Assembly: GCA_012797975.1 (NCBI GenBank)
Contig: JAAZOD010000032.1
Location: forward strand, 1-64,000
Reading direction: 5' to 3'
DNA from: Pelolinea sp.
GTDB lineage: Bacteria > Chloroflexota > Anaerolineae > Anaerolineales > Anaerolineaceae
Length of the DNA: 64,000 nucleotides
Shown here: positions 1 to 64,000 of the stretch, in pieces
Numbering within the stretch: the stretch's first letter is position 1
How the letters are laid out: each line of letters opens with the position of its first letter
The notes under the pieces: model-generated
Databases searched by the model: none
Told to the model about the DNA's origin: nothing
The model's input: the letters and a program-made list of their open reading frames with translations, nothing else
Made by a program: the position numbers and the translations under genes

Positions 1-84
1 AATCTTTATGTTAGACTCAATCCGGTTGCTTTACGCAATTCGATCGATCGAAAAGTAGATCAACTATGGGAACTATCAAAGTAA
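1..84 (+). CDS. C-terminal end of an unidentified gene, possibly a transposase
   Basis: Frame 1 is open from the left edge of the window to a TAA at 82-84, giving 27 residues that include the stretch YVRLNPVALRNSID and end in LWELSK. The tail (N-P-x-x-L-R, then a charged helix ending in L-W) resembles the C-termini of some DDE integrase-core transposases, but that is recollection, not alignment. An imperfect repeat starts at the stop codon, which would fit the end of an insertion sequence. The rest of the gene lies outside the window, so the identity is open. Confidence 0.35.
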   Translation, partial: NLYVRLNPVALRNSIDRKVDQLWELSK

Positions 85-141
85 CTTTTCTATATGAGTC
101 ATCGTTACCACCAAAGTAACCTTTTCTATTGAGGCATTACG
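76..141. repeat. Two imperfect direct copies of a ~33-bp sequence
   Basis: Copy 1 (76-107) and copy 2 (111-141) share the core CAAAGTAAC(C)TTTTCTAT, then GAG-CAT and a TTAC-like end, with small indels. They follow directly on the stop codon of the partial gene at the left edge. Repeated motifs just outside a transposase gene are often transposase binding sites in an IS end; here that is inference. No matching copy was noticed elsewhere in the window. Confidence 0.5.
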
Positions 142-160
142 GACAGCCAGGCAGATGAAA

Positions 161-196
161 AATAAAATGGCAGGGATTTATCCCCGCCATTTTATT
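161..196 (-). terminator. Intrinsic terminator of the kbl operon (possibly bidirectional)
   Basis: A 16-bp stem (161-176 with 181-196, one mismatch) closes a TTTA loop. The A/T-rich outer part of the stem supplies a U-tract on either strand. It lies 50 bp past the kbl stop codon on the minus strand and would also stop transcription arriving from the left-edge gene. Confidence 0.75.
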
Positions 197-247
197 CTTT
201 GCATGCCGCTGTTTTGCACATGATGGCGCGTACGGAAACGCGCTTTA

Positions 248-1435
248 CTAGATCACTCCCAATTCTTTGCCGACGGCTTTGAATCCCTCGAGTCCTTTAT
301 CCAGATCGCCTTTGCTGTGGGCGGCGGAGATCATGACGCGAATGCGCGCTTTGCCCTGCGGAACGGTCGGATATCCGATGGAAGTGGCAAAGATGCCTCG
401 TTCGAACAACCGTTTGCTGAAATCCTGGGCAAGCTGTGCTTCGCCCAGCATGACAGGTGTAATAGGGGTTTGGCTGTTACCAATGTTGAAACCCAAAGCA
501 CTCATTTCCTTTTTGAAATAGGCGCCGTTCGACCACAGGGTATCTACCAATTCGGTGGATTCTTCCAGAAGGTCGATGGCTGCAATGCACGCGGCCACAT
601 CAGGAGGGGTGACAGCGCTGGAAAATAAGAAGGGTCTGCCGCGCTGGGTCAGCCATTCCACCACATCGGCATTGCCGGAAACCACGCCGCCAACCACGCC
701 AAACGCTTTGGAGAAAGTGCCCACTTCAATATCCACCTTTCCGTGCAAATTGAAATGGTCCACAATCCCACGGCCGCCTTTGCCGAGAACTCCTTCGCCA
801 TGCGCATCATCCACCATGAGCAGAATGTCATAGGCGTTGGCGATTTCATACAAACGATCAAGTGGAGCGATATCCCCATCCATACTGAAAACGCCGTCGG
901 TTACGATCAACGCTTTGCGGTAGCTGCCCTCATTTTCCTTGATGACCTGCTCCAGGTTCAGCGTGTCACAATGGTTGTAGCGAATGATGCGGGCGCCTGA
1001 TAACCGGCAACCGTCAATGATGCTGGCATGATTCAATTCATCGGAAAAAATTGCATCTTCTTTTCCGACCAGCGCTGCGATGGTGGCCAGGTTTGCCACA
1101 AAACCGGATTGAAAAGAGATGGCAGCGTCGGAATGTTTGAATGCTGCTACTCTTCTCTCCAATTCACGATGAAGGATCATGGTGCCAGCTATGGTGCGCA
1201 CCGCACCCGGCCCAACCCCGTATTCATCCAGTGCGATTTTGGCTTTTTCCACCAGTCGCGGATGGTTTGCCAGCCCCAGATAGTTATTGGAGCAGAAATT
1301 CAACACTTGCTTGCCATCCACATCCAACCAGGCACCTTGTGCGGAACCTAAAGTGCGAATATTGTTATACAAGCCACTATTTTTCAGGTTTTTCAGTTCT
1401 TTCTGGATCCATTCAAATCTCGTAGCCATGTTCAC
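248..1435 (-). CDS. kbl: Glycine C-acetyltransferase (2-amino-3-ketobutyrate CoA ligase)
   Basis: This 395-residue enzyme belongs to the alpha-oxoamine synthase family (fold-type I, PLP-dependent). It interconverts 2-amino-3-oxobutyrate + CoA with glycine + acetyl-CoA. Visible motifs are the N-terminal FCSNNYLGL, His136 in NHAS, VDDAHG at 208-213 (Asp for the pyridine nitrogen) and the Schiff-base Lys243 in TFSKAFG. The length is typical of Kbl. BioF (7-keto-8-aminopelargonate synthase) is the closest alternative, but no biotin genes are near and the N-terminal region reads like Kbl. No threonine dehydrogenase is adjacent, so whether it serves threonine degradation is open. An AGGTG Shine-Dalgarno lies 4 bases before the ATG. 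The gene follows the helicase-C gene by 39 bp, probably in one transcript. Confidence 0.85.
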
Positions 1436-1474
1436 CTCGATTTTATTAATGGTCTTGCCCGATTTTCAAAAAGA

Positions 1475-3106
1475 TTATACTTCCCCATCGATTTGACACA
1501 AGTAACCTAACTCAGTAAGTTTGGCCTGAAAATGTTCTTTCCCTTTCCGGTCAATGCGCAGGGTGGTGGAGTTGATCTCTTCCAGAATATATTTTTTGAG
1601 ATCGGATTGCTGGATCATTTTCAGCACACGCTCATTCTCGATGCGCAGCAAAACTGCTGGTTCGATCTTCGCAAATCCTTTTCCTTCCTCAAAACGCTGC
1701 AATGCATTCAACAAACCAGGAGTGGTTTCTTGGGTTTGATGTTTTTTTAGCAATCCAATGAACTGGCTGACCTGCAGCTCCTGCTGACTGGCTTTTTGCA
1801 GTGATGCGGGGGTTATTTGATACAGATACTCTCCCCGACGCATACCTTTCCATTCGCAAAAACGTGCGATCTGGTAACGCAAGGAGCGAGAGCAGGAGGG
1901 GCTGATAAAAAGGTTTCCCTGCGCAAGAGTGTACAATGCACCTGTGGTTTCTTCTTGAGGTTGTTGCGGTTCCTCCTGCAGATAGGATCTTCTTTCGCAC
2001 CAGCGGAAGCCCAGCATGCTCCCGGTTTTTCTGTCCAGGGCCAGATCGCATAATCCCATGCCGTATAGGATGGTGGAAATGAAGAAAGCAATAAAAGCAC
2101 CCTCCACTTCGTCCCAATGTTCAAAACCCTGCAAGGTTGCATCGGTTTGGCGATCTTTGATGAACCAGGCGTCCATTTCTCCGGCCACACGCAGAAATTC
2201 CGGTTGGGTGGTTTTGATATCCGTGATCGTTGTGGCAAGGTCCCACCAGGTATTGGTCGGAATGGATTCCAAAAGGGAAAGCAAACGCTGGCGAATGATG
2301 GCAAAACGCAGCGGGGGGTTCTTTCCGAAATCAAGGTTGGGCATGAGAAGCAGATCCGGGAAAATGGGGCTCTGCAGCCAGTTCTGCACAACTTCATAAT
2401 ATGCCTGTGCTCTTGGTTTGGTCAGGTGCTCCTGAACTGCATCCAGGGTCAATCCTTTTTTGCGGTCGTATAGCTTTAATGAAACCACCATCCGTTGGAT
2501 GGTCATTGAGGAAAAAGGTCCGCGCATGGGCTGGATCTCATTGAATTTCATCCCCATTCTCAATCCCGATAGGACGGTGCAAATATCATCCAGAATAAAA
2601 TCGTGGGCGCGTTGAACGACTGTACCTTTGGGCAGAACGAGTTCTTTTCCGATACTGTGCAGGTCATTTCTGACAACTGTTTTGTATAGAGATTGAATTT
2701 CATCGGGGATATAGGCGTATTCGATCGGTTCCGGTTTGGTATTAAAAAATGCCTTTCCGATCAGGCCGTCATACCATAATATTTCGGCAGAGTTGGCTGG
2801 TTCGCGATCAGGGTGAATCCTTTCCCGTCTCCCTGCTCCCATGACGCGAATATCCCCATACTTTCGGCTGAATTGCGACCAGGGTATTTTACCCCCCTGA
2901 TTTTTCAGGTCCTGCAGGCATCTTTTTGCGTCCTCAGGCAGAGTTTGGATGAGCTCCCGGACCATTCCGTTTTCAATTGCCTGGCTGACATAATTTTGTA
3001 AGCTTTGGATCGGCAGATCGCCGGATAGATCAAACCCCCATCGTTCAAGGATGGTATGTCTTACATCATCATCGTGGTTGAACAGCAAATTCTTTATCGT
3101 GGGCAT
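1475..3106 (-). CDS. Stand-alone XPB/Ssl2-like helicase C-terminal domain protein
   Basis: A 543-residue protein with no Walker motifs. Its last third (about 395-543) contains a segment beginning GNLFISPSCSRSLRYQIARF, then a FIGLLKKH helix, a short RFEEGKGFAKIEP stretch, and a region ending in LRIDRKGKEHFQAKLTELGY. This pattern is that of the helicase_C_3 / XPB-Ssl2-like family, often found without a helicase core in Actinobacteria and Chloroflexota. The N-terminal two thirds are alpha-helical, winged-helix-like and not assignable by eye. The role is unknown; DNA binding or association with a separate helicase is an inference. The first gene of a probable two-gene operon with kbl, it is transcribed away from the V4R-like gene, whose promoter lies just beyond its start. 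Confidence 0.65.
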   Translation of the reverse strand: MPTIKNLLFNHDDDVRHTILERWGFDLSGDLPIQSLQNYVSQAIENGMVRELIQTLPEDAKRCLQDLKNQGGKIPWSQFSRKYGDIRVMGAGRRERIHPDREPANSAEILWYDGLIGKAFFNTKPEPIEYAYIPDEIQSLYKTVVRNDLHSIGKELVLPKGTVVQRAHDFILDDICTVLSGLRMGMKFNEIQPMRGPFSSMTIQRMVVSLKLYDRKKGLTLDAVQEHLTKPRAQAYYEVVQNWLQSPIFPDLLLMPNLDFGKNPPLRFAIIRQRLLSLLESIPTNTWWDLATTITDIKTTQPEFLRVAGEMDAWFIKDRQTDATLQGFEHWDEVEGAFIAFFISTILYGMGLCDLALDRKTGSMLGFRWCERRSYLQEEPQQPQEETTGALYTLAQGNLFISPSCSRSLRYQIARFCEWKGMRRGEYLYQITPASLQKASQQELQVSQFIGLLKKHQTQETTPGLLNALQRFEEGKGFAKIEPAVLLRIENERVLKMIQQSDLKKYILEEINSTTLRIDRKGKEHFQAKLTELGYLCQIDGEV

Positions 3107-3159
3107 TATGCTCTGACCTATCTTGATTTTAACCGCAAATTTATGCAGAAGATTATTGT

Positions 3160-3165
3160 TATAAT
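3160..3165 (+). promoter_or_regulatory. -10 element upstream of the V4R-like gene
   Basis: A perfect TATAAT lies 40 bp before the ATG at 3206. No convincing -35 is seen. It lies downstream of the more 5' in-frame starts at 3056 and 3143, which argues that translation begins at 3206. Confidence 0.5.
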
Positions 3166-3205
3166 TCTTGAATCGATTCGGTTGAAGAAAAGGATTAAAC
3201 GGTTC

Positions 3206-3811
3206 ATGGAGTCAGTTTTGCAACGAGGTTTTTTTCAAGGATATGATGAAGTTCTGGGGAGCGCAGAATTATCTGCAACGCTTGGCGAAAAATCCTTTTC
3301 ATTGATCCAGGAGAAAAAGCAAGAGGATTATCAAAAACCTTTCGATCCGCTTTTTTTTGAATTCTTTGACGAGGCGTTAAGAAAAAGGTATGGGATTCTG
3401 GCTTCGGAAGGAATTGCCCGCTCAGCAGGAAGATTGGCTTTCAAAGCGTATAAAGATCAGATGCAAGTTTTCGTGGCTCGCGGGTCAGTCGAAAACCGTT
3501 TGCTGCCATTTACCGAAAAGATTGGAGGGACACTTCAGGATTTTTTGCTGGAATTGAACACTCGTTCCTTCACTGACCTTACCCTGAGGTGGAATGTGCA
3601 GAAGAATGCCTGGTCTTTGAAAGGTAATCTTCTGCTACCCAGAGGTATGCTGCTGCAGGTAGGAGGCCAGCAATTTTTGATCGGATTGCTGGAAAGCATG
3701 CTGGAATGGTTGGATAGCCGCCACAGTTTTCAAATCGATCAATTGGTCTCACTGAGTGATAACTCAACTGGCCAAGTCGATCTGATGGTCTCCGTGAAAA
3801 AATTTGATTAA
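3206..3811 (+). CDS. V4R (4-vinyl reductase)-like small-molecule-binding domain protein
   Basis: A 201-residue soluble protein without signal peptide. The central FEFFDEALRKRYG followed by an alanine/glycine-rich helix (IARSAGRLAFK) and the late segment GLLESMLEWLDSRHSFQIDQ have the layout of V4R/hydrocarbon-binding domain proteins common in Chloroflexota. The usual cysteines and the GDxxCxF signature near the C-terminus are absent (replaced by NSTGQVDLMV), so it is a divergent member at best. Start 3206 is preferred because a TATAAT lies at 3160-3165 and AAAAGGA sits 11 bases upstream; two ATGs further upstream would overlap the divergent gene or precede the promoter. Function unknown. Confidence 0.5.
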   Translation: MESVLQRGFFQGYDEVLGSAELSATLGEKSFSLIQEKKQEDYQKPFDPLFFEFFDEALRKRYGILASEGIARSAGRLAFKAYKDQMQVFVARGSVENRLLPFTEKIGGTLQDFLLELNTRSFTDLTLRWNVQKNAWSLKGNLLLPRGMLLQVGGQQFLIGLLESMLEWLDSRHSFQIDQLVSLSDNSTGQVDLMVSVKKFD

Positions 3812-3875
3812 TGGGTGATTTGACAGAATAGGATGAATTATCTATACTTGCAATGAAATAACCTGTTCAATGGAA

Positions 3876-3964
3876 CAGACCCGGGGAGCCGTACTGCGGC
3901 TGAGAGGAAGAGTTTGATCTTCGACCCGTAAAACCTGATCCGGTTAGTACCGGCGGAGGGAGAA
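3876..3964 (+). ncRNA. TPP (THI-element) riboswitch aptamer
   Basis: All landmark segments of the thiamine-pyrophosphate aptamer are present in order: CGGGGAGCC at 3882-3890, GCTGAGAG at 3899-3906, GACCC near 3923, and the block AACCTGATCCGGTTAGTACC followed by GGCGGAGGGAGA (3952-3963). It precedes a thiN-thiB-thiP-thiQ operon. The 3' end of the aptamer can pair with 3979-3989, which is also the 5' arm of the downstream hairpin, giving a ligand-dependent switch. Confidence 0.95.
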
Positions 3965-3980
3965 TAGAAAAAACCCAATC

Positions 3981-4005
3981 TCCCTCGCCAGTGAGGGATT
4001 TTTTT
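3981..4005 (+). terminator. Riboswitch expression platform: terminator that also hides the thiN SD
   Basis: The stem TCCCTC (3981-3986) / GAGGGA (3993-3998) with a 6-nt loop is followed by seven T residues (3999-4005) and directly by the thiN ATG at 4006. The 3' arm GAGGGA is the only Shine-Dalgarno for thiN (7 bases before ATG). The alternative helix 3952-3963 with 3979-3989 (one bulged G) would break this hairpin. So the element could act both as terminator and as SD sequestor. Confidence 0.8.
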
Positions 4006-4650
4006 ATGAATAGAGCAGTGATCTTTGCAAACGGCATCGTGAGGGATTATGGCCTTATTTTTCCTTGTTTGCAGTCGCGCGATTTCATCATGGCTGCTGA
4101 TGGCGGATTGAAACACATCCATCGATTGAAATTGAAACCGGCGCTGGTCATTGGCGATCTGGATTCCATTTCCGCTTCCGATCTGGATATTGCCGAATTT
4201 CAAAAGACCGAGATCGTACAATTTGATAAAGACAAGAATGAAACCGATCTAGAGCTGGCTATCAGGGCTGCCATGGAGCGGGGATACCGTGAGATTTTGG
4301 TCGTGGCGGGATTGGGCGGCAGATTGGATCAAACCATGGCAAATATTCTGCTTATGTTGCATCCAGATTTCCGCAAATGTTCGTTCACCTTTGATGATGG
4401 CGTTGAAGAAGTCTTTCTTGCTCGGAAATTGGTTGAAATTCAGGGGAATCCCGGAGATCTTGTCTCTCTTGTTCCGCTTCAAGGTGATTGTGTGGGAGTG
4501 CGAACGGAGAATTTGAAATATCCTTTGCACGATGAAACGTTGATCCAATACAAGACACGGGGAATAAGCAATGAAATGACTGCGATGCGGGCAACCGTTT
4601 CCATTTCCAAAGGTGTTGCCCTGTGCATCCATACTCGGAAGAGTTTATGA
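4006..4650 (+). CDS. thiN: Thiamine pyrophosphokinase
   Basis: A 214-residue cytosolic enzyme that makes thiamine diphosphate from thiamine and ATP. Family landmarks are visible: AADGGLKH near the N-terminus, GDLDS, the acidic KDKNETDLELA, GGRLDQTMANI, and RGISNEM close to the C-terminus. The length matches ThiN/TPK. A GTG 15 bases upstream in the same frame lies inside the terminator hairpin and is not used in this call. First gene of the TPP-riboswitch operon; followed by a thiamine ABC transporter, so the cell imports thiamine and pyrophosphorylates it. Confidence 0.93.
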   Translation: MNRAVIFANGIVRDYGLIFPCLQSRDFIMAADGGLKHIHRLKLKPALVIGDLDSISASDLDIAEFQKTEIVQFDKDKNETDLELAIRAAMERGYREILVVAGLGGRLDQTMANILLMLHPDFRKCSFTFDDGVEEVFLARKLVEIQGNPGDLVSLVPLQGDCVGVRTENLKYPLHDETLIQYKTRGISNEMTAMRATVSISKGVALCIHTRKSL

Positions 4651-4661
4651 GAGGAGAAAGA

Positions 4662-5726
4662 ATGAAGAAGGTAAGTCGATTTTTAATTGCAGGTGCGATG
4701 TTGATGTTGTTTCTATTCAGCGCATGCCAGAAAGGTCAAACTGCAACGCAAGAACCGCGCACTTTGACCGTTTTAACCCACGATTCCTTTGCCATCAGCG
4801 AAGCGATAATTACCCGGTTTGAAGAAGAGAACAACGTACAGGTAGATTTTATTCTCAGCGGTGATGCCGGCAGTGCACTGAACAAAATCATTCTTACCAA
4901 GGATGCACCCTTGGGTGATGTGTTTTATGGAACTGATAATACATTCCTTTCCCGTGCATTGGATGCAGATATCTTTGAACCCTATGCATCCCCCCTGCTA
5001 GAAAAGATTTCCGATCCATTCAAGCTGGATGCGGAAAACCGTGCGTTGCCTGTGGATTATGGCGATGTGTGCATCAATTATGATAAAAACTACTTTGCCA
5101 CCACCGGTCTGGCCATTCCCCAGAGTCTGGATGATCTGTTGAGCCCTGAATATAACGGGTTGCTGGTAGTGGAGAATCCGGCAATCTCTTCGCCGGGGCT
5201 GGCTTTCTTGCTGGCAACCATCGCGCAATATGGTGAGGATGGTTATTTGGCATATTGGCAACAACTCAAAGATAATGGCTTGGTGGTGGTGAATGATTGG
5301 AACACCGCTTACTACACCAATTTTTCCGCTTCTTCCGGAAAAGGGCCGCAGCCCATGGCGGTCTCCTATGCCACCAGCCCTGCGGTGGAGGTGATGTATG
5401 CAGCCGAACCGATGGAAGAAGCACCGACGGCTTCCATCATTGGAAAAAATACTTGCTTTCGCCAGATCGAATTTGTAGGCATTCTGAAAAACACCCCGAA
5501 CCGCGATCTTGCAGAAAAGTTCATTGATTATATGCTGAGTGTTCCTTTTCAAGAGGATATTCCCATGAATATGTTCATGTTCCCTGTGAACAGTGATGCT
5601 CAGCTTCCTGAAGAATTCACGAAATATATGCAGATTCCCGATTCTCCTGCCATGCTTCCCTATGCAGAGATCAGCACTTCACGCGACGCTTGGATTGAGG
5701 CCTGGCAGGAAGTGGTATTGAAATAA
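4662..5726 (+). CDS. thiB: Thiamine ABC transporter substrate-binding lipoprotein
   Basis: A 354-residue lipoprotein: KK-rich N-terminus, hydrophobic stretch and lipobox LFSAC, then the mature domain beginning LTVLTHDSFAISEAII, which is the ThiB/TbpA pattern. The segment GDVFYGTDNTFLSRALDADI corresponds to the conserved region lining the binding cleft. The start at 4662 is chosen for its GAGGAG Shine-Dalgarno 5 bases upstream and because it gives a proper signal peptide; an in-frame upstream start overlaps thiN. It lies 11 bp after thiN and 10 bp before the permease. Spermidine- or iron-binding relatives share the fold, but the TPP riboswitch makes thiamine the likely ligand. Confidence 0.9.
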   Translation: MKKVSRFLIAGAMLMLFLFSACQKGQTATQEPRTLTVLTHDSFAISEAIITRFEEENNVQVDFILSGDAGSALNKIILTKDAPLGDVFYGTDNTFLSRALDADIFEPYASPLLEKISDPFKLDAENRALPVDYGDVCINYDKNYFATTGLAIPQSLDDLLSPEYNGLLVVENPAISSPGLAFLLATIAQYGEDGYLAYWQQLKDNGLVVVNDWNTAYYTNFSASSGKGPQPMAVSYATSPAVEVMYAAEPMEEAPTASIIGKNTCFRQIEFVGILKNTPNRDLAEKFIDYMLSVPFQEDIPMNMFMFPVNSDAQLPEEFTKYMQIPDSPAMLPYAEISTSRDAWIEAWQEVVLK

Positions 5727-5736
5727 AGGTCCTTGT

Positions 5737-7407
5737 ATGCATCTCACCAGGCGGCAGACTTTCTTCCTTTTGGGGCTTATTCCCATCCTGTTTTTGATAT
5801 GTTTTTATGTGCTGCCGCTTGGTGTAATTTTCCAAAAAGCATTCAGCGGATTATCCAGCCAGATCCTTTCTGGTGATCTCTGGCAGAAGATTGGCAGCCC
5901 TTTATTCTTTACTTTGAAGCAAGCGGGATTATCCGTGTTTCTCACCATTTTGGTTGGATTTCCGCTTGCATATGGCTTTTCGCATTTTGAATTCAAAGGG
6001 AAAAAGGTTTTTTATACTGCGGTCACTCTTCCATTCATCCTGCCGACTGTGGTTGTGGCGGCGGCTTTCAACAGCCTGGTGGGATCCAGCGGATGGTTGA
6101 ATCTATTTTTAATGCAGGTCTTTCATCTTGCTGCGCCGCCAATTCAAATTCTCAATACGCTCACCATAATTCTTGTCGCGCATATTTTTTATAACACCTC
6201 TGTATTTGTGAGGGTGGTAGGAGCCGCCTGGGCACAACTGGAAATAGAACAAGAGCAGGCCGCCAGCACTTTGGGTGCTTCTGCCTGGAAACGTTTCTGG
6301 TTGATTACCCTTCCACTGTTGAAACAATCCATCATCTCTGCTTTGTTGATGGTGTTCTTGTTCGATTTCACCAGTTTTGGGGTCATTTTGCTGCTGGGTG
6401 GACCAACCTTCAACACATTGGAGGTGGAAATCTATCAACAAACCACACAGCTGCTGAACCTTACACTGGCTGGAATCTTGAGTGTGATTCAAATGGCCAT
6501 TACATTTCTTATCTCTTGGTTCCTGCTGCACGATGCCCGAACGGGTGGCATGGTAACCTTCTTGCCGGATATAAAGAATGAAAGACTGAGAAAGCCGGCC
6601 AATGGAAAGGAAAGGGTCTTTTTGATTGCGCTGCTTTCTTTTCTTGTCTTCTTTTTTGTGCTGCCGGAGTTCAGTCTATTTTTCCGTTCTCTGGTGACCA
6701 TTGATACGCACGGTGCTTTGAAATTTACAGTTCGCTTTTATCAGGAACTTTTTCAAAACACACGGGGAACACTTTTTTATATCTCTCCTCTTACCGCCTT
6801 TAAAAACTCTTTTCTGTATGCATTAACAACTATGCTCATTGCAGGTATTCTGGGTACCATCGCTGCGTATGGCTTGCTGCATTTTCGAAAAACCAAGCTG
6901 CTGCAAGTCATGGTGATCCTGCCGTTGGGAACTTCCTCGGTAACACTCGGTTTGGGTTTTTTGTTAACTTTCACCGGGGTGCCTTTCTTCCAGAAAGTTC
7001 CTCAGGTCCTGGTTCCTATCGCTCATACTCTGGTTGCCTTACCTGTGGTTATCAATACCCTGTTTCCTGCTTTTTCCGCCATTCCGGAAAATTTACGGAA
7101 CGCGGCTGCCAACTTGGGTGCGTCGCCGTTCCAAATTCTGAAAAAAATCGATCTTCCATTGATACGCCGCCCTTTACTTGTTGGTGCAATGTATGCGTTT
7201 ATCCTTTCTCTGGGTGAATTTGGCGCCACTTCTTTCCTGACCCGCCCGGAGTATCCGACTATGCCGATCGCGATTTACCGGTATATCAACATGCCGGGGG
7301 CAGTGAATTACGGACAAGCGATGGCGATGGCTTGTTTGCTGTTGATCGTGTGTGCAGCTTCTATGCTGCTCATGGAATATTTCTTTGAAAAGGAAAAGCG
7401 GACATGA
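5737..7407 (+). CDS. thiP: Thiamine ABC transporter permease (fused two-half protein)
   Basis: A 556-residue polytopic membrane protein with two homologous BPD-permease halves in one chain, as in ThiP and FbpB. Each half carries an EAA-type coupling loop: ASTLGASAWKRFWLITLP in the first half and AANLGASPFQILKKIDLP in the second. About twelve membrane segments can be counted. It pairs with the ATPase ThiQ, whose ATG overlaps its stop (ATGA), implying translational coupling. ThiP from enterobacteria has similar length. Substrate assignment rests on operon context. Confidence 0.9.
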   Translation: MHLTRRQTFFLLGLIPILFLICFYVLPLGVIFQKAFSGLSSQILSGDLWQKIGSPLFFTLKQAGLSVFLTILVGFPLAYGFSHFEFKGKKVFYTAVTLPFILPTVVVAAAFNSLVGSSGWLNLFLMQVFHLAAPPIQILNTLTIILVAHIFYNTSVFVRVVGAAWAQLEIEQEQAASTLGASAWKRFWLITLPLLKQSIISALLMVFLFDFTSFGVILLLGGPTFNTLEVEIYQQTTQLLNLTLAGILSVIQMAITFLISWFLLHDARTGGMVTFLPDIKNERLRKPANGKERVFLIALLSFLVFFFVLPEFSLFFRSLVTIDTHGALKFTVRFYQELFQNTRGTLFYISPLTAFKNSFLYALTTMLIAGILGTIAAYGLLHFRKTKLLQVMVILPLGTSSVTLGLGFLLTFTGVPFFQKVPQVLVPIAHTLVALPVVINTLFPAFSAIPENLRNAAANLGASPFQILKKIDLPLIRRPLLVGAMYAFILSLGEFGATSFLTRPEYPTMPIAIYRYINMPGAVNYGQAMAMACLLLIVCAASMLLMEYFFEKEKRT

Positions 7408-8486
7408 AAGAACCTTGCCTGGAATTGAAAGCGGTCCAGAAAGATTACGAAGGTACTTCTTTATTAGCAGGGATCGATTTGATGCTGCAGGAGCAGGAAA
7501 CACTCTGTTTGCTGGGTCCTTCAGGAAGTGGAAAAAGCACCCTGCTGCGTATTTTGGCTGGTTTGGAAAACGCGGATACGGGCAGCATTTTGTGGAAAGG
7601 AAAGGATATTACCGCACTGCCAGTTGAAAAACGCAATTTTGGATTGATGTTTCAGGATTATGCCTTGTTTCCGCATATGAGCGTTGCGGAGAATATTGCC
7701 TTTGGACCACGCATGCATGGGTGGAAGGAGGATGCCATTCGGAGACGCGTGGAACAAACCTTGACGATCGTTAGAATGGAAAAATTCAGCGAAAGGCGGG
7801 TTGTTGACCTCTCAGGCGGTGAAAAACAGCGCGTGGCACTGGCTCGTACCATTGCTCCCAATCCTGCTTTGCTGATGTTGGATGAACCGCTGGGTGCCTT
7901 GGATAAAGCGTTGCGCGATGAGCTGGGGCAGGTGCTGCGGGAGATCTTGAATGAACTGCAGATTCCAACCATTTATGTGACCCATGATCAGGAAGAAGCA
8001 TTCACGGTCGGGGATAGCGTGGCAGTGTTGAATTTTGGGAAGATCCTACAAATCGGCAGACCGGAAAGCATTTATTCGACCCCCGCTTCTTTATGGATTG
8101 CTGGCTTCTTAGGTTTTACCAATCAACTTCCCGCAAAGATGATCGGGGTGAATCCTGCGCGTGTTTCTACGGACCTGGGTGAGTTTATCCTTTCAGGTGA
8201 TTTGCAACCCTCTCTTAAAGTAACTGATGATCTGATCCTCATCATTCGACCGGAGCAAGTTCGCCCGGTAAATCGAAGTGCAGGCCATAATCAAATAACA
8301 GGAACGGTGCATGATTCACAATTCCGCGGAGATGGCTATCGACTGGCTTTGGAACTTGCGAACGGCTCAGTTTTCCATTTTCGCGATACAATGCGAAGGG
8401 AGCTCGGCAAAAAACTCACCCTTGAAATTCCGCAATCCGCTTGCCTGGTCTATCCTGCCCATGAGAAAAACGATCACTATTATTAA
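7404..8486 (+). CDS. thiQ: Thiamine ABC transporter ATP-binding protein
   Basis: A 360-residue ABC ATPase. Visible: Walker A GPSGSGKST (about 38-46), Q-loop MFQDYALFPHMSVAENI, signature LSGGEKQRVALARTI, Walker B LLMLDEPLGALD and switch His in THDQEEAF. After the nucleotide-binding domain there is a ~120-residue C-terminal extension of TOBE type (around 240-350), which E. coli ThiQ lacks; this makes it resemble the longer FbpC/PotA-like ATPases. Overlaps thiP by 4 nt. The end overlaps the DUF402 gene by 26 nt. Confidence 0.88.
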   Translation: MKEPCLELKAVQKDYEGTSLLAGIDLMLQEQETLCLLGPSGSGKSTLLRILAGLENADTGSILWKGKDITALPVEKRNFGLMFQDYALFPHMSVAENIAFGPRMHGWKEDAIRRRVEQTLTIVRMEKFSERRVVDLSGGEKQRVALARTIAPNPALLMLDEPLGALDKALRDELGQVLREILNELQIPTIYVTHDQEEAFTVGDSVAVLNFGKILQIGRPESIYSTPASLWIAGFLGFTNQLPAKMIGVNPARVSTDLGEFILSGDLQPSLKVTDDLILIIRPEQVRPVNRSAGHNQITGTVHDSQFRGDGYRLALELANGSVFHFRDTMRRELGKKLTLEIPQSACLVYPAHEKNDHYY

Positions 8487-8937
8487 AAGAGATGAAAAGG
8501 GGAATCCTGTTTTTCAATATCAAGGTGAAATCTGTCATTCTACCGAGAAGGGATTTCTAATCCAGGCAATCTTTGGGCTTCCTCAGGTCGTAGAAGAGGA
8601 TGTCACGTTTCTCAAGGGGGACCTATTTCAGGAATATTATCTTTTCCATAAATGGTTCAATATCTACCAGGTGCAAGTTGGCCGGTCTGCACAAATTAAG
8701 GCCTGGTACTGCAATATTTGCCGCCCCATGTTGTATCTGGAAAACCGCATCGAATTTGATGACTTGGCTTTGGATTTGCTAGTTTTGCCGGATGGCAGGC
8801 AGCGTATTCTTGACCGGGAAGAATTTCGAGCCATTTGCATCAGCGGCCATGAAAGACGGCTGGCGCTGGAGGGACTGAGTGAATTGCAGCATATCTTTGA
8901 AAAAGGAAAACGGCCAGACCTATCGAACCTGCTCTAG
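8461..8937 (+). CDS. DUF402 family protein
   Basis: A 158-residue protein with the DUF402 core: a Cys-containing strand (AWYCNICRPM), then IEFDDLALDLLVLPDGR and the ILDREEF helix. The family includes nucleoside di/triphosphatases (NtdP) and RNA-binding FAU-1 relatives; the exact activity here cannot be read. The start at 8461 is an ATG inside the thiQ reading region, 26 nt before its stop, giving the normal DUF402 length. It is the last gene of the thi operon and may be along for transcription rather than for thiamine metabolism. Confidence 0.8.
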   Translation: MRKTITIIKRDEKGNPVFQYQGEICHSTEKGFLIQAIFGLPQVVEEDVTFLKGDLFQEYYLFHKWFNIYQVQVGRSAQIKAWYCNICRPMLYLENRIEFDDLALDLLVLPDGRQRILDREEFRAICISGHERRLALEGLSELQHIFEKGKRPDLSNLL

Positions 8938-8941
8938 CAGT

Positions 8942-9505
8942 TCATCCACTGGTCATAGGGCGGATCAGGAAACGCCATAGGATCCAACCAACCAGAAGAA
9001 TAACAATGCCAACCATTGCTATCGGGACGGCGATGGCAAGAATGGATATTCCGGTGGAGGTAACATCCTCCATGATGCTGACCGGCACATTCCCGACCCC
9101 GGCTGTTCCGGCCGCCACCGCCGGTCGTACAGCGGCTGATTTAACCAGGTTCACACTGCCTGAGATCAGTAATCCGAGTGCCAGGGATAACACAGGATGA
9201 ACCTCCGTGATGATATTGGCACTGGCTGCAAACAAGATGGCACCCGCCGTCGGTCGGATCAAACTTTGCACGACATCGTTAAAATGATTAACAACAGGAA
9301 TTTTATCCAGCACTGTTTCAAACAAGACCAAAATGATCAGCAATCCGATGATCCACCAGCTGGTAAGAGCATCCCAGGGTTCCTGTAAATGGATGAGATC
9401 GGTGAATTTTGCCAGCAGCGCGGTGACCAATAATGGAATGTAGGCGTTTAACCCGGCACTGGCAGATAATCCAAATGCCGAAAATACCTGTAGCAAAGCG
9501 CTCAT
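8942..9505 (-). CDS. DUF4126 family membrane protein
   Basis: A 187-residue integral membrane protein with about five hydrophobic segments. The start FSAFGLSASAGLNAYIPLL and the later PTAGAILFAAS segment and SVNLVKSAAVRPAVAAGTAG match the DUF4126 pattern as I know it. Function unknown for the family. It sits 28 bp behind the DUF2085 membrane protein on the same strand, so the two are probably co-transcribed; it converges with the end of the thi operon with only 4 bp between stops and no terminator visible. Confidence 0.75.
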   Translation of the reverse strand: MSALLQVFSAFGLSASAGLNAYIPLLVTALLAKFTDLIHLQEPWDALTSWWIIGLLIILVLFETVLDKIPVVNHFNDVVQSLIRPTAGAILFAASANIITEVHPVLSLALGLLISGSVNLVKSAAVRPAVAAGTAGVGNVPVSIMEDVTSTGISILAIAVPIAMVGIVILLVGWILWRFLIRPMTSG

Positions 9506-9533
9506 GAAATAATCTCCTCTTTATTCTTAATAA

Positions 9534-10322
9534 TCATAACGGAAAGATAGAGAAATTGGTTAACTTCATTCTTAAATGAACCATCAGGATGATCTGAAGA
9601 ATTGCGATCCCCAATCCGATCAGAAGTGGAATGAATGCATCTTTTCTGTTTTGATAAGAACCTTCTTTGTGGGCAAGGATTACCACCAGAATGGCGTACA
9701 GCAACCCGATCAGAACCACGACGGTTAAAGTACTGATCAATCCGGCCAGGTTGAAAAGATAGTTGCTCTTGCTGAAAAGAAAGAATACCAAAACGCTTTC
9801 GCACAGAATGAGCAAACCGGCATCCTTCCAATTTTTCAAGAGGGCTTCCTGCTCTTTGTTTTTCCAAAATACATAATTCACAATGGTCATAATGATCAAA
9901 GAATAGACCATACCCATGCCGATACCGCTGAGGAAGCGCAGGATGTTAGAAGGTGTGTAGAGAAATTGATGATGAAGTACTTCGTAAATGAATGAGTTGA
10001 CGCCATCCACAATCCAGAAAAGAAAGAAAAAAAGGAAAAGGATAAAGATGCTTTTCGAAGGAACTGCAGCTTTTTTTCCCTTGGAGAAGAAATATACCAA
10101 CCCAATGCAAGCGGATAAGTAGGTTCCGGTACAGCGGGCGCACAATGCAAATTGCCGCCCATTCAAAGAAAAAGAATGATGAGGAAGTTGATGGCAAACA
10201 GCCGAGCCAACCCAATGTGTGAAATTCTGCAGCACTGTCGGGATTATGAATGAAAGGACGTAGCATATCCCCAGAGGAAATACGATCAAAAAAACTTGCC
10301 AGAACCGTGATTTCAATTTCAT
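9534..10322 (-). CDS. DUF2085 family membrane protein
   Basis: A 262-residue protein with about seven membrane segments. The conserved DUF2085 signature is clear: CHQLPHHSFSLNGRQFALCARCTGTY around residues 40-65, with the Cys/His set, followed by a VDGVNSF segment and YTPSNILRFLSGIGMG. The Cys and His residues suggest a metal or redox site, but no activity is established. The start is the ATG at 10322; the frame stays open further upstream, but this overlaps the YerB-like gene and its promoter on the other strand. Likely operon with the DUF4126 gene. Confidence 0.8.
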   Translation of the reverse strand: MKLKSRFWQVFLIVFPLGICYVLSFIIPTVLQNFTHWVGSAVCHQLPHHSFSLNGRQFALCARCTGTYLSACIGLVYFFSKGKKAAVPSKSIFILFLFFFLFWIVDGVNSFIYEVLHHQFLYTPSNILRFLSGIGMGMVYSLIIMTIVNYVFWKNKEQEALLKNWKDAGLLILCESVLVFFLFSKSNYLFNLAGLISTLTVVVLIGLLYAILVVILAHKEGSYQNRKDAFIPLLIGLGIAILQIILMVHLRMKLTNFSIFPL

Positions 10323-10386
10323 TCTTTTCTTGAAACCAAGATTATAGATGATACCCCGGGCTGATGCAAGCATGCAGTTTTTAGGG

Positions 10387-10392
10387 TACAAT
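10387..10392 (+). promoter_or_regulatory. -10 element (TACAAT) of the YerB-like lipoprotein gene
   Basis: TACAAT lies 22 bp before the ATG at 10415, followed by a GGAGA ribosome binding site at 10406-10410. A similar TACAAT precedes the M1 peptidase gene. No clear -35 box. Confidence 0.45.
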
Positions 10393-10414
10393 GCCGAGGT
10401 ACATTGGAGATAAA

Positions 10415-11581
10415 ATGAAAAAGAACATACTGATTGCCCTGCTGCTGGTGATGCTGCTGACCGCTTGTTCTTCAGGTGCGGCATCGACGGTCGAGGAAAC
10501 ACCATCCTTAACTGCAACGGAGCCAGCCCCAACGAACACTCCCGAGCCAACTTTGACACCCACTCCTGATTATCCGGTGGAAGGCATTGGACCGACGAAT
10601 TACCCGGCTAATGTCAATTCTCTGACCGGGTTAGAAGTGGCGGATGCTGCCACATTAGCAGAACGTGTGGTTGCGGTAAAAATTGAAAACCTGCCTCGCG
10701 AACATCGCCCTCAATGGGGATTGAGCGCAGCGGACCTTGTCTATGAGTACTATACCGAGTTTGGCAGCACGCGTTTTGTTGCCCTGTATCATGGAAATGC
10801 TCCTGTGAAAGTTGGTCCGGTACGTTCAGCGCGTTTCTTTGATATCCATGTGGTACAAAGCTATAAAGCGGTTTTCCTTTTTGGAAGCGCTTATTCGGCA
10901 GTCTACAGCCGTATGTGGAGGAGTGATATCAGCCCTCGCCTGGTGGTAGAAGGCAGCTCAACGTATCCAGCGCTGCATCGTGAAGAACAGGATGGAGAGA
11001 ATATGCTGTTCGCTGATCTTACCCAGCTTCCTGCTGCTCTGACAAAAGTCGGGATCGATAATTCCCAGCAAGATATCAGCGGAATGTTCTTCCGCAAGAC
11101 ACTGGATGTGAGCGGTTATCCGGCCACCCAACTGACTGTGCGTTTTTCAAGCGCAATCTATAACCGCTGGGATTATGATAGTGCCGCTGGCAGCTATGTA
11201 CGCTCGGTTGACCAAGCCAATGCTGATTCAGCCGCTTCAGAAACTTATGCGGTTCTGACCGATAGGGCGAATGGTGAGGCCATCAGTGCGGATAATGTGG
11301 TCATCCTTTTTGTGCCCTATCAGTATTATGTTAAAAATGCCACGGAAGAGGTCATGGAAGTGACCATGCTGGGAAGTGGTGATGCGTTGATCGCTCGCGA
11401 TGGTCAAATTTTCCCCGCTTTTTGGAAACGGGAAAAGAGCGATTCAATGTTGACTTTGGTCGATGCGGATGGCAATGCATTTCCTTTGAAGCCGGGCAAT
11501 ACCTGGTTTGAAGTGGTAGGCACATCTTCTGAAAAGGTTCAGGATGGGAATTCTTGGCGCATCACGCATGCCATTCCATAA
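10415..11581 (+). CDS. YerB-like (DUF3048) lipoprotein
   Basis: A 388-residue exported lipoprotein. Lipobox LLTAC near residue 15 is followed by a Ser/Thr/Pro-rich linker (TNTPEPTLTPTPDYP) and then the DUF3048 domain. Landmarks are AVKIENLPREHRPQWGLSAAD, YEYYTEFGSTRF, the very conserved VGPVRSARFFDIH and, in the C-terminal half, VILFVPYQYYVKNAT. The B. subtilis relative is YerB. The molecular function is not established. It is preceded by its own promoter and followed by a separate tiny transcription unit. Confidence 0.85.
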   Translation: MKKNILIALLLVMLLTACSSGAASTVEETPSLTATEPAPTNTPEPTLTPTPDYPVEGIGPTNYPANVNSLTGLEVADAATLAERVVAVKIENLPREHRPQWGLSAADLVYEYYTEFGSTRFVALYHGNAPVKVGPVRSARFFDIHVVQSYKAVFLFGSAYSAVYSRMWRSDISPRLVVEGSSTYPALHREEQDGENMLFADLTQLPAALTKVGIDNSQQDISGMFFRKTLDVSGYPATQLTVRFSSAIYNRWDYDSAAGSYVRSVDQANADSAASETYAVLTDRANGEAISADNVVILFVPYQYYVKNATEEVMEVTMLGSGDALIARDGQIFPAFWKREKSDSMLTLVDADGNAFPLKPGNTWFEVVGTSSEKVQDGNSWRITHAIP

Positions 11582-11591
11582 AAAAATCGTG

Positions 11592-11597
11592 TAAAAT
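11592..11597 (+). promoter_or_regulatory. Candidate -10 element of the 19-codon transcription unit
   Basis: TGTAAAATGG has the form of an extended -10 (TG, then TAAAAT, here directly adjacent). It begins 10 bp after the yerB-like stop codon and lies 50 bp before the small ORF. No -35 is recognised, so this could also be read-through from the upstream gene. Confidence 0.35.
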
Positions 11598-11646
11598 GGA
11601 ATAGAAGCATTTTCTTTTCCATAGCTATCCTAAGGAAGAGGAGGTG

Positions 11647-11706
11647 ATGTCCACCATGTGTTCCGTTAAACCCAAAGCTGCGGCATCCCTCCTCACAATC
11701 CTCTAA
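11647..11706 (+). CDS. 19-residue peptide with an extremely strong ribosome binding site
   Basis: The ORF reads MSTMCSVKPKAAASLLTIL and ends in TAA at 11704-11706. It is too short for ordinary gene finders. It is proposed because GAGGAGGTGAT runs into its ATG, with GGAGGTGAT matching the complement of the usual 16S rRNA 3' end; the second ATG at 11656 has a more normal 11-nt spacing and may be the real start (16 residues). The ORF's last third is the 5' arm and loop of a hairpin, and a strong terminator follows. No known leader peptide is recognised and no gene follows on this strand, so it is not an ordinary attenuator. It might encode a small protein, or the SD may be part of an RNA with another role. 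Confidence 0.45.
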   Translation: MSTMCSVKPKAAASLLTIL

Positions 11707-11720
11707 AAGGATGCCGCAGC
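11677..11720 (+). other. 12-bp perfect hairpin overlapping the end of the 19-codon ORF
   Basis: GCTGCGGCATCC (11677-11688) and GGATGCCGCAGC (11709-11720) are perfect inverse complements around a 20-nt loop. The loop edge CCTCCTC (11688-11694) is perfectly complementary to the ribosome binding site GAGGAGG at 11638-11644. The same RNA could therefore form either the hairpin or a closed, SD-blocked structure. Confidence 0.6.
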
Positions 11721-11769
11721 GAACAAATTGAAAGCCGCTCAGTAGCTCTGAGCGGCTTTCAATTTGTTC
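11721..11769. terminator. Perfect 22-bp bidirectional hairpin between convergent units
   Basis: The arm 11721-11742 and the arm 11748-11769 are perfect inverse complements around a 5-nt loop (TAGCT). The inner part AAAGCCGCTCAG / CTGAGCGGCTTT is a typical terminator core. It directly abuts the preceding 12-bp hairpin. It would end the small plus-strand unit and the minus-strand GH5 gene. Confidence 0.8.
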
Positions 11770-11787
11770 TAAACTTTTAGAAATGGA

Positions 11788-13116
11788 TTACCAGGAGACA
11801 GTAGAGGGACGTACGGTATTCAAACTCCAATACGATTTCAACACATTCAGGAGAGGATTACTCAGAAGTATGGTTTTATTGGTTGGATCCGTGCCAAATT
11901 TGTAATTGAAATCATCCACATCCGGGCCGAATGGTTCATAGCTGGTTGACCATTCCCAAATGGCATAATTCCATCCTTCATTCTCGAAAATGGCTAACAG
12001 ATCGTTCAAATAAGCCGCTGCACCGGGCACCCAGCGTTTTATGCCAAATTCGTTGATCACGACAGACACATGATTTCTTTTCTGATATTGCCGTACCGGC
12101 TGCAACAGATTTAAAATATACTGCTGATTGAATTGCTCGATCTCATCGTCCTCATCGATATCAAATTCACCGGGATAGCTGTTCTTCCCGCGAGTCCCCT
12201 GATGGGTATAGGTATCAAACGGCATGTATTGATGGACATCGTAGACAATATTCTCTGCATCCACTGTGGGCAGAGAGGATAGCCATTCCACGCTGCTGTA
12301 ACCATCTGCTCCAATTAGAATGGGGGTTTCCGCATCCACTGCGCGGATAGCGTTGACAATTTTTGGATAGAAAGCTGTCCAGTCGGCCAGCGTGCCGGCA
12401 TAAGAGCGAAAGAATTCTTTGGGCGAATCAATGTCGTATAGGATATCCGCAGCATTTGGTTCCACCATCAGCTCATAACCGACCACTACGGGGTTATCAC
12501 GATAGCGTTCAGCGGTATACTGCCACATTGTCAGCCATGCCGCTTGCGCTTCAGTGTCGCTCCACACGGCATCATTGAAGTAGTTATCATAATAATGCGT
12601 GTCTGAACAACACAAGCTCCATTCCGCTTTTCCGGGGCCGGTACGAAAAGCGATGGTGGCGAACAGATCGGCTTTTGCGATCATTCCCAGCATCAAATCA
12701 AGATTGCGTTGGACCTCTTCATCCACCCGATAGGGAGGGGTTTCTGTGAACAAACCGGGGGCGGAAATGACCACATAATTGGCGCCCAGCGCTGCCAGCA
12801 GATCGAAATCCTGCTGGGTGAACGGCGGACCTACCCTGCCGCTGCCTTTGGAGGTGTCGTCGACCTCCGGAATCACCAGAGACTGCCAGATATTCACACC
12901 GCGCAGCATGGGTGTGCTGCTCTTCCACAAATCGATTTTGTGTTCGATCACTGCGGTGGACCGCACCTCTTCAGTCATTGTCGTAGCTGCTGATGGTGTA
13001 ACAGTCAGGGTTGGCTGAATGGATTCGTCATAGGTGACCAATGCTGGTTTGCCCTGACAGGCGGCTAGAATCATCGCAATGGTAAACAGCACCGGACAAG
13101 CTCTTTTGATTTTCAT
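11788..13116 (-). CDS. GH5-like (cellulase-superfamily) glycoside hydrolase lipoprotein
   Basis: A 442-residue exported lipoprotein (lipobox LAAC, Cys20; then a Thr/Ser/Pro-rich linker). The catalytic domain has the clan GH-A layout: an LRGVNIW strand at 71-77, acid/base Glu219 in GYELMVEPNA (the usual N-E-P reads V-E-P here), and nucleophile Glu356 in VVINEFGIKRW, with a late WEWSTSYEPF strand. The replacement of the Asn before the acid/base is unusual for GH5 but is seen in related GH-A families. The substrate cannot be read; extracellular beta-glucan or beta-mannan type polymers are plausible. The start ATG at 13116 is preferred because it gives a signal peptide and lies 7 bp after a TATAAT, making the mRNA leaderless or nearly so. 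Confidence 0.8.
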   Translation of the reverse strand: MKIKRACPVLFTIAMILAACQGKPALVTYDESIQPTLTVTPSAATTMTEEVRSTAVIEHKIDLWKSSTPMLRGVNIWQSLVIPEVDDTSKGSGRVGPPFTQQDFDLLAALGANYVVISAPGLFTETPPYRVDEEVQRNLDLMLGMIAKADLFATIAFRTGPGKAEWSLCCSDTHYYDNYFNDAVWSDTEAQAAWLTMWQYTAERYRDNPVVVGYELMVEPNAADILYDIDSPKEFFRSYAGTLADWTAFYPKIVNAIRAVDAETPILIGADGYSSVEWLSSLPTVDAENIVYDVHQYMPFDTYTHQGTRGKNSYPGEFDIDEDDEIEQFNQQYILNLLQPVRQYQKRNHVSVVINEFGIKRWVPGAAAYLNDLLAIFENEGWNYAIWEWSTSYEPFGPDVDDFNYKFGTDPTNKTILLSNPLLNVLKSYWSLNTVRPSTVSW

Positions 13117-13123
13117 GACACCA

Positions 13124-13129
13124 ATTATA
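13124..13129 (-). promoter_or_regulatory. -10 element of the GH5 gene, leaderless arrangement
   Basis: TATAAT on the minus strand ends 7 bases before the ATG at 13116. With a usual start of transcription 6-7 bases after the -10, the mRNA would begin at or next to the start codon. Confidence 0.55.
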
Positions 13130-13192
13130 GTGTGAATGGGAACGAACGCAGGTATCCGTCTTCTGGCTAATATGGAAACACATTGAATTGAG

Positions 13193-13198
13193 TACAAT
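13193..13198 (+). promoter_or_regulatory. -10 element (TACAAT) of the M1 peptidase gene
   Basis: TACAAT at 13193-13198 lies 29 bp before the ATG at 13228, with GAGGAG at 13215-13220 as ribosome binding site. The layout matches the promoter of the YerB-like gene. Confidence 0.45.
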
Positions 13199-13227
13199 GG
13201 TACATAGAAATCATCGAGGAGAATGCT

Positions 13228-14718
13228 ATGAAAAATAAATATCCTTTCATTGCTGTACTTTTGATTGCGGGAATTTTAATGGGTGGGTGTGTAAGAGACA
13301 GCCAGGAAGAAACAGGCAATATTGAAAAAGAAAATCTGCTGTCTGTATTCAAGGAAGGATTGATTTCCGGTGAACAGGCAAATCTGGAACGTTTCGGCAC
13401 TTCGACCCGCTATGAATTGCAATTGGAACTCGATGAACCTTACGCAGAGATCACGGGACAGGAAAAGGTTACCTATTGGAACAATGAAGATGTCCCATTG
13501 GATAAAATCTATCTGCGCATGTTCCCGAACAATGCGGGAGACATTATGGTGGTTTCCAAGGTCTTGGTGAGTGGAATTGAAACCCCCATTAACGTAGAAT
13601 ACAAGAATACAGCATTGCGGGTGGACCTGCCGGCAGTGCTGCAACCGGGTGAGAGCGCTATCGTTGAATTGACATATGCGGTGCAAATACCAACGGAATT
13701 CGGTGGAAATTATGGACTGTTCAGCTATATCGATGGCATTTTGGCGCTTGATCAGGTCTATGCCATCATTCCCGTCTATGATGATGAAGGGTGGAATGTG
13801 GAAGATCCGGCCTTGAATGGCGATATGATCTATGCCGATCCTGCGTTCTTTACCGTGACCATTCACGCACCCGCCGATTTGGTGATCGCCTCTTCAGGGG
13901 TCGTTGTGAACGAGCAGGAAAAAGACGGAATGAAAACTCAAACGGTGGTTGCCGGCCCAGCGCGTGATTTCTATCTGGCTGGCAGCACGAAATATAGAAC
14001 GATCAGCCAACAGGTCGGGGAAACACTGGTCACTAGCTATTATCCGGAAGGATATGAAACGGGTGGGGAATATGTATTGGAAGTGGGTGCGAAAGCGTTG
14101 GAATCATTTAATCAACGCTTGGGAACCTACCCCTATACGGAACTGGACCTGGTTGGTACCCCCATGGAAGCGGGTGGAATGGAATACTCCGGCATTGTTG
14201 CCATGGGAATCCAGTTCTATGATCCTGAAACTGATTTTGGAGGGCTATCTGCGTTTACCTATCTTGAGTCTGCGACGGCTCATGAAGTGGCGCATGAGTG
14301 GTTCTTTGATATGGTCATGGACGATCAAATTGACGAACCATGGATCGATGAAGGTATGGCACAGTTTTTAACTGCCTATTATTATGAGGACCGTTATGGA
14401 TCTGCTGCGGCCAGCAGCTATAGGGAGTCATGGTATTCTCGCTGGAGTCGGGTGGATAACAAATTGATGCCGATCGGCCTGCCAGTGCGTGCTTATACTG
14501 AAACAGAGTACGGAGCCATCATCTACGGACGCGCACCGCTTTTTGTGCAGAGTTTGCGCGATCGCATGGGTGATGAGGTTTTTTCCAAATTCCTGAAGAG
14601 CCTCTTTGATCAGTATAAGTGGGGCATTCTTACCACTGAGGAATTTCGCGCCGTTGCAGAAAAGGAATGTGCCTGCGACTTACAGCAGGATTTTACCGAC
14701 TGGGTTTATACACAATAG
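13228..14718 (+). CDS. M1-family (gluzincin) metallopeptidase lipoprotein
   Basis: A 496-residue exported lipoprotein (lipobox LMGGC, Cys21). It has the aminopeptidase-N layout: an N-terminal beta domain (about 60-270), then GGMEYSG (317-323) corresponding to the exopeptidase GxMEN motif, the zinc site HEVAHEW (His352, Glu353, His356) and the third ligand Glu375 in PWIDEGMAQF. A short C-terminal helical domain follows. The size is that of the short M1 members lacking the large C-terminal domain. It probably trims peptides outside the cell. It is transcribed divergently from the GH5 gene, with a 111-bp shared promoter region. Confidence 0.88.
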   Translation: MKNKYPFIAVLLIAGILMGGCVRDSQEETGNIEKENLLSVFKEGLISGEQANLERFGTSTRYELQLELDEPYAEITGQEKVTYWNNEDVPLDKIYLRMFPNNAGDIMVVSKVLVSGIETPINVEYKNTALRVDLPAVLQPGESAIVELTYAVQIPTEFGGNYGLFSYIDGILALDQVYAIIPVYDDEGWNVEDPALNGDMIYADPAFFTVTIHAPADLVIASSGVVVNEQEKDGMKTQTVVAGPARDFYLAGSTKYRTISQQVGETLVTSYYPEGYETGGEYVLEVGAKALESFNQRLGTYPYTELDLVGTPMEAGGMEYSGIVAMGIQFYDPETDFGGLSAFTYLESATAHEVAHEWFFDMVMDDQIDEPWIDEGMAQFLTAYYYEDRYGSAAASSYRESWYSRWSRVDNKLMPIGLPVRAYTETEYGAIIYGRAPLFVQSLRDRMGDEVFSKFLKSLFDQYKWGILTTEEFRAVAEKECACDLQQDFTDWVYTQ

Positions 14719-14791
14719 AGAATTATCGAAGGCAATGTTTGAAAATTGAAAAAGATGCAAAACTGCAAAAGTATACGATATTTAAAAACAA

Positions 14792-14819
14792 ACCTCCCCT
14801 TGGTTGAATGAGGGGAGGT
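14792..14819 (-). terminator. Terminator of the nine-gene PTS/sugar operon
   Basis: The perfect 9-bp stem ACCTCCCCT / AGGGGAGGT around a 10-nt loop is followed on the minus strand by TTGTTTTT. It lies 33 bp past the aldolase stop. The plus-strand side lacks a T-run. Confidence 0.8.
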
Positions 14820-14852
14820 AAAAAATATTGTTGCTATTTGGAATGAATTCTA

Positions 14853-15737
14853 TCAAATAGATTTGTCCGAACATAAAAAATCGGACGATTTTCCAAGACT
14901 GCCACCAGTTTTCAAAAAGGAGGAATAAATATCTTTGACTGCATTCAAGCATGCCAATTTTTGATTGAATACCTGTTCGAGGTTAGTGGGAAGAATTGCA
15001 TTTGCGGTTTTTTCATACATTGTGAACAGGTCGGTGAAGACATTGAGTTTACAAATTCCCAAACTCACCGCCTTCTTTATTTGTTCATGTTCAGTGCCTG
15101 AGGTACCATGCAAAACAAGAGGTACGGTAGTCGACTGTGCTATCCTTTCCAGAAGATCAAAATGAAGACCTGAGGTGTTTCGATAAAAGCCATGTTGTGT
15201 CCCAATTGAGATTGCCAGAGCATCAACATTGGTTTGTGAAGTGAACTCACAAACCTGATCGACGTTGGTGAGATCAGCTTCCGACGGATCTTTGACGAGA
15301 TAATCACTTCCATTCCCGACATGCCCCAATTCTGCCTCCACGCTGGCGTTGTATTTTTTGGCCAGCTCCACAACCTTCTGCGTGATTTCAATGTTCTCGT
15401 CCATTGGACGAGAACTTGCATCAATCATCACCGAATTGAATCCCAGATCAAGATATTTATGGATTACCTCTATGCTGGGGGCATGATCAAGATGGAATAC
15501 CACTGGAATTTGTGCGGAAACAGAAAGTTCTCTGACCAATTGAATGCATTTCACTTCATCGTTCAATTCAAAAGTGTTTGTTTTGTTATCGCAATAGCTA
15601 AGAATGATCGGGGCTCTATTTTCTTCTGCACAATTCAATAACACTTGGGCAAAGGCAAGACTAAAAAAATCTGGTGCAACCACGGCATATTTGTTTTTTT
15701 GAGCAACGGTTAATATTTCGGAAAGGGTAAAAAGCAT
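14853..15737 (-). CDS. Class II (fructose/tagatose-bisphosphate type) aldolase
   Basis: A 294-residue Zn-dependent aldolase of the FbaA/GatY/KbaY family. Visible ligands and catalytic residues: HLDHA at 82-86 (Asp84, His85), Glu136 in VEAELGHVG, His182, and His210 in LHGTSG. Such enzymes split ketose-1-phosphates or 1,6-bisphosphates into dihydroxyacetone phosphate and an aldehyde. It is the last gene of the operon, after an isomerase, kinase and epimerase, and is therefore the likely retro-aldol step. The exact substrate cannot be inferred; the sequence is not an obvious housekeeping FbaA. Confidence 0.85.
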   Translation of the reverse strand: MLFTLSEILTVAQKNKYAVVAPDFFSLAFAQVLLNCAEENRAPIILSYCDNKTNTFELNDEVKCIQLVRELSVSAQIPVVFHLDHAPSIEVIHKYLDLGFNSVMIDASSRPMDENIEITQKVVELAKKYNASVEAELGHVGNGSDYLVKDPSEADLTNVDQVCEFTSQTNVDALAISIGTQHGFYRNTSGLHFDLLERIAQSTTVPLVLHGTSGTEHEQIKKAVSLGICKLNVFTDLFTMYEKTANAILPTNLEQVFNQKLACLNAVKDIYSSFLKTGGSLGKSSDFLCSDKSI

Positions 15738-15760
15738 TTTATCTCCTGTAATAAGTTGGT

Positions 15761-17173
15761 TTAATAGGATTGGGGTTCTATCGCTTGAATATCTAAAAGA
15801 GTTGCTAGATCGCGAGCGGCCTTCCCATAGTTTCCGTAGACCAGAGGGTAATGATGTTGATAACCGCTAACCATAATGGTTTGTATCAGATCTGTGCAAT
15901 GAAGGTTTTCCCCATGCATTTGAAGATCATGCATCCAGGCGCTGCTTCCACTATAGGAAGGCTTTTGATTATCCAGTCTTCCTTCAATGATCAGTTCCTG
16001 ACTAAAATCGGGCGTGAATCCTAAAATTGTTGCAGGGCAAGGCTTCAATCTTAAGTTATTATGCAATCCGAGTGGACCATGCGGGTCCTTATCGTACAAC
16101 CATAGCGATTGCATTTCAACGCCGTTTTTATCAGCAAGAGAAGGTGCAGAAGGTCCGCAATGCCATAATAAAACACTATTGTCTGTGGAATCCATCGTTA
16201 CCATGTCCATGATCGTCGGTACCTTCCCCTGGCTCAACAAATGCAAGGTTAACATTCCAACGGCACCTGGAACGTCACCTTCACAGGAAGAGATAATACC
16301 CGTGTCGTTGAGTTGACCCATCAGAGTGCACACCGCTAATTGGCGCTGTTCTTGAAAACTGGGCCAACAGCTTAGCGCAATGGCCTGCAGATCATTTTCT
16401 TTAAAAAAGATCTCAAATGCAGTTTGAAAACGAGCTGTTTCTTGGAAAAATTTCTCCATATGGGAGGAATATTTTTTCGTTTGAGCGATCAATTTTTGAT
16501 AATTCTGATTTATTGATTCTGTATCAGAAACCCTATCTGCCAGCGAATAAATTTGGGCTAAATCAAAATCAAGTAGCGTTGTGCCAAGCTTTGAATTCAG
16601 TTGTTGAGGATCAACGATTAAATTATCAAATCCTGGCGCTACTCCTCCAATTAAACCGATCCGTGCTTCTCGCAAGTTTTTTGCCGCATAAGATGCTCGA
16701 AGAAGCGATTCGAATCGTTTTTGAAAATCGGGATCTTTTGCCCTTCCAAAAAACCATTTAACCGGTTCATTTCGAAGCTTTGTTCTTGTTTTGATAATGC
16801 TGTTATACAGATTCATGGCGGTAAGCGAATTCAAGGGAAGTCCACCCCCGTTTGTCGGTTCCCCTTCAGGAATTGCCCACAATGCGATGGGAGAATGAAT
16901 ATCAAGAAAAGGATGAATGAAACTGCCGCCAGAAAAAGAGCTGGTTTGCAGAAGAACAAGGTCTACATCTTGACGATGAAATTCTAATGCTGCATCCTTT
17001 GCTGATCGAAGATCATAGATGCCCTTGCTAAAGATTATTACCTCTGCTCCGAGTTTTTCTGAGATCTCTTTTATTTTTTGTGAATCCTCGAAAAAATACT
17101 GTTCTTTAGGACCACTGAAAGGGTGGGTCATTAAACCAGCCATCCCGATCTTAATGTTTTTTGTTTTGCTCAT
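15761..17173 (-). CDS. L-fucose/L-arabinose isomerase-fold protein
   Basis: A 470-residue protein of the FucI/AraA superfamily. The N-terminal Rossmann-like region contains VDLVLLQTSSFSGGS and a GEPTNGGGLPLNSLTAMN segment. Metal-site residues expected for the family can be placed: Glu298 in SCEGDVPGAVG, Asp323 in PTIMDMV and a His in QHHYPLVYGN near the C-terminus. It would interconvert an aldose and a ketose in the cytosol. The length is shorter than FucI (about 590), closer to the uncharacterised 'fucose isomerase-like' proteins common in Chloroflexota and Thermotogae. Downstream of DhaL-DhaK with 18 bp between; followed by the aldolase. Confidence 0.75.
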   Translation of the reverse strand: MSKTKNIKIGMAGLMTHPFSGPKEQYFFEDSQKIKEISEKLGAEVIIFSKGIYDLRSAKDAALEFHRQDVDLVLLQTSSFSGGSFIHPFLDIHSPIALWAIPEGEPTNGGGLPLNSLTAMNLYNSIIKTRTKLRNEPVKWFFGRAKDPDFQKRFESLLRASYAAKNLREARIGLIGGVAPGFDNLIVDPQQLNSKLGTTLLDFDLAQIYSLADRVSDTESINQNYQKLIAQTKKYSSHMEKFFQETARFQTAFEIFFKENDLQAIALSCWPSFQEQRQLAVCTLMGQLNDTGIISSCEGDVPGAVGMLTLHLLSQGKVPTIMDMVTMDSTDNSVLLWHCGPSAPSLADKNGVEMQSLWLYDKDPHGPLGLHNNLRLKPCPATILGFTPDFSQELIIEGRLDNQKPSYSGSSAWMHDLQMHGENLHCTDLIQTIMVSGYQHHYPLVYGNYGKAARDLATLLDIQAIEPQSY

Positions 17174-17191
17174 TAACCAATCTCCGATCTT

Positions 17192-18865
17192 TTATCGATA
17201 AGGCCAATGAAAACATGGCCCAGAAGCTGGATCATTCCATAGCATTTCCATTTCATCAGTGAGAACGCAAAGAGATAGTGAAAACCCTTTCATTGCTTGG
17301 TTTGTAAAGTAGGAATCGACTACCGATCCAACCGGTTGAATGGCCTGTTGATGGAGGACGGAGAATGTTTTTTGGAACAGGATATGCAGTTCCATGCGAG
17401 AAGTGCCACCCAAACCATTGATAAAAGCCAAGTATCTCTTTTCTTTAAACTTTTTTAGATCGTCCAGCAATTGCCCAATTAACAATTCAATAACTTCGTC
17501 AGCGGTTCTAAGCTCCCCGTTATAAACACCTGCTTCTCCATGGACTCCAGTTCCAATTTCAAGATGATCCTCTTTCGCTTCAAAGAGCGGTTTTCCTGTG
17601 ATGGGATGTGTGGGAGCACTTAACCCAACAGAAAGAGTGGCCGTACGTTCATTTGTCCGTCGCATAATTTCAGCAATTTGTGACATGGGGTACCCTCTTT
17701 CAGCAGCAGCCCCTCCAATCTTCAATGCAAAAAGCAGACCGCCTAATCCTCGCCGGTCCGAGATTTGATCACGTGAAGCTGTGGCAATATCATCCCCTAA
17801 AAGAATGACTTCAAGAGGGATATTTTCTTGTTTTGCTCTTTTTTCCGCGATTCGTGCATTCAATACATCTCCAGAATGGTTGGAGACCAATAAGATAACC
17901 CCGGCTCCCCTATCTGCATGTTGAATGGCTTTAAAAATATTTATTCCTGAAGCACAGGTAAAAATAGGCCCATACACATCAGAATCCAATAGACCCGGAC
18001 CGATAAAACCACCCATAGAGGGAGTGTGACCACCCCCGTGACCGATCGCTAAACCAACCTTTCCAATTTCCTTTGGTCTGGCCCTAATGAGAATACCATC
18101 ATCGGTTAATTTCACTAGATCGGGATAGGCGAGGGACAATCCTTGGTTATCCTGTTGAACAATTGTTTCCGGGGAATTTATGAATTTCCCGTGCGGTTGA
18201 AAGGTTGTTTGTTGTGAAGGGTCTTTTGAAAGTATCGGTATCTCATTTTTTGCAGCCTTCCAAAGCGCAAAGACGATCCATGAAAATGATGTAGCACCTG
18301 CATCTTGATATGTTTTCGAAAGTTCTTTTAAAAACCGAGCCCGTCCTTTTTTTGCAATCATTGTTTTCGTTGAGAAAGCGGCAGCTTGTGCAACCTTCCA
18401 GGCGTCTTCCAGCACTTGATCGGGTTCCTTTCCTGTATTTTGAAAAAGGAATTCTTGGACAGGTACAATTGCATCCAGGATTGTTTTGTCACCCAAGGCT
18501 GTATCTCCCACCTGCATAATCGATTCAGAGCCATGCTTGAAAAGTACAGCTAAATCTTCTGTTGATAGCGCTGTTTTTCCCTTAAACAAAATGCCACCTT
18601 CTGCAAAGAAAGCGGATAAGATTGGACCTATTGCACCACCACTATTTTCGGCAAATGCAACCGCTGCCAGATCAAACAGTTGGGCAAAATCATGATATTC
18701 TGATGTCATCAATTTTTGATGAATTTCATTAACTCCACGCTGCATGGTAAATCCGTGATCACCATCACCAACAATGGAATCAAGGTTATTTAACGCTGGG
18801 CATTGCTGGTCAAAAATTTCTTTCAAAAATAACAGAAAATTCTTTCCTTGTTCATAATTGAACAT
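17192..18865 (-). CDS. Dihydroxyacetone-kinase-family sugar kinase with reversed DhaL-DhaK order
   Basis: A 557-residue fusion. Residues 1-205 are a DhaL (ATP-binding) domain: Asp29, Asp34 and Asp36 of the Mg-binding D-x4-D-x-D motif (IVGDGDHG), GGAIGPILSAFF and GDKTILDAI. Residues about 240-557 are a DhaK domain: GHGGGHTP at 275-282 in place of the canonical GGGSGHEP, NHSGDVLN at 329-336, and the covalent substrate-binding His442 in LEIGTGVHGEAG. ATP-dependent Dha kinases normally carry K before L, so this order is reversed. The family phosphorylates dihydroxyacetone and, in some members, erythrulose or other short ketoses. The context suggests a ketose kinase feeding the class II aldolase. 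It overlaps the epimerase gene end by 14 nt. Confidence 0.8.
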   Translation of the reverse strand: MFNYEQGKNFLLFLKEIFDQQCPALNNLDSIVGDGDHGFTMQRGVNEIHQKLMTSEYHDFAQLFDLAAVAFAENSGGAIGPILSAFFAEGGILFKGKTALSTEDLAVLFKHGSESIMQVGDTALGDKTILDAIVPVQEFLFQNTGKEPDQVLEDAWKVAQAAAFSTKTMIAKKGRARFLKELSKTYQDAGATSFSWIVFALWKAAKNEIPILSKDPSQQTTFQPHGKFINSPETIVQQDNQGLSLAYPDLVKLTDDGILIRARPKEIGKVGLAIGHGGGHTPSMGGFIGPGLLDSDVYGPIFTCASGINIFKAIQHADRGAGVILLVSNHSGDVLNARIAEKRAKQENIPLEVILLGDDIATASRDQISDRRGLGGLLFALKIGGAAAERGYPMSQIAEIMRRTNERTATLSVGLSAPTHPITGKPLFEAKEDHLEIGTGVHGEAGVYNGELRTADEVIELLIGQLLDDLKKFKEKRYLAFINGLGGTSRMELHILFQKTFSVLHQQAIQPVGSVVDSYFTNQAMKGFSLSLCVLTDEMEMLWNDPASGPCFHWPYR

Positions 18866-19703
18866 TCGATAATTCCTTTTTTAGAAATAAAGCAGTTTCT
18901 TCTGCTGTTTGAACTAGATTATAAGCAAGAGGACGCCAAGTAGACAGACCTCGTCCGACCTCTCCCGCGGGGTTCACAAAGACCTCTGCTACAACGTAAT
19001 TCTTATACTTGATTTTCTGCAATGCCACAAAGAGGCTGTCCCAATCAAGGTGACCACGGCCGGGCGATTTGCGGTTATTTGCTGCAAAGTGAATGTGACC
19101 GAGTTGATCTCCCGCGAGTTGAATTGCGCCGGCAATATCATCCTCCTCGATATTCATATGAAAAGTATCCAAATGCAGTTTTATGGAAGAGTGATTCACT
19201 TCATGAAGAAACTCCAAACCCTGAGCGACGGTATTGATCAAATATCCCTCGAAACGGTTTACCACTTCCAAACACAATGTAACATTGAGATCCTGGGCGA
19301 TCAGAGCAGCTTCTTTCATTGACAAAATTGAATTCTTTCTGCGTTCTATGAGGTCATCATCTGGAAAGTAACCCCAGGGGGCATAGGTTACGCCTACCAG
19401 AACAGGGCTGTCGAGGGTTCTGGCGGCCTCCAGACATTTGCGCAAGAATTGGATGCCTTGTTTCCGAATTTGCCCATGGGGAGAGGTTACATCTTGTGAT
19501 TGATTTAGACCAACACTGCAGGATGCCTTCATGGCATTGTCATCGAGGGCTTTTCTGATTCTTCCGAGGGGAATTTGATCAAGAGCTAATAAGGGAAATT
19601 CGCAAAGGTCGAACCCGGCTTCTTTCGTTTTAATAATAAGTGGTTCAAGGTCATCATCCCACTTTGTTTGCCAAAAAGAAAGATGTAATCCTATTGGTAA
19701 CAT
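18852..19703 (-). CDS. D-tagatose/D-psicose 3-epimerase-like TIM-barrel protein
   Basis: A 283-residue sugar-phosphate isomerase/epimerase family protein. The DTE-family metal and substrate residues appear in LEVVNRFEGYLIN (catalytic Glu), HLDTFHMNIEEDD and GHIHFAANNRKSPGRGHLDW, then VAEVF with the second catalytic Glu. The start at 19703 has AAGGAG 7-8 bases upstream and yields the normal DTE length; an upstream in-frame ATG adds 27 residues unlike the family. It would epimerise a ketose at C3. Together with the neighbouring isomerase, kinase and aldolase it suggests that an uncommon hexose or pentose is converted before cleavage. Confidence 0.82.
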   Translation of the reverse strand: MLPIGLHLSFWQTKWDDDLEPLIIKTKEAGFDLCEFPLLALDQIPLGRIRKALDDNAMKASCSVGLNQSQDVTSPHGQIRKQGIQFLRKCLEAARTLDSPVLVGVTYAPWGYFPDDDLIERRKNSILSMKEAALIAQDLNVTLCLEVVNRFEGYLINTVAQGLEFLHEVNHSSIKLHLDTFHMNIEEDDIAGAIQLAGDQLGHIHFAANNRKSPGRGHLDWDSLFVALQKIKYKNYVVAEVFVNPAGEVGRGLSTWRPLAYNLVQTAEETALFLKKELSNVQL

Positions 19704-19834
19704 AGAACTCCTTAATGAAGGTAATATATTATTAAGACTCTTTACTATCAATGAGCTGATTGGAAAAATAGTAAAGAGTATCAATAACCCATCTCTCTCT
19801 TTTTATGAAGGGAGAGATGGGGGTCAGGAAAAAT

Positions 19835-21115
19835 CTAGAAGCCAAATAATTTGGCAATACCACCAACAACAACAGCGATTACGCCAAAATCATTACCGCC
19901 GTATAGATTCACAAATCCAGCGGCACTGTTCATGACGAATGGAAGCGCGGCTGCTTGGAAGGCGATCATCAAGAAACCACCAACAATTGCGGTGATGATC
20001 ACACCACGTCGTCCGCCAGTTGAGTTGGCCAGAATGCATGCTGGTCCCACATCGAAGAATGCCGCAACAATGGTGGGCAACAGCATATAGGGATAACCTG
20101 TCAAACCAAAAATAACTAATGCAACCATTGAACTAATTACGGCAATCGGGAACCCAATCGTGAGTGCATTTTGACCGTAAGGGAAGATCATGGGGCAGTC
20201 CAGTGCAGGGATAGCATTGGGAACAACCTTGTCTGCCAAACCTTTAAAGGCGGGTGTAATTTCAGCTAACATCATCCGTACACCGGTCAGTAAGATTGTC
20301 AAGCTTGCGCCAAATAGGATTGCCTTGTAGAAGAGGGCAAAAATGCAAATCAATGTGCTGCCGGCTCCGTAAGTGGTGATTGTCCAACCCCAACCGCTGA
20401 TCAAACCTAAAACAATAAAGAGAACGAACATGACAAGCGTGGTTGAAACGGTCATTGATTTCATAAATGACCATTTATCCGAGATCTTTGAATCTTCGGT
20501 ACTCTTCTTGGGATCTCCAAACCATTTCCCTAGGTAAGCACCGATGACTGAAATAATGGTTGTGGAATGTCCAATTGTGAAATCTTTATTTCCGGTTAAT
20601 TTAAACACAAAAGGTGAGATCATGGCCGGCAAGAGGGTCAATATGAAACCCAAGACAATTGAACCGATAACAATCAATGGAATCCCGGATAATTTCCCGC
20701 CGTCCGCTAATGCTGCGGTAACCATGAATGCATTCCAGAACATAATATGACCGGTTAGGAACACATATTTCCATTTTGTGATCCTGGCTAAGATCAAATT
20801 GACGATAAAACCGAACACCATGATCAAAACGACTTCAAATCCAAAATTTGCCAGGAATGCAGTCCAATCTGCTGTAGCTGCCGCACCTTTATATTGATAA
20901 ATTTGGGCAAACATCTCAGAAATTGGAGTGACTGCGGTGCCGATTAGATCAACTGCGCAAAACAGAATGATCACACCAGCCATTGTTTTTACAGTCCCGG
21001 TAATTATTTCACTAAAGGTTTTTCTCTGGAGGACTAAACCCAGAAGAGCTACTAAACCTAAAATGAAGGTTGGGAGTAAACGCGGGACAATACTAAAGAT
21101 GATATTAAGATCCAT
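19835..21115 (-). CDS. PTS EIIC component, ascorbate (UlaA/SgaT) type
   Basis: A 426-residue membrane protein with about 10-11 hydrophobic segments. The pattern LQRKTFSEIITGTVKTMAG, then FLTGHIMFWNAF, FTIGHSTTIIS, GVRMMLAEITPAFKGLADK and GPACILANSTGGRRG follows the UlaA/SgaT EIIC rather than the glucose or mannose families. It forms the membrane channel for a PTS with the EIIB and EIIA encoded upstream; GH42 is inserted between EIIB and EIIC. The substrate is not necessarily ascorbate: none of the ascorbate pathway enzymes UlaD, UlaF or UlaG is present. PTS systems are uncommon in Chloroflexota, and EI and HPr are not in this window. Confidence 0.85.
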   Translation of the reverse strand: MDLNIIFSIVPRLLPTFILGLVALLGLVLQRKTFSEIITGTVKTMAGVIILFCAVDLIGTAVTPISEMFAQIYQYKGAAATADWTAFLANFGFEVVLIMVFGFIVNLILARITKWKYVFLTGHIMFWNAFMVTAALADGGKLSGIPLIVIGSIVLGFILTLLPAMISPFVFKLTGNKDFTIGHSTTIISVIGAYLGKWFGDPKKSTEDSKISDKWSFMKSMTVSTTLVMFVLFIVLGLISGWGWTITTYGAGSTLICIFALFYKAILFGASLTILLTGVRMMLAEITPAFKGLADKVVPNAIPALDCPMIFPYGQNALTIGFPIAVISSMVALVIFGLTGYPYMLLPTIVAAFFDVGPACILANSTGGRRGVIITAIVGGFLMIAFQAAALPFVMNSAAGFVNLYGGNDFGVIAVVVGGIAKLFGF

Positions 21116-21152
21116 TTCAAAACTCCTTTTTTACGATTTTTTCTGGTAGGTT

Positions 21153-23300
21153 CTATAAAGAAAAATGGACTGCTTTCACCTCCTCTCCTTCAAAACCAAG
21201 ATTGAACTCGAATTCATTCTTTTCTGAGGTCAGCGAGATTGTCTTTTGATCAGGAAAAATCTGAGAAATCTCCGTGCTGGAGAGATGTGGCAAGTGAATG
21301 GTTACTTTTACCTTTTCAGGGTTTTTTCGGTAATTTGTAAATAAAATCATTCCTTCGCTTTGGTTCATCAACAGATGAACATCGATATCTCTCCAGGACT
21401 TTTGAGAATAATCCAAAGTAATAGCGGGGGTCGGAAGGTTCAGATTGGTTATGATGGTTTGGAGGAATTTATCCTGAGATAAAACATAAGCAGCATCACA
21501 ATGGGTCGCCAGGTAAATTCCCTTTCCAATATGATGTGAATGTACGGTTGCGGCGGGGAGTCCATCATCGAAAGATGCCAGAATGTCCGTATCATTTGTT
21601 ACCGTGAGTCTGTCACAATTCCAAAGCCCATTGAATGTCTGGCCTTTATACTGGATTTGCCTTTGATTCAACAGATCTGGTTCACAAGATTCAATTCCGA
21701 ATACTTCTTGGAGAGGGGCGGGGGGAACAACATGGTTGTACCACCCTTTTTCGGATAAAGTACCACAACGGGAAAACCCGAAAAGTATACCTCCTTCACG
21801 AACAAACTTGTTCAAGGCATTCGCACTTGCTGTGCTTACCAATCCCATCATGGGTAATAGGATGATTTGATATTTCCCGACTGCCTGCTCTAATTGGTCA
21901 GGGATAATGAAATCAACAGAATATCCGAGATCCCAGAATGCTCGATAAGCTCCGCGTTGCGCCTGAAAGATGTTTTCTTCCTGGCCAATGCCCTGAAAGA
22001 AGATTGCATTTTCTTTTGATTCCAAAATTGCTACTTCAGATGCTGCTGGGTGAACGGATAGCAGAAGGTTCTCATTATCCTTAATGAATTTGCCGATTGA
22101 AGAAGCCGCGGACAAGCGGGAGGTCTCTTTCCCATCTAGATCCACCAAAGCACCCCAATGCAGTGGTTGATAATCCCACTCTTTCCAAGGCATGTACATC
22201 ATGAGTTTCACATCATGTCCGATTGCTTCGAACCCATTGCGTAGAATATCTAGCTCGCTTGTATGATGGTCAGGACCCATCACCCACCCGCCAATAGGGC
22301 CGGATTCTATTTCATGCAACCAAAAATCGGTATTTGCATACTGTGCTACACTTTTTCCATGATCAAGGAAGATCGAATTATGTTCTGGTCTTGCGGCTAA
22401 CTTATTACCGCTGCCTGGATAAAGGTCGTATCCAATATGATCAACCTGTTTTGATATTTTCCATTGATCTAATCCCATCAATGTTCCAAAACGGTCATAT
22501 CCTTTGAAATTAAAGGTGTTGACAGACGTGGGATGTTCAGGATCGATCTGTTTGATGATATGATGTTGCCACTCTGCAAATCTTGAGAATTCGTCCTGCC
22601 AAAAAATCCGCCAATCGATCCATTTTGATGGACTTGACCACCCTCCCGGTAACCCTTCGGGAGGAAAGACGTCGTTCCAATCATTGTGAATGAAGGATGC
22701 GGTTCCCCAATTCCATGCCTGGTTCAGCGCATCCAGTGAACCGTATTTTTCCCTTGTCCAAATACGAAAAGCGCTTTGACAATAACCACAATAACAAAAG
22801 ATATCTAATTCGTTACCTCCCCGGGAAGGGAGAAATGGAAAACCGATTTCATTGCTGATTTGCCAGCCAAAATGGTTGGGTTGTTTTTGCGCAAATTGCA
22901 CCAGCGCTGTCAAATAATTTTTGAGGGCTGCCAAATAATCTGGATGATGAATACATGCCCATCCATAAGATGAACCCAGAGGGTAACGGATGTTCTTATT
23001 CGAGAGAATGGGAAGATCGGAAAATTCTAATGCCAACCACAAAGGAGGTGAGGCACTACCAGTGCTGATCATGATCGAAATTCCGTGATTCATCGCTTTT
23101 TTATAGAATCTTTCAAGCCGGTCAAACTGGAATTTACCTTCCTGAGGTTCTATTCTGTCCCAGGATCCATGAACATCACCGATGCGGATAATATTCATTT
23201 CTGCTTTTGCCATTAATTGAAGATCACGATCCCAGTCATTTTCAGGGAAGATCAGTGGAGAGTATGATGACCCGTACCAAAACTTGTTCCGATACTGCAT
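21153..23300 (-). CDS. GH42 beta-galactosidase-like glycoside hydrolase, intracellular
   Basis: A 715-residue protein without signal peptide. GH42 features are clear: acid/base Glu151 in GWQISNEIG, nucleophile Glu330 in FWLHEIESGP, and the zinc cluster cysteines Cys116, Cys169, Cys171 and Cys174 (CYCGYC). A trimerisation domain (about 430-640) and a C-terminal beta domain follow. It removes a terminal beta-galactose (or alpha-arabinose) unit. Start 23300 is preferred: AGGAAGGA lies 8 bases upstream and the ATG follows the EIIB stop by 4 bp. An intracellular GH42 among PTS genes is odd, because PTS disaccharides enter phosphorylated and are usually cut by GH1 or GH4 enzymes. Confidence 0.9.
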   Translation of the reverse strand: MQYRNKFWYGSSYSPLIFPENDWDRDLQLMAKAEMNIIRIGDVHGSWDRIEPQEGKFQFDRLERFYKKAMNHGISIMISTGSASPPLWLALEFSDLPILSNKNIRYPLGSSYGWACIHHPDYLAALKNYLTALVQFAQKQPNHFGWQISNEIGFPFLPSRGGNELDIFCYCGYCQSAFRIWTREKYGSLDALNQAWNWGTASFIHNDWNDVFPPEGLPGGWSSPSKWIDWRIFWQDEFSRFAEWQHHIIKQIDPEHPTSVNTFNFKGYDRFGTLMGLDQWKISKQVDHIGYDLYPGSGNKLAARPEHNSIFLDHGKSVAQYANTDFWLHEIESGPIGGWVMGPDHHTSELDILRNGFEAIGHDVKLMMYMPWKEWDYQPLHWGALVDLDGKETSRLSAASSIGKFIKDNENLLLSVHPAASEVAILESKENAIFFQGIGQEENIFQAQRGAYRAFWDLGYSVDFIIPDQLEQAVGKYQIILLPMMGLVSTASANALNKFVREGGILFGFSRCGTLSEKGWYNHVVPPAPLQEVFGIESCEPDLLNQRQIQYKGQTFNGLWNCDRLTVTNDTDILASFDDGLPAATVHSHHIGKGIYLATHCDAAYVLSQDKFLQTIITNLNLPTPAITLDYSQKSWRDIDVHLLMNQSEGMILFTNYRKNPEKVKVTIHLPHLSSTEISQIFPDQKTISLTSEKNEFEFNLGFEGEEVKAVHFSL

Positions 23301-23304
23301 CCGG

Positions 23305-23598
23305 TTATCCTTCCTGAGATAATTTGCGAATGATTTCCAACCCTTTTTCTTCAAGTTCGGCGGAACTAAGGAAATTTTTAATGACAATTACTGGCTTGTC
23401 GGATCCGTGAAAGAGTTTGCTCATTTCTTCAGAAGTGAAGACAATGTCAAAAAATTGACCGCGGGCAGTAGCTTCATCTGAACAGAATGTTTCAGCATTG
23501 ATGGCATTATTTTTCAGCACTTTATCCAGGGTCATTTTAAGGATCATGGAGCTTCCGAGTCCAAATCCGCAAACCAGCATAATTTTTAATTTTTTCAT
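23305..23598 (-). CDS. PTS EIIB component, ascorbate/galactitol type
   Basis: A 97-residue cytosolic protein. Cys10 in MLVCGFGLGSSMILKM is the phosphocysteine, and the following GSSMI-x-KM is shared with UlaB. It accepts the phosphate from EIIA and passes it to the sugar carried by EIIC. The stop of EIIA precedes its ATG by 4 bp and its own stop precedes GH42 by 4 bp, so the three are tightly coupled. Confidence 0.88.
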   Translation of the reverse strand: MKKLKIMLVCGFGLGSSMILKMTLDKVLKNNAINAETFCSDEATARGQFFDIVFTSEEMSKLFHGSDKPVIVIKNFLSSAELEEKGLEIIRKLSQEG

Positions 23599-23602
23599 TT
23601 GT

Positions 23603-24058
23603 TCACATTTTCCTTTCGCTATCCTGCAGATATGTGATCAATTCTTCAGCCGTATTCACTTTGAATAAGAACTGTTGGTTCCTTTCATCCATCAGAAAAG
23701 TTGCCAACTCCTGCAACATGCCGATATGACTGTTATGATCAATTCCGCAAAACGTTATCAATAGACCCACAGGGTCATTGTTCTTATTCCCGAAATTGAC
23801 CGCGGGATCCAAGGTAATAATGCTCATTCCTATTTGAAGAGCTCCATTTTCTGGTCTTGAATGAGCCAAAGCTATTCCCGGGCTGATGACCATATATGGC
23901 CCTAAGTCATAGGATGCCTGGATGCATGCATCAATATATTTCTGTGTACAAATTTGTTGATTTACAAGCAGTTCACCGCCCAAATAGATCGCTGTCTGCC
24001 AATCTTGAGCTTTGACATGGAATCGGATCAATTCAGGTTGTAAATAATCACGCAGCAT
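23603..24058 (-). CDS. PTS EIIA component, ascorbate (UlaC)/fructose-mannitol type
   Basis: A 151-residue cytosolic protein. GPYMVISPGIALAHSRPENG carries the phospho-accepting His66, and the segment FGNKNNDPVGLLITF matches the UlaC/FruA-A type. It takes phosphate from HPr, which is not encoded here. Its ATG directly abuts the stop of the SorC regulator gene. Together with the EIIB and EIIC genes it completes an ascorbate-class PTS. Confidence 0.88.
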   Translation of the reverse strand: MLRDYLQPELIRFHVKAQDWQTAIYLGGELLVNQQICTQKYIDACIQASYDLGPYMVISPGIALAHSRPENGALQIGMSIITLDPAVNFGNKNNDPVGLLITFCGIDHNSHIGMLQELATFLMDERNQQFLFKVNTAEELITYLQDSERKM

Positions 24059-25042
24059 TTATTCTTCCTCATTATTAAGCAGGTATTCAGCGATTGAACG
24101 GTTGGTGATCAATACATTGAAAAAAGAATTTTTTAGAATTGCACGAATGGGAAGCTTCTTGTCTTCACCACCTGCAATCAGGACGCTCCACTCGATTTTT
24201 TTTAGATCCTCCGGGTTAATTCCGATGACTCGTCTATCCATGAAAGTCGGAACAATATTTCCACCACGATCAAAATAATGGCCAAGAATATCTCCAATGA
24301 CACTGGCTCTCTTTAGTTCATCCAATTCTTGTTGGGAAATATGTCCTTCGGTAAACAGGATGGCATTTTCATCTACGGTGCCTATGCTTTGCAAAACAAT
24401 GTCACACTTTTTTGCCCGCTCAATGGAGTTGATGATCGTTGCTTCTCGCATAAGCATTGTGTACAAATTTTCATCAGAGACATAATTCGGAGAATAGAAG
24501 ATTTCTGGTATCCCACCAGCAATTCCCGCCAGATTGGCAGTAACGTTATACTTTGCAACGCCGCCAGAATGGTCGGAAGCGCTGCCAACCACTTCTGTGA
24601 AATAACATTCGATTTTATTCTGCGGATGGAATTCTTCAGGAATATGGGAAATGGTACGGCTCAATCCCAGTCCGATCCTTAACCCATATTTCAATTTCTT
24701 CTCAAGCCATTTTGCCCCGCCGCGCGCTAATTGAGTGTAGAGTGAAATATTCTCATCAGAGTCGGCTACCACCATTACATCGCGCAGATTGAATTTTACG
24801 ATCAGTTGGTTTTCAATATTCAGGTAGTTATTGCCCGAATCATGAATCAAGAATTGAACCAATCCGAGCTTTACTGCCCGATCAAGAAATCGATGAATTG
24901 AGACGCGTGAATATCCAAGTTTTTGTCCAATTTGGTCTTGGGTGAGATTGTTTTCATAATATAAATTGGCTATTCGTAAAAGCAGATATTCTTCTTCGGG
25001 ATCAATTTCTGCTTTTGGATTCAAATTGCGATGAATGACCAT
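24059..25042 (-). CDS. SorC-family sugar-binding transcriptional regulator
   Basis: A 327-residue regulator. Residues about 18-60 form the helix-turn-helix (YYENNLTQDQIGQKLGYSRV, then SIHRFLDRA). The remainder is the SorC effector domain, with GLRIGLGLSRTI and, near the end, a GEDK-IRAIL-ITNRSIAEYLL segment typical of the family. SorC members sense phosphorylated sugars. It is the first gene of the nine-gene operon, and a perfect 16-bp palindrome overlaps its promoter, so autoregulation and control of the whole operon is the obvious reading. Confidence 0.88.
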   Translation of the reverse strand: MVIHRNLNPKAEIDPEEEYLLLRIANLYYENNLTQDQIGQKLGYSRVSIHRFLDRAVKLGLVQFLIHDSGNNYLNIENQLIVKFNLRDVMVVADSDENISLYTQLARGGAKWLEKKLKYGLRIGLGLSRTISHIPEEFHPQNKIECYFTEVVGSASDHSGGVAKYNVTANLAGIAGGIPEIFYSPNYVSDENLYTMLMREATIINSIERAKKCDIVLQSIGTVDENAILFTEGHISQQELDELKRASVIGDILGHYFDRGGNIVPTFMDRRVIGINPEDLKKIEWSVLIAGGEDKKLPIRAILKNSFFNVLITNRSIAEYLLNNEEE

Positions 25043-25074
25043 TTTTTCTCTCTGAAGTTACAAATGTACATAAT

Positions 25075-25116
25075 ATGTAATTAATTACATTATAGATGAA
25101 AAAAAGAATATTTCAA
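25075..25116 (-). promoter_or_regulatory. Promoter and palindromic operator of the PTS/sugar operon
   Basis: On the minus strand a -35 TTGAAA (25111-25116), a 16-bp spacer and a -10 TATAAT (25089-25094) form a near-consensus promoter 47 bp before the regulator ATG. The perfect 16-bp palindrome ATGTAATTAATTACAT (25075-25090) overlaps the -10 and the expected transcription start. A partial half-site (ATGTACAT) lies a few bases further downstream. The position suits a repressor site for the SorC protein. Confidence 0.75.
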
Positions 25117-25210
25117 TACTCGATTTAAATCGTTTTGTGAAGAAGCGCTTGGATCAGTGGGTTAAAGCAGCTATCATGGCAGGTTCATAACTGAAAAAGA
25201 AGAGCGGTAT

Positions 25211-25963
25211 TTATTTTCCCAGCGTAGGAGTGAGCTCAATTCCGTCCCCGTGACATGCACAGATGCAGTTGGGATTGATCTCGGTTGGAATACAGTTTTC
25301 GTCATAATAGAGAAAATTGGCGCAGAAACATTCGCAGCCTGGCTTTGTTTCCAATGCGGAACAATCCTGACTGCAGGGGTAGGGATTTTTTATAATGCGG
25401 TAGAGAATACAATTCTTCTTGGAACTGGAAGTATGTTTATAGGTCAGCCATTCCAGGCCAAATTCTGCTCCGTTTTTCTGGATGAGAAAACTGCCTTCGA
25501 ACTGTTCGCTGACCTTCCGCCCATTTAACAGTTGTGCTACCGGCAAGATTTTCCCTGCATACCTCTCCCCATTTTGAAAGCCGATGAAACAGACAGAGGT
25601 CTTCGTAAGCGTGTTGTTTTGCAGGCGTAAGTTGGTACCTTTGATCTCGGAGGAAATGGAAATGTTGCCGACCAACCTTCCTTCAATAAAATTGCCACCA
25701 GAATAGTATTCCAGACCGTTGGCTTTGAAGAGCGTCAGAGCGAAATCTTTTTGCAGACTTCCCAGCAGTTGGAGATTTTCACCACACTGGATGACCAAAT
25801 TTTCTGCTGCGCTCACGATGATGGGGGTGGGGGTAATGGTTGGCGAGGTGGTTGGGGATACGGTTGATTTCACAGGAGTATGTTCCATGCTCTGCATGTC
25901 CGTTGTAGCTTGGCAGGCAGCCAGGAGAACACCAAGAAGGAATAAAACGGGTAATCTCTTCAT
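25211..25963 (-). CDS. Cys-rich hypothetical lipoprotein
   Basis: A 250-residue exported lipoprotein: lipobox LLAAC (Cys17), a Ser/Thr/Pro linker (TVSPTTSPTITPTP), a beta-rich middle part, and a C-terminal cysteine cluster with some ten Cys residues in about 60 (for example CECFCANFLYYDENC and CICACHGDG). The cysteines suggest disulfides or metal binding outside the cell. No family is recognised. It shares an upstream region with the divergent GT-C-like gene. A 47-bp tail and the SorC operator region lie downstream on the same strand. Confidence 0.7.
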   Translation of the reverse strand: MKRLPVLFLLGVLLAACQATTDMQSMEHTPVKSTVSPTTSPTITPTPIIVSAAENLVIQCGENLQLLGSLQKDFALTLFKANGLEYYSGGNFIEGRLVGNISISSEIKGTNLRLQNNTLTKTSVCFIGFQNGERYAGKILPVAQLLNGRKVSEQFEGSFLIQKNGAEFGLEWLTYKHTSSSKKNCILYRIIKNPYPCSQDCSALETKPGCECFCANFLYYDENCIPTEINPNCICACHGDGIELTPTLGK

Positions 25964-26085
25964 AAATTCAGCAGATTGTATTGAAAAAAGTTGGCCTACA
26001 AGCAGTCGATGATCATCATGCTTTCACCTCTAATTGTAAATCGATTTTCCTCAGAAGGGCGAATGTAGCATTGCCTCTTTTCTTT

Positions 26086-26091
26086 TATAAT
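26086..26091 (+). promoter_or_regulatory. -10 element of the GT-C-like gene at 26109
   Basis: TATAAT lies 17 bp before the ATG at 26109. No clear -35 or Shine-Dalgarno is present, so a short leader and weak initiation are expected. Confidence 0.5.
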
Positions 26092-26108
26092 GAAGTGCGG
26101 AAATATTA

Positions 26109-28190
26109 ATGATGGCTGCCAAGAAAACCAAACGTTTTTTTCAGAAATATGGCTATGTTTGCCTGTTCTCTATGGTGTTATTAATTTTCCTTTTTTATCC
26201 CAATGTGGGTATTTATGATTGGGATAAAGAGGTTCTCTATACTTCTTATATCAAAACCAGTCTGCTGGAATATAGACAATTCCCCCTCTTTTTATGGAAC
26301 AGCGCACAATTGGCAGGTTATCCGGCGGTGGATCAAAGCGCCTTTTTTGCTGCCAACCCTGAGACCATGCTGTTTTCTCCCTTTTTACCGTTGTTGCTTT
26401 TCCTTTCCCCTGTGGCTTTTCTTAAATTGCTGGTTGTGCTGAATGCGGCTTTGGGAATCGTGGGGATTTGCATGCTCGGCAAACGACTAGACTGGCAGCG
26501 GCAGCAACTGCGTATTTTTTCTGCGTTTTTTCTGTTTTCCCCTATCGTGATCCAGCATGTGGCGATCGGATATCTGCCGTGGCTCAATCTTTATTGGTTC
26601 CCTTGGTTGTTGTACTTTTTACTGTCGGAGAAAAACCTGCCTCGTTCCCTGGGCAGCGGCATGGTTTTGGCGCTGGTGCTTCTACAGGGAGGATCGCATA
26701 TCTTTGTGTGGTTCGCTTTCTTTGTGGTTTTCTATATCCTGTGGAATGTCATTATCCAGAAACGCGCCAAAGACCTGCTTTCCATCCCTCTCATTTTTTT
26801 GTTCACGATTGTTTTGGCCCTTCCGCGGTTTTATCTTTCCTTGCAATCCTTCGCTTCTTTTGCCCAGCGTTTCTTTTCGGGTTATTCCTTGCGGGCGTTC
26901 TTCAAATGGGGATTGATTCCTCCTTTCTTCACCCCTGCCAGTATGGATGATATTGAATTTTTTATTGAAGGTTATATTGATGGAGTACCTTATTGGGATG
27001 GGGCGATTTTTTGGGGATTGGCACTCATCCTTGTTTTTCTAATTCCCTTTCTATTCCTCTATCTTCGAAAGGGGGAGCATAAGTTCATTCAAATGCGGGG
27101 CAGCATAATTGCTGTGAATTGGACGAGTGTTCTCCTGTTGGTGCTTTCACTGGATGGAATCTATGAAAAACTAATCTCCGCGATTTCCAACCAGATCGGG
27201 TTGCCAGCGCTGGAAGGGATGGAAAAATACCCGTTTCGCTTTGCGATCCCTGCTTATCTTGGCTTTACCTTTGTGATTGCAGCCACCTGGTTGGATTGGC
27301 CCGGCTTTCTGCAGAGAATTACTGAAGACGGACTTATTGGGTGGAAAAAATTATGTAGAGCTTTTTTTGCGTTTTGCAATATTCTTAAGAAGCATCGGAA
27401 AGTTTTCGGATGGTTGACTGTAGTGCTGTCGGGCATATCCGGTTTGAGTTTCATGACTCAATCACTATGGTTGGATTGGCTGAAAGAGCAGATCACCTTG
27501 GCATACCAGGGGCAAGGGGCGTTGTGGCTGGCGCGCATGATGCAGGGAGCCGATCGTATACCTCTTGCACAATACATAAACAAGGCAATTACGCTGTATC
27601 GCTATGTTCAGCATCTCCTGCTGGTTTTGACAGTATTCTTTTTCGTACTTTGGTTGTTGGGATTTTTACGATCTTCAAAGCAAGCAAAGCCAATGCCAAT
27701 CGTTCATGAAAGATACCTCTCTCAAATTCTTGAAGCACTGCTGGTAATTCCCCTGTTGCTGGCGTTCGGCATGTGGTGGCGGGTGGCTTTGGCTACCCCC
27801 CAGCAGACGGTTTCCACGCTGCAAATGATGCCCCCCGAGGTCAGCTTGTTCTCGAAGAGCGATTCTGCCACTGCCGAGGTAGTTTCCTATTCCCCGCTCT
27901 CTGTGCAATTGAATGTCAAGACAGACAAAAGTGATTCCATTTTCACTTTTGATACGATTCCAGCACAGGATGCGCGATTTTTGAAGATCGTTTCCGGGAA
28001 TGCTTCTTTTCTTGACCTGGAAGGAACACTGGGACTACGAGTTAGCGAAAGTGGAACGCTGCATCTTGAGGCCGAACCGAAGTATATTCTCCTCCCCGCC
28101 TGGATCGCTGGCACTGGCTGGGTGATTGGTGCGCTGATCTTCTTATGGATGTGGAAAGAAGAGCATGCTCATGGAAAATTAACGCAGTAA
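26109..28190 (+). CDS. Polytopic membrane protein, GT-C/YfhO-like
   Basis: A 693-residue protein with about 12-13 membrane segments in the first 530 residues and an extracytoplasmic C-terminal beta domain followed by a last membrane helix. The first outer loop carries GIYDWDKEVLY and then FPLFLWNSAQLAGYP, the order seen in GT-C-fold membrane glycosyltransferases and YfhO-like proteins (acidic pair, then a W-N-x-x-x-x-x-G-x-P segment). It may transfer a lipid-linked sugar outside the membrane. The substrate is unknown. Two ATG codons in tandem (26109 and 26112) can both serve as start. Confidence 0.6.
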   Translation: MMAAKKTKRFFQKYGYVCLFSMVLLIFLFYPNVGIYDWDKEVLYTSYIKTSLLEYRQFPLFLWNSAQLAGYPAVDQSAFFAANPETMLFSPFLPLLLFLSPVAFLKLLVVLNAALGIVGICMLGKRLDWQRQQLRIFSAFFLFSPIVIQHVAIGYLPWLNLYWFPWLLYFLLSEKNLPRSLGSGMVLALVLLQGGSHIFVWFAFFVVFYILWNVIIQKRAKDLLSIPLIFLFTIVLALPRFYLSLQSFASFAQRFFSGYSLRAFFKWGLIPPFFTPASMDDIEFFIEGYIDGVPYWDGAIFWGLALILVFLIPFLFLYLRKGEHKFIQMRGSIIAVNWTSVLLLVLSLDGIYEKLISAISNQIGLPALEGMEKYPFRFAIPAYLGFTFVIAATWLDWPGFLQRITEDGLIGWKKLCRAFFAFCNILKKHRKVFGWLTVVLSGISGLSFMTQSLWLDWLKEQITLAYQGQGALWLARMMQGADRIPLAQYINKAITLYRYVQHLLLVLTVFFFVLWLLGFLRSSKQAKPMPIVHERYLSQILEALLVIPLLLAFGMWWRVALATPQQTVSTLQMMPPEVSLFSKSDSATAEVVSYSPLSVQLNVKTDKSDSIFTFDTIPAQDARFLKIVSGNASFLDLEGTLGLRVSESGTLHLEAEPKYILLPAWIAGTGWVIGALIFLWMWKEEHAHGKLTQ

Positions 28191-28236
28191 AAACGGAATT
28201 TTTCTGTTTTCCTTGATACATCCATGGCAATGAGCA

Positions 28237-29295
28237 TTAATTACTGATATCTTCGATCACTTGGCGCAGGGTAGGCATATCCAGATTACGTTTATCCAAA
28301 AATGCTACCGCACCTGATTCAAGTCCCTGGCGGTGGAACTCGTGGTCAGGGTACGCACTGATCAATACGATACGGCTGTGGGGGTGAATGGCTTTGATCT
28401 GCCGTACACAAGCAATACCATCTTCATCTCCCAATACCACGTCCACCAATGCCAACTGTGGATCAACGTTTTGGATAATTTGGAGGGTCTCTTGAATAGA
28501 GTTTGCTTCATAAATGGTGGTGCGTGGATTTACTCTGCCGATCATGCGTAAAAGCTGCTTGCGGTATCGTGCATTATCGTCCACAACCAGAATGGAAATG
28601 CCGTGTGAAATGAGGGGATCGATTGTATGGTAATCTTGTGACACCTGATAACCGGGGGTCCCTAAAATTTGCGGATTACGCATGACAAAATTTACTGCTT
28701 CCAGGCGGCTTTGAACCTCGATTTGGCGATAAAGACGGGTAAGATGGTTTTCGACCGTTTTAATGCTTAATCCCAAGTTATCTGCGATGGTTTTATTGTC
28801 CAGACCTTGTTGCAGATAACGCAACAGGGTACGTTGGCGGGTGGTGAGCGGGTTCACCGCGGAGGCTGGTACGGGTTTCTCGACCAGTTTATTGATCAGG
28901 GTATGCGATATCCAGTGTTCGCCTGCCATGACCCGCTCAATGGCAACACGCAGGTCATTTAGAGGTTGGTCTTTCATGTGATAACCATTTACACCGGCAT
29001 TGAGCAATCCTTTGACATAATAATCGTCATCATAAGCGCTGACGACCAGTATCTTCAGGTCAGGATACAGCCGACGGATATTGCTGATGGTTTCAATGGG
29101 TTCAAAATCAGGCATGGTTACATCGATTAACAAGAGATCAATCGATGTTGAATTCAGAAAATGTAAAACCTGGGGACCATTTTCTGCTTCCCCCGCCACT
29201 TCCATATTGGGAATTTGTTCAATCATTCTGCGAATACCTGATCGCACAATGGCATGGTCATCTGCAAGCAGCACCCGTATCATTCCCATACGCAT
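28237..29295 (-). CDS. Response regulator with REC-HTH(LuxR)-REC architecture
   Basis: A 352-residue protein. Residues 6-125 form a receiver domain (phospho-acceptor Asp58 in LLIDVTMP, Lys108), 148-205 a LuxR/NarL-type HTH (LTTRQRTLLRYLQQGLDNKT, then IADNLGLSIKTVENHLTRLY), and 233-350 a second receiver domain (acidic pair 239-240, Asp285 in LVDVVLGD, Lys335). NarL-type regulators normally end after the HTH, so the extra C-terminal receiver is unusual. Both receivers keep their key residues. It is divergent from the ABC/histidine-kinase fusion gene, 178 bp apart, and is its probable partner. Alternative ATGs at residues 3 and 5 are possible, since a TATAAA touches the first ATG. Confidence 0.88.
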   Translation of the reverse strand: MRMGMIRVLLADDHAIVRSGIRRMIEQIPNMEVAGEAENGPQVLHFLNSTSIDLLLIDVTMPDFEPIETISNIRRLYPDLKILVVSAYDDDYYVKGLLNAGVNGYHMKDQPLNDLRVAIERVMAGEHWISHTLINKLVEKPVPASAVNPLTTRQRTLLRYLQQGLDNKTIADNLGLSIKTVENHLTRLYRQIEVQSRLEAVNFVMRNPQILGTPGYQVSQDYHTIDPLISHGISILVVDDNARYRKQLLRMIGRVNPRTTIYEANSIQETLQIIQNVDPQLALVDVVLGDEDGIACVRQIKAIHPHSRIVLISAYPDHEFHRQGLESGAVAFLDKRNLDMPTLRQVIEDISN

Positions 29296-29381
29296 TTTAT
29301 ACCACTGTTTGCACTGGAAAAAATGGAATAGGGGATTTCCCTTGATTTTCTTGAATAAAATTCGCGAAAGGATATTTTGTG

Positions 29382-29387
29382 TATAAT
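29382..29387 (+). promoter_or_regulatory. -10 element of the ABC/histidine-kinase gene
   Basis: TGTGTATAATG gives a consensus -10 about 86 bp before the ATG at 29474. The leader contains the inverted repeat ATCAAT (29440-29445) / ATTGAT (29450-29455). TTCGCGAA (29361-29368), an 8-bp palindrome, lies in the -35 region. No recognisable -35 hexamer. Confidence 0.5.
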
Positions 29388-29473
29388 GAAAAAACTATTG
29401 AGGAAAAAAATAGGGTAAAGAGTCATTGGCAGAATTCCTATCAATAGCAATTGATTTCTAACAAAATCTAACC

Positions 29474-31099
29474 ATGCAAGCTCTACTGAAAGTTCAACAG
29501 ATTTCCAAATCTTTTGGCACTCTGCCGGTTATTCAAAACGTGAATTTTTCTGTGAACTCTGGTGAAGTGGTGGGGTTAACCGGCAGTACGGGTTCGGGAA
29601 AATCTGTGTTGATGATGCTGCTGGCCGGTCTCTATGAACCAGATTCGGGACAAATTTATTTTAAGGGGAAACGACTGAATTGGCCATTCTCAGCGAAAAA
29701 TCTTGGCATTGGCGTTATTCATCAACGTTCTACATTAGTGGAACAATTTGATGTAATCGGGAATATCTTTCTTGGGAATGAAATTGGCCATCCGGATTCT
29801 ATGGGCATCCTGAGGCGGCTTGACCAGCATGAAATGCAGGACAAAGCTATGCAGTTGTTGAACCGCCTTGACCTGAAAGTGAATTCATTGCATGAGATCG
29901 TGTATAACTTATCCGGCGAACAGCGTCAGATGATTTCCATTGCCCGCGTGCTTACATTTCCCACCAGTCTGATCATTATTGATGAACCGACTGTTTCACT
30001 AAGTTATCCAAACCAGCAAAAGTTATTGGAACTGATCCAAGATTGGCGGCAAAATGGGGTGGCTGTTCTTTTCAGCAGCAATAACCTTGACCACCTTTTT
30101 GCTGTTACCGACCGGATTATTATCCTTCAGGGGGGATCAATAAAAGCTGATCTGCATACGGATGAGACCAACCGTGAAGAGGTAGTGAATTATCTGCTTG
30201 GGACAGGAAAAAACCAAGAGCTCGCCCCCTCCATTTGGGATTTCAATAGTTATGATAGGGTCAGAGAATATACAGAAAAGTTGCGCTACCATCAGATTTT
30301 GCTTGAAAAGGATCTGGCTGCCGAGGGTTCTCTCAATCGCCAGCTTGCAGAACAACTGGCAGCACAGTTGCAGGCGTTGGATCAAACGAATCTGGCTTTG
30401 CGCGATGCTCAACGCCGGCTGCTTTCTGAAAGGGAGGAAGAACGGAAGCATTTAGCACGCGAACTGCATGATCAGATTATTCAAGACTTGCTCAGCGTCA
30501 ATTATGACCTGGAAGAAATTGCCACCCGTCAAACCATCTCAACTGATTTGGAAACGGATCTTGCCACGGTGCGGCAGAGCATTCGTGAATTGGTGGGGAA
30601 TTTGAGGGTGATTTGTGGAACTTTGCGTCCTCCCACCATCGATAGTCTTGGGTTGGGGGCGGCCCTGCAATCCTATTTGCATGATTGGCATCAGCGGACA
30701 GGGATCGATTTTTCGATGAATATGGATGAAAATCTTGGTCGATTGCCGGAATCCATTGAACTTTCTATTTTTCGCATTGTTCAGGAAGGATTAAACAATG
30801 TGTGGCGGCATGCAGAAGCCAGTCATGTAAGCGTGGAATTGCGACATACATCTCCGCGTACGCTGATGATTTCAATCCAGGATGACGGAAAAGGTTTTTT
30901 GGATGCCCCCGACCTAACTGAGTTATCAACCCAAGGACATTATGGATTGATGGGGATCAGCGAACGCGTATCATTGCTTGGAGGTCGAATGCATCTTGAA
31001 AATGGCAAAAATAACGGATCTATTTTAATGGTAGAAATTCCCCATCCACGGGTAGAGGCAAAGCCGAAAAAGAGAAGGCAAGAACCCACTCAAAAATAG
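29474..31099 (+). CDS. ABC ATPase-histidine kinase fusion protein
   Basis: A 541-residue soluble protein. Residues 4-245 are a sugar-type (RbsA/XylG/GguA-like) ABC domain: Walker A GSTGSGKS (37-44), Q-loop VIHQRSTLVEQFD, signature LSGEQ (146-150), Walker B IIIDEPT with Asp170-Glu171. The position of the switch histidine is Asn203 (FSSNNLDHL, where relatives have I-S-H-N-L). Residues about 265-330 are a heptad-like linker. Residues 320-525 are a NarL/DegS-type histidine kinase: HARELHDQ-like box with His332, N-box QEGLNNVWRHAE, DDGKGF and GLMGI. No membrane segment or other sensor. It probably reads the state of a sugar ABC transporter, whose genes follow 278 bp downstream, and phosphorylates the divergent REC-HTH-REC regulator. 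No clear Shine-Dalgarno. Confidence 0.92.
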   Translation: MQALLKVQQISKSFGTLPVIQNVNFSVNSGEVVGLTGSTGSGKSVLMMLLAGLYEPDSGQIYFKGKRLNWPFSAKNLGIGVIHQRSTLVEQFDVIGNIFLGNEIGHPDSMGILRRLDQHEMQDKAMQLLNRLDLKVNSLHEIVYNLSGEQRQMISIARVLTFPTSLIIIDEPTVSLSYPNQQKLLELIQDWRQNGVAVLFSSNNLDHLFAVTDRIIILQGGSIKADLHTDETNREEVVNYLLGTGKNQELAPSIWDFNSYDRVREYTEKLRYHQILLEKDLAAEGSLNRQLAEQLAAQLQALDQTNLALRDAQRRLLSEREEERKHLARELHDQIIQDLLSVNYDLEEIATRQTISTDLETDLATVRQSIRELVGNLRVICGTLRPPTIDSLGLGAALQSYLHDWHQRTGIDFSMNMDENLGRLPESIELSIFRIVQEGLNNVWRHAEASHVSVELRHTSPRTLMISIQDDGKGFLDAPDLTELSTQGHYGLMGISERVSLLGGRMHLENGKNNGSILMVEIPHPRVEAKPKKRRQEPTQK

Positions 31100-31101
31100 G
31101 G

Positions 31102-31133
31102 GAAACCCCCCAATGAAAATGAGGGTTTTTTCT
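31102..31133 (+). terminator. Intrinsic terminator after the ABC/histidine-kinase gene
   Basis: GAAACCC and GGGTTT(TTTC) form a short stem around a loop, followed by a T-run, beginning 3 bp after the stop codon. It separates the kinase gene from the transporter operon. From 31134 to 31377 no gene is apparent; it holds the transporter's leader and promoter region. Confidence 0.6.
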
Positions 31134-31263
31134 TGTTCCTGTGAAGTCGAATATTGTATTCTTAACCAATCGGCTTGGGTTCATTTATTATCCAAACGGT
31201 TTCGATAAATAAGAAAAGAATTTTGATTGTGTCTGTTGAAATCACTGAAGGTGACTAAACCAG

Positions 31264-31277
31264 TCTTTCCGGAAAGA
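31264..31277. promoter_or_regulatory. 14-bp perfect palindrome upstream of the ChvE-like operon
   Basis: TCTTTCCGGAAAGA is perfectly self-complementary and lies 101 bp before the chvE-like ATG. NarL-type regulators bind inverted repeats of about this size, so it is a candidate site for the neighbouring REC-HTH-REC regulator. No promoter could be placed with confidence in this leader. Confidence 0.4.
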
Positions 31278-31377
31278 GAAGACGATGAATGTCAATTGGG
31301 AAAAATTCAGGGAGGTGAAAGGGAAAAAACAAAAAGGATAATTTTGAAAAACAAACATAAATTTTTGGAGGTAGAAA

Positions 31378-32508
31378 ATGTCTAAGAAGTTTTCGTCAAT
31401 TTTAGCAATCCTGGTTGTCTTTGCCATGCTGCTTTCAGCTTGCAAAACGGCTGCAACTCCCGAGGCTGCTGAACCTGCTGCCGAAGAAGAAACTGCCCTG
31501 GCTGTTGGGATCGTCCTTCCAACCAAGGATGAACCCCGCTGGATTCAGGATGAAACCCGTTTTACTGATGCATTGACCGCTGCAGGATACAATGTTGAAA
31601 TTCTCTTCAGCCAGGGGGATTCTGCGAAAGAGAAAGCCAATGTTGAATCCCTGATTTCCAAGGGTGTAAAAGTTCTCATCATTTGCCCCCAGGATGGTAC
31701 CGCTGCCGCTGCTGCTGCTGAAGAAGCGCATGCTGCGGGTGTAAAGGTCATTTCCTATGATCGCTTGATCCGTGACACGGATGCTGTTGATTATTATGTC
31801 ACTTTCGATAGCATTGCCGTGGGTGCGCAACAAGCTCAATACCTGGTCGATCACGCTACCGGAACTGGCAATCCACTCTATTTGTATGCAGGCGCTGCAT
31901 CCGATAACAATGCCTTCCTCTTCTTCGAGGGTGCTTGGAATGTTCTGCAGCCCAAGATTGCTGATGGCACATTTGTAATCAAGAACTCTAGCGAAGCAGT
32001 TGCCTTGCAGGATAAAGCTACACTGACTCGTGAAGAAATGAGCAAGATCATTGGACAGGTCACCACCAACTGGGATTTTGCTGTTGCAAAGAACCTGGCT
32101 GAAGCAAACCTGACCGCTGCAACCACTGCGGATAAGGGCAATGTGTTCATCCTGGCTCCCAATGATGGAACTGCTCGCTCTATTGCAGATGTATTTGCAG
32201 TTGATCCGGATGTGACCAGCTACTATGTCACCGGGCAAGATGCTGAACAGGCTTCTGTGCAATACATTATCGATGGCAAACAATCCATGACAGTCTGGAA
32301 AGATGTTCGCACCCTTGTTTCCGATGCCATCGCTGCTGCTGTTGCATTGCTGAAAGGTGAGGAACCTGCTTCTCGCGGTTCTTATAACAATGGTGTTATT
32401 GATGTCCCCGCAATTCAATCAAATGTGACAACGGTCGATAAGGCCAATGTGAAAGAAACGTTGATTGATTCCGGTTACTATGATGCAAGTCTTTTCACCG
32501 GACTATAG
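31378..32508 (+). CDS. chvE: ChvE/MmsE-type sugar ABC transporter substrate-binding lipoprotein
   Basis: A 376-residue lipoprotein: lipobox LLSAC (Cys21), Ala/Glu-rich linker, then a periplasmic-binding-protein type 1 fold. The run VGIVLPTKDEPRWIQDETRF, the VISYDRLIRDTD loop and VTGQDAEQASVQYI follow the ChvE/XylF pattern for aldose binding. ChvE-type proteins bind several monosaccharides (arabinose, galactose, glucose, xylose). GGAGG lies 7 bp before the ATG. It is followed by GguA and GguB homologues. In Agrobacterium, ChvE also feeds a two-component system, a useful parallel to the histidine kinase encoded just upstream. Confidence 0.9.
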   Translation: MSKKFSSILAILVVFAMLLSACKTAATPEAAEPAAEEETALAVGIVLPTKDEPRWIQDETRFTDALTAAGYNVEILFSQGDSAKEKANVESLISKGVKVLIICPQDGTAAAAAAEEAHAAGVKVISYDRLIRDTDAVDYYVTFDSIAVGAQQAQYLVDHATGTGNPLYLYAGAASDNNAFLFFEGAWNVLQPKIADGTFVIKNSSEAVALQDKATLTREEMSKIIGQVTTNWDFAVAKNLAEANLTAATTADKGNVFILAPNDGTARSIADVFAVDPDVTSYYVTGQDAEQASVQYIIDGKQSMTVWKDVRTLVSDAIAAAVALLKGEEPASRGSYNNGVIDVPAIQSNVTTVDKANVKETLIDSGYYDASLFTGL

Positions 32509-32527
32509 ATAACTAAAACCTAAACCA

Positions 32528-32572
32528 TACAGGAATAGTGGTGGTTTTACCGCTGCTATTCCTGTACAATTT
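32528..32572 (+). other. Long intercistronic hairpin between chvE-like and gguA-like genes
   Basis: TACAGGAATAG (32528-32538) pairs perfectly with CTATTCCTGTA (32556-32566); the loop can extend the stem by GTGGT/ACCGC. A short CAATTTTA follows. Such structures after the binding-protein gene commonly stabilise its mRNA or terminate part of the transcripts, giving excess binding protein over ATPase and permease. Confidence 0.7.
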
Positions 32573-32607
32573 TATGGAGAGGGAATTTTGAAGAACCGGA
32601 GTGCAGT

Positions 32608-34128
32608 ATGAACAATACAATTCTCGAGATGCAGCACATCACAAAAGAATTTCCTGGTGTACGCGCGCTCGATGACGTTTGTTTTAGTGTCATTGAAAAG
32701 GAAATCCATTGCCTGGTGGGTGAGAATGGTGCAGGCAAATCGACCCTGATGAAGATTTTAAGCGGTGTTTATCCCTACGGTGATTATGAAGGAGAAATCA
32801 TTTTTAATGGTTTGGAACAGAAATACTCGACTATCAGCGATAGTAAAAAAGCTGGAATTGCAATTATTTACCAAGAACTAGCTCTGGTGCCGGAATTGAC
32901 GGTATATGAGAACATTTTCCTTGGGCATGAAATCATGAATGGTTTGGTGATTGATTGGAATGAAACCATCAAAAAAGCAACCCAGATGTTAAAAAAAGTA
33001 GGGCTTGATGTCAATCCCACCGTTAAAGTGAAAGAACTTGGGTTGGGAAAGCAACAGCTCATTGAAATTGCCAAAGCGCTCAGCATGGATGTAAGATTGT
33101 TGATCCTTGATGAACCCACTTCTGCATTGAATGAATCAGATAGCGAGAACCTGATGAACCTGCTGCGTGACCTAAAAAAACATGGGGTTACATCCGTTCT
33201 CATTTCGCATAAATTAAAAGAAGTGATTGAGATTGCCGATCGCGTAACGGTATTGCGTGATGGAAAAACAATTTGTACCTTGGATGCTCATAAAGATGAG
33301 GTCAAGGAAAATGTCCTGATCAAACACATGGTGGGACGTGAAATTAACAATGTTTATCCTAAACGTGATGCGACCGTTGTGGATGAGAAAGTGTTTGAAG
33401 TAAAGCATTGGAATGCTTATGATCCTGCAATCGGGCGCGAGATATTGAAAGACATCAATCTGAACGTGCGAAAAGGTGAGATCGTCAGTCTGGCAGGACT
33501 GATGGGTTCTGGACGAACAGAACTGGCGTTAAGCTTGTTTGGAAATCCACGTAAATATCACGTGAATGGGGAAATGTATGTGAATGGCAAGCACGTTCAT
33601 CTGAAGCATCCTGAACAGGCGATAAAGTCCGGATTGGCTTATGTTACGGAAGATCGCAAAGGGAATGGTTTAATCCTCATTCAAGATGTAAAACAGAATA
33701 TAACGTTGGCGAATCTGCGTGCCATTGCGGAAAGGGGAATTGTCAATCGCAATGAAGAAGTGGTGGCAAGCAATGAATATAGAAACACTCTCAATATCAA
33801 AACACCCAGCATCGAACAAAAAGTTTTGAATCTGAGTGGCGGGAACCAGCAAAAAGTATCGGTAGCAAAATGGTTGTTTGTACAGCCAAAAGTATTGATA
33901 CTCGATGAACCGACACGTGGTATTGATGTGGGAGCGAAATATGAAATCTATACCATTATGAATCGGCTGGTGGAGCAAGGAATGAGCATTATCATGATCT
34001 CTTCCGAACTGCCGGAGATACTGGGCATGAGCGATCGCATTTATGTTGTTTCCTTTGGCCGCATTACGGGAGAACTGTCTGCAAAAGAAGCGACCCAAGA
34101 AAAAATCATGAAACTGGCTACAGATTGA
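32608..34128 (+). CDS. gguA: Multiple-monosaccharide ABC transporter ATP-binding protein (two NBDs)
   Basis: A 506-residue protein with tandem ABC domains. Domain 1: GENGAGKST, degenerate signature ELGLGKQQLIEIAKAL, LLILDEPTSAL, LISHKLKE. Domain 2: degenerate Walker A GLMGSGRTEL, LSGGNQQKV, VLILDEPTRGID, and SSELPE in place of the His-loop, as is normal for the RbsA/MglA/GguA class. The N-terminus matches GguA/MmsA more than XylG. Its stop overlaps the permease ATG by 4 nt. Contrast with the histidine-kinase fusion, which has only one ABC domain. Confidence 0.92.
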   Translation: MNNTILEMQHITKEFPGVRALDDVCFSVIEKEIHCLVGENGAGKSTLMKILSGVYPYGDYEGEIIFNGLEQKYSTISDSKKAGIAIIYQELALVPELTVYENIFLGHEIMNGLVIDWNETIKKATQMLKKVGLDVNPTVKVKELGLGKQQLIEIAKALSMDVRLLILDEPTSALNESDSENLMNLLRDLKKHGVTSVLISHKLKEVIEIADRVTVLRDGKTICTLDAHKDEVKENVLIKHMVGREINNVYPKRDATVVDEKVFEVKHWNAYDPAIGREILKDINLNVRKGEIVSLAGLMGSGRTELALSLFGNPRKYHVNGEMYVNGKHVHLKHPEQAIKSGLAYVTEDRKGNGLILIQDVKQNITLANLRAIAERGIVNRNEEVVASNEYRNTLNIKTPSIEQKVLNLSGGNQQKVSVAKWLFVQPKVLILDEPTRGIDVGAKYEIYTIMNRLVEQGMSIIMISSELPEILGMSDRIYVVSFGRITGELSAKEATQEKIMKLATD

Positions 34129-35324
34129 GGAGAAATAAAATGTCATTCATTAAGAACATTGGAAAAACAGTTCGGGATAACATTCGGGATTATGGAATGT
34201 TTCTCGCATTATTTGCAATTATGATTTTCTTTACCATCACGACCAAAGGTGTTTTTATTTCGCCGCGCAACATCAGCAATCTTATTAATCAAACCGGATG
34301 TATTGCGGTGCTTGCAGTGGGTATGACACTGGTCATCGTGATCAGGCATATCGATCTTTCCGTAGGTTTTCTGGCAGGTTTTATGGGCGCCATTGCTGCC
34401 ATTGCAATGGTTTCTTGGCATTTTCCGGTATGGGTTGTAATCCCGATGGTATTGATTCTGGGGATTCTGGCTGGCCTTTTGATTGCTTTTTTGGTTGCCA
34501 AAATGGGCATTCCCTCTTTTGTGGCATCTCTGGCTGGCTGGCTGATCTACCGCGGTGCCTTGTTATTGGTGACCTTAAAAACGGGAACGATCATTATCCC
34601 CAATGCGACCTACAATGCGATCGGGAATGGATATATCCCGGACCTTCCCGGCGTTGGAATCCTTCCTGGTGTTCACAAATTGACGCTGCTATTGGGTATT
34701 CTGGCAGTGGTCATTTTTATTATTGGTGATGTCAGAGATCGCGAGAAGAAAAAGGCCTATGGTTTTGAAGTGTCGACGATGGATATTTTTATCATGAAGA
34801 TTGTTTTTACGGCTGCCTTGATCATGGCGGTCACCTGGGTGATGGCAGGCTACAATGGACTTTCCTGGACTTTTGTGATCGTGCTGGCAGTGACCTTTGT
34901 CTATCATTTCATTACTACTCAAACGGTTTTGGGACGTTATATTTATGCTGTGGGTGGCAATCCTGAAGCTGCGGAATTGAGCGGTATCGATGTTAAAAAG
35001 ATTACCTATATCGTGTTTGGCTCTATGGGTATGCTGGCCGCCTTGTCCGGCATTCTTTATAGTTCTCGTTTACAATCGGCAACCACCATTGCCGGGCAGC
35101 TGTTTGAAATGGATGCCATTGCTGCTGCTTACGTGGGAGGTGTATCGGCCGGCGGTGGGGTAGGACGTGTGACTGGCTCTATCATTGGCGCATTGGTCAT
35201 GATGTCATTGACCAATGGCATGAACTTAATGGGGATTGATATTTCTTCGCAGTACATAGTGAAAGGTGTTGTATTGGTATTGGCCGTGGTCTTTGATGTG
35301 GCCACAAGAAATCGCGGAAAGTGA
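34125..35324 (+). CDS. gguB: Multiple-monosaccharide ABC transporter permease
   Basis: A 399-residue membrane protein of the BPD_transp_2 type (RbsC/XylH/GguB) with about 10-11 membrane segments. Landmarks: ISPRNISNLINQTGCIAVLAV near residue 45, AVGMTLVIVIRHIDLSVG, and near the C-terminus FEMDAIAAAYVGGVSAGGG and VTGSIIGALVM. The insert between segments in the middle (GDVRDREKKKAYGF) is typical for the longer XylH/GguB members. Overlaps gguA by 4 nt; a strong terminator follows. Forms the membrane part of the ChvE-GguA-GguB importer. Confidence 0.92.
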   Translation: MRRNKMSFIKNIGKTVRDNIRDYGMFLALFAIMIFFTITTKGVFISPRNISNLINQTGCIAVLAVGMTLVIVIRHIDLSVGFLAGFMGAIAAIAMVSWHFPVWVVIPMVLILGILAGLLIAFLVAKMGIPSFVASLAGWLIYRGALLLVTLKTGTIIIPNATYNAIGNGYIPDLPGVGILPGVHKLTLLLGILAVVIFIIGDVRDREKKKAYGFEVSTMDIFIMKIVFTAALIMAVTWVMAGYNGLSWTFVIVLAVTFVYHFITTQTVLGRYIYAVGGNPEAAELSGIDVKKITYIVFGSMGMLAALSGILYSSRLQSATTIAGQLFEMDAIAAAYVGGVSAGGGVGRVTGSIIGALVMMSLTNGMNLMGIDISSQYIVKGVVLVLAVVFDVATRNRGK

Positions 35325-35329
35325 TAACG

Positions 35330-35356
35330 AAAGTGGGAGCTAATCGCTCCCACTTT
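35330..35356. terminator. Bidirectional terminator between gguB and the convergent phosphatidyltransferase
   Basis: AAAGTGGGAGC (35330-35340) and GCTCCCACTTT (35346-35356) form a perfect 11-bp stem with loop TAATC. T-rich sequence follows on both sides (TTTATTTT on plus; on minus TTTCGTTA). The stem covers the stop codon of the minus-strand gene. Confidence 0.88.
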
Positions 35357-36002
35357 TTATTTTCTTTGAAATTTCCTCTTTTTTCCATTTTATTCTATGG
35401 ATGTAATCCAGTAACAGGGCATAACCGCTGGTGATGGCAAGGATCATGATATTTTTACCGATCTTTACCGAATCGAACCAGTAGAAAATACCCGAAACTA
35501 CCGCCAATACATTGGAAATGGCTCCATAGGAACGTACGGCCGGCAAGGCGCGATGGGTGAGCATCAAGAACAATGATCCAACGACCATGATGATGTGAGT
35601 GGAAAAGAATGGAATGGTCAGGGTGAATGGTATATTTAAAATGTTAAAAAGAGTAAGAATACCGAACACGATCAGAATTTTATCGATTAACGGATCAAAG
35701 ACCTTGCCGAACAACGTTTGCTGATGTAATTTGCGAGCCAGAGCCCCATCCAGCATATCCAAAAGAAACATGAGTGCAATAAGAGGAAGTGCCAGCAAAG
35801 CTCCAGAATCCATGGATGTGTGCAAGAACTGGATGGTAAAGCAACCTAGTACCAGGCGCAAGAGCAAGATGGCATTGGGTATGTTCCAAACCTTTCCATG
35901 AATGATCTCTTGCAGAATATCGTGAAAGGTGCAGGAATATTCCTCGAAACGAAGGAACTTTTCCGGTGACTTTGTGATTTCCGTAGAATTTTGACGGCCC
36001 AT
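35340..36002 (-). CDS. CDP-alcohol phosphatidyltransferase family protein
   Basis: A 220-residue membrane protein with about five to six membrane segments. The family signature D-x2-D-G-x2-A-R-x8-G-x3-D-x3-D is complete (DMLDGALARKLHQQTLFGKV, then FDPLIDK). These enzymes exchange CMP of a CDP-alcohol for another alcohol, for example in phosphatidylglycerophosphate or phosphatidylinositol-phosphate synthesis; which one cannot be read. An N-terminal ~30-residue soluble extension precedes the first segment. GGAGAAG lies 3-9 bp before the ATG. It stands alone on this strand. Confidence 0.85.
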   Translation of the reverse strand: MGRQNSTEITKSPEKFLRFEEYSCTFHDILQEIIHGKVWNIPNAILLLRLVLGCFTIQFLHTSMDSGALLALPLIALMFLLDMLDGALARKLHQQTLFGKVFDPLIDKILIVFGILTLFNILNIPFTLTIPFFSTHIIMVVGSLFLMLTHRALPAVRSYGAISNVLAVVSGIFYWFDSVKIGKNIMILAITSGYALLLDYIHRIKWKKEEISKKIKSGSD

Positions 36003-36149
36003 AGCTTCTCCATTTTCCCATTCTGAATATAGCAGGGATATAGAAAAAATGGATCATGAGAAAGTATTATTTTTGGAAACTGGTTTCTCTTTTCCTCCTT
36101 AATGACATATTGAAACGATGACTTCTCATGGATTGAGAAACCTCAATGA

Positions 36150-36155
36150 TATAAT
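36150..36155 (+). promoter_or_regulatory. -10 element of the dinG-like gene, leaderless arrangement
   Basis: TATAAT ends 7 bp before the ATG at 36163, so transcription would begin at about the start codon. This matches the GH5 gene and supports the use of 36163 rather than an earlier in-frame ATG at 36118, which lies upstream of the -10. Confidence 0.55.
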
Positions 36156-36162
36156 CTGCAAC

Positions 36163-38967
36163 ATGTTCCCCATTGTTGCATTTGACCTTGAAACCACCGG
36201 ATTGGATCCCCAACACGATAAAATCATCGAAATAGGTGCTGTACGATTTGAAGGTTCCCGGGTCCTGGAAACTTATCAGACGCTGATCAATCCGCAACGT
36301 GCCATCTCTCCAGAAATCACACAACTTACCTCCATCACCAACGAAATGGTGCGCAATGCCCCGCTGATCGAAGAGATACGGGAAGAATTTGCTGATTTTC
36401 TGGGTACCAATCCCCTGTTGGGACATAATATTCAGTTTGACCTGTCCTTTTTACGAAGCAATCAGTTCATATTGACCAATGAAGAAATCGATTCTTTTGA
36501 CTTGGCTGGTGTGCTGATGCCCACCGCCAGCCGCTATAATTTGGGCTCTCTGGTTGAAATCCTGCAGGTCAGGAGTGATGAGCTGCAATCACACCGTGCA
36601 CTGGATGATGCCAAAATGACCCATCAGGTTTTCATACACTTCCTGAAGATGGCAGATGAACTGCCGCTGGAATTGATCAGGGAGATCGTTGATCAAGGCA
36701 AAGGATTGACATGGGGAGGAAAATGGTTTTTCAACCAGCTTGTCAGGCAACGCATCCATGAACCGGTGCAGGCAAGAAAAGCCCAACAGCATGATTACGG
36801 GGCTTTATTTGGGAAACTCGAAGAGCTAGCCCAACCTCCATTAAAACCAAAAGTGAGTTTTGAAAAATTGGATGAGGATGAGGTCGCGGCACATCTGGAA
36901 CCCGGTGGAACTTTTTCTCACTTCATTGCTCAATTCGAGAGCCGCTCTCAACAGATCGAAATGGCGAGAATGGTGGCGACTGCCTTCAACAATGGCCAGC
37001 ATTTCATGGTGGAAGCAGGCACCGGAACCGGCAAATCATTTGCTTATCTTGTCCCGGCGGCCCTATGGTCGATCAAAAATCAGGCGAGGGTGATCATTTC
37101 AACCAATACTATCAATTTGCAGGATCAATTGATCAAAAAAGATATTCCCGATACCAGAAGTGCTCTGCATGTTGACCTGCGTGCAACGGTGTTGAAGGGA
37201 AGGGGAAATTACCTTTGCCCGCGCAGATTGGAAGGCCTGCGTTTTCGAGGTCCTCGTTCTCGCGAAGAGATACGCATGCTGGCCAAGATCCTGGTCTGGT
37301 TGCATCAAGGCGGCAGCGGCGACCGGGGTGAGTTGAATTTGAACGGCGGCTTGGAATGGGAAACCTGGAGCAAACTTTCGGCAGAGGAAGAAACCTGTGG
37401 GGCAGAAGCATGCCTGACCAGATTAGGAGGGGTCTGCCCATATTTCCGCGCCCGGCAAAATGCATTGCGCGCTCATATTATTGTGGTTAACCATGCCTTG
37501 TTATTGGCGGATGTGGTTACTGATAACCGGGTGCTGCCCGATTACGATTATCTGATCATCGATGAAGCGCATCATCTGGAGGATGCGTCAACCAATGCGC
37601 TCAGCTATCGTGTGTCCAACAAGGATATTCAAAGAGCATTTGAGGAATTGGGAAGCCCCAAGAATGGAGCGCTGGGAAATCTGGCAGCGAGCTTGCAGAG
37701 CCGGATGCCCGAAGACCATTTCTCCGCAATTCATGAAGCGCTGGAAGAGATTACAGACCTGGCCTTTCGTGCTGACCATGAATTCAATCAGGTCTTTAGT
37801 TCCATGGAAACTTTTATGGAAGATATGCGTGAGGGGAGAGATGTAAGCGAATACGGACAGCGTGAACGGGTGGAACGATCCACCACCCGCCAGCCGATCT
37901 GGTCGCAGATCGAAACGTACTGGCAAAATGCCAGCACTACCATGGAAAGCATCATGAATGATTTGAATCAGCTTATTCGTGATATTTCCGATATGGATTT
38001 CTCGGAAGAATTGGAAGTGAATGAGAATATTACCGAATTGGCACGCTTGGCACGCCATTTTCAGGAAACATTGACTAATTTTTCTTCCCTGATCTATGAA
38101 CCGGATCCGGCCAATGTGTACTGGCTTGAAATAGAACCGCGTTCAGGACGCTTCTCGGTGAATATTGCTCCCCTGCATATTGGTCCTTTGATGGAGAAAT
38201 ACCTCTGGAACGAAAAACAAAGTGTGATCTTGACTTCTGCAACGTTGACAACCAACGGGGAATTTGATTATTTGCGCAGCCGTCTGAACGCAGAGACAGC
38301 CGATGAACTGATGCTGGGGTCCCCTTTTGATTTTGAAACGTCCACCCTGCTGTATCTGCCGACCGATATGCCAGAACCGCTTGACCGCAGCCAGTATCAG
38401 TTGTGGGTGGAACGTACCTTGCTGCGGCTGGCCAAAGCTACTGGCGGACGTATGCTGGCTCTGTTCACTTCGTACAAACAGCTCCGCCTGACCTCGCGCA
38501 ATATCACTCCGCTTCTCAACAAGGACCATATTCAGGTGTTTGAACAGGGAGAAGGCCCTTCTTCAAATGCCTTACTTGAAACATTCCGGGCGACGGACCG
38601 GGCTGTACTGTTGGGTACGCGCTCGTTTTGGGAAGGTGTGGATGTGCCGGGACAGGCGCTTTCGGTGCTGGTGATCGTGCGTTTGCCGTTCGATGTCCCC
38701 AGTGATCCGATCATCACGGCCCGTTCCGAAACATTTGAGAATCCATTTCAGGAATACCAGATACCCGAAGCTATTCTGCGTTTCAGGCAGGGTTTTGGAA
38801 GGTTGATCCGTACCAAATCTGATCGGGGTGTGGTGACGGTGTTGGACAGCCGCCTTATTAATAAACAATACGGGCAGTTATTCTTGAATTCCCTCCCTCC
38901 CTGTACGCAAAAGCGCGGGCCGGTGGAAGAACTGCCAGGAATGGCTGCCCGCTGGCTTGATCTGTAA
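36163..38967 (+). CDS. dinG: Exonuclease-DinG type ATP-dependent DNA helicase
   Basis: A 934-residue protein. Residues 1-165 are a DnaQ-like DEDDh exonuclease: FDLETTG, NIQFDLSFL and HRALDDAKMT. The rest is an XPD/DinG superfamily 2 helicase: Walker A EAGTGTGKS, DEAH box IIDEAHHLED, and C-terminal motifs ending GRLIRTKSDRG. Four cysteines between the helicase motifs (NYLCP, then ETCGAEAC and GVCPYF) are positioned like the iron-sulfur cluster of DinG/XPD. This exonuclease-helicase arrangement is the Firmicutes/Chloroflexota form. It probably acts in repair of stalled forks or R-loops. Confidence 0.9.
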   Translation: MFPIVAFDLETTGLDPQHDKIIEIGAVRFEGSRVLETYQTLINPQRAISPEITQLTSITNEMVRNAPLIEEIREEFADFLGTNPLLGHNIQFDLSFLRSNQFILTNEEIDSFDLAGVLMPTASRYNLGSLVEILQVRSDELQSHRALDDAKMTHQVFIHFLKMADELPLELIREIVDQGKGLTWGGKWFFNQLVRQRIHEPVQARKAQQHDYGALFGKLEELAQPPLKPKVSFEKLDEDEVAAHLEPGGTFSHFIAQFESRSQQIEMARMVATAFNNGQHFMVEAGTGTGKSFAYLVPAALWSIKNQARVIISTNTINLQDQLIKKDIPDTRSALHVDLRATVLKGRGNYLCPRRLEGLRFRGPRSREEIRMLAKILVWLHQGGSGDRGELNLNGGLEWETWSKLSAEEETCGAEACLTRLGGVCPYFRARQNALRAHIIVVNHALLLADVVTDNRVLPDYDYLIIDEAHHLEDASTNALSYRVSNKDIQRAFEELGSPKNGALGNLAASLQSRMPEDHFSAIHEALEEITDLAFRADHEFNQVFSSMETFMEDMREGRDVSEYGQRERVERSTTRQPIWSQIETYWQNASTTMESIMNDLNQLIRDISDMDFSEELEVNENITELARLARHFQETLTNFSSLIYEPDPANVYWLEIEPRSGRFSVNIAPLHIGPLMEKYLWNEKQSVILTSATLTTNGEFDYLRSRLNAETADELMLGSPFDFETSTLLYLPTDMPEPLDRSQYQLWVERTLLRLAKATGGRMLALFTSYKQLRLTSRNITPLLNKDHIQVFEQGEGPSSNALLETFRATDRAVLLGTRSFWEGVDVPGQALSVLVIVRLPFDVPSDPIITARSETFENPFQEYQIPEAILRFRQGFGRLIRTKSDRGVVTVLDSRLINKQYGQLFLNSLPPCTQKRGPVEELPGMAARWLDL

Positions 38968-39008
38968 CAATTGACCAGCTCTGTTTGTGAAATGTTGAGA
39001 TATTTCAA

Positions 39009-39722
39009 TCAGAACGTGTTCTTTTGATTGACTTTCAGCACAGGTATTGCATGAAGCTTGTGTAAGTTATCCTTCTTTTCCACCAGCATTGCGAAATTAA
39101 AACGGTCAATCCTGAGGGCCAGTTCCAGATCTCGGGGAGGAAAATCTGGGTGTGTTCCATCATACACAGAACCTGATTTGGAGCGCCGAACTTTTTCAAC
39201 AACAGAATCCCAGTGAACATCCTTATCCATTAACATGCTCTCGATCGCATCAGCACAAGCGGCGTCTTCGTCGCCCCAACCTTCTTCCGGAAACAATCCA
39301 GTTTGGATTAGTGTAAGGTTTGAGGGAGTGAGAGTTTGAATGTATTGCACTGTTGCACTTACATTGGTCAGCGATGCAGTCAGGATGGTATCTGCTTTTT
39401 CTGCCAATATCACACCTTGTGTTCCGGCGGTAGTACGCAGGATTACTCGCTCGGCAGGTTTTCCGGATGCTTCAATGGTCGAAGGAGAATTGCCCATATC
39501 AAATCCCGGAACTTGAATTCCGTTCACCTCTCCTGCAATGACGCTGTTTGGAATTTTTTTGTGGAGTTCAAAGGCATCTTCAATGCTTGAAACAAGCAGT
39601 ATTTCTTCGACTCCAGAATCAAAAAGAAAGGCGCTGGTAGTGAATGCCCGCAATACATCGATCACGATCACTACTCCTGTGGCAGTTGAGCATGTATCAA
39701 GCGTGCTTCGCCGAATTTTCAC
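39009..39722 (-). CDS. comB: 2-phosphosulfolactate phosphatase-family protein (ComB)
   Basis: A 237-residue protein with the ComB pattern: VVIVIDVLRAFTTSAFLFDSG, then IAGEVNGIQVPGFDMGNSP, ILRTTAGTQG and a GWGDEDAACAD segment. The family name comes from coenzyme M synthesis in methanogens, but bacterial homologues are widespread and their real substrate is unproven; nothing else for coenzyme M lies here. It is the last gene of the minus-strand selA-M24-tsaD-OsmC operon, 40 bp after OsmC. Confidence 0.8.
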   Translation of the reverse strand: MKIRRSTLDTCSTATGVVIVIDVLRAFTTSAFLFDSGVEEILLVSSIEDAFELHKKIPNSVIAGEVNGIQVPGFDMGNSPSTIEASGKPAERVILRTTAGTQGVILAEKADTILTASLTNVSATVQYIQTLTPSNLTLIQTGLFPEEGWGDEDAACADAIESMLMDKDVHWDSVVEKVRRSKSGSVYDGTHPDFPPRDLELALRIDRFNFAMLVEKKDNLHKLHAIPVLKVNQKNTF

Positions 39723-39762
39723 GCAAAACCTTTCTCGATGATTGAAATGGGATAAAGATTAA

Positions 39763-40179
39763 CTAAACCTCTTTCAGGGTGATTCTCAGGTCGATCGGTG
39801 CTACTTTTTTGAACATGGCTTGAGCTGAACAATATTTGGTTTCTGATAACTCAACAGCCCGCTCTACCGCAGCACGGTCGAGATTGTTTCCGCTTACCAC
39901 ATATTCAATGGCAAGATGGGTGAACACTTTGGGATGTTCTTCAGCACGATCAGCATGCACCAACACTTCAAAATTTTGCACATCCTGTTTTTTCTTTTTC
40001 AAGATCGAAATGACATCCATGGCAGTGCAGCCGGCCAATCCGATGATGAGCAGTTCCAGGGGACGAAAGCCATCATCGGCTCCTCCCAATTCCGCTACTG
40101 TTCCCAGCGGCACTTTGAAGCCGCTGTCGGCGGTCCCTTCAAAGCTCATATTCTCTTTCCAGATCACTTTTCCATCCAT
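39763..40179 (-). CDS. OsmC/YhfA-family protein
   Basis: A 138-residue protein. The OsmC core is visible: GADDGFRPLELLIIGLAGCT, where the first redox Cys sits, followed by MDVISILKKKKQDV, and the second Cys in a TKYCSAQAM segment near the C-terminus. Such proteins reduce organic hydroperoxides with a Cys pair. YhfA-type members have an unknown physiological substrate. Co-oriented with and 54 bp downstream of the zinc-ribbon gene. Confidence 0.82.
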   Translation of the reverse strand: MDGKVIWKENMSFEGTADSGFKVPLGTVAELGGADDGFRPLELLIIGLAGCTAMDVISILKKKKQDVQNFEVLVHADRAEEHPKVFTHLAIEYVVSGNNLDRAAVERAVELSETKYCSAQAMFKKVAPIDLRITLKEV

Positions 40180-40233
40180 TTTTTTGTCTCCTTGTTGATT
40201 GATAATCCCCGCCGGGGTGCAGAAATGGTTTTA

Positions 40234-40425
40234 TCAGGTAGAGCTGTACCTAATTTCCAGGCCGCAATTGGAGCATTGTATGTTCAATAAACCGTTATAT
40301 TCTAGAATGCCCTGATTGCAGTACGGGCAAATTGCACCGGCTTGATATTTACCGGATTGCCGGTGGGGTTCCTGCTCTGCTTTTTTTGTTTGTTCTGTAG
40401 AGTGTTCGATTCTTTTCGCTTTCAT
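40234..40425 (-). CDS. Small zinc-ribbon protein
   Basis: A 63-residue protein: a basic/polar N-terminal half (KRIEHSTEQTKKAEQEPHRQ) and a C-terminal zinc ribbon (CPYC, then CSNC 19 residues later). The start is the ATG at 40425, overlapping the tsaD stop in an ATGA; an upstream in-frame ATG lies inside tsaD. No specific family is recognised. It may bind nucleic acid or a protein partner. The coupling with tsaD suggests co-expression, not necessarily shared function. Confidence 0.7.
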   Translation of the reverse strand: MKAKRIEHSTEQTKKAEQEPHRQSGKYQAGAICPYCNQGILEYNGLLNIQCSNCGLEIRYSST

Positions 40426-41474
40426 TTTTGCGACATGCTGACCAGCGGCCAATTTGGTAAAACGTCCATGGAAAGGTCATCCCTGAATCCGTGTAGGAAG
40501 CGATAGTGCCCTGCGGTTGCGATCATGACCGCATTGTCGGTGCATAGTTTCAATGGCGGAATATGCACCGGGAATTCTTTTTGGTCAAGAAATGCTTTGC
40601 GCAGCGCTCGATTTGCTGAAACACCTCCCGCCACTACGATGCTGCACGCATGAAACTGTCGTGCAGCCGCCAGAGTTTTCTGGCAGAGCACATCGACCAC
40701 TGCTGCTTGAAAACTGGCGGCCAGATTTTCGACCAGCACCGGTCGGCCGTCAGCGTGCAGTTCCTGCAGGGTGCGCAAGACAGCGGTCTTTAACCCACTG
40801 AATGAAAAATCCCAGCTTCCCTCAAGCCAAGCGCGGGGGAATTGGAATGCTTGGCCGTTACCATTCTCAGCAGCTTTTTGAATCGAAGGGCCTCCCGGAT
40901 AGGGTAGGTTGAGCAGCCGAGCAACTTTATCGAATGCTTCTCCGGCCGCGTCATCCAGCGTGCGGCCTAATTGCGTATAGGTGAGATGATCCTGCATCAA
41001 AATCAATGAAGAGTGTCCACCCGAGACGATCAAAGCGATCACCGGGAATTGAGGTTCCCGATACTCCGGATTCTCCTGCGGGATCCAGGCAGAATAGAGG
41101 TGCCCTTCGAGATGATTGATCCCAACCAAGGGAACGCCGCTGGCCAAACTAAGCCCCTTCGCCATGTTCATTCCCACCACCAGAGATCCTGCCAAACCGG
41201 GTCCGCGGGTGACCGCGATGGCATCCAGTTCCGGAATGCTGAGATGTGCGTCCTTGATGGCTTGATCAACCACTGCGTAGATGGTTTTAATATGCTCGCG
41301 AGAAGCGACTTCAGGGAAAACCCCTCCATACCTGGCATGCAAATCTGCCTGTGAAGCGACCACATCGCTGAGCACCTGGGTTCCATCCTCCAGTACGGCA
41401 GCAGCCGTTTCATCGCAGGAGGTTTCAATTCCAAGAACACGGGTCATGGTTTTTCCTGTATCCGCATTTTCCAT
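40422..41474 (-). CDS. tsaD: tRNA N6-adenosine threonylcarbamoyltransferase
   Basis: A 350-residue ASKHA-fold protein that attaches threonylcarbamoyl to A37 of ANN-decoding tRNAs. Landmarks: LGIETSCDETAAAVL, the metal-site segment REHIKTIYAVVDQA, VSGGHSSLIL, DDAAGEAFDKVARLL, and VAGGVSANRALR near the C-terminus. A second ATG at 41447 (directly before LGIETSC) is an alternative start closer to other TsaD proteins; 41474 has AAGGA 3-7 bp upstream. It follows the M24 peptidase gene by 7 bp. Confidence 0.95.
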   Translation of the reverse strand: MENADTGKTMTRVLGIETSCDETAAAVLEDGTQVLSDVVASQADLHARYGGVFPEVASREHIKTIYAVVDQAIKDAHLSIPELDAIAVTRGPGLAGSLVVGMNMAKGLSLASGVPLVGINHLEGHLYSAWIPQENPEYREPQFPVIALIVSGGHSSLILMQDHLTYTQLGRTLDDAAGEAFDKVARLLNLPYPGGPSIQKAAENGNGQAFQFPRAWLEGSWDFSFSGLKTAVLRTLQELHADGRPVLVENLAASFQAAVVDVLCQKTLAAARQFHACSIVVAGGVSANRALRKAFLDQKEFPVHIPPLKLCTDNAVMIATAGHYRFLHGFRDDLSMDVLPNWPLVSMSQK

Positions 41475-41481
41475 ATATTCC

Positions 41482-42720
41482 TTAACCTTTTACGGGTAGA
41501 ATAAGCTGATAGGGAAAATCAGCCAGGACTTCGATTTTTCCTTTTTCATTCAAATACACGGTATCTTCAATTCTGACGCCATATCCTTTGGAGGGAAAAT
41601 ACAGCCCTGGTTCGTTGGTGAAAACCATGCCTGGCTGCAGAATATCCCGTGCACCAGCGCCCAAACCGCTGAAAGGACTTTCATGTACGTCCAGACCCAA
41701 GCCGTGCCCCAAGCTGTGCACATATCCTTCCACGCATTCTGGTTCTTCTTCGACGGTGGTATATCCCAATTCGCGGAACATCCGACAGGTTTCTGCCTGA
41801 TAATCGCGGAAAGGGGTATTGGTTCTAAAGGATTTCAGCATGGCCTGATGGACTGCGAACACATCCTGATACACTTTTTGCACTTCATCTGAAGCATAGC
41901 CCAGGCACCACGTACGGGTGAAATCGTAAAAGTATCCTCCACCAGCTTCACAAGGAAAGATATCATAGACAATGGTCTTTCCCAATTCCAGCCGATCCTG
42001 ATCATTCCCTGAGCTGTGCGGAATGCCCGCATCCCTGCCAATCGAGAAAATAGTGTCTTCGGGGTTATCGGCTCCCTGTTCAGCCAGCCATCTGCGGATC
42101 ATGGACTTCACCAATCCAACCGTGACCGGAGCCCCATCGCCGTCCACCAGAAAGTCCTGTTTGACTGCACAATTACACAGAAAATCGGCAGTTTTTGCTA
42201 CCACCTCCGTGGTGACCTTTCCCATCTTGCGGATATGATCTATCTCTTCCTGACCCTTGGTCAGGCGTGCCAGTTTGATGCTGCTTTCCATTACAAAACC
42301 GATGAAATTTATCTCCGGCAGCAGTTCTTTTATTGCACTGACCATGGCATAAAACGCACTCAGGTCGTATTTCCCAGCAATGGCTACCGTCTTATTGTGG
42401 ATCCCAAAATCGGTGAAGATATCCTGATAGCGCAGGGCAATGGCCTTCACATGATCCCCACCTGCCGCCTGGAAGTATTTCCTGATCGGATATTTTTCAT
42501 CATACCCAATGAGCTGCAGCCCTGTTTTGGCTGCTTCTTCTCTTTCCATACTGTTGTAAAACAGAATCGCTTCCTGACCGCGAACTTTAATCAGGTCGGC
42601 ACTGCTCACATGATGGATACCCGTGAAGTACACCATATCGGGATTATTTTGAGCGGCTCCGCTGATCCACAGTGCATCGATGTCTTGTTCTTGCATATAG
42701 CGATCCAGGTCTTTTCTCAT
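41482..42720 (-). CDS. M24-family Xaa-Pro peptidase-like enzyme
   Basis: A 412-residue cytosolic pita-bread metallopeptidase with the two-domain creatinase/aminopeptidase P layout. Metal ligands of the C-terminal domain can be placed: the two Asp in IVYDIFPCEAGGGYFYDFTR, His in HSLGHGLGLDVHE, and Glu in FTNEPGLY and RIEDTVYL. It cleaves an N-terminal residue before proline, or is a creatinase relative; the exact substrate is not readable. It sits between selA and tsaD in the same operon. Confidence 0.85.
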   Translation of the reverse strand: MRKDLDRYMQEQDIDALWISGAAQNNPDMVYFTGIHHVSSADLIKVRGQEAILFYNSMEREEAAKTGLQLIGYDEKYPIRKYFQAAGGDHVKAIALRYQDIFTDFGIHNKTVAIAGKYDLSAFYAMVSAIKELLPEINFIGFVMESSIKLARLTKGQEEIDHIRKMGKVTTEVVAKTADFLCNCAVKQDFLVDGDGAPVTVGLVKSMIRRWLAEQGADNPEDTIFSIGRDAGIPHSSGNDQDRLELGKTIVYDIFPCEAGGGYFYDFTRTWCLGYASDEVQKVYQDVFAVHQAMLKSFRTNTPFRDYQAETCRMFRELGYTTVEEEPECVEGYVHSLGHGLGLDVHESPFSGLGAGARDILQPGMVFTNEPGLYFPSKGYGVRIEDTVYLNEKGKIEVLADFPYQLILPVKG

Positions 42721-42733
42721 TACGAACTCCTTG

Positions 42734-44086
42734 TCATTCTTTCCAGTTCAACAGAACTTGTTTAAGCGATTCCAAGAATAATTTTTCCTGGTGGGGAAGT
42801 ACAGTGCGCGGATCCAGAAGGATTCTTCCATCTTCAATTCTTGCAATGATCGGAACGGACTGCTCGCGCAGTGTTTTCAAGAATTGGTCCGGTTTCTTTG
42901 CATGTATTGCCAGTAAAAAGGTGGGCAAGCTTTCATCCGGCAGACTCCCTCCACCGATCATGGACCGCCCTTCTATAATATCACCGCAGCCGAGGTTCTC
43001 TTTCCAAAGAACAGCACGTTGGTGAATGGTTTGTGCAGAAAGTGAAATCATTTGCCATAACGGTATTTCCGATTCCGCTTTCCCGGTTAAATATGTGAGC
43101 AGGGTTTGGCTGATGCCTGCTAAACATAATTTATCGGGCCGCAACGCTCTGGCGAGAGGATGCTTTTTGATCTTTTGGATCAGTTCTTTCTTACCCAGGA
43201 TGATGCCTGCTTGCGGGCCACCCAGCAGTTTATCGCCGGAAAAACTGACCACGTCCACTCCCGCTTGCAGCGATTCCTGAACCATTGGTTCGTGAGGAAG
43301 GCCGTATTTTGCCGTATCCAGCAGTGCACCGGAACCCAGATCATGAAAGATGAGGACTCCTTTTTGATGGACAAGCGAGCAGATCTCCTGCAGGGAAGGT
43401 TCGTTGGTGAATCCCACGATCTTGAAATTGGAATGATGAGTACACAGCACCATGGCAGCCGGCTCCCGCAGGGCGTTTTCATAATCAGAGAGGTGCAGGC
43501 GGTTGGTTGTTCCAATCTCGACCAACTTTGCGCCTGATTGACGCATCACATCTGGAATGCGGAAACCGCCGCCAATCTCAACCATCTGTGTGCGTGAGAC
43601 CAGTACCCGTTTTCGCTGCGCCAACGCTGTTAAAACCAATAAAACTGCTGCTGCATTGTTATTCACGATGCAGGCAGCTTCGGCATGGGTGAGCCGCAAC
43701 AGCAATTGCTCCGCATGGATAAAACGGCTGCCCCGTTTTCCAATGTCAAGATCATACTCAAGATTGTTGTAAGAAACTGCAACATTCTGGATTTGCTGAT
43801 AGGCAACCTCTGAAAGGGGAGCGCGACCCAGATTGGTGTGCAGAATCACCCCGCTGGCGTTGATGACCGGAACCAGCGTGGGGGTGGTCCATTCGACCAA
43901 CAGATTCCTGCATTTTTCAATAATTTGAGCTTCGGAAATGTTGATTTTTGTCTGGCGTGCTTCCCCCAGGGTTTGGCGCAAAGCGTTGACCATCAACTCA
44001 TGCCCAAAAGTATCGACCAGGGTCGAACTGCACTTGGAATAATGAAGAAGACTGTCGATGGAAGGGAGATGAGCAGGCTCAGTCAT
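42734..44086 (-). CDS. selA: L-seryl-tRNA(Sec) selenium transferase
   Basis: A 450-residue PLP enzyme that converts Ser-tRNA(Sec) to Sec-tRNA(Sec). It follows E. coli SelA closely: LPSIDSLL at the start, NASGVILHTNLGRAPLS, ACIVNNNAAAVLLVL, EIGGGFRIPDVMRQSG, the Schiff-base Lys in FSGDKLLGGPQAG, and RIEDGRILLD near the end. A GTG 12 codons upstream is in frame, but the ATG at 44086 with GGAG nine bases upstream fits family length. Its presence implies selenoprotein synthesis; selB, selC and selD are not in this window. Confidence 0.93.
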   Translation of the reverse strand: MTEPAHLPSIDSLLHYSKCSSTLVDTFGHELMVNALRQTLGEARQTKINISEAQIIEKCRNLLVEWTTPTLVPVINASGVILHTNLGRAPLSEVAYQQIQNVAVSYNNLEYDLDIGKRGSRFIHAEQLLLRLTHAEAACIVNNNAAAVLLVLTALAQRKRVLVSRTQMVEIGGGFRIPDVMRQSGAKLVEIGTTNRLHLSDYENALREPAAMVLCTHHSNFKIVGFTNEPSLQEICSLVHQKGVLIFHDLGSGALLDTAKYGLPHEPMVQESLQAGVDVVSFSGDKLLGGPQAGIILGKKELIQKIKKHPLARALRPDKLCLAGISQTLLTYLTGKAESEIPLWQMISLSAQTIHQRAVLWKENLGCGDIIEGRSMIGGGSLPDESLPTFLLAIHAKKPDQFLKTLREQSVPIIARIEDGRILLDPRTVLPHQEKLFLESLKQVLLNWKE

Positions 44087-44486
44087 GCTTTCGATCTCCG
44101 CTGAAGAAGGATGCTTTTTCACTGATACGAAGGAAAATTTCTAGCATCACAAAACCCGCTCCAAGCAGCAAAATAATGAAATCGGTCAGAACCCGCCCAA
44201 GTTGCAACCACAGCAAAAGATCAATATAGACCGCACACAAGATCGATTCTCTTAATAAAACGCCTTCAGACAAATTCTTTTTCGAAAACCGGAGCTGCAG
44301 GATAGTGATGATGGGAAGACTTAATCCGCAAGATACCAGCGAGATAAAAAAGAACAGCAGCCAGCGCGGGCCAAGAAATGGCTGGGTGTTTAAAAAAATA
44401 AAAATCAACCCAGCTCCACCACCCGCTGTGAGAATCAACCCAACGGGAAGGACCTTTCCAACGGTGATCTGCTCGTTTTTCATCAT
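44079..44486 (-). CDS. Hypothetical four-helix membrane protein
   Basis: A 135-residue protein with about four hydrophobic segments and short charged loops. No family is recognised. Its end overlaps the selA start by 8 nt, so it heads the selA-M24-tsaD operon. About 90 bp separate it from the divergent MFS gene. It may have no link to selenocysteine. Confidence 0.6.
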   Translation of the reverse strand: MMKNEQITVGKVLPVGLILTAGGGAGLIFIFLNTQPFLGPRWLLFFFISLVSCGLSLPIITILQLRFSKKNLSEGVLLRESILCAVYIDLLLWLQLGRVLTDFIILLLGAGFVMLEIFLRISEKASFFSGDRKHD

Positions 44487-44535
44487 ATTTAAAGATTATA
44501 TCGTAAGCCTATTTTCCTGGGAAAGAAATGCGCGG

Positions 44536-44541
44536 TATACT
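44536..44541 (+). promoter_or_regulatory. -10 element of the MFS pair
   Basis: TATACT lies 33 bp before the TTG start at 44574. No clear -35. GGAGG at 44564-44568 follows as the ribosome binding site for TTG. Confidence 0.4.
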
Positions 44542-44573
44542 TTATTTCTTGCTTGAACGTCTCGGAGGGTACG

Positions 44574-45800
44574 TTGCTTAAGAAGATCTCTTCAACCTTT
44601 AACGAATATCCACAGAGTTTCAAAGTCTTGGCTGCCGCCACCTTCATCGATCGGGTTGGCGGTACCATGATCCAGCCCTTCTATTCCCTGTACATTGCGC
44701 AAAAATTCGGCGTCAATATGACCACGATCGGATTGCTGTTTGGTATTTGGGCAATTTCCGGTGTGGTTGGGAACATGCTGGGCGGAGCGCTGACAGATAA
44801 AATCGGGCGCAAGACCATGCTAGTGGCCGGACTGGTCCTTTCCGCGACCAGCGCCATCTTGATGGGCATTGTGAATAACTTAATGGCTTTTGCGTTGATT
44901 TCAACGGTGGTGGGCTTGCTTTCTGATATTGCCGGACCGGCACGCGGGGCAATGACCACCGATATGCTCCCGGCAGAAAAAAGAGCGGAAGGATTTGGGA
45001 TCATTCGTGTGGTTGGAAACCTGGCTTGGATCGTCGGCCCTGCCTTGGGTGGCTTGCTGGCGACCAAATCCTATATGCTGGTGTTCATTTGTGATGCGGT
45101 AGCAAGCATTATTACCGCATTGATTGTGATATGGAAGATCCCCGAAACAAAACCTCAAGCAACCGAAGAAGCAGAAAAAGAAACCTTGTTGCAAACCTTT
45201 AAAGGATACAGCCAGGTCACTTCGGATAAACTATTCATGGCGTACGTGATCATTTCCATGCTGTTGATCTTTGTCTACAGTCAGATGTACAGCACTTTGT
45301 CGGTCTATCTCAACCAGCAACATGCTATCCCTGCCAAAGGTTATGGCTGGCTGATGAGCATGAATGCCATCCTGGTAGTCTTGTTCCAATTCAGTGTTAC
45401 CCGCAGTACAAAAAAGAAACCACCCATGCACATGATGGCACTGGCGACTTTATTGTATGGAATTGGTTTTTCCATGATCGGATTTGTGGATCAATACTGG
45501 ATGTTCATGGTAGCCATGGCAATCATCACGCTGGGTGAAATGGTTCATATTCCCACTTCCAGTGGATTGATTGCCAACCTTGCTCCAGAGGATAAGCGTG
45601 GTCGCTACAATGCTTTTGCCAACCTAAGCTGGGGGGTCCCCAATATTTTCAGCACTTTCTTTGCCGGTCTGGTGATGGACAATCTGAACCCCAATTTGGT
45701 GTGGACGATCGCGGGTATCATCTGCCTGGTCACCCTGTTCGGTTATCTGCTGATGAATCAGCATGTGCAGAAACGTCTTGAACCGATTACGCAGGAGTGA
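44574..45800 (+). CDS. MFS transporter, first of a paralogous pair
   Basis: A 408-residue major-facilitator protein with 12 predicted membrane segments. The loop 2-3 signature is GGALTDKIGRKTM. The start chosen is TTG at 44574 because GGAGG lies 5 bp upstream and because the second copy uses the same arrangement; an upstream TTG at 44553 has no ribosome binding site. It is clearly homologous over its length to the next gene (for example F-I-D-R-x-G-G and GALTDK-GRK). Drug or solute export is possible; the substrate is unknown. Stop overlaps or abuts the second MFS start. Confidence 0.8.
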   Translation: MLKKISSTFNEYPQSFKVLAAATFIDRVGGTMIQPFYSLYIAQKFGVNMTTIGLLFGIWAISGVVGNMLGGALTDKIGRKTMLVAGLVLSATSAILMGIVNNLMAFALISTVVGLLSDIAGPARGAMTTDMLPAEKRAEGFGIIRVVGNLAWIVGPALGGLLATKSYMLVFICDAVASIITALIVIWKIPETKPQATEEAEKETLLQTFKGYSQVTSDKLFMAYVIISMLLIFVYSQMYSTLSVYLNQQHAIPAKGYGWLMSMNAILVVLFQFSVTRSTKKKPPMHMMALATLLYGIGFSMIGFVDQYWMFMVAMAIITLGEMVHIPTSSGLIANLAPEDKRGRYNAFANLSWGVPNIFSTFFAGLVMDNLNPNLVWTIAGIICLVTLFGYLLMNQHVQKRLEPITQE

Positions 45801-45802
45801 CA

Positions 45803-47041
45803 TTGTTCAGAAACATCAAAGAAACCTATAAAAACTTTAATTCCACTTTCTGGACCCTGATCGGCGCCATGTTCATTGATCGGCTTGGCGGGTCCCTCTT
45901 ATTCCCTTTTTTCTCTCTGTATATTACCGAACGATTCGGCGTGGGTATGACAGAAGTGGGTTATATTTTTCTGCTGCATACTTCCGCCATGTTCATTGGG
46001 AATATGTTGAGTGGAGCATTGACCGATAAGTTTGGCAGAAAAAAGATGCTTCTGGCTGGCATTATCCTGAGTGGAACGAGCAGTCTGCTGATGGGATTCA
46101 TTCCCAATTATGAAACATTTATGGTTTTCACGGTCATCACCGGGTTCCTTGCCAATGTTGGCAGCCCGGCTGTGAGCGCCATGATGGCGGATATTTTGCC
46201 AGTGGAACAGCGTGCACAGGGCTTCAGCATCTTGCGGGTAGTTGTGAATTTATCGGTTACCTTTGGACCTGCCATTGGTGGGGTACTGGCAGGGTATAAC
46301 TATTTTTACTTGTTCATCACCGACTTTGTGATCAGCATGATCACTGCCTGTATCGTGTTTTTCAAGATCCCTGAAACAAAACCGGAACCTGCTGCAGACG
46401 CTGAACAAACCGAACAGAGCTTGTGGAGCACCTTTGGCGGTTATCGCCTGATCTTGAAAGATTGGTTTTTCCTCGGCATTCTTTTCCTATCTTTGCTGAC
46501 AAACCTGGTATACATGCAGATGAATTCCAGTCTCTCAGTTTTCTTGCGCGATATGTATGCTATCTCCTCGCAGAAATACGGATATATCCTTTCGCTCAAT
46601 GCCATCATGGTGGTTTTCATGCAGTTCTGGATCACCCATAAAATAAAAGATTACAAACCCATGCTGCTGATGTGCGCCGGAAATCTGCTGTATGCTATCG
46701 GATTCAGCATGTATGGGTTTGTCGGCACCTATCCACTGTTTTTGCTGGCAATGGCGATCATCACGATTGGAGAAATGATCAGTTCGCCGATTATGCAGTC
46801 CATTATTGCCCGGCTGGCTCCCGAACAAATGCGCGGCAGATATATGGCAACTTTCAATCTCAGCCACGAGGTTGCGAATGCGGTGGGTCCGCTGGCTGCT
46901 GGTATCATTATGGATAATTACAATCCCAACTGGGTTTGGTATGCTGGTGGTATCATTTGTACAATTTCTGCAATTGGATATTTGTTGATGCAAACGCCGG
47001 CGAAACAAAAGCTGGTAGATCCTGCTCCGGTAGAAGAATAG
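45803..47041 (+). CDS. MFS transporter, second of a paralogous pair
   Basis: A 412-residue 12-segment MFS protein. [20 protein letters not shown] and [13 protein letters not shown] align with the first copy. The start is TTG at 45803 with AGGAG 5 bp upstream; a GTG at 45797 overlapping the preceding stop is the alternative. The tight TTG-TTG tandem suggests that both copies are made in similar amounts and may form a pair. Followed 14 bp later by formate-THF ligase, so the three may be one operon. Confidence 0.8.
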
Positions 47042-47055
47042 AAAGAGGGATGAAA

Positions 47056-48969
47056 ATGCAAAAAGAGCAAAAACCTTTTCGCACAACCAAAATAAATCTT
47101 CGCAAACCCGTTCCCACCGATATTGAGATCGCTCAGGCGGCCACGTTGCGTCCTATCCAGGAAGTGGCGGAAGATTTGGGCATTCTTCCTGAGGAATTGG
47201 AATTATATGGCCCCTATAAGGCGAAAGTAAAACTGGAAGTGCTTGAACGTTTAAAAAACCTGCCCAATGGAAAATATATCGACGTTACTGCCATTAATCC
47301 CACCCCCTTGGGGGAGGGGAAGACTACCACAACAGTGGGTTTGAGCCAGGCGCTGGGTGCTCATTTGCAAAAGCGGGTTGTGACCTGTTTACGCCAACCC
47401 AGTCAAGGCCCAACCTTTGGCATTAAGGGAGGAGCGGCCGGCGGTGGTTACAGCCAGGTGATCCCCATGGAAGACCTGAATCTCCACTTGACCGGTGATA
47501 TTCATGCTGTGACAGCCGCTAACAACCTGCTGGCAGCGGCAGTGGAAACGCGCCTGTATCATGAAAATCATCAAACCAACGATGCGCTCTTCCGCCGGCT
47601 TTACCCACAGGATAAGGATGGCATTTTTCAGGTGGGACGTGGACAACTTGGACGCCTAAAAAAACTGGGCATTCACCCCGATCAATTGGGCAAGATCACC
47701 GAAGAACAGAAAGCGAAACTGGTGCGGTTGGACATTGACCCCGCCCAGATTTACTGGATGCGTGGGATCGACACCAATGACCGCTTTTTGCGCGGGATCA
47801 CCGTGGGGGAAGGCCCTCAAGAAACAGGTTCTGAACGAAAAACCGGTTTCTACATCACGGTTGCCAGTGAGATCATGGCTGTGTTGGCTCTGGCCACCAG
47901 TGTGGAAGATATGCGTGAACGCCTTGGAAAAATGGTGGTGGCTTTGAGTAAGAGTGGCGAGGCGATCACTGCCGAAGACCTGGGTATTGCAGGGGCATTG
48001 ACGGTTTTGATGGCCGATGCGATCAAACCGAATTTACTGCAAACCCTGGAAGGTACGCCTGTTTTTGTGCATGCCGGGCCTTTTGCCAATATCGCACATG
48101 GCAACAGTTCCATCCTGGCAGACCAGATCGGTTTGAAACTGGCCGATTATGTGGTCACCGAATCGGGTTTTGGTTCGGATATGGGCATGGAAAAATTCTT
48201 CGATATTAAATGCCGCTATTCAGGATTGAAACCGGATGTGGTTGTGCTGGTAGCAACGGTGCGTGCATTGAAGATGCATGGGGGCGGACCGAAAGTCACG
48301 GCAGGTCAGGTTCTTGATCGGGCTTATAAAGAAGAAAATCTGGATCTCCTGCGCAATGGCCTTGATCACCTTTTCCACCATATTGGCATTGCACAGCAGT
48401 TTGGCGTTCCAACCGTGGTTGCCATTAATCGATTTGTGACCGATTCCGATGCCGAACTGGCTCTCATCCAGCAGGCAGTACGATCTTCAGACATGGCGGA
48501 TGATTGCGTAGTCACCAATAACTGGGAAATGGGCGGGGCAGGCGCAGTCGAACTGGCCGAGGCGGTAATCAGAGCCGCAGAAAAACCATCCAAGTTCCAA
48601 TTCCTCTATCCATTAGAGTTATCGATCAGAGAAAAAATCGAGACAATTGTGAAGCAAGTCTATGGCGCGGATGGGGTGGATTATGCTCCCGAAGCGAAAA
48701 GGAAGATTGAAGAGTTCACAAAGCTCGGTTATTCCGAATTGCCTATTTGCATGGCAAAAACTCATTTAAGTTTGAGCCATGATCAGGAATTGAAAGGCGT
48801 TCCCAAGGGTTACCGTTTTCCGATCCGTGATATTCGTCTTTCGGCAGGCGCCGGCTTCCTGTATCCATTAGCAGGGGAGATCAGTACCATGCCTGGTTTA
48901 CCGACCCGACCGGCTTTTATGGATATCGACATCGATCCGCAGACTGGAAAGATTAGCGGGTTATCATAA
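47056..48969 (+). CDS. fhs: Formate-tetrahydrofolate ligase
   Basis: A 637-residue enzyme that forms 10-formyl-THF from formate, THF and ATP. Landmarks: [13 protein letters not shown], the ATP-binding [51 protein letters not shown], and [15 protein letters not shown]. It is longer than the usual bacterial ~555-residue form because of a segment (about 185-240, [15 protein letters not shown], then [13 protein letters not shown] and [12 protein letters not shown]) typical of eukaryotic C1-THF synthases. Start 47056 has AGGG 6 bp upstream; an ATG at 47050 is an alternative. A strong terminator follows. Confidence 0.95.
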
Positions 48970-48981
48970 TCAAAAAGAGGA

Positions 48982-49015
48982 AAAGAAGGCAGCCTGTTCG
49001 TCAACTGCCTTCTTT
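48982..49015 (+). terminator. Intrinsic terminator of fhs
   Basis: AAAGAAGGCAG (48982-48992) pairs with CTGCCTTCTTT (49005-49015) around a 12-nt loop and is continued by T residues. It ends the MFS-MFS-fhs unit. Confidence 0.9.
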
Positions 49016-49027
49016 TTTACCATGCGC

Positions 49028-49033
49028 TATAAT
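49028..49033 (+). promoter_or_regulatory. -10 element of the second GT-C-like gene
   Basis: GCTATAATAA contains a consensus TATAAT 28 bp before the ATG at 49062, right after the fhs terminator. No clear -35. Confidence 0.5.
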
Positions 49034-49061
49034 AAACCCACATTCACGATTGGATAGGAAA

Positions 49062-51167
49062 ATGAAGACAAAGAAAATTTCCTTTGAGATCATATTGCTG
49101 GTGATTGTTCTTGCCCTGCATGCATTGGTTGCTTTTTCTTCCGAATCACAATTATTGAACTGGTTTCAGACGGATGATGCCTTTTATTATTTCGTAACCG
49201 CTCGGAATATTGCCGAAGGAAAAGGCATCACGTTTGATGGGATCAGCACAACCAATGGATTTCATCCGTTGTGGATGTCGATCTGTGTACCCATCTTCAG
49301 TTTGGCAACGGTCAACCTTTTCCTTCCTTTGCGCGTGATGGTCATGCTTCTGGGTGTTTTGAATGCAGCTACCGGGATTCTACTGTATCGCTTTTTCGCA
49401 AAGAGATTCTCCAAGGAATCGGGTTGGTTTGTGGCAATTTTCTGGACCTTCCTTCCAACCATCCACGAATTAACTTCCAAACTGGGTTTGGAATCTGGAT
49501 TGACCGCCTTTGCGCTGGTCGCTGCTCTCAGTTATTTGTCTTCATTTGAAGATCGGGAATTAAAGCCGAAGAATTTCCTCATCATGAGTCTTTTAGGAGC
49601 ATTCCTCTTGTTCAGCCGATTGGATTCCATCTTCATCGTGATTCTCATGGGGATCTGGCTGGTATTTCGGAAAACCCATCTGCGTTGGCAAGTCTTGCTG
49701 GATGGGCTGTTTGCTTTTTTAGCGGCGATCATCTCCTATTATTTGCGGGTCCAGAATACGGATAATATTTTTAACTTCCTCCCATTTTTCTATGTTTTCA
49801 TCGCGTTATCGCTGGTATCGAAGGTTGTTTTTCAATATCTTTTTAAAGGATATGTCTGCAATTCTTCGCTATCGCTGAAAAAACAAATCATGAATACTAT
49901 CCTGGGATCGGGGCTGTCCACCATCTTTACTTTTGGAATGATCTATCTGTTGCATGATGTACTGCATATGTTCCTGGGTTTTCCCCGCACGGTTTTGATC
50001 ATTGATTTTGTTATCTCCACGGTGCTTATGCTGGGGTGGCGCCTTGTGTATATCGTGTATACCAAATCAAAAAAACGTGATTATTCACAGGATATTTCCT
50101 GGGCGAAGAATGGCAAAACTTGGTTGACCCATGCAGTGTGTTATTTTGGACCGATCCTGGTTTTGCTTGCAGTGTATATGCTGTTCAATAAATCCTATGC
50201 GGGGGCTTCTATGCCGATCAGCGGTACCATCAAACGCTGGTGGGGAACTTTGCCGCTCACAGTCTATGGGCAACCATTGAAAACCCTCGGAAAAGTGCTG
50301 GGAAGCTGGTTCAACCCAACGGCCAAAGAGGGTCCCTGGTGGTTGATCACCGCACCGATCAATCTATTGATCGAAATGGTTGCCCAGGCCACAGGGCTCC
50401 CTCAACCATCGCTGGCATTGACCAATTTCAAACGGGATTTTGGGGTGGTAACATGGACAGTGATGTTGGCCCTGCTGGCTTGGATCATTTACAAGAAAAA
50501 GGGATTCATACAGAAAGCCATGCGTGAAACGGCTTTCTTCCCGCTCTTTGTGGGTTGTGTTTTTCATTTGTTCAGTTATAAGGCCACAGGTTACCTGCAT
50601 GCCAAATACTGGTATTGGATACCTGAAATCCTTTGCACAGTGCTGTTCTTGGGAATCCTCTTGGAAAGCGTTCTAAGGCGCTACAAACGATTCTTGCATG
50701 GAACGATCGCATCTCAATTGTTGGTGGGTAGCTTTTGCGCGATTTTGGTTCTGAACCTGGCCATCCCCACCATCAAAGACTATTCTTATAAAAAAGGGGA
50801 TGTCGCTCAGCACCAATATATCCTGGAAACGAAGTTTGTGGAAGAACGCACCTTGCCCGGTGATATCATCGGGATGACCGGCGGAGGGGTAATTGCCTAT
50901 TTTATCCATGACAGAACGATTGTCAATTTGGATGGATTAATCAACGGAGCGGAATATTTCGAACAATTGAAGAATGCCACCGCCTACAAATATCTGGATG
51001 AGATCGGAATGGATTATGTCTATGCAGCCGAACCCATGATTTTAGAATCTGACCCTTATGATTGGATATTCAAAGGACGTTTGATCATGTTGGGTGAGCG
51101 CGGCGAGTTCGATTTCTACCAATATGTGCGTGGGGTTGAATCTCTCCGATTGAATTCAGAACCTTGA
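49062..51167 (+). CDS. Membrane glycosyltransferase-like protein (GT-C fold)
   Basis: A 701-residue protein with about 12 membrane segments and a C-terminal soluble part of ~120 residues (VGGGVIAYF-like segment, DRTIVNLDGLING). The first outer loop contains the acidic motif QTDDAFYYFVTARNIA followed by GISTTNGFHPLW, typical of GT-C glycosyltransferases using polyprenyl-phosphate sugars. Substrate unknown. ATG 49062 is preferred over an in-frame TTG at 49050. It is followed 13 bp later by GH36; they may be co-transcribed. Confidence 0.65.
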   Translation: MKTKKISFEIILLVIVLALHALVAFSSESQLLNWFQTDDAFYYFVTARNIAEGKGITFDGISTTNGFHPLWMSICVPIFSLATVNLFLPLRVMVMLLGVLNAATGILLYRFFAKRFSKESGWFVAIFWTFLPTIHELTSKLGLESGLTAFALVAALSYLSSFEDRELKPKNFLIMSLLGAFLLFSRLDSIFIVILMGIWLVFRKTHLRWQVLLDGLFAFLAAIISYYLRVQNTDNIFNFLPFFYVFIALSLVSKVVFQYLFKGYVCNSSLSLKKQIMNTILGSGLSTIFTFGMIYLLHDVLHMFLGFPRTVLIIDFVISTVLMLGWRLVYIVYTKSKKRDYSQDISWAKNGKTWLTHAVCYFGPILVLLAVYMLFNKSYAGASMPISGTIKRWWGTLPLTVYGQPLKTLGKVLGSWFNPTAKEGPWWLITAPINLLIEMVAQATGLPQPSLALTNFKRDFGVVTWTVMLALLAWIIYKKKGFIQKAMRETAFFPLFVGCVFHLFSYKATGYLHAKYWYWIPEILCTVLFLGILLESVLRRYKRFLHGTIASQLLVGSFCAILVLNLAIPTIKDYSYKKGDVAQHQYILETKFVEERTLPGDIIGMTGGGVIAYFIHDRTIVNLDGLINGAEYFEQLKNATAYKYLDEIGMDYVYAAEPMILESDPYDWIFKGRLIMLGERGEFDFYQYVRGVESLRLNSEP

Positions 51168-51180
51168 TTCGGGAAACGAG

Positions 51181-53526
51181 ATGAAAAATTCTGAATCTTC
51201 GTCGATTACCTTTTCCGTTGATTCACAGAATGGTACTTTCTCTGTAACACCCGCATCTTCCAGTTTCCCTGCTCTGCAGGGAGCCCAAATCGTTATGTCA
51301 GGCTGGTACAAGAATGAACCTTTTTCTCTGCCGCTAATCCTGGATAAAGATTCGGCGCAAAGAACTTTCGGCGGGCTCAACTGGCTTCTCCACCGTGAAC
51401 AGGTTGCTTTTCATCCAACCTTACCCATTGAAGGACTGGAAATACAGGTTATTTTTTCCATCCTTAAAGAGAAACCAGCCCTGCTTTGGAAGGTAAGAAT
51501 TTCAAACCAGGGGAAACGTTCTCTGTTGATCGAACGCATCGATCTGATCCGTAAACCCTCTGGCAAAAGCGGATCCTGCTTGCAGTTCGATTACAGCCCT
51601 GATTCACTGGCGTTCTTTGTGAACGGCTGGCAATCATGGTCGTTTAGTGGAACTACATCACGGTCAAATCCTCCCCTGCGATCCCATCTTGGCATTTTCC
51701 AGAATCCAATGATCGTAGATGCCGGGTTGAAAAACAGGCGCTCTTTTGCCAGCATTTCCGATATGTTCGCGGTGCTGAGGAACAAAGAAACAGAAAGGGG
51801 CTGCTTGATCGGTTTTCTGTCGCAAAAAGAACAGTTTGGACATGTTGCTTTAACCCGATGGCAGGATGCCGATATTTGCATGTGGGCAGATTGTGATGGA
51901 GTTCGCCTGGATGTCCATGCGGACTTGCAGACGGATTGGGCAATCTTTATGCTGGTGGAAGGTTCGGATAGTGAATGTGTGAACCTTTATTATGACTTGG
52001 CAGCACATGAGAATCAAGTCGCTTATCAATCCACTGTCTATAAAGGATGGTGCTCCTGGTATCAGTATTATCAGCACATCGATGAACAAACGATACGTGA
52101 TAATTTGCAGGTTTTGCAAACCCATCGAAAGGATTTTCCACTCAATCTGGTACAGATCGACGATGGATTTGAAAAAAAGGCAGGTGATTGGCTATTCTTT
52201 CGGGAAGGATTCCCTCAAGGAGTAAAACCGCTGGCACAGGAAATCAAGAAGGATGATTTTGTGCCGGGTTTGTGGCTGGCTCCTTTTATCGTTCAAAAAT
52301 CTTCGATGATCTATGCAAAACATCCTGACTGGATTTTGCGCACAGAGAATGGTAAACCGGTGAATGCCGGCTTTGGCTGGAATTCGCTGACCACCGCCTT
52401 GGATATCACCCGCCCGGCCGCGTCGGATTACGTGCAGACCATCATTCATAAGGCGGTGGAAGAATGGCAATTTCCTTATCTGAAATTGGATTTTCTTTAT
52501 GCTGCTGCGTTGAAAGGTAAATATTTTGATCCCACCCAAACCCGCGCCCAGGTGCTGCGCAAAGGTCTGGAAAGAATTCGGCAAGCCGCCGGTCCTAAAA
52601 CATATCTGGTGGGGTGCGGTCTGCCATTGGGATCAGGAATAGGCCTGGTTGATTCCATGCGCATTGGGCCGGATGTCAGCGGATCATGGCAGCCTAAAAT
52701 TTTCAATATTGGATTCTTGCTGAAAAAAGAACCCAGTGTGCCCAGCGCTCGCAACAGCGTGCGCAATATACTAACCCGTGCTGCCATGCAGAAACGCTGG
52801 TGGATCAATGACCCCGATTGTGTTCTGGTGCGCGACCAATCCAACTTGAATCTGTCTGAAGTACAAACACTGGCAAGCGTGATTGCCTTGAGCGGCGGCG
52901 CCATGCTCTTCTCGGATGATCTTATCCATCTTTCCGATGAACGCCTGCAGCTGGCAGCCCGTTTGCTGCCCCCCTTGTCTGCCAGAATGGTCGTGCTGGA
53001 TTGGCTGGAGAACCAGTACCCGCAACGGGTCAGGGTATCCATGCAGGGCGAGATAGGTCAGTGGGACCTGTTGGCTTATATCAACTGGGATGATAAGAAA
53101 CGCAGTGTAACGCTTCCCTGCAGTTCTTTTGGACTCGCTGAAGGGAAATATTGGGTCAGTGATTTTTGGAATGAAAGGATCATGCGCAGTGAGGGAGGGA
53201 ATTCTTTGGGCTGCTTCACCATCCCGGCACACGGTTGTGTACTTTTAGCGGTTCGGTCTGCGCAAAATGAGGATCAATACCTTGGCTCGAATCTGCATTT
53301 TTCGCAAGGGATGGAAGTGACAAAATGGTCTGTGCGGAAAAAAGAAACCGTCCTTACATTGGATGCCCATCGAAGAACATGCGGAGATGTTTATCTGTTC
53401 ATTCCCGCCGCCCCCAAAGCTGTTGAATCCTCCGAGGATATTGTGAACTTTGAAATGCTGTCGGATGGAATCTATCGGTTGCGGGTACAACTGGAAAAAC
53501 CGCAAACTATCGCCATTAAACATTAA
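51181..53526 (+). CDS. GH36 alpha-galactosidase-like glycoside hydrolase, intracellular
   Basis: A 781-residue protein without signal peptide. It has the GH36 order: N-terminal beta supersandwich (about 1-290), (beta/alpha)8 barrel starting KGWCSWYQYY, LVQIDDGFEKK, the nucleophile Asp in YLKLDFLYAA and the acid/base Asp in RIGPDVSGSW, then a C-terminal beta domain. It removes alpha-galactosyl units from oligosaccharides such as melibiose or raffinose. The ATG lies 13 bp past the membrane protein's stop. No transporter for such sugars is adjacent; the ABC and PTS systems elsewhere in the window are candidates. Confidence 0.88.
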   Translation: MKNSESSSITFSVDSQNGTFSVTPASSSFPALQGAQIVMSGWYKNEPFSLPLILDKDSAQRTFGGLNWLLHREQVAFHPTLPIEGLEIQVIFSILKEKPALLWKVRISNQGKRSLLIERIDLIRKPSGKSGSCLQFDYSPDSLAFFVNGWQSWSFSGTTSRSNPPLRSHLGIFQNPMIVDAGLKNRRSFASISDMFAVLRNKETERGCLIGFLSQKEQFGHVALTRWQDADICMWADCDGVRLDVHADLQTDWAIFMLVEGSDSECVNLYYDLAAHENQVAYQSTVYKGWCSWYQYYQHIDEQTIRDNLQVLQTHRKDFPLNLVQIDDGFEKKAGDWLFFREGFPQGVKPLAQEIKKDDFVPGLWLAPFIVQKSSMIYAKHPDWILRTENGKPVNAGFGWNSLTTALDITRPAASDYVQTIIHKAVEEWQFPYLKLDFLYAAALKGKYFDPTQTRAQVLRKGLERIRQAAGPKTYLVGCGLPLGSGIGLVDSMRIGPDVSGSWQPKIFNIGFLLKKEPSVPSARNSVRNILTRAAMQKRWWINDPDCVLVRDQSNLNLSEVQTLASVIALSGGAMLFSDDLIHLSDERLQLAARLLPPLSARMVVLDWLENQYPQRVRVSMQGEIGQWDLLAYINWDDKKRSVTLPCSSFGLAEGKYWVSDFWNERIMRSEGGNSLGCFTIPAHGCVLLAVRSAQNEDQYLGSNLHFSQGMEVTKWSVRKKETVLTLDAHRRTCGDVYLFIPAAPKAVESSEDIVNFEMLSDGIYRLRVQLEKPQTIAIKH

Positions 53527-53566
53527 GAAAGAAGGGCAAGGAGATCTCCTCACCCTTCCCTTTCTT
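53525..53566. terminator. Bidirectional terminator between GH36 and DUF4349 genes
   Basis: AAGAAAG-AAGGG-AGGAG on the left pairs with CTCCT-CCCTT-CTTTCTT on the right, with small bulges. T-rich sequence follows on plus. The outer stem includes the stop codons of both convergent genes or their edges. Confidence 0.7.
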
Positions 53567-54491
53567 ACTTTTCTTTTACTTTTTCAATCTTCTTTTTTTC
53601 AACCTGCCGCTTTTTGGACGCCTTGATGATGAAATAAATAGGCAAACCGATTACCACAGCGATAGGGGCGACGAAAATCACGATCCAGATGAGCGCATTT
53701 GCAATGAATTTCAGGCCATCCACCAACGCCTGAGCAGCACGTTGCAAAGTGATGGAAGGTCTCCATCCACCAATGCTGATGGGGGCGACCGCTTCTTTGG
53801 CTTCCAATGAGATGGTTACGGCAGACAGTTTTGCAGACTCATCGTAATATTTCAATTGACCCTGCAAAACCTCGATATCCTGACGGATGCTGGTCAATTG
53901 TTGAAAAACAGCCATTACATCTTCGGTATCGGTGGCTTTATCCATGATCTCCAGCAATTGCTCTTCTGCCTGCTGCAGATTGCGCAGCCGTGATTGCAGA
54001 TCGGTTACTTCGCTGGTCACGTCCTGCCCAGAAACGGATTCGCTGAGAATGTCGACATCGGCATCTTCGACCAATGCTTTGATCTCAGTCAAGGTTTCAT
54101 CCAATGTTTCGGCAGGAACACGGATGGTAACATTCGCTGCGGGCAGTTCCTTGCCTGATGCAGAGGTCACTTTGTAAATGTACGAATTAACGACGAACCC
54201 GCCTTTCTCATCTGCCATTTTGCTGATGGTATCCACTGCCGAGAGGGGATCGGCGACCACCAGGCTCAATTCAGCGTTTTTGATGACCACTCGCTCCACA
54301 TCGACGGAAGGGACAGCTCCGGCATCATACGATACTTCCTCAAATGCTGGCGCTTCTGCTACCATCGCCATTTCGTCGGTTGCGTATCCTTTCTCCTCAT
54401 ATGCTGATTCGGAACTGGCTGCTTTGGCGCTGCAAGCAGCAAACAGGACCGAAATAAAGATGAAACAGATTAATAAGCGATTTTTCTTCAT
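53565..54491 (-). CDS. DUF4349 lipoprotein with coiled coil and C-terminal membrane helix
   Basis: A 308-residue exported lipoprotein (lipobox LFAAC, about Cys20). The DUF4349 core begins VVIKNAELSLVVADPLSA, with VTIRVPAETLDETL, then a long coiled coil (about 150-220; DLQSRLRNLQQAEEQLLEIM) and a late ITVSLEA-like strand. One membrane helix (about 265-290) and a Lys-rich tail (KKRQVEKKKIEK) follow. Family function unknown; an envelope sensor or structural role is possible. It is alone on the strand between the terminator and the phosphoesterase gene. Confidence 0.82.
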   Translation of the reverse strand: MKKNRLLICFIFISVLFAACSAKAASSESAYEEKGYATDEMAMVAEAPAFEEVSYDAGAVPSVDVERVVIKNAELSLVVADPLSAVDTISKMADEKGGFVVNSYIYKVTSASGKELPAANVTIRVPAETLDETLTEIKALVEDADVDILSESVSGQDVTSEVTDLQSRLRNLQQAEEQLLEIMDKATDTEDVMAVFQQLTSIRQDIEVLQGQLKYYDESAKLSAVTISLEAKEAVAPISIGGWRPSITLQRAAQALVDGLKFIANALIWIVIFVAPIAVVIGLPIYFIIKASKKRQVEKKKIEKVKEK

Positions 54492-54553
54492 TTTTCCTCC
54501 TCGGAATTATTGGTTTGTGTGATTAACGAACAGTCGGGAGAAAATGTTCCCGT

Positions 54554-55276
54554 TCACCAACCTTCATGCAATCGCATGGCGTGTCTCCAGGGCAATCCGG
54601 CTTTTTTAATCCTGTCCTGGACGCTGGGAATATCGTACTCAACTCTGCGCAGTTCCCAGGTGAAGTTCTCATTATCAAAGATTGCAAAGGAAGCGCGTGG
54701 ATCGTGGTCGCGTGGCTGTCCGACAGAGCCGGGATTCATAATTACCCTTCCTTGAATATTTTTTTTCTGGAAATCGAGAACAAAATTGTTCTTGCTTTCC
54801 GTTTCATTTTCTACCCAGTAGGCGGGTACATGAGTGTGCCCAAGCATACAGATCTGAGTGTCGAAGAACTGGAACATGCGCAAAGCGGTCATGTAATCCA
54901 TCACATAATCCCATACCGGGTTGCGCGGGCTTCCATGCACCAGGGTGACATTTTCCCTGACTGCGGTTTCAGGCAGTTTCAATAGAAATTCCTGTCCATC
55001 TGCATCAAGTTCTCTTTTTGTCCAGCTAATGGCCAAACTGGCTTCATTATTAAAAGTATGCTGGTCAACCTCGCCGATTACTGCCGCATCGTGATTCCCC
55101 CGGATGCAAACCAGGTTGGGCAGCTTCCGTACCAATGCAATACATTCATTAGGATCAGGACCATAACCGACAATATCCCCCAGGCACCAAACGGCATCAT
55201 AGGTTCCAGCAACCGAAAGCACTTTTTCTAATGCAGTTAAATTGGAATGGATATCAGAGAGAACAAGAATGTGCAT
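54554..55276 (-). CDS. Metallophosphoesterase (calcineurin-like), YfcE/MJ0936-like
   Basis: A 240-residue enzyme. The metal-site motifs are visible: LSDIHSN, CLGDIVGYGPDPNECI, IRGNHD, LVHGSPRN and LGHTHVP, followed by MNPGSVGQPRD. It hydrolyses phosphate mono- or diesters; the real substrate is unknown. ATG 55276 is preferred because it begins right before the first motif (MHILVLSDIHSN) and has AAGGAT 6-11 bp upstream; upstream in-frame ATGs run into coaBC. 16 bp after coaBC. Confidence 0.88.
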   Translation of the reverse strand: MHILVLSDIHSNLTALEKVLSVAGTYDAVWCLGDIVGYGPDPNECIALVRKLPNLVCIRGNHDAAVIGEVDQHTFNNEASLAISWTKRELDADGQEFLLKLPETAVRENVTLVHGSPRNPVWDYVMDYMTALRMFQFFDTQICMLGHTHVPAYWVENETESKNNFVLDFQKKNIQGRVIMNPGSVGQPRDHDPRASFAIFDNENFTWELRRVEYDIPSVQDRIKKAGLPWRHAMRLHEGW

Positions 55277-55292
55277 GGTATCATCCTTTTGC

Positions 55293-56510
55293 TTAACTTT
55301 GCATGAATTGAATAAGAATGTCAATGATCTTCTGTGCAACCGCTTCTTTATCTTGCAGAGGAAGGTCTTGCCTTTTTCCATCCTTGAAGAGCAAAGTGAC
55401 CGCATTGGTGTCTACTGCGAACCCCGCATCGTTCCGTGAAATATCATTCGCGACGATCAGGTTGAGGTTCTTCTGTTCCAGTTTTTTTCTGGCATTTTCC
55501 ACCAGTTTCTCGCTTTCAGCGGCAAACCCGATCAGGACCAGATCGGGTTTATGGCTGCGTTTCCATTCTCCCAATTCCTTGAGAATATCGATGGTCGCTT
55601 CCAGCTCGATTTCAGACAGTTTCCCTTCCTTTTTGATTTTCTCCGCCTTTTTCGATGTGGGTCTGAAATCTGCAACAGCGGCTGCCATGATGACCGCATC
55701 TGTTTGCTTGATCTCTTTTAGCATGGCGGTATGCATTTCCTCGGCGGTTTGAATGGAGATCGTTTTTACACCCTCGGGAGGGGTCATCGATGTGGGTGCG
55801 CTGATGAGGGTGACATCAGCTCCTGCATCGAGGGCTGCCTGTGCTAACGCATACCCCTGTTTCCCGGAGGAATGGTTGGTTAAGACCCGTACCGGGTCAA
55901 GCGGTTCCTGGGTACCTCCAGCGGTGACGATCACCTTTTTTCCGGCCAAAGGGTTTTCGCGGCTGAGCAGAAACCGCAGAGAACCCAGAAGAACGCGCGC
56001 TTCCAGCATGCGCCCTTTTCCACTCAATCCTGAAGCCAAATGTCCTTCATCCGGTCCAAGAATGGTGATGTCATGTTTTTCCAGAATCTCCAGGTTCTCT
56101 TGGGTAAAGGCATTACTGTACATGCCTGTATCCATGGCCGGAGCAACCACCAAGGGACAGCGAATGGCCAGAGCGGTCAAGGTAAGCAGGTTATCGGCCT
56201 GACCATGTGCCAGTTTGGCAATGGTGCTGGCGGTTGCAGGGGCGATGAGCATAATATCCGCAGGAAGTGCTAGGTTGATGTGTGCAATGTGGCTGGTGGT
56301 ATCCCACAGATCAGCATCGGTAAATACTTTTTTCCCCGTGACCGAGCGAAATGTCAGGGGAGAAACCAGTTTTTCAGCCGCGGGGGTAAGGATGACATCC
56401 ACATTGCTACCAGCTTTGGTGAGCTGTGAAGCCAATTCCACCGCTTTGTAGGCTGCAATGGAGCCGGTAACGCCCAGCAGAATGTTCTTATTTTTGATTG
56501 GATTTTCCAT
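55293..56510 (-). CDS. coaBC: Bifunctional phosphopantothenoylcysteine decarboxylase/synthase
   Basis: A 405-residue Dfp protein for coenzyme A synthesis. The N-terminal CoaC domain shows ILLGVTGSIAAYKAVEL, the active-site His in TSHIAHINLAL, and PAMDTGMY. The usual P-x-M-N-x-x-M reads M-D here, a variation I associate with some non-proteobacterial Dfp proteins. The C-terminal CoaB domain (about 190-405) begins KKVIVTAGGTQEPLDPVR, then VLTNHSSGKQGYALA. Its start overlaps the end of coaX by 23 nt, so both steps of CoA synthesis are coupled. Confidence 0.92.
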   Translation of the reverse strand: MENPIKNKNILLGVTGSIAAYKAVELASQLTKAGSNVDVILTPAAEKLVSPLTFRSVTGKKVFTDADLWDTTSHIAHINLALPADIMLIAPATASTIAKLAHGQADNLLTLTALAIRCPLVVAPAMDTGMYSNAFTQENLEILEKHDITILGPDEGHLASGLSGKGRMLEARVLLGSLRFLLSRENPLAGKKVIVTAGGTQEPLDPVRVLTNHSSGKQGYALAQAALDAGADVTLISAPTSMTPPEGVKTISIQTAEEMHTAMLKEIKQTDAVIMAAAVADFRPTSKKAEKIKKEGKLSEIELEATIDILKELGEWKRSHKPDLVLIGFAAESEKLVENARKKLEQKNLNLIVANDISRNDAGFAVDTNAVTLLFKDGKRQDLPLQDKEAVAQKIIDILIQFMQS

Positions 56511-57276
56511 TTGGATTATTCATCTCCCATATATGCTGCAATCCATTCAAGGTTAACCAGGGTTCGACAATATGAATGGCTTTGGTATGCGGGCTCAGTA
56601 AACTAACCAGGCCACCGGTTCCCACCACTTTCATGGTTTCTCCCAGTATCTTCCGATACCGTTCGATCATGCCTTCCGCCAGACTGGCATAACCGTAGAT
56701 CAACCCGGCACGGATGGCATCGGTGGTATTTTTTCCAATGACGGAAGGAGGTGCTTCGAGTGAGACAGGCGGCAGCTTTGCCGTGCGCTGAGCAAGTGCA
56801 TCGGCTGATACCTGGATACCCGGCAGGATCGAACCTCCCAGGTAATCGCCCGATTCGGTCAACGCGTTGAATGTTGTGGCAGTGCCGAAATCTATGATGC
56901 ATGCGGGGCCGCCGTAGGTGCGTTGGACTTCCACTGCGTCGGCAATACGGTCGGCGCCGACCGCATTGGGATCTTCATATTTGATGTGAATGTTGAGCTT
57001 CAGGTCACAGGTGACCACCAGCGGTTTTTTATCAAGGTAGATCTGACAAGCTTCTACGATCCGATCCGTCAAGGGAGGAACGACAGAGGAAAGGCAGATC
57101 CCTTCGACAGCGCTGACCGGAATTTGTTTGTGATCGAGCAGATCGTGCAATTGAATGCCATATTCATCGGGCATGCGGGCATGGTCTGTGGCCAGGCGCC
57201 AATGTGAGATTAAAGATCGCCCCTCATACAAACCAATCGTCAGATTGGTATTTCCAAGGTCAATGATCAGCAGCAT
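56488..57276 (-). CDS. coaX: Type III pantothenate kinase
   Basis: A 262-residue ASKHA-fold kinase that starts coenzyme A synthesis from pantothenate. Motifs: LIIDLGNTNLTIGLYEG at the N-terminus (phosphate 1), PNAVGADRIADAVE (pantothenate site), and CIIDFGTATTFNAL (phosphate 2). ATG 57276 begins directly before the first motif; an upstream in-frame ATG adds 17 residues that do not belong to the family. Followed by coaBC with an overlap of 23 nt. Confidence 0.93.
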   Translation of the reverse strand: MLLIIDLGNTNLTIGLYEGRSLISHWRLATDHARMPDEYGIQLHDLLDHKQIPVSAVEGICLSSVVPPLTDRIVEACQIYLDKKPLVVTCDLKLNIHIKYEDPNAVGADRIADAVEVQRTYGGPACIIDFGTATTFNALTESGDYLGGSILPGIQVSADALAQRTAKLPPVSLEAPPSVIGKNTTDAIRAGLIYGYASLAEGMIERYRKILGETMKVVGTGGLVSLLSPHTKAIHIVEPWLTLNGLQHIWEMNNPNGKSNQK

Positions 57277-57363
57277 AGGTTTCTCTTTCTCTATACTATA
57301 TTCTAACGTAAGAAAAGAGCCATGCATGCCCGGTTCTTTCGTTCCGGAAAAGGGAAAATCCTT

Positions 57364-59229
57364 TTATTTTGATTGATCGATGATCTCTGCCACGTAATCG
57401 AACCTGTTGAAGGGTGGAGTGATATAGATGCCCTGTGCCACCTCTCTGACCTCTTTGATCAACTCGATGGCAATACGAATGCCTTCCTGCGGACCGATTC
57501 CCTGGTCTTCGGCGGTTTGCATGCGCTGATGGATATGTTCGGGGATGCTGATACCCGGGACTTCCTGATTCAGGAACGCGGAATGTCTTGCGCTGACCAG
57601 AGGCAAAATGCCGATGAGCAATGGGACTTTCAGCTCTTCACCAGTAGCTTGATATCCATGAAGAAAATTCGAAATGAGGGAAGCATCATAAATAGGTTGG
57701 GTGATGATGAAATCTGCTCCATTATGGATTTTTCTTCTCAAAATATCCATTTCCCGTTGTGGGTCAGGGGCTGCCAAATTCAAGGCGCAACCCACAAAGA
57801 AGTTGGTTGGTTGGCCAATATCAGAACCAGATTGGTCGACTCCTTGATTGAAACGCTGTTTGATAAGTTTCACCAATCCGGAAGGAGCCAGGTCGAAATT
57901 ATCCATTGCCTCCGGATAATCACCGATGGCGGTTGGATCACCCATGATCACGAACACATTACGAACCCCCAAAGCGTGTGCTGCCAGCAGGTCCCCCTGC
58001 ACTCGCAGCAAGTTCCTGCCGCGGGTTGGAAAATGCAAAATGGTTTCCACACTCACTTTGTGCTGCAGCAAACTGCAAACCGCCCACGGGCTCATGCGCA
58101 TGCGCGCCATGGGACTATCGGCCACATTAATGGCATCCGCACCGGAATCTACCAGCATGCTGGCACCCGCGATGATTTTCTTGGTCGCCAATCCCCTAGG
58201 AGGTTGCATTTCCACGGAAAAGACGAATTTGCCATTGTTCAATTTTTGGGCAAATTTGGAAGGCTCGCTCGTCTCCGCTTCGCTGGATTCTTCCTCTACC
58301 ATTTCGAGAGTGGTTCCACCGGTGATGGCTTCAGTCTCGTGTGAGTCGATCGCCTGGCGGATAGATTGAATGTGCGCTGGCGTGGTGCCGCAGCAACCGC
58401 CGATCACACGTGCCCCTGCCTGCCAGAATGCCAGCGCATATTCTCCGAAGTATTCTGCCGAGGCAGGGTAGAAAATGCGCCCGGAGATCTGTTCCGGCCA
58501 GCCGGCATTGGGTTTGACCCAAAATAATCCATCCGGGATCTCTCTTTTCATTTTCTTGAGGAGGCGTAGCAGTTGGTTAGGGCCACCGGAACAGTTGATA
58601 CCGATCACATCTGCGCCGAATGAAAAAATCTTGGAGGCGACTTTTTGGGGATCATCACCCAAAAGGGTACGGTCATCACGCGTAAAGGTCATGGATGCCA
58701 CAATGGGGATGTCGGGATCAACTTCTTGGGCGGCAGAGATCGCCTCGCGGATTTCATATAGATCGGTGATGGTTTCGATAACCAACAGATCACAGCCAGC
58801 ACCCACCAATGCTTGAATTTGTTCCTTGAACGCTTCGCGCGCTTGTTCCACCTGAACACGACCGAAAGGAGCAAGGCGCACCCCCAATGGTCCGATATCA
58901 CCTGCGATGAGAACATTTTTATATGATGCGCGGACAATGCGCCGGGCAAGCTCGACGCCTGTTTGATTGATTTCATCGATCAACTCTTCAAGTCCGCAGC
59001 GCTCCAATTTATAACGATTTGCGCCGAAGGTGTTGGTAAGGATAACCTCAGCGCCTGCCTTGATATATTCCTGATGAATGGAACCAACCAGTGCAGGGTT
59101 GGTCAAGTTCAATTCATCAAAACAACTATCGAAATTCACACCGCGGTCATGCAGCAAAGTTCCCATGGCTCCATCGGCGACCAGTGGTTTTCCTTCGTGC
59201 AATCTCTTTAAGAAAGTATCTCGTTTCAT
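57364..59229 (-). CDS. yitJ: Bifunctional homocysteine S-methyltransferase / methylene-THF reductase
   Basis: A 621-residue fusion as in B. subtilis YitJ. The N-terminal half is a homocysteine methyltransferase domain: VADGAMGTLLHDRGV, with the zinc Cys in GINCSGGP and GGCCGTTPAH. The C-terminal half (from about 335, FSVEMQPPRG) is an FAD-dependent MTHFR domain with INVADSPMARMRMSP, VFVIMGDPTAIGDYP and FIITQPIYD. It would supply 5-methyl-THF for MetH, whose gene lies upstream in the same SAM-riboswitch operon. It lies 3 bp downstream of the MetH activation-domain gene. Confidence 0.93.
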   Translation of the reverse strand: MKRDTFLKRLHEGKPLVADGAMGTLLHDRGVNFDSCFDELNLTNPALVGSIHQEYIKAGAEVILTNTFGANRYKLERCGLEELIDEINQTGVELARRIVRASYKNVLIAGDIGPLGVRLAPFGRVQVEQAREAFKEQIQALVGAGCDLLVIETITDLYEIREAISAAQEVDPDIPIVASMTFTRDDRTLLGDDPQKVASKIFSFGADVIGINCSGGPNQLLRLLKKMKREIPDGLFWVKPNAGWPEQISGRIFYPASAEYFGEYALAFWQAGARVIGGCCGTTPAHIQSIRQAIDSHETEAITGGTTLEMVEEESSEAETSEPSKFAQKLNNGKFVFSVEMQPPRGLATKKIIAGASMLVDSGADAINVADSPMARMRMSPWAVCSLLQHKVSVETILHFPTRGRNLLRVQGDLLAAHALGVRNVFVIMGDPTAIGDYPEAMDNFDLAPSGLVKLIKQRFNQGVDQSGSDIGQPTNFFVGCALNLAAPDPQREMDILRRKIHNGADFIITQPIYDASLISNFLHGYQATGEELKVPLLIGILPLVSARHSAFLNQEVPGISIPEHIHQRMQTAEDQGIGPQEGIRIAIELIKEVREVAQGIYITPPFNRFDYVAEIIDQSK

Positions 59230-59232
59230 TGG

Positions 59233-60006
59233 TTATTCCTTATCCGCATCAATTCGAAAATAACGTGCGGCTGGATGGTGAATCAACATGGCAGCGGTCG
59301 ATTGTTCGGGAATCAATTGTCCGGCAGAAGTCAACTGCATGCCCAGCTTTTCACGGGCTGGGATGAGGTCGAACAAAATGCGATGTTGGTTGAGATCGGG
59401 AATGGGTTCGTACCCCCAGGAGTAGCGGCGCCCTTCATTTGATTTGAGATGTAATTCATTTCGAATGAGAGCGTGAACATATTCTGCGGCCGCTTCGGCA
59501 AATTGAACCGCCAGCCCGTGTGTAAAATACCCTTCGGCATAATTACCGCTGGCAAAGCAGGCATTGGCAGTTTCACTGGCCTTTCTTCCCATGGTTACCA
59601 CCTGCAGGGAGAGGATGGACTTTGTTCCGCCAGAACGTGCAGGCAGGTAATCAGCCAAGCATAACTGTTCTTCCTGCGACTGGCGGGGAAGAGAAAAGCG
59701 GGCAATGACTTTTTCAGAATGCAGCGGATCGTATAGCAAAATGGTATTTCCTTCCGAATTTGCCTGCCAGTGTCCAAACCCTGCTGCCGGAGCAAGCCAG
59801 GCACTGGTTTGCAGTGCTTGGAGCATGCTTTCCAACCTCTGATCGTACTCTTTCTGGATCTTCTCCCATTTTTCACCACGGGCTTTTTGTGCACCCCAAG
59901 AAATGCGGTAGAGCGCTTTGCGGTTGAGAAATGGCAACAGTGCACCGATTTCGATATGCTCGATGATCCTGGCTCCTAAAATGGGTTCCGAGAGAGTGTC
60001 GTTCAC
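59233..60006 (-). CDS. Stand-alone MetH activation domain protein
   Basis: A 257-residue protein corresponding to the C-terminal (SAM-binding, activation) domain of cobalamin-dependent methionine synthase: KALYRISWGAQ near residue 31, then later RYSWGYEPIPDLNQH and the terminal QLTSAGQLIPEQSTAAMLIH, which keep the R-x-x-x-G-Y-P and P-x-x-S layout. It binds SAM for reductive reactivation of MetH. The start is a GTG overlapping the metH stop by 1 nt (TAGTG), giving tight translational coupling and hence a one-to-one supply. This domain is fused to MetH in E. coli. Confidence 0.9.
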   Translation of the reverse strand: MNDTLSEPILGARIIEHIEIGALLPFLNRKALYRISWGAQKARGEKWEKIQKEYDQRLESMLQALQTSAWLAPAAGFGHWQANSEGNTILLYDPLHSEKVIARFSLPRQSQEEQLCLADYLPARSGGTKSILSLQVVTMGRKASETANACFASGNYAEGYFTHGLAVQFAEAAAEYVHALIRNELHLKSNEGRRYSWGYEPIPDLNQHRILFDLIPAREKLGMQLTSAGQLIPEQSTAAMLIHHPAARYFRIDADKE

Positions 60007-62612
60007 TACAACCCCTTCTGCCTAGATTTCAGAGTTTCCAGAACGGTGAGGGCATCAAAAGCATCCCGGCAATAGAAAACGCCGCCTGGGTAGACGGCTC
60101 CTTGTTCATCCTTCGCGATCTTGTGCGCAAAGGTTTCATTGACGGCTGCTCCACCGATCAATACAGGGATGGAACTGCGTTTGTCGCATAACTGTTCAAC
60201 CACCAGGGACATTTGCTGGCTGGTATTCACCAGTAAAGCGCTCAAGCCAATGGCGTCGACCTTCTCGCGTAATGCCACTTCGATGATTTCATCCGTCGGG
60301 ACCTGTTTTCCCAAGTCGATCACCGCATATCCGTTATTTTCGAGGATAGTTTTTACCAGATTCTTGCCGATATCATGCACATCCCCATACACAGTTGCCA
60401 GTAGAACGCTGCCAAGAGTGTCTTGATCTTGCTTTTGAATATATTCCTGTAGTTTTTCTGTTGCAGCACGCATGATTTCTGAGGATTGCAGAACGAAAGG
60501 CAGAATGATCTCCCCTGTGCCGAACTGTTCCCCCACGTCTTTCATGGCGGGCAAGAGATAGCCGTTGAGCAGGGCAAGCGCAGCTTGATGGGGACCCTTT
60601 TTCTCTGATTCTGCCTGAATGAAGGTGGTGATGTCTTCTTCGAGCCCTTCACGAACACGGGTGGTGATTCGCCAGCGGATCCTTTCGCCGGGATCGATTA
60701 TGGAAGAACTTGCTTCGGTACGGCTTTGAGGTGGGATTTCCTTTTTTTCTGCAAAGAAGTCGATAAAATCGGCCAAGACCTGCGTGGAGTTATGAAAGAT
60801 CAACTGTTCCGCTTTCCGCTTTTCTTCCCCAGGGATTTCAGGGTAGGGGATGAGATCGGCAGCGTTGAGGATCGCCATGTCCAATCCGGCTTGCAGGGCA
60901 TGGTAAAGGAAAACGCTGTTCAGGATCTTGCGTGCCTGTTTGGAAAAACCGTAAGAGACATTGCTGATGCCTAGCGAGGTGTGGCAATTGGGAAATTTTT
61001 GTTTGATAGTGCGGATGGCTGAAAGCGTTTGAACAGCGCTATCCTGTGTTTCAAGGTCTCCACTGGCAAGCGAAAAGGTCAGAGGGTCAAAAACCAACGA
61101 TTCAGGCAGCAATCCCAACTCCTCCACTGCCAGTTGATAGGCACGCTTGACCAGCGCCAGCTTTTGCCCAGCGCTCTTTGCCATGCCCTTTTCATCGATG
61201 GTCAGCACCAATACCGCTGCACCGTATTTGCAGGCAAGCTCAAACACTTTGCGCGCTTTTCCATCTCCACTTTCGAAATTGGTGGAGTTCAACAAACATC
61301 TGCCCGGAGTGGCTTGCAAAGCGGCTTCCATCACATCTGGATTGGTGGTATCGATGACAAGCGGTGTATCCAGACTGTGGCTGATTCGGCGAACAAGCGT
61401 GACCATGTTCTGCTTTTCCAGGTCATTTTCTGTCAGCGCGGTGCACAGGTCCAGGCCATGTGCTCCGCTTTGCACCTGATTCTGTGCCAGCGTTTCAGCT
61501 TGGGTGAAATTACCGGCTAAGACAATATTCTTGAAATTTCGGCTGCCCTGTGTATTCAACCGTTCTCCAATGATGAAAGGAGGAGGGGATTGGCGTATCT
61601 TGTGTGCATGCAAAGGAGAACTCAAGACAGCATTCCGTTCGGTTTTTTTGCATGGGGCAGGATGGGCATGCACGCTTTGAACCAGCAGATGGAGATGCTC
61701 CGGGGTGGTGCCGCAGCAACCGCCCACCACCGATACACCGTATTTTTCCACGAAATCTGTTAATTGGGCTGCAAAATGAGCGGGACTTAACGGGTAAACA
61801 ACCACTCCATCGCGCATTTCCGGCATTCCGGCATTCGGCAGGCAGGAAATGGGCTGAGAAATGGTTTTGCCAAGAAACTCAATGGGCGCTTCCATTTCAT
61901 CCGGTCCGGTAGAGCAGTTCAAGCCCAGCACATCGATATTCATGGGCTCCAAAACTGCTGCCACCGCATCGATGGAACTTCCGAAAAGCATGTGATGATG
62001 GGCATCCATGGTCGTCTGAACCTGCAGTGGTACATGGATATCACTTTCCTGACAGGCCGCCCGAATGCCAAGGATGGCTGCCTTGACTTCCAGCAGATCC
62101 TGTTGCGTTTCCAACAGCAACAAGTCCACGCCGCCTTCTAGTAAAGCCAGCGCCTGTTCTTTAAACACGTCGATCAATTCTGCAAAAGATACCAGGTTGG
62201 TTTTTGCATCGTCAATGGAAAGGATCTTTCCGGTTGGCCCGATGGAACCGGCCACGTAGCGTGGTTGTTGGGGGGTGCCGAAGCGCTGGGCTGTGCGTCT
62301 TGCCAAACGCGCGGCTTCCAGATTCAATTCTTGCACTTTTTCGCACAAACCAAATTCATTCAACGTGATGCGGTTGGAGCGGAAAGTGTTGGTTTCGATC
62401 ACATCTACCCCAATCTCCAGGAATGATTGGTGAACTTGCTCCACAGCGTCCGGTTTGGTGAGGCAAAGGATGTCATTGCAACCGAAGAACCGTTCGCCGC
62501 CAAAATCGGATGGCTGAAGATTCATTTTCTGCAAGCTTGTGCCCATTGCCCCATCGAAAACGAGGATGGATTCAGAAAGGGCTTCCAGGTAACGGTGATT
62601 TTTCAATTTCAA
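60006..62612 (-). CDS. metH: Cobalamin-dependent methionine synthase lacking the activation domain
   Basis: An 868-residue protein with three MetH modules. Residues 1-315: homocysteine domain (VFDGAMGTSLQ; zinc ligands Cys233, Cys299, Cys300). Residues 340-600: pterin (CH3-THF) domain (IIGERLNTQGSRNFKN, NSTNFESGDGKAR). Residues 640-868: cap and cobalamin-binding module with the B12-ligand His746 in GDVHDIGKNLV and IGLSALLVNTS. The fourth, activation domain is encoded by the following gene. Under a SAM riboswitch; first gene of metH-activation-yitJ. Confidence 0.95.
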   Translation of the reverse strand: MKLKNHRYLEALSESILVFDGAMGTSLQKMNLQPSDFGGERFFGCNDILCLTKPDAVEQVHQSFLEIGVDVIETNTFRSNRITLNEFGLCEKVQELNLEAARLARRTAQRFGTPQQPRYVAGSIGPTGKILSIDDAKTNLVSFAELIDVFKEQALALLEGGVDLLLLETQQDLLEVKAAILGIRAACQESDIHVPLQVQTTMDAHHHMLFGSSIDAVAAVLEPMNIDVLGLNCSTGPDEMEAPIEFLGKTISQPISCLPNAGMPEMRDGVVVYPLSPAHFAAQLTDFVEKYGVSVVGGCCGTTPEHLHLLVQSVHAHPAPCKKTERNAVLSSPLHAHKIRQSPPPFIIGERLNTQGSRNFKNIVLAGNFTQAETLAQNQVQSGAHGLDLCTALTENDLEKQNMVTLVRRISHSLDTPLVIDTTNPDVMEAALQATPGRCLLNSTNFESGDGKARKVFELACKYGAAVLVLTIDEKGMAKSAGQKLALVKRAYQLAVEELGLLPESLVFDPLTFSLASGDLETQDSAVQTLSAIRTIKQKFPNCHTSLGISNVSYGFSKQARKILNSVFLYHALQAGLDMAILNAADLIPYPEIPGEEKRKAEQLIFHNSTQVLADFIDFFAEKKEIPPQSRTEASSSIIDPGERIRWRITTRVREGLEEDITTFIQAESEKKGPHQAALALLNGYLLPAMKDVGEQFGTGEIILPFVLQSSEIMRAATEKLQEYIQKQDQDTLGSVLLATVYGDVHDIGKNLVKTILENNGYAVIDLGKQVPTDEIIEVALREKVDAIGLSALLVNTSQQMSLVVEQLCDKRSSIPVLIGGAAVNETFAHKIAKDEQGAVYPGGVFYCRDAFDALTVLETLKSRQKGL

Positions 62613-62631
62613 AACTCACTTTCTGCTTGAT

Positions 62632-62662
62632 AAAAAAAACCTCCCTGGAATGAGAGGTTTTT
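62632..62662 (-). terminator. SAM-riboswitch terminator before metH
   Basis: On the minus strand AAAAACCTC and GAGGTTTTT form the stem (loop of 10 nt), ending in a run of eight T residues (62632-62639). The 5' arm's CTCTCAT (plus-strand 62650-62656) is perfectly complementary to ATGAGAG at the 3' side of the aptamer's P1 (plus-strand 62673-62679), the classic antiterminator exchange. Confidence 0.9.
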
Positions 62663-62672
62663 GCAACCGTTT

Positions 62673-62778
62673 CTCTCATCTTCCAGAACCACCGCAACTG
62701 CGGCTTCTGCCGGAATTGGCACCGAGAATCGGTTGCCGAGGTTTCACAGGGCCGGTCCCTCCACCTCTCTGGATGAGC
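62673..62778 (-). ncRNA. SAM-I (S-box) riboswitch aptamer
   Basis: On the minus strand the S-box consensus reads through in order: CTCATCCAGAGAGGTGGAGGG, then GGCCCTGTGAAACCTCGGCAACC, GGTGCCAATTCCGGC, and the closing GAAGATGAG. P1 pairs CTCATC at the start with GATGAG at the end. Located 11-17 bp downstream of a good promoter and 60 bp before metH. It switches off the methionine operon when SAM is high. Confidence 0.95.
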
Positions 62779-62791
62779 GGAATTGGCAATT

Positions 62792-62820
62792 ATCTTATCA
62801 TAAGACAGAAAGATGGTCAA
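62792..62820 (-). promoter_or_regulatory. Promoter of the metH operon
   Basis: Minus strand: -35 TTGACC (62815-62820), 17-bp spacer, -10 TAAGAT (62792-62797). The spacing is ideal and transcription would begin just before the SAM aptamer. Confidence 0.8.
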
Positions 62821-62845
62821 ACAAGGTTGAGTTGCAGGGGAGGGG

Positions 62846-62875
62846 ATAAAAAACTGCCGGAGTTTCACCGGCAGT
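62846..62875 (-). terminator. Intrinsic terminator of the structured RNA candidate
   Basis: ACTGCCGG (minus 62875-62868) and CCGGCAGT (62860-62853) form a perfect 8-bp stem with loop TGAAACT and a T-run (TTTTTT, plus-strand A-run 62848-62853). It lies 26 bp upstream of the metH promoter -35 and points the same way. Confidence 0.85.
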
Positions 62876-62990
62876 CCAAAGGAGGATTTGCCACCGTTCT
62901 CCCAAGGGAGGCAGCCAGCGTAAGGAGGGATACGCTGCCTGTCGGTGGCGATACCACTACTACTAATAAAGGTCCTGGTATCTGTGGATA
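62846..62990 (-). ncRNA. Structured RNA candidate, family not recognised
   Basis: About 140 nt on the minus strand, bounded upstream by a TATACT (62992-62997) and ending in an intrinsic terminator (62846-62875). It can fold into a 5' hairpin (GATACCA 62976-62982 with TGGTATC 62950-62956) and a three-way junction closed by GCCACCG (62943-62949) / CGGTGGC (62890-62896), holding an arm GGCAG..GCGTA / TACGC..CTGCC with loop TCCCTCCTT and a short CTCCC/GGGAG arm. Two single-stranded CU-rich patches (TCCCTCCT, ATCCTCCTTT) could pair with Shine-Dalgarno sequences. It is not a recognisable SRP, 6S or tmRNA, nor a T-box. No plus-strand terminator; alternatively part of a long dnaX leader. Confidence 0.45.
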
Positions 62991-63066
62991 TAGTATATCC
63001 AAATAGTCCAATTTACTATTAACAAACCATTAGAAAAAAAGGGGAAAACAATGGTTTAATTATCAG

Positions 63067-63094
63067 ACAGGAATTTTCTGACTATAATTCCTGT
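63067..63094. promoter_or_regulatory. Inverted repeat over the dnaX -10 element
   Basis: ACAGGAATT (63067-63075) and AATTCCTGT (63086-63094) are perfect inverse complements separated by 10 nt. The plus-strand TATAAT (63083-63088) overlaps the right arm. This arrangement looks like an operator over a promoter 37 bp upstream of the dnaX ATG. No match to a known repressor site is recognised. The AAAGGA before ATG is at 63114-63119. Confidence 0.55.
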
Positions 63095-63124
63095 AAGCAG
63101 AATATTTATTCACAAAGGATAAGC

Positions 63125-64000
63125 ATGGCTCAGGCATATTATCGAAAATGGCGACCAGCGGTGTGGGATCAAATCGTGGGGCAGGAGGCGATCGTCCACA
63201 CGCTGCATAATGCAGTATCCCAAAACAAACAGGTGCATGCCTATTTGTTCTCCGGTCCACGCGGAACTGGGAAAACCTCCACAGCACGCATTCTAGCGAA
63301 GGCGGTAAATTGCACTAATCCAGATCGATCTGCACGGCCCTGTGGAGAATGTGAGAACTGCAAGGCCATCGATGCTGGTCGATTTTTGGATCTGATCGAG
63401 ATTGATGCTGCTTCCAACACCAGTGTGGATGATGTACGTGAACTGCGCGAAAAAATTAACTTTGCCCCCTCACAGGGTGAATTCAAAGTATATATCATTG
63501 ATGAAGTGCATATGCTTTCCACTGCAGCATTCAATGCGCTCCTGAAAACTCTCGAAGAACCTCCCGCGCATGCCATTTTCATTTTAGCGACCACGGAAAT
63601 TCATAAAATTCCAGCCACCGTGCTTTCACGCTGCCAGCGTTATGAGTTCCGGCAAATTCCGTTGAACCATATCACCGCCCAATTGAAAACGATTGCCGAA
63701 GCGGAAAAATTGGATTTTGAAATGGACGCATTGATCATGATCGCCCGCCAGGCAACGGGCAGTATGCGAGATGCCATTTCCTTGCTAGATCAAATCGCTT
63801 CCACCGGGGATAGGATTACTCTGGCACTTGCCGAAGAGGTGTTGGGAACCACCGCCAATGAGAAAGTGATCGAACTCGTCGATGCATTATTGAAGAAAGC
63901 GGCTGACCAGGCAATTTCAACCATTCATGCGGCATTGGATAGCGGCACGGATGGCAGACAGTTCTCCAATCAAATTGTCGATTATCTGCGCAACCTGATG
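63125..64000 (+). CDS. dnaX: DNA polymerase III subunit gamma/tau (partial, runs off the window)
   Basis: The first 292 codons are present; the right edge of the window cuts the gene. The AAA+ clamp-loader domain is clear: YYRKWRPAVWDQIVGQEAI, Walker A FSGPRGTGKTSTARILA, a zinc-binding set CxxxxxxxxxCGECENC, Walker B IIDEVHMLS, sensor 1 LATTEIHKIP and sensor 2 TGSMRDAISLLDQ. Reading frame is open to the last base. It loads the sliding clamp in replication. No stop codon is seen, so the tau-specific part is not visible. Confidence 0.97.
   Translation, partial: MAQAYYRKWRPAVWDQIVGQEAIVHTLHNAVSQNKQVHAYLFSGPRGTGKTSTARILAKAVNCTNPDRSARPCGECENCKAIDAGRFLDLIEIDAASNTSVDDVRELREKINFAPSQGEFKVYIIDEVHMLSTAAFNALLKTLEEPPAHAIFILATTEIHKIPATVLSRCQRYEFRQIPLNHITAQLKTIAEAEKLDFEMDALIMIARQATGSMRDAISLLDQIASTGDRITLALAEEVLGTTANEKVIELVDALLKKAADQAISTIHAALDSGTDGRQFSNQIVDYLRNLM

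What the first reader, a model, noticed from the sequence alone, without database searches (positions are those of the whole stretch)
11592..11769. Tiny transcription unit: 19-codon ORF with extended SD, two back-to-back hairpins and an SD-complementary loop
Between the yerB-like and GH5 genes a TAAAAT is followed by GAGGAGGTGAT leading into an ATG, a 19-codon ORF, a 12-bp perfect hairpin that starts within the ORF, and an abutting 22-bp perfect terminator. CCTCCTC in the hairpin loop can pair with the SD. The SD is far stronger than in any neighbouring gene. Possibilities are a small secreted or membrane peptide, an RNA that titrates ribosomes or anti-SD, or a self-regulated small gene.
Basis: partly seen in the sequence, partly recalled or inferred. 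Interest (0 to 1): 0.7.

Follow-up and report, generated by a model that had tools for sequence, protein, structure and literature searches.

The report
Conserved self-masking micro-gene in Chloroflexota
A tiny free-standing gene, found about once per genome across a large group of environmental bacteria, makes a short RNA with a 14-22 codon reading frame whose ribosome-docking site can be hidden by two matching stretches of the same RNA, one of them resembling the ribosome's own docking tail; what it does for the cell is unknown.

Summary
Window 11592-11769 is one copy of an element with no gathering-level Rfam 15 match. A covariance model hits 277 of 400 genomes sampled from the order and 127 of 298 from the class (Anaerolineae, by named records), mostly once per genome. 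Of ten weak hits outside the class nine were read: seven share the architecture, two are false. It has a sigma-70-like promoter, an upstream anti-SD motif, a very strong Shine-Dalgarno (SD), a 14-22 codon frame in 132 of 133 copies, hairpin P2 enclosing the stop, and usually a terminator. All 11 P2 pairs show two-sided changes. A stretch inside the frame pairs with the SD; in other orders it can copy the 16S tail. In Anaerolineae each SD pairs best with its own stretch. Folding predicts the SD masked upstream, then by the internal stretch, then upstream again. Codon tests ahead of P2 show no amino-acid selection. Best reading: a self-masking micro-mRNA whose translation is the regulated event, working like type I toxin mRNAs without their hydrophobic peptide. 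A membrane or secreted peptide is not supported. No expression data; role open.

The parts
11592..11597 (+). -10-like box TAAAAT of the element's own promoter (the -35 is weak in this copy)
   Evidence: In relatives 103 of 127 copies with enough flank have a TTGACA/TATAAT-type promoter with the -10 ending 15-55 nt upstream of the model start, against 37 of 1826 control spans.
11624..11630 (+). upstream anti-SD motif GCTATCC (consensus GCYAUCY), pairs with GGAGGTG with one bulged A
   Evidence: Helix 1: 98.4% of cells paired in 70 distinct sequences, but 0 of 7 pairs with two-sided changes. Predicted masking of the SD in early nascent RNA 0.83 against 0.60 with shuffled upstream sequence, higher than its control in 111 of 132.
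11638..11649 (+). extended Shine-Dalgarno GAGGAGGTGATG
   Evidence: -20.5 kcal/mol with the 16S tail; tail GGATCACCTCCTTT read in 30 of 30 16S ends from 19 relatives; the window's own 16S end was not found in its assembly.
11656..11706 (+). micro-ORF MCSVKPKAAASLLTIL, stop TAA in the P2 loop
   Evidence: a frame of 14-22 codons in 132 of 133 copies kept.
11684..11694 (+). internal anti-SD CATCCCTCCTC within the ORF; in many copies of other orders GCATCACCTCC, as in the 16S tail
   Evidence: Pairs with its own SD at -20.5 kcal/mol in the window; co-changes with the SD in Anaerolineae; outgroup sequences.
11677..11720 (+). P2 hairpin (arms 11677-11688 and 11709-11720) enclosing part of the internal anti-SD and the stop codon
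   Evidence: in relatives 11 of 11 pairs with two-sided changes in 70 distinct sequences, 97.1% of cells paired.
11721..11769 (+). 22-bp hairpin, presumed terminator of the unit (poor T tract here)
   Evidence: In relatives 121 of 131 have a stem of 8 or more within 65 nt after P2 (shuffles 10.9%); 107 of 131 have a stem of 7 or more with at least 3 T in the next 8 nt.

Best explanation
It is a free-standing micro-mRNA with a built-in translational lock. Shown by comparison: own promoter, kept start, frame and stop, strong SD, P2 hairpin, usually a terminator; the SD and the anti-SD inside the ORF have co-changed in Anaerolineae. Inferred from folding: in early nascent RNA the SD is held by the upstream motif GCYAUCY; once RNA polymerase reaches the stop codon the SD pairs with the internal anti-SD; once the 3' arm of P2 is made, P2 competes for the anti-SD and the SD falls back to the upstream motif. 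The ribosome site is thus masked at each stage, and a 30S subunit must win it by its own, nearly equally strong, tail pairing. A translating ribosome would open P2 and cover the anti-SD. Because start, frame and stop are kept while the amino acids ahead of P2 are not visibly selected, I infer that the act of translation, rather than the peptide, matters. The most likely use is to read translation-initiation capacity (free 30S) and set the state or lifetime of this RNA; that last step is conjecture (about 0.22).
For: Distribution. Frame in 132 of 133 copies; with a start rule blind to frame the start-to-P2 distance is a multiple of 3 in 70 of 71 (21, 24, 27 or 30 nt; the exception is L066), while the SD-to-start spacer takes 8, 9, 10, 11 or 12 nt. 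P2 covariation: structure beats 500 of 500 shuffles on each measure and all slid versions. SD flank and anti-SD flank pair better than 5000 of 5000 shuffles over 58 distinct pairs, carried by the first two flank positions (22 and 0 of 3000; positions 3 and 4 do not exceed chance, 316 and 1749 of 3000). Own SD:anti-SD beats swaps inside the order (99 sequences) and the rest of the class (26), 0 of 5000 each; R:Y covariation in the 116 of 132 sequences scored, Fisher p 1e-5, relatedness not corrected. Stage-wise masking 0.83, 0.93, 0.78 (132 sequences); codon-shuffled ORF drops the second to 0.25. Promoter 103 of 127. Codon tests: synonymous share 0.11, expected 0.20.
Against: No expression or probing data. 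The upstream hairpin has no two-sided changes, and shuffled upstream sequence already masks the SD at 0.60. Without the upstream motif P2 frees the SD only in part: the full RNA still has the SD paired downstream at 0.49. In the seven sequences outside the class own SD:anti-SD is weaker than swaps (5000 of 5000 swaps as strong). Related sequences inflate the shuffle tests. The folded stretch omits most of the 5' leader and the terminator. Why a cell would keep such a lock on a 16-codon frame is unexplained.
Confidence: 0.6

Rival explanations
1. The peptide is the product: a conserved micropeptide (consensus about MDSSxKPSAVASLL) with a cellular target; RNA structure only tunes its synthesis.
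For: Start, stop and frame kept in 132 of 133; start-to-P2 distance in phase in 70 of 71; the core reads S-A-(A/V)-A-S in most of the 70 frames listed; third codon positions in P2 (columns 75 and 78) are among the most changed.
Against: Ahead of P2, nearest-neighbour changes are 8 synonymous to 67 nonsynonymous, share 0.11 against 0.20 expected; the two wrong frames give 0.16 (expected 0.27) and 0.22 (expected 0.23); third positions are as conserved as first (one search gives 9 to 84). The core lies in P2, where pairing constrains it, and a second-position column (77, Ala/Val) changes as much as the third positions. The SPP/SLL difference goes with a one-base shift in the anti-SD. No Pfam match at E 1 for four peptides.
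Confidence: 0.17
2. It is a trans-acting small RNA whose C-rich stretch blocks the SDs of other mRNAs, the ORF being secondary.
For: CCUCC lies in or beside the loop of a stable hairpin in a unit with its own promoter and terminator; in many copies outside the order it equals the 16S tail.
Against: The stretch fits its own SD better than a generic perfect SD, -20.8 against -15.8, and tracks its own SD flank in Anaerolineae. The frame conservation would be unexplained.
Confidence: 0.1
3. It is a type I toxin mRNA or a relic of one.
For: Upstream aSD, ORF-internal aSD and stage-wise masking match the AapA3 model (passages of PMC6733600). Eleven of 127 copies share a minus-strand promoter-like site at the upstream motif, which would give an RNA antisense to the leader.
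Against: Peptides are short and weakly hydrophobic. The minus-strand site is built from letters that the upstream motif and SD region fix anyway, and it is absent from most copies: 13 of 127 have any such site. About one copy per genome across a class.
Confidence: 0.05
4. It is a leader-peptide attenuator for a downstream gene.
For: In 6 of 40 loci with long flanks the same gene family (AIR-synthase/HypE-like by my reading of the letters, not tested) follows on the same strand.
Against: Downstream genes differ, and in the window the next long ORF is convergent; a terminator-type hairpin follows most copies.
Confidence: 0.05

Closest known systems
aapA3 and other type I toxin mRNAs (hok/Sok, AapA/IsoA)
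   Same: SD masked in turn by an upstream aSD and by an aSD inside the ORF while the RNA is being made, then by the final structure (passages of PMC6733600).
   Different: No hydrophobic toxin, no general sign of an antisense antitoxin gene, about one copy per genome across a class; here the final state is predicted to return the SD to the upstream motif instead of a 5'-3' long-distance pairing.
Dual-function small RNAs with a small ORF (RNAIII, SgrS, SR1; recalled, not from a call)
   Same: Free-standing structured RNA with its own promoter and terminator and a short ORF; C-rich stretch near a loop.
   Different: The C-rich stretch lies inside the ORF and is fitted to the RNA's own SD.
Translational expression platforms of riboswitches (SD, anti-SD, anti-anti-SD; recalled, not from a call)
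   Same: Three competing segments decide SD access.
   Different: No aptamer or constant downstream gene found; the anti-SD follows the SD and lies in the ORF.
Chloroflexi-1 RNA (RF01698) of the 104-motif study
   Same: A structured RNA reported from the same phylum (table passage of PMC2864571).
   Different: Neither the window nor 20 relatives reach any Rfam gathering score in the element.

Membership tests
Type I toxin mRNA | SD masked by aSD upstream and within the ORF in the nascent RNA | tested here: met
   By prediction only; co-change.
Type I toxin mRNA | small hydrophobic membrane peptide | tested here: not met
   GRAVY mean 0.16 (range -1.95 to 1.51), longest run without charged or strongly polar residues median 8, max 18 (132 peptides).
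Type I toxin mRNA | antisense antitoxin RNA | tested here: inconclusive
   Promoter-like minus-strand site in 13 of 127 copies, 11 of them at one shared position; absent from the others. Sequence scan only, no RNA data.
Type I toxin mRNA | toxicity on expression | not testable with these tools
   Needs an experiment.
Leader-peptide attenuator | controls a conserved downstream gene | tested here: not met
   Downstream genes vary; commonest family in 6 of 40 loci; convergent ORF in the window.
Leu_leader (RF00512) | score at or above the gathering cut-off of 50 bits | tested here: not met
   26 bits.
Dual-function small RNA | independent promoter and terminator with a conserved small ORF | tested here: met
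   By sequence.
Dual-function small RNA | base-pairs with target mRNAs in trans | not testable with these tools
   No interaction data; the cis fit argues against the C-rich stretch as a general SD seed.

The most novel reading that the evidence does not exclude
A core RNA of Chloroflexota that senses free 30S subunits: it carries both a near-perfect SD and a decoy related to the 16S tail, so that competition between the ribosome's tail and the decoy decides whether the micro-ORF is translated; translation, not the peptide, then sets the fate of the RNA and reports translation capacity to the cell.
Probability: 0.22. Interest if true: 0.93.

Novelty: new variant of a known kind. Interest (0 to 1): 0.74.

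Why it matters
A gene of about 170 nt (ends inferred), found about once per genome in most of the genomes sampled from an order and across its class, has no gathering-level match in Rfam 15, and four of its peptides matched no Pfam family. It joins a frame whose amino acids are not visibly selected to an RNA lock built from a copy or variant of the 16S tail, so it is a clean case for asking whether bacteria conserve the act of translating a short ORF. If the lock reads free 30S subunits, it would be a direct RNA sensor of translation capacity, testable with a reporter and chemical probing.

Tried and rejected
Known RNA family: at gathering score the window holds only TPP and SAM riboswitches elsewhere, and 20 relatives none; below the cut-off only Leu_leader at 26 bits and chance-type hairpin matches, mostly microRNA families.

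Repeat or mobile element: one copy in the window's genome; the second match is the 22-bp palindrome read on the other strand.

Change of the 16S tail in the order: one search found GGYTGGATCACCTCC in only 4 of 16 genomes, which suggested it. Reading 16S ends showed a standard tail in 30 of 30; my pattern was too strict upstream (GCCTGG in the order). Rejected.

Conserved neighbour: none constant. In one search my script found no anchor in 5 of 30 loci.

Hits dropped: reverse-strand model matches, mostly the P2 palindrome (31 of 103, 3 of 47, 2 of 36); L091 as a second fetch of the genome of L008. L216 and L217, weak hits outside the class, are false positives. G907 was not read. L066 has a frameshift ahead of P2 (distance 23 nt); its genome is 77% complete, so I suspect a sequencing error but did not test this. 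L152, L228 and L218 have frames that ended outside my preset window and are counted as having one.

Start-to-P2 phase: my count was in threes by construction and is not used; one search repeats it blind to frame.

Peptide selection tests were negative; the set (109) was chosen for having a frame.

Clades were assigned by origin of the locus; named records, found with the order's pattern, were counted with the order without a taxonomy check.

Papers: passages of PMC6733600 (12 of 24 places) and PMC2864571; abstract and outline of PMC13009471; all others only as search listings. One search returned no paper. I saw no description of this element in these seven searches; most subscription papers are not held.

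Full report
Observation. The RNA is far more stable than shuffles (z -9.7), and the SD (-20.5 kcal/mol with the 16S tail) is far stronger than the best of 46 long ORFs of the window (-13.3). The start used by relatives corresponds to the ATG at 11656, giving 16 codons; the ATG at 11647 lies 2 nt from GGAGG.

Distribution. A DNA search found matches in 4 of 5 genomes of the genus, the window's own included, and many in the family, down to E 5e-19 outside the genus. A covariance model from 20 copies (A2, R1) hit 277 of 400 genomes sampled from the order at E 0.01 or better (165 of 210 high-quality; 112 of 130 genera) and 127 of 298 sampled from the class, order included. A model from 71 copies (R2) hit 55 of 400 genomes sampled from the phylum. 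Ten of these lie outside the class; nine were read, seven share the architecture and two are false. Most genomes show one match; second matches can be the P2 palindrome on the other strand. Named records in which the model finds the element are labelled Anaerolineales, Anaerolineae, Anaerolineaceae, Anaerolinea, Leptolinea, Villigracilaceae, Chloroflexi or Chloroflexota; no other phylum is among them.

Anatomy. From 149 forward rows 135 distinct cores remain, 133 after two false hits are dropped; 128 are distinct from SD to stop, and several are from related species. With a start rule blind to frame (first ATG 7-13 nt after GGAGG, else GTG/TTG) 129 of 135 passed my preset test. Three more have a frame ending outside the preset window, so 132 of 133 have a frame, 14-22 codons long; L066 alone lacks it. 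The start-to-P2 distance, taken from the alignment, is a multiple of 3 in 70 of 71. P2: 11 of 11 pairs show two-sided changes, 97.1% of cells paired, 70 distinct sequences. Promoter: 103 of 127, control 37 of 1826. Stem of 8 or more after P2: 121 of 131, shuffles 10.9%. The upstream motif GCYAUCY pairs with GGAGGUG in 98.4% of cells, with one-sided changes only.

The internal anti-SD. In many copies outside the order the P2 5' side runs into GCATCACCTCC, as in the 16S tail (16S ends), and the SD is its complement. In the window's order one base is missing and the stretch is CATCCCTCCTC, with the SD extended to GAGGAGG in many copies. Beyond the core, SD flank and anti-SD flank pair better than in 5000 of 5000 shuffles (58 distinct pairs); single positions exceed chance at the first two places only (22 and 0 of 3000; then 316 and 1749). 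Within the order (99) and within the rest of the class (26) each SD pairs with its own anti-SD better than with those of relatives (0 of 5000 swaps as good). In the seven copies outside the class the reverse holds (5000 of 5000), so the cis fit is not shown there. The stretch pairs with its own SD at -20.8 kcal/mol and with a generic perfect SD at -15.8.

Masking order. Partition-function folding of 132 copies puts the SD in the upstream hairpin in early nascent RNA (mean 0.83), with downstream sequence once the stop codon is made (0.93), and back upstream when P2 is complete (0.78). Controls: shuffled upstream sequence 0.60 (observed higher in 111 of 132), codon-shuffled ORF 0.25 (higher in 131 of 132). 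If the upstream motif is cut off, the complete RNA still has the SD paired downstream at 0.49, so P2 alone frees it only in part. This is equilibrium folding of truncated RNAs and not a measurement; most of the 5' leader and the terminator were left out.

Peptide or RNA. Ahead of P2, nearest-neighbour changes are 8 synonymous to 67 nonsynonymous (0.11, expected 0.20). The two wrong frames read as controls give 0.16 (expected 0.27) and 0.22 (expected 0.23), and third positions are as conserved as first (with other settings 9 to 84). So the frame is kept, but amino-acid selection is not seen there. Inside P2 the two cannot be separated. Hence my reading that translation itself matters; it is an inference.

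Comparison. The closest mechanism is aapA3, where an upstream aSD and an ORF-internal aSD mask the SD in turn during transcription (passages of PMC6733600). The element works like it in prediction. It does not meet the hydrophobic-peptide feature. The antisense feature is inconclusive: 13 of 127 copies have a minus-strand promoter-like site, 11 of them at one place over the upstream motif, which would give an RNA antisense to the leader. Seven paper searches gave no description of this element.

Limits. No expression data; relatedness is not corrected in the shuffle tests; E-values of the models are rough; the window's own 16S end was not found in its assembly.

Noticed in passing
window 3872-3978 (+) and 62673-62779 (-): TPP riboswitch (66.1 bits) and SAM riboswitch (82.1 bits), the only Rfam gathering-level matches in the window.
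   Followed up: no
L082 and L083 (genome G072, contig C64): Two copies of the element with identical letters over the element and the near flanks shown, on opposite strands about 104 kb apart on one contig: a recent duplication or an assembly artefact.
   Followed up: partly
ORF codons 2-4 in many relatives, not in the window: GATAGTAGT is conserved with T at the wobble positions, and the +2 frame carries a stop codon in 108 of 109 copies examined; a single-stranded RNA motif or a low-structure start are possible reasons.
   Followed up: partly
L054, L058, L059, L068, L070, L073, downstream of the element: The same gene family (AIR-synthase/HypE-like by my reading of the letters) follows on the same strand in 6 of 40 loci.
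   Followed up: partly
minus strand over the upstream motif in 11 of 127 copies (for example L017, L086, L201): A promoter-like site (TTGACA or TAGACA type, 16-17 nt, TAGGAT type) reads away from the ORF, antisense to the leader.
   Followed up: partly
G000 (the window's assembly): Neither TGGATCACCTCCTT nor GTCGTAACAAGGTA is found, so the 16S gene is probably missing from the assembly.
   Followed up: no
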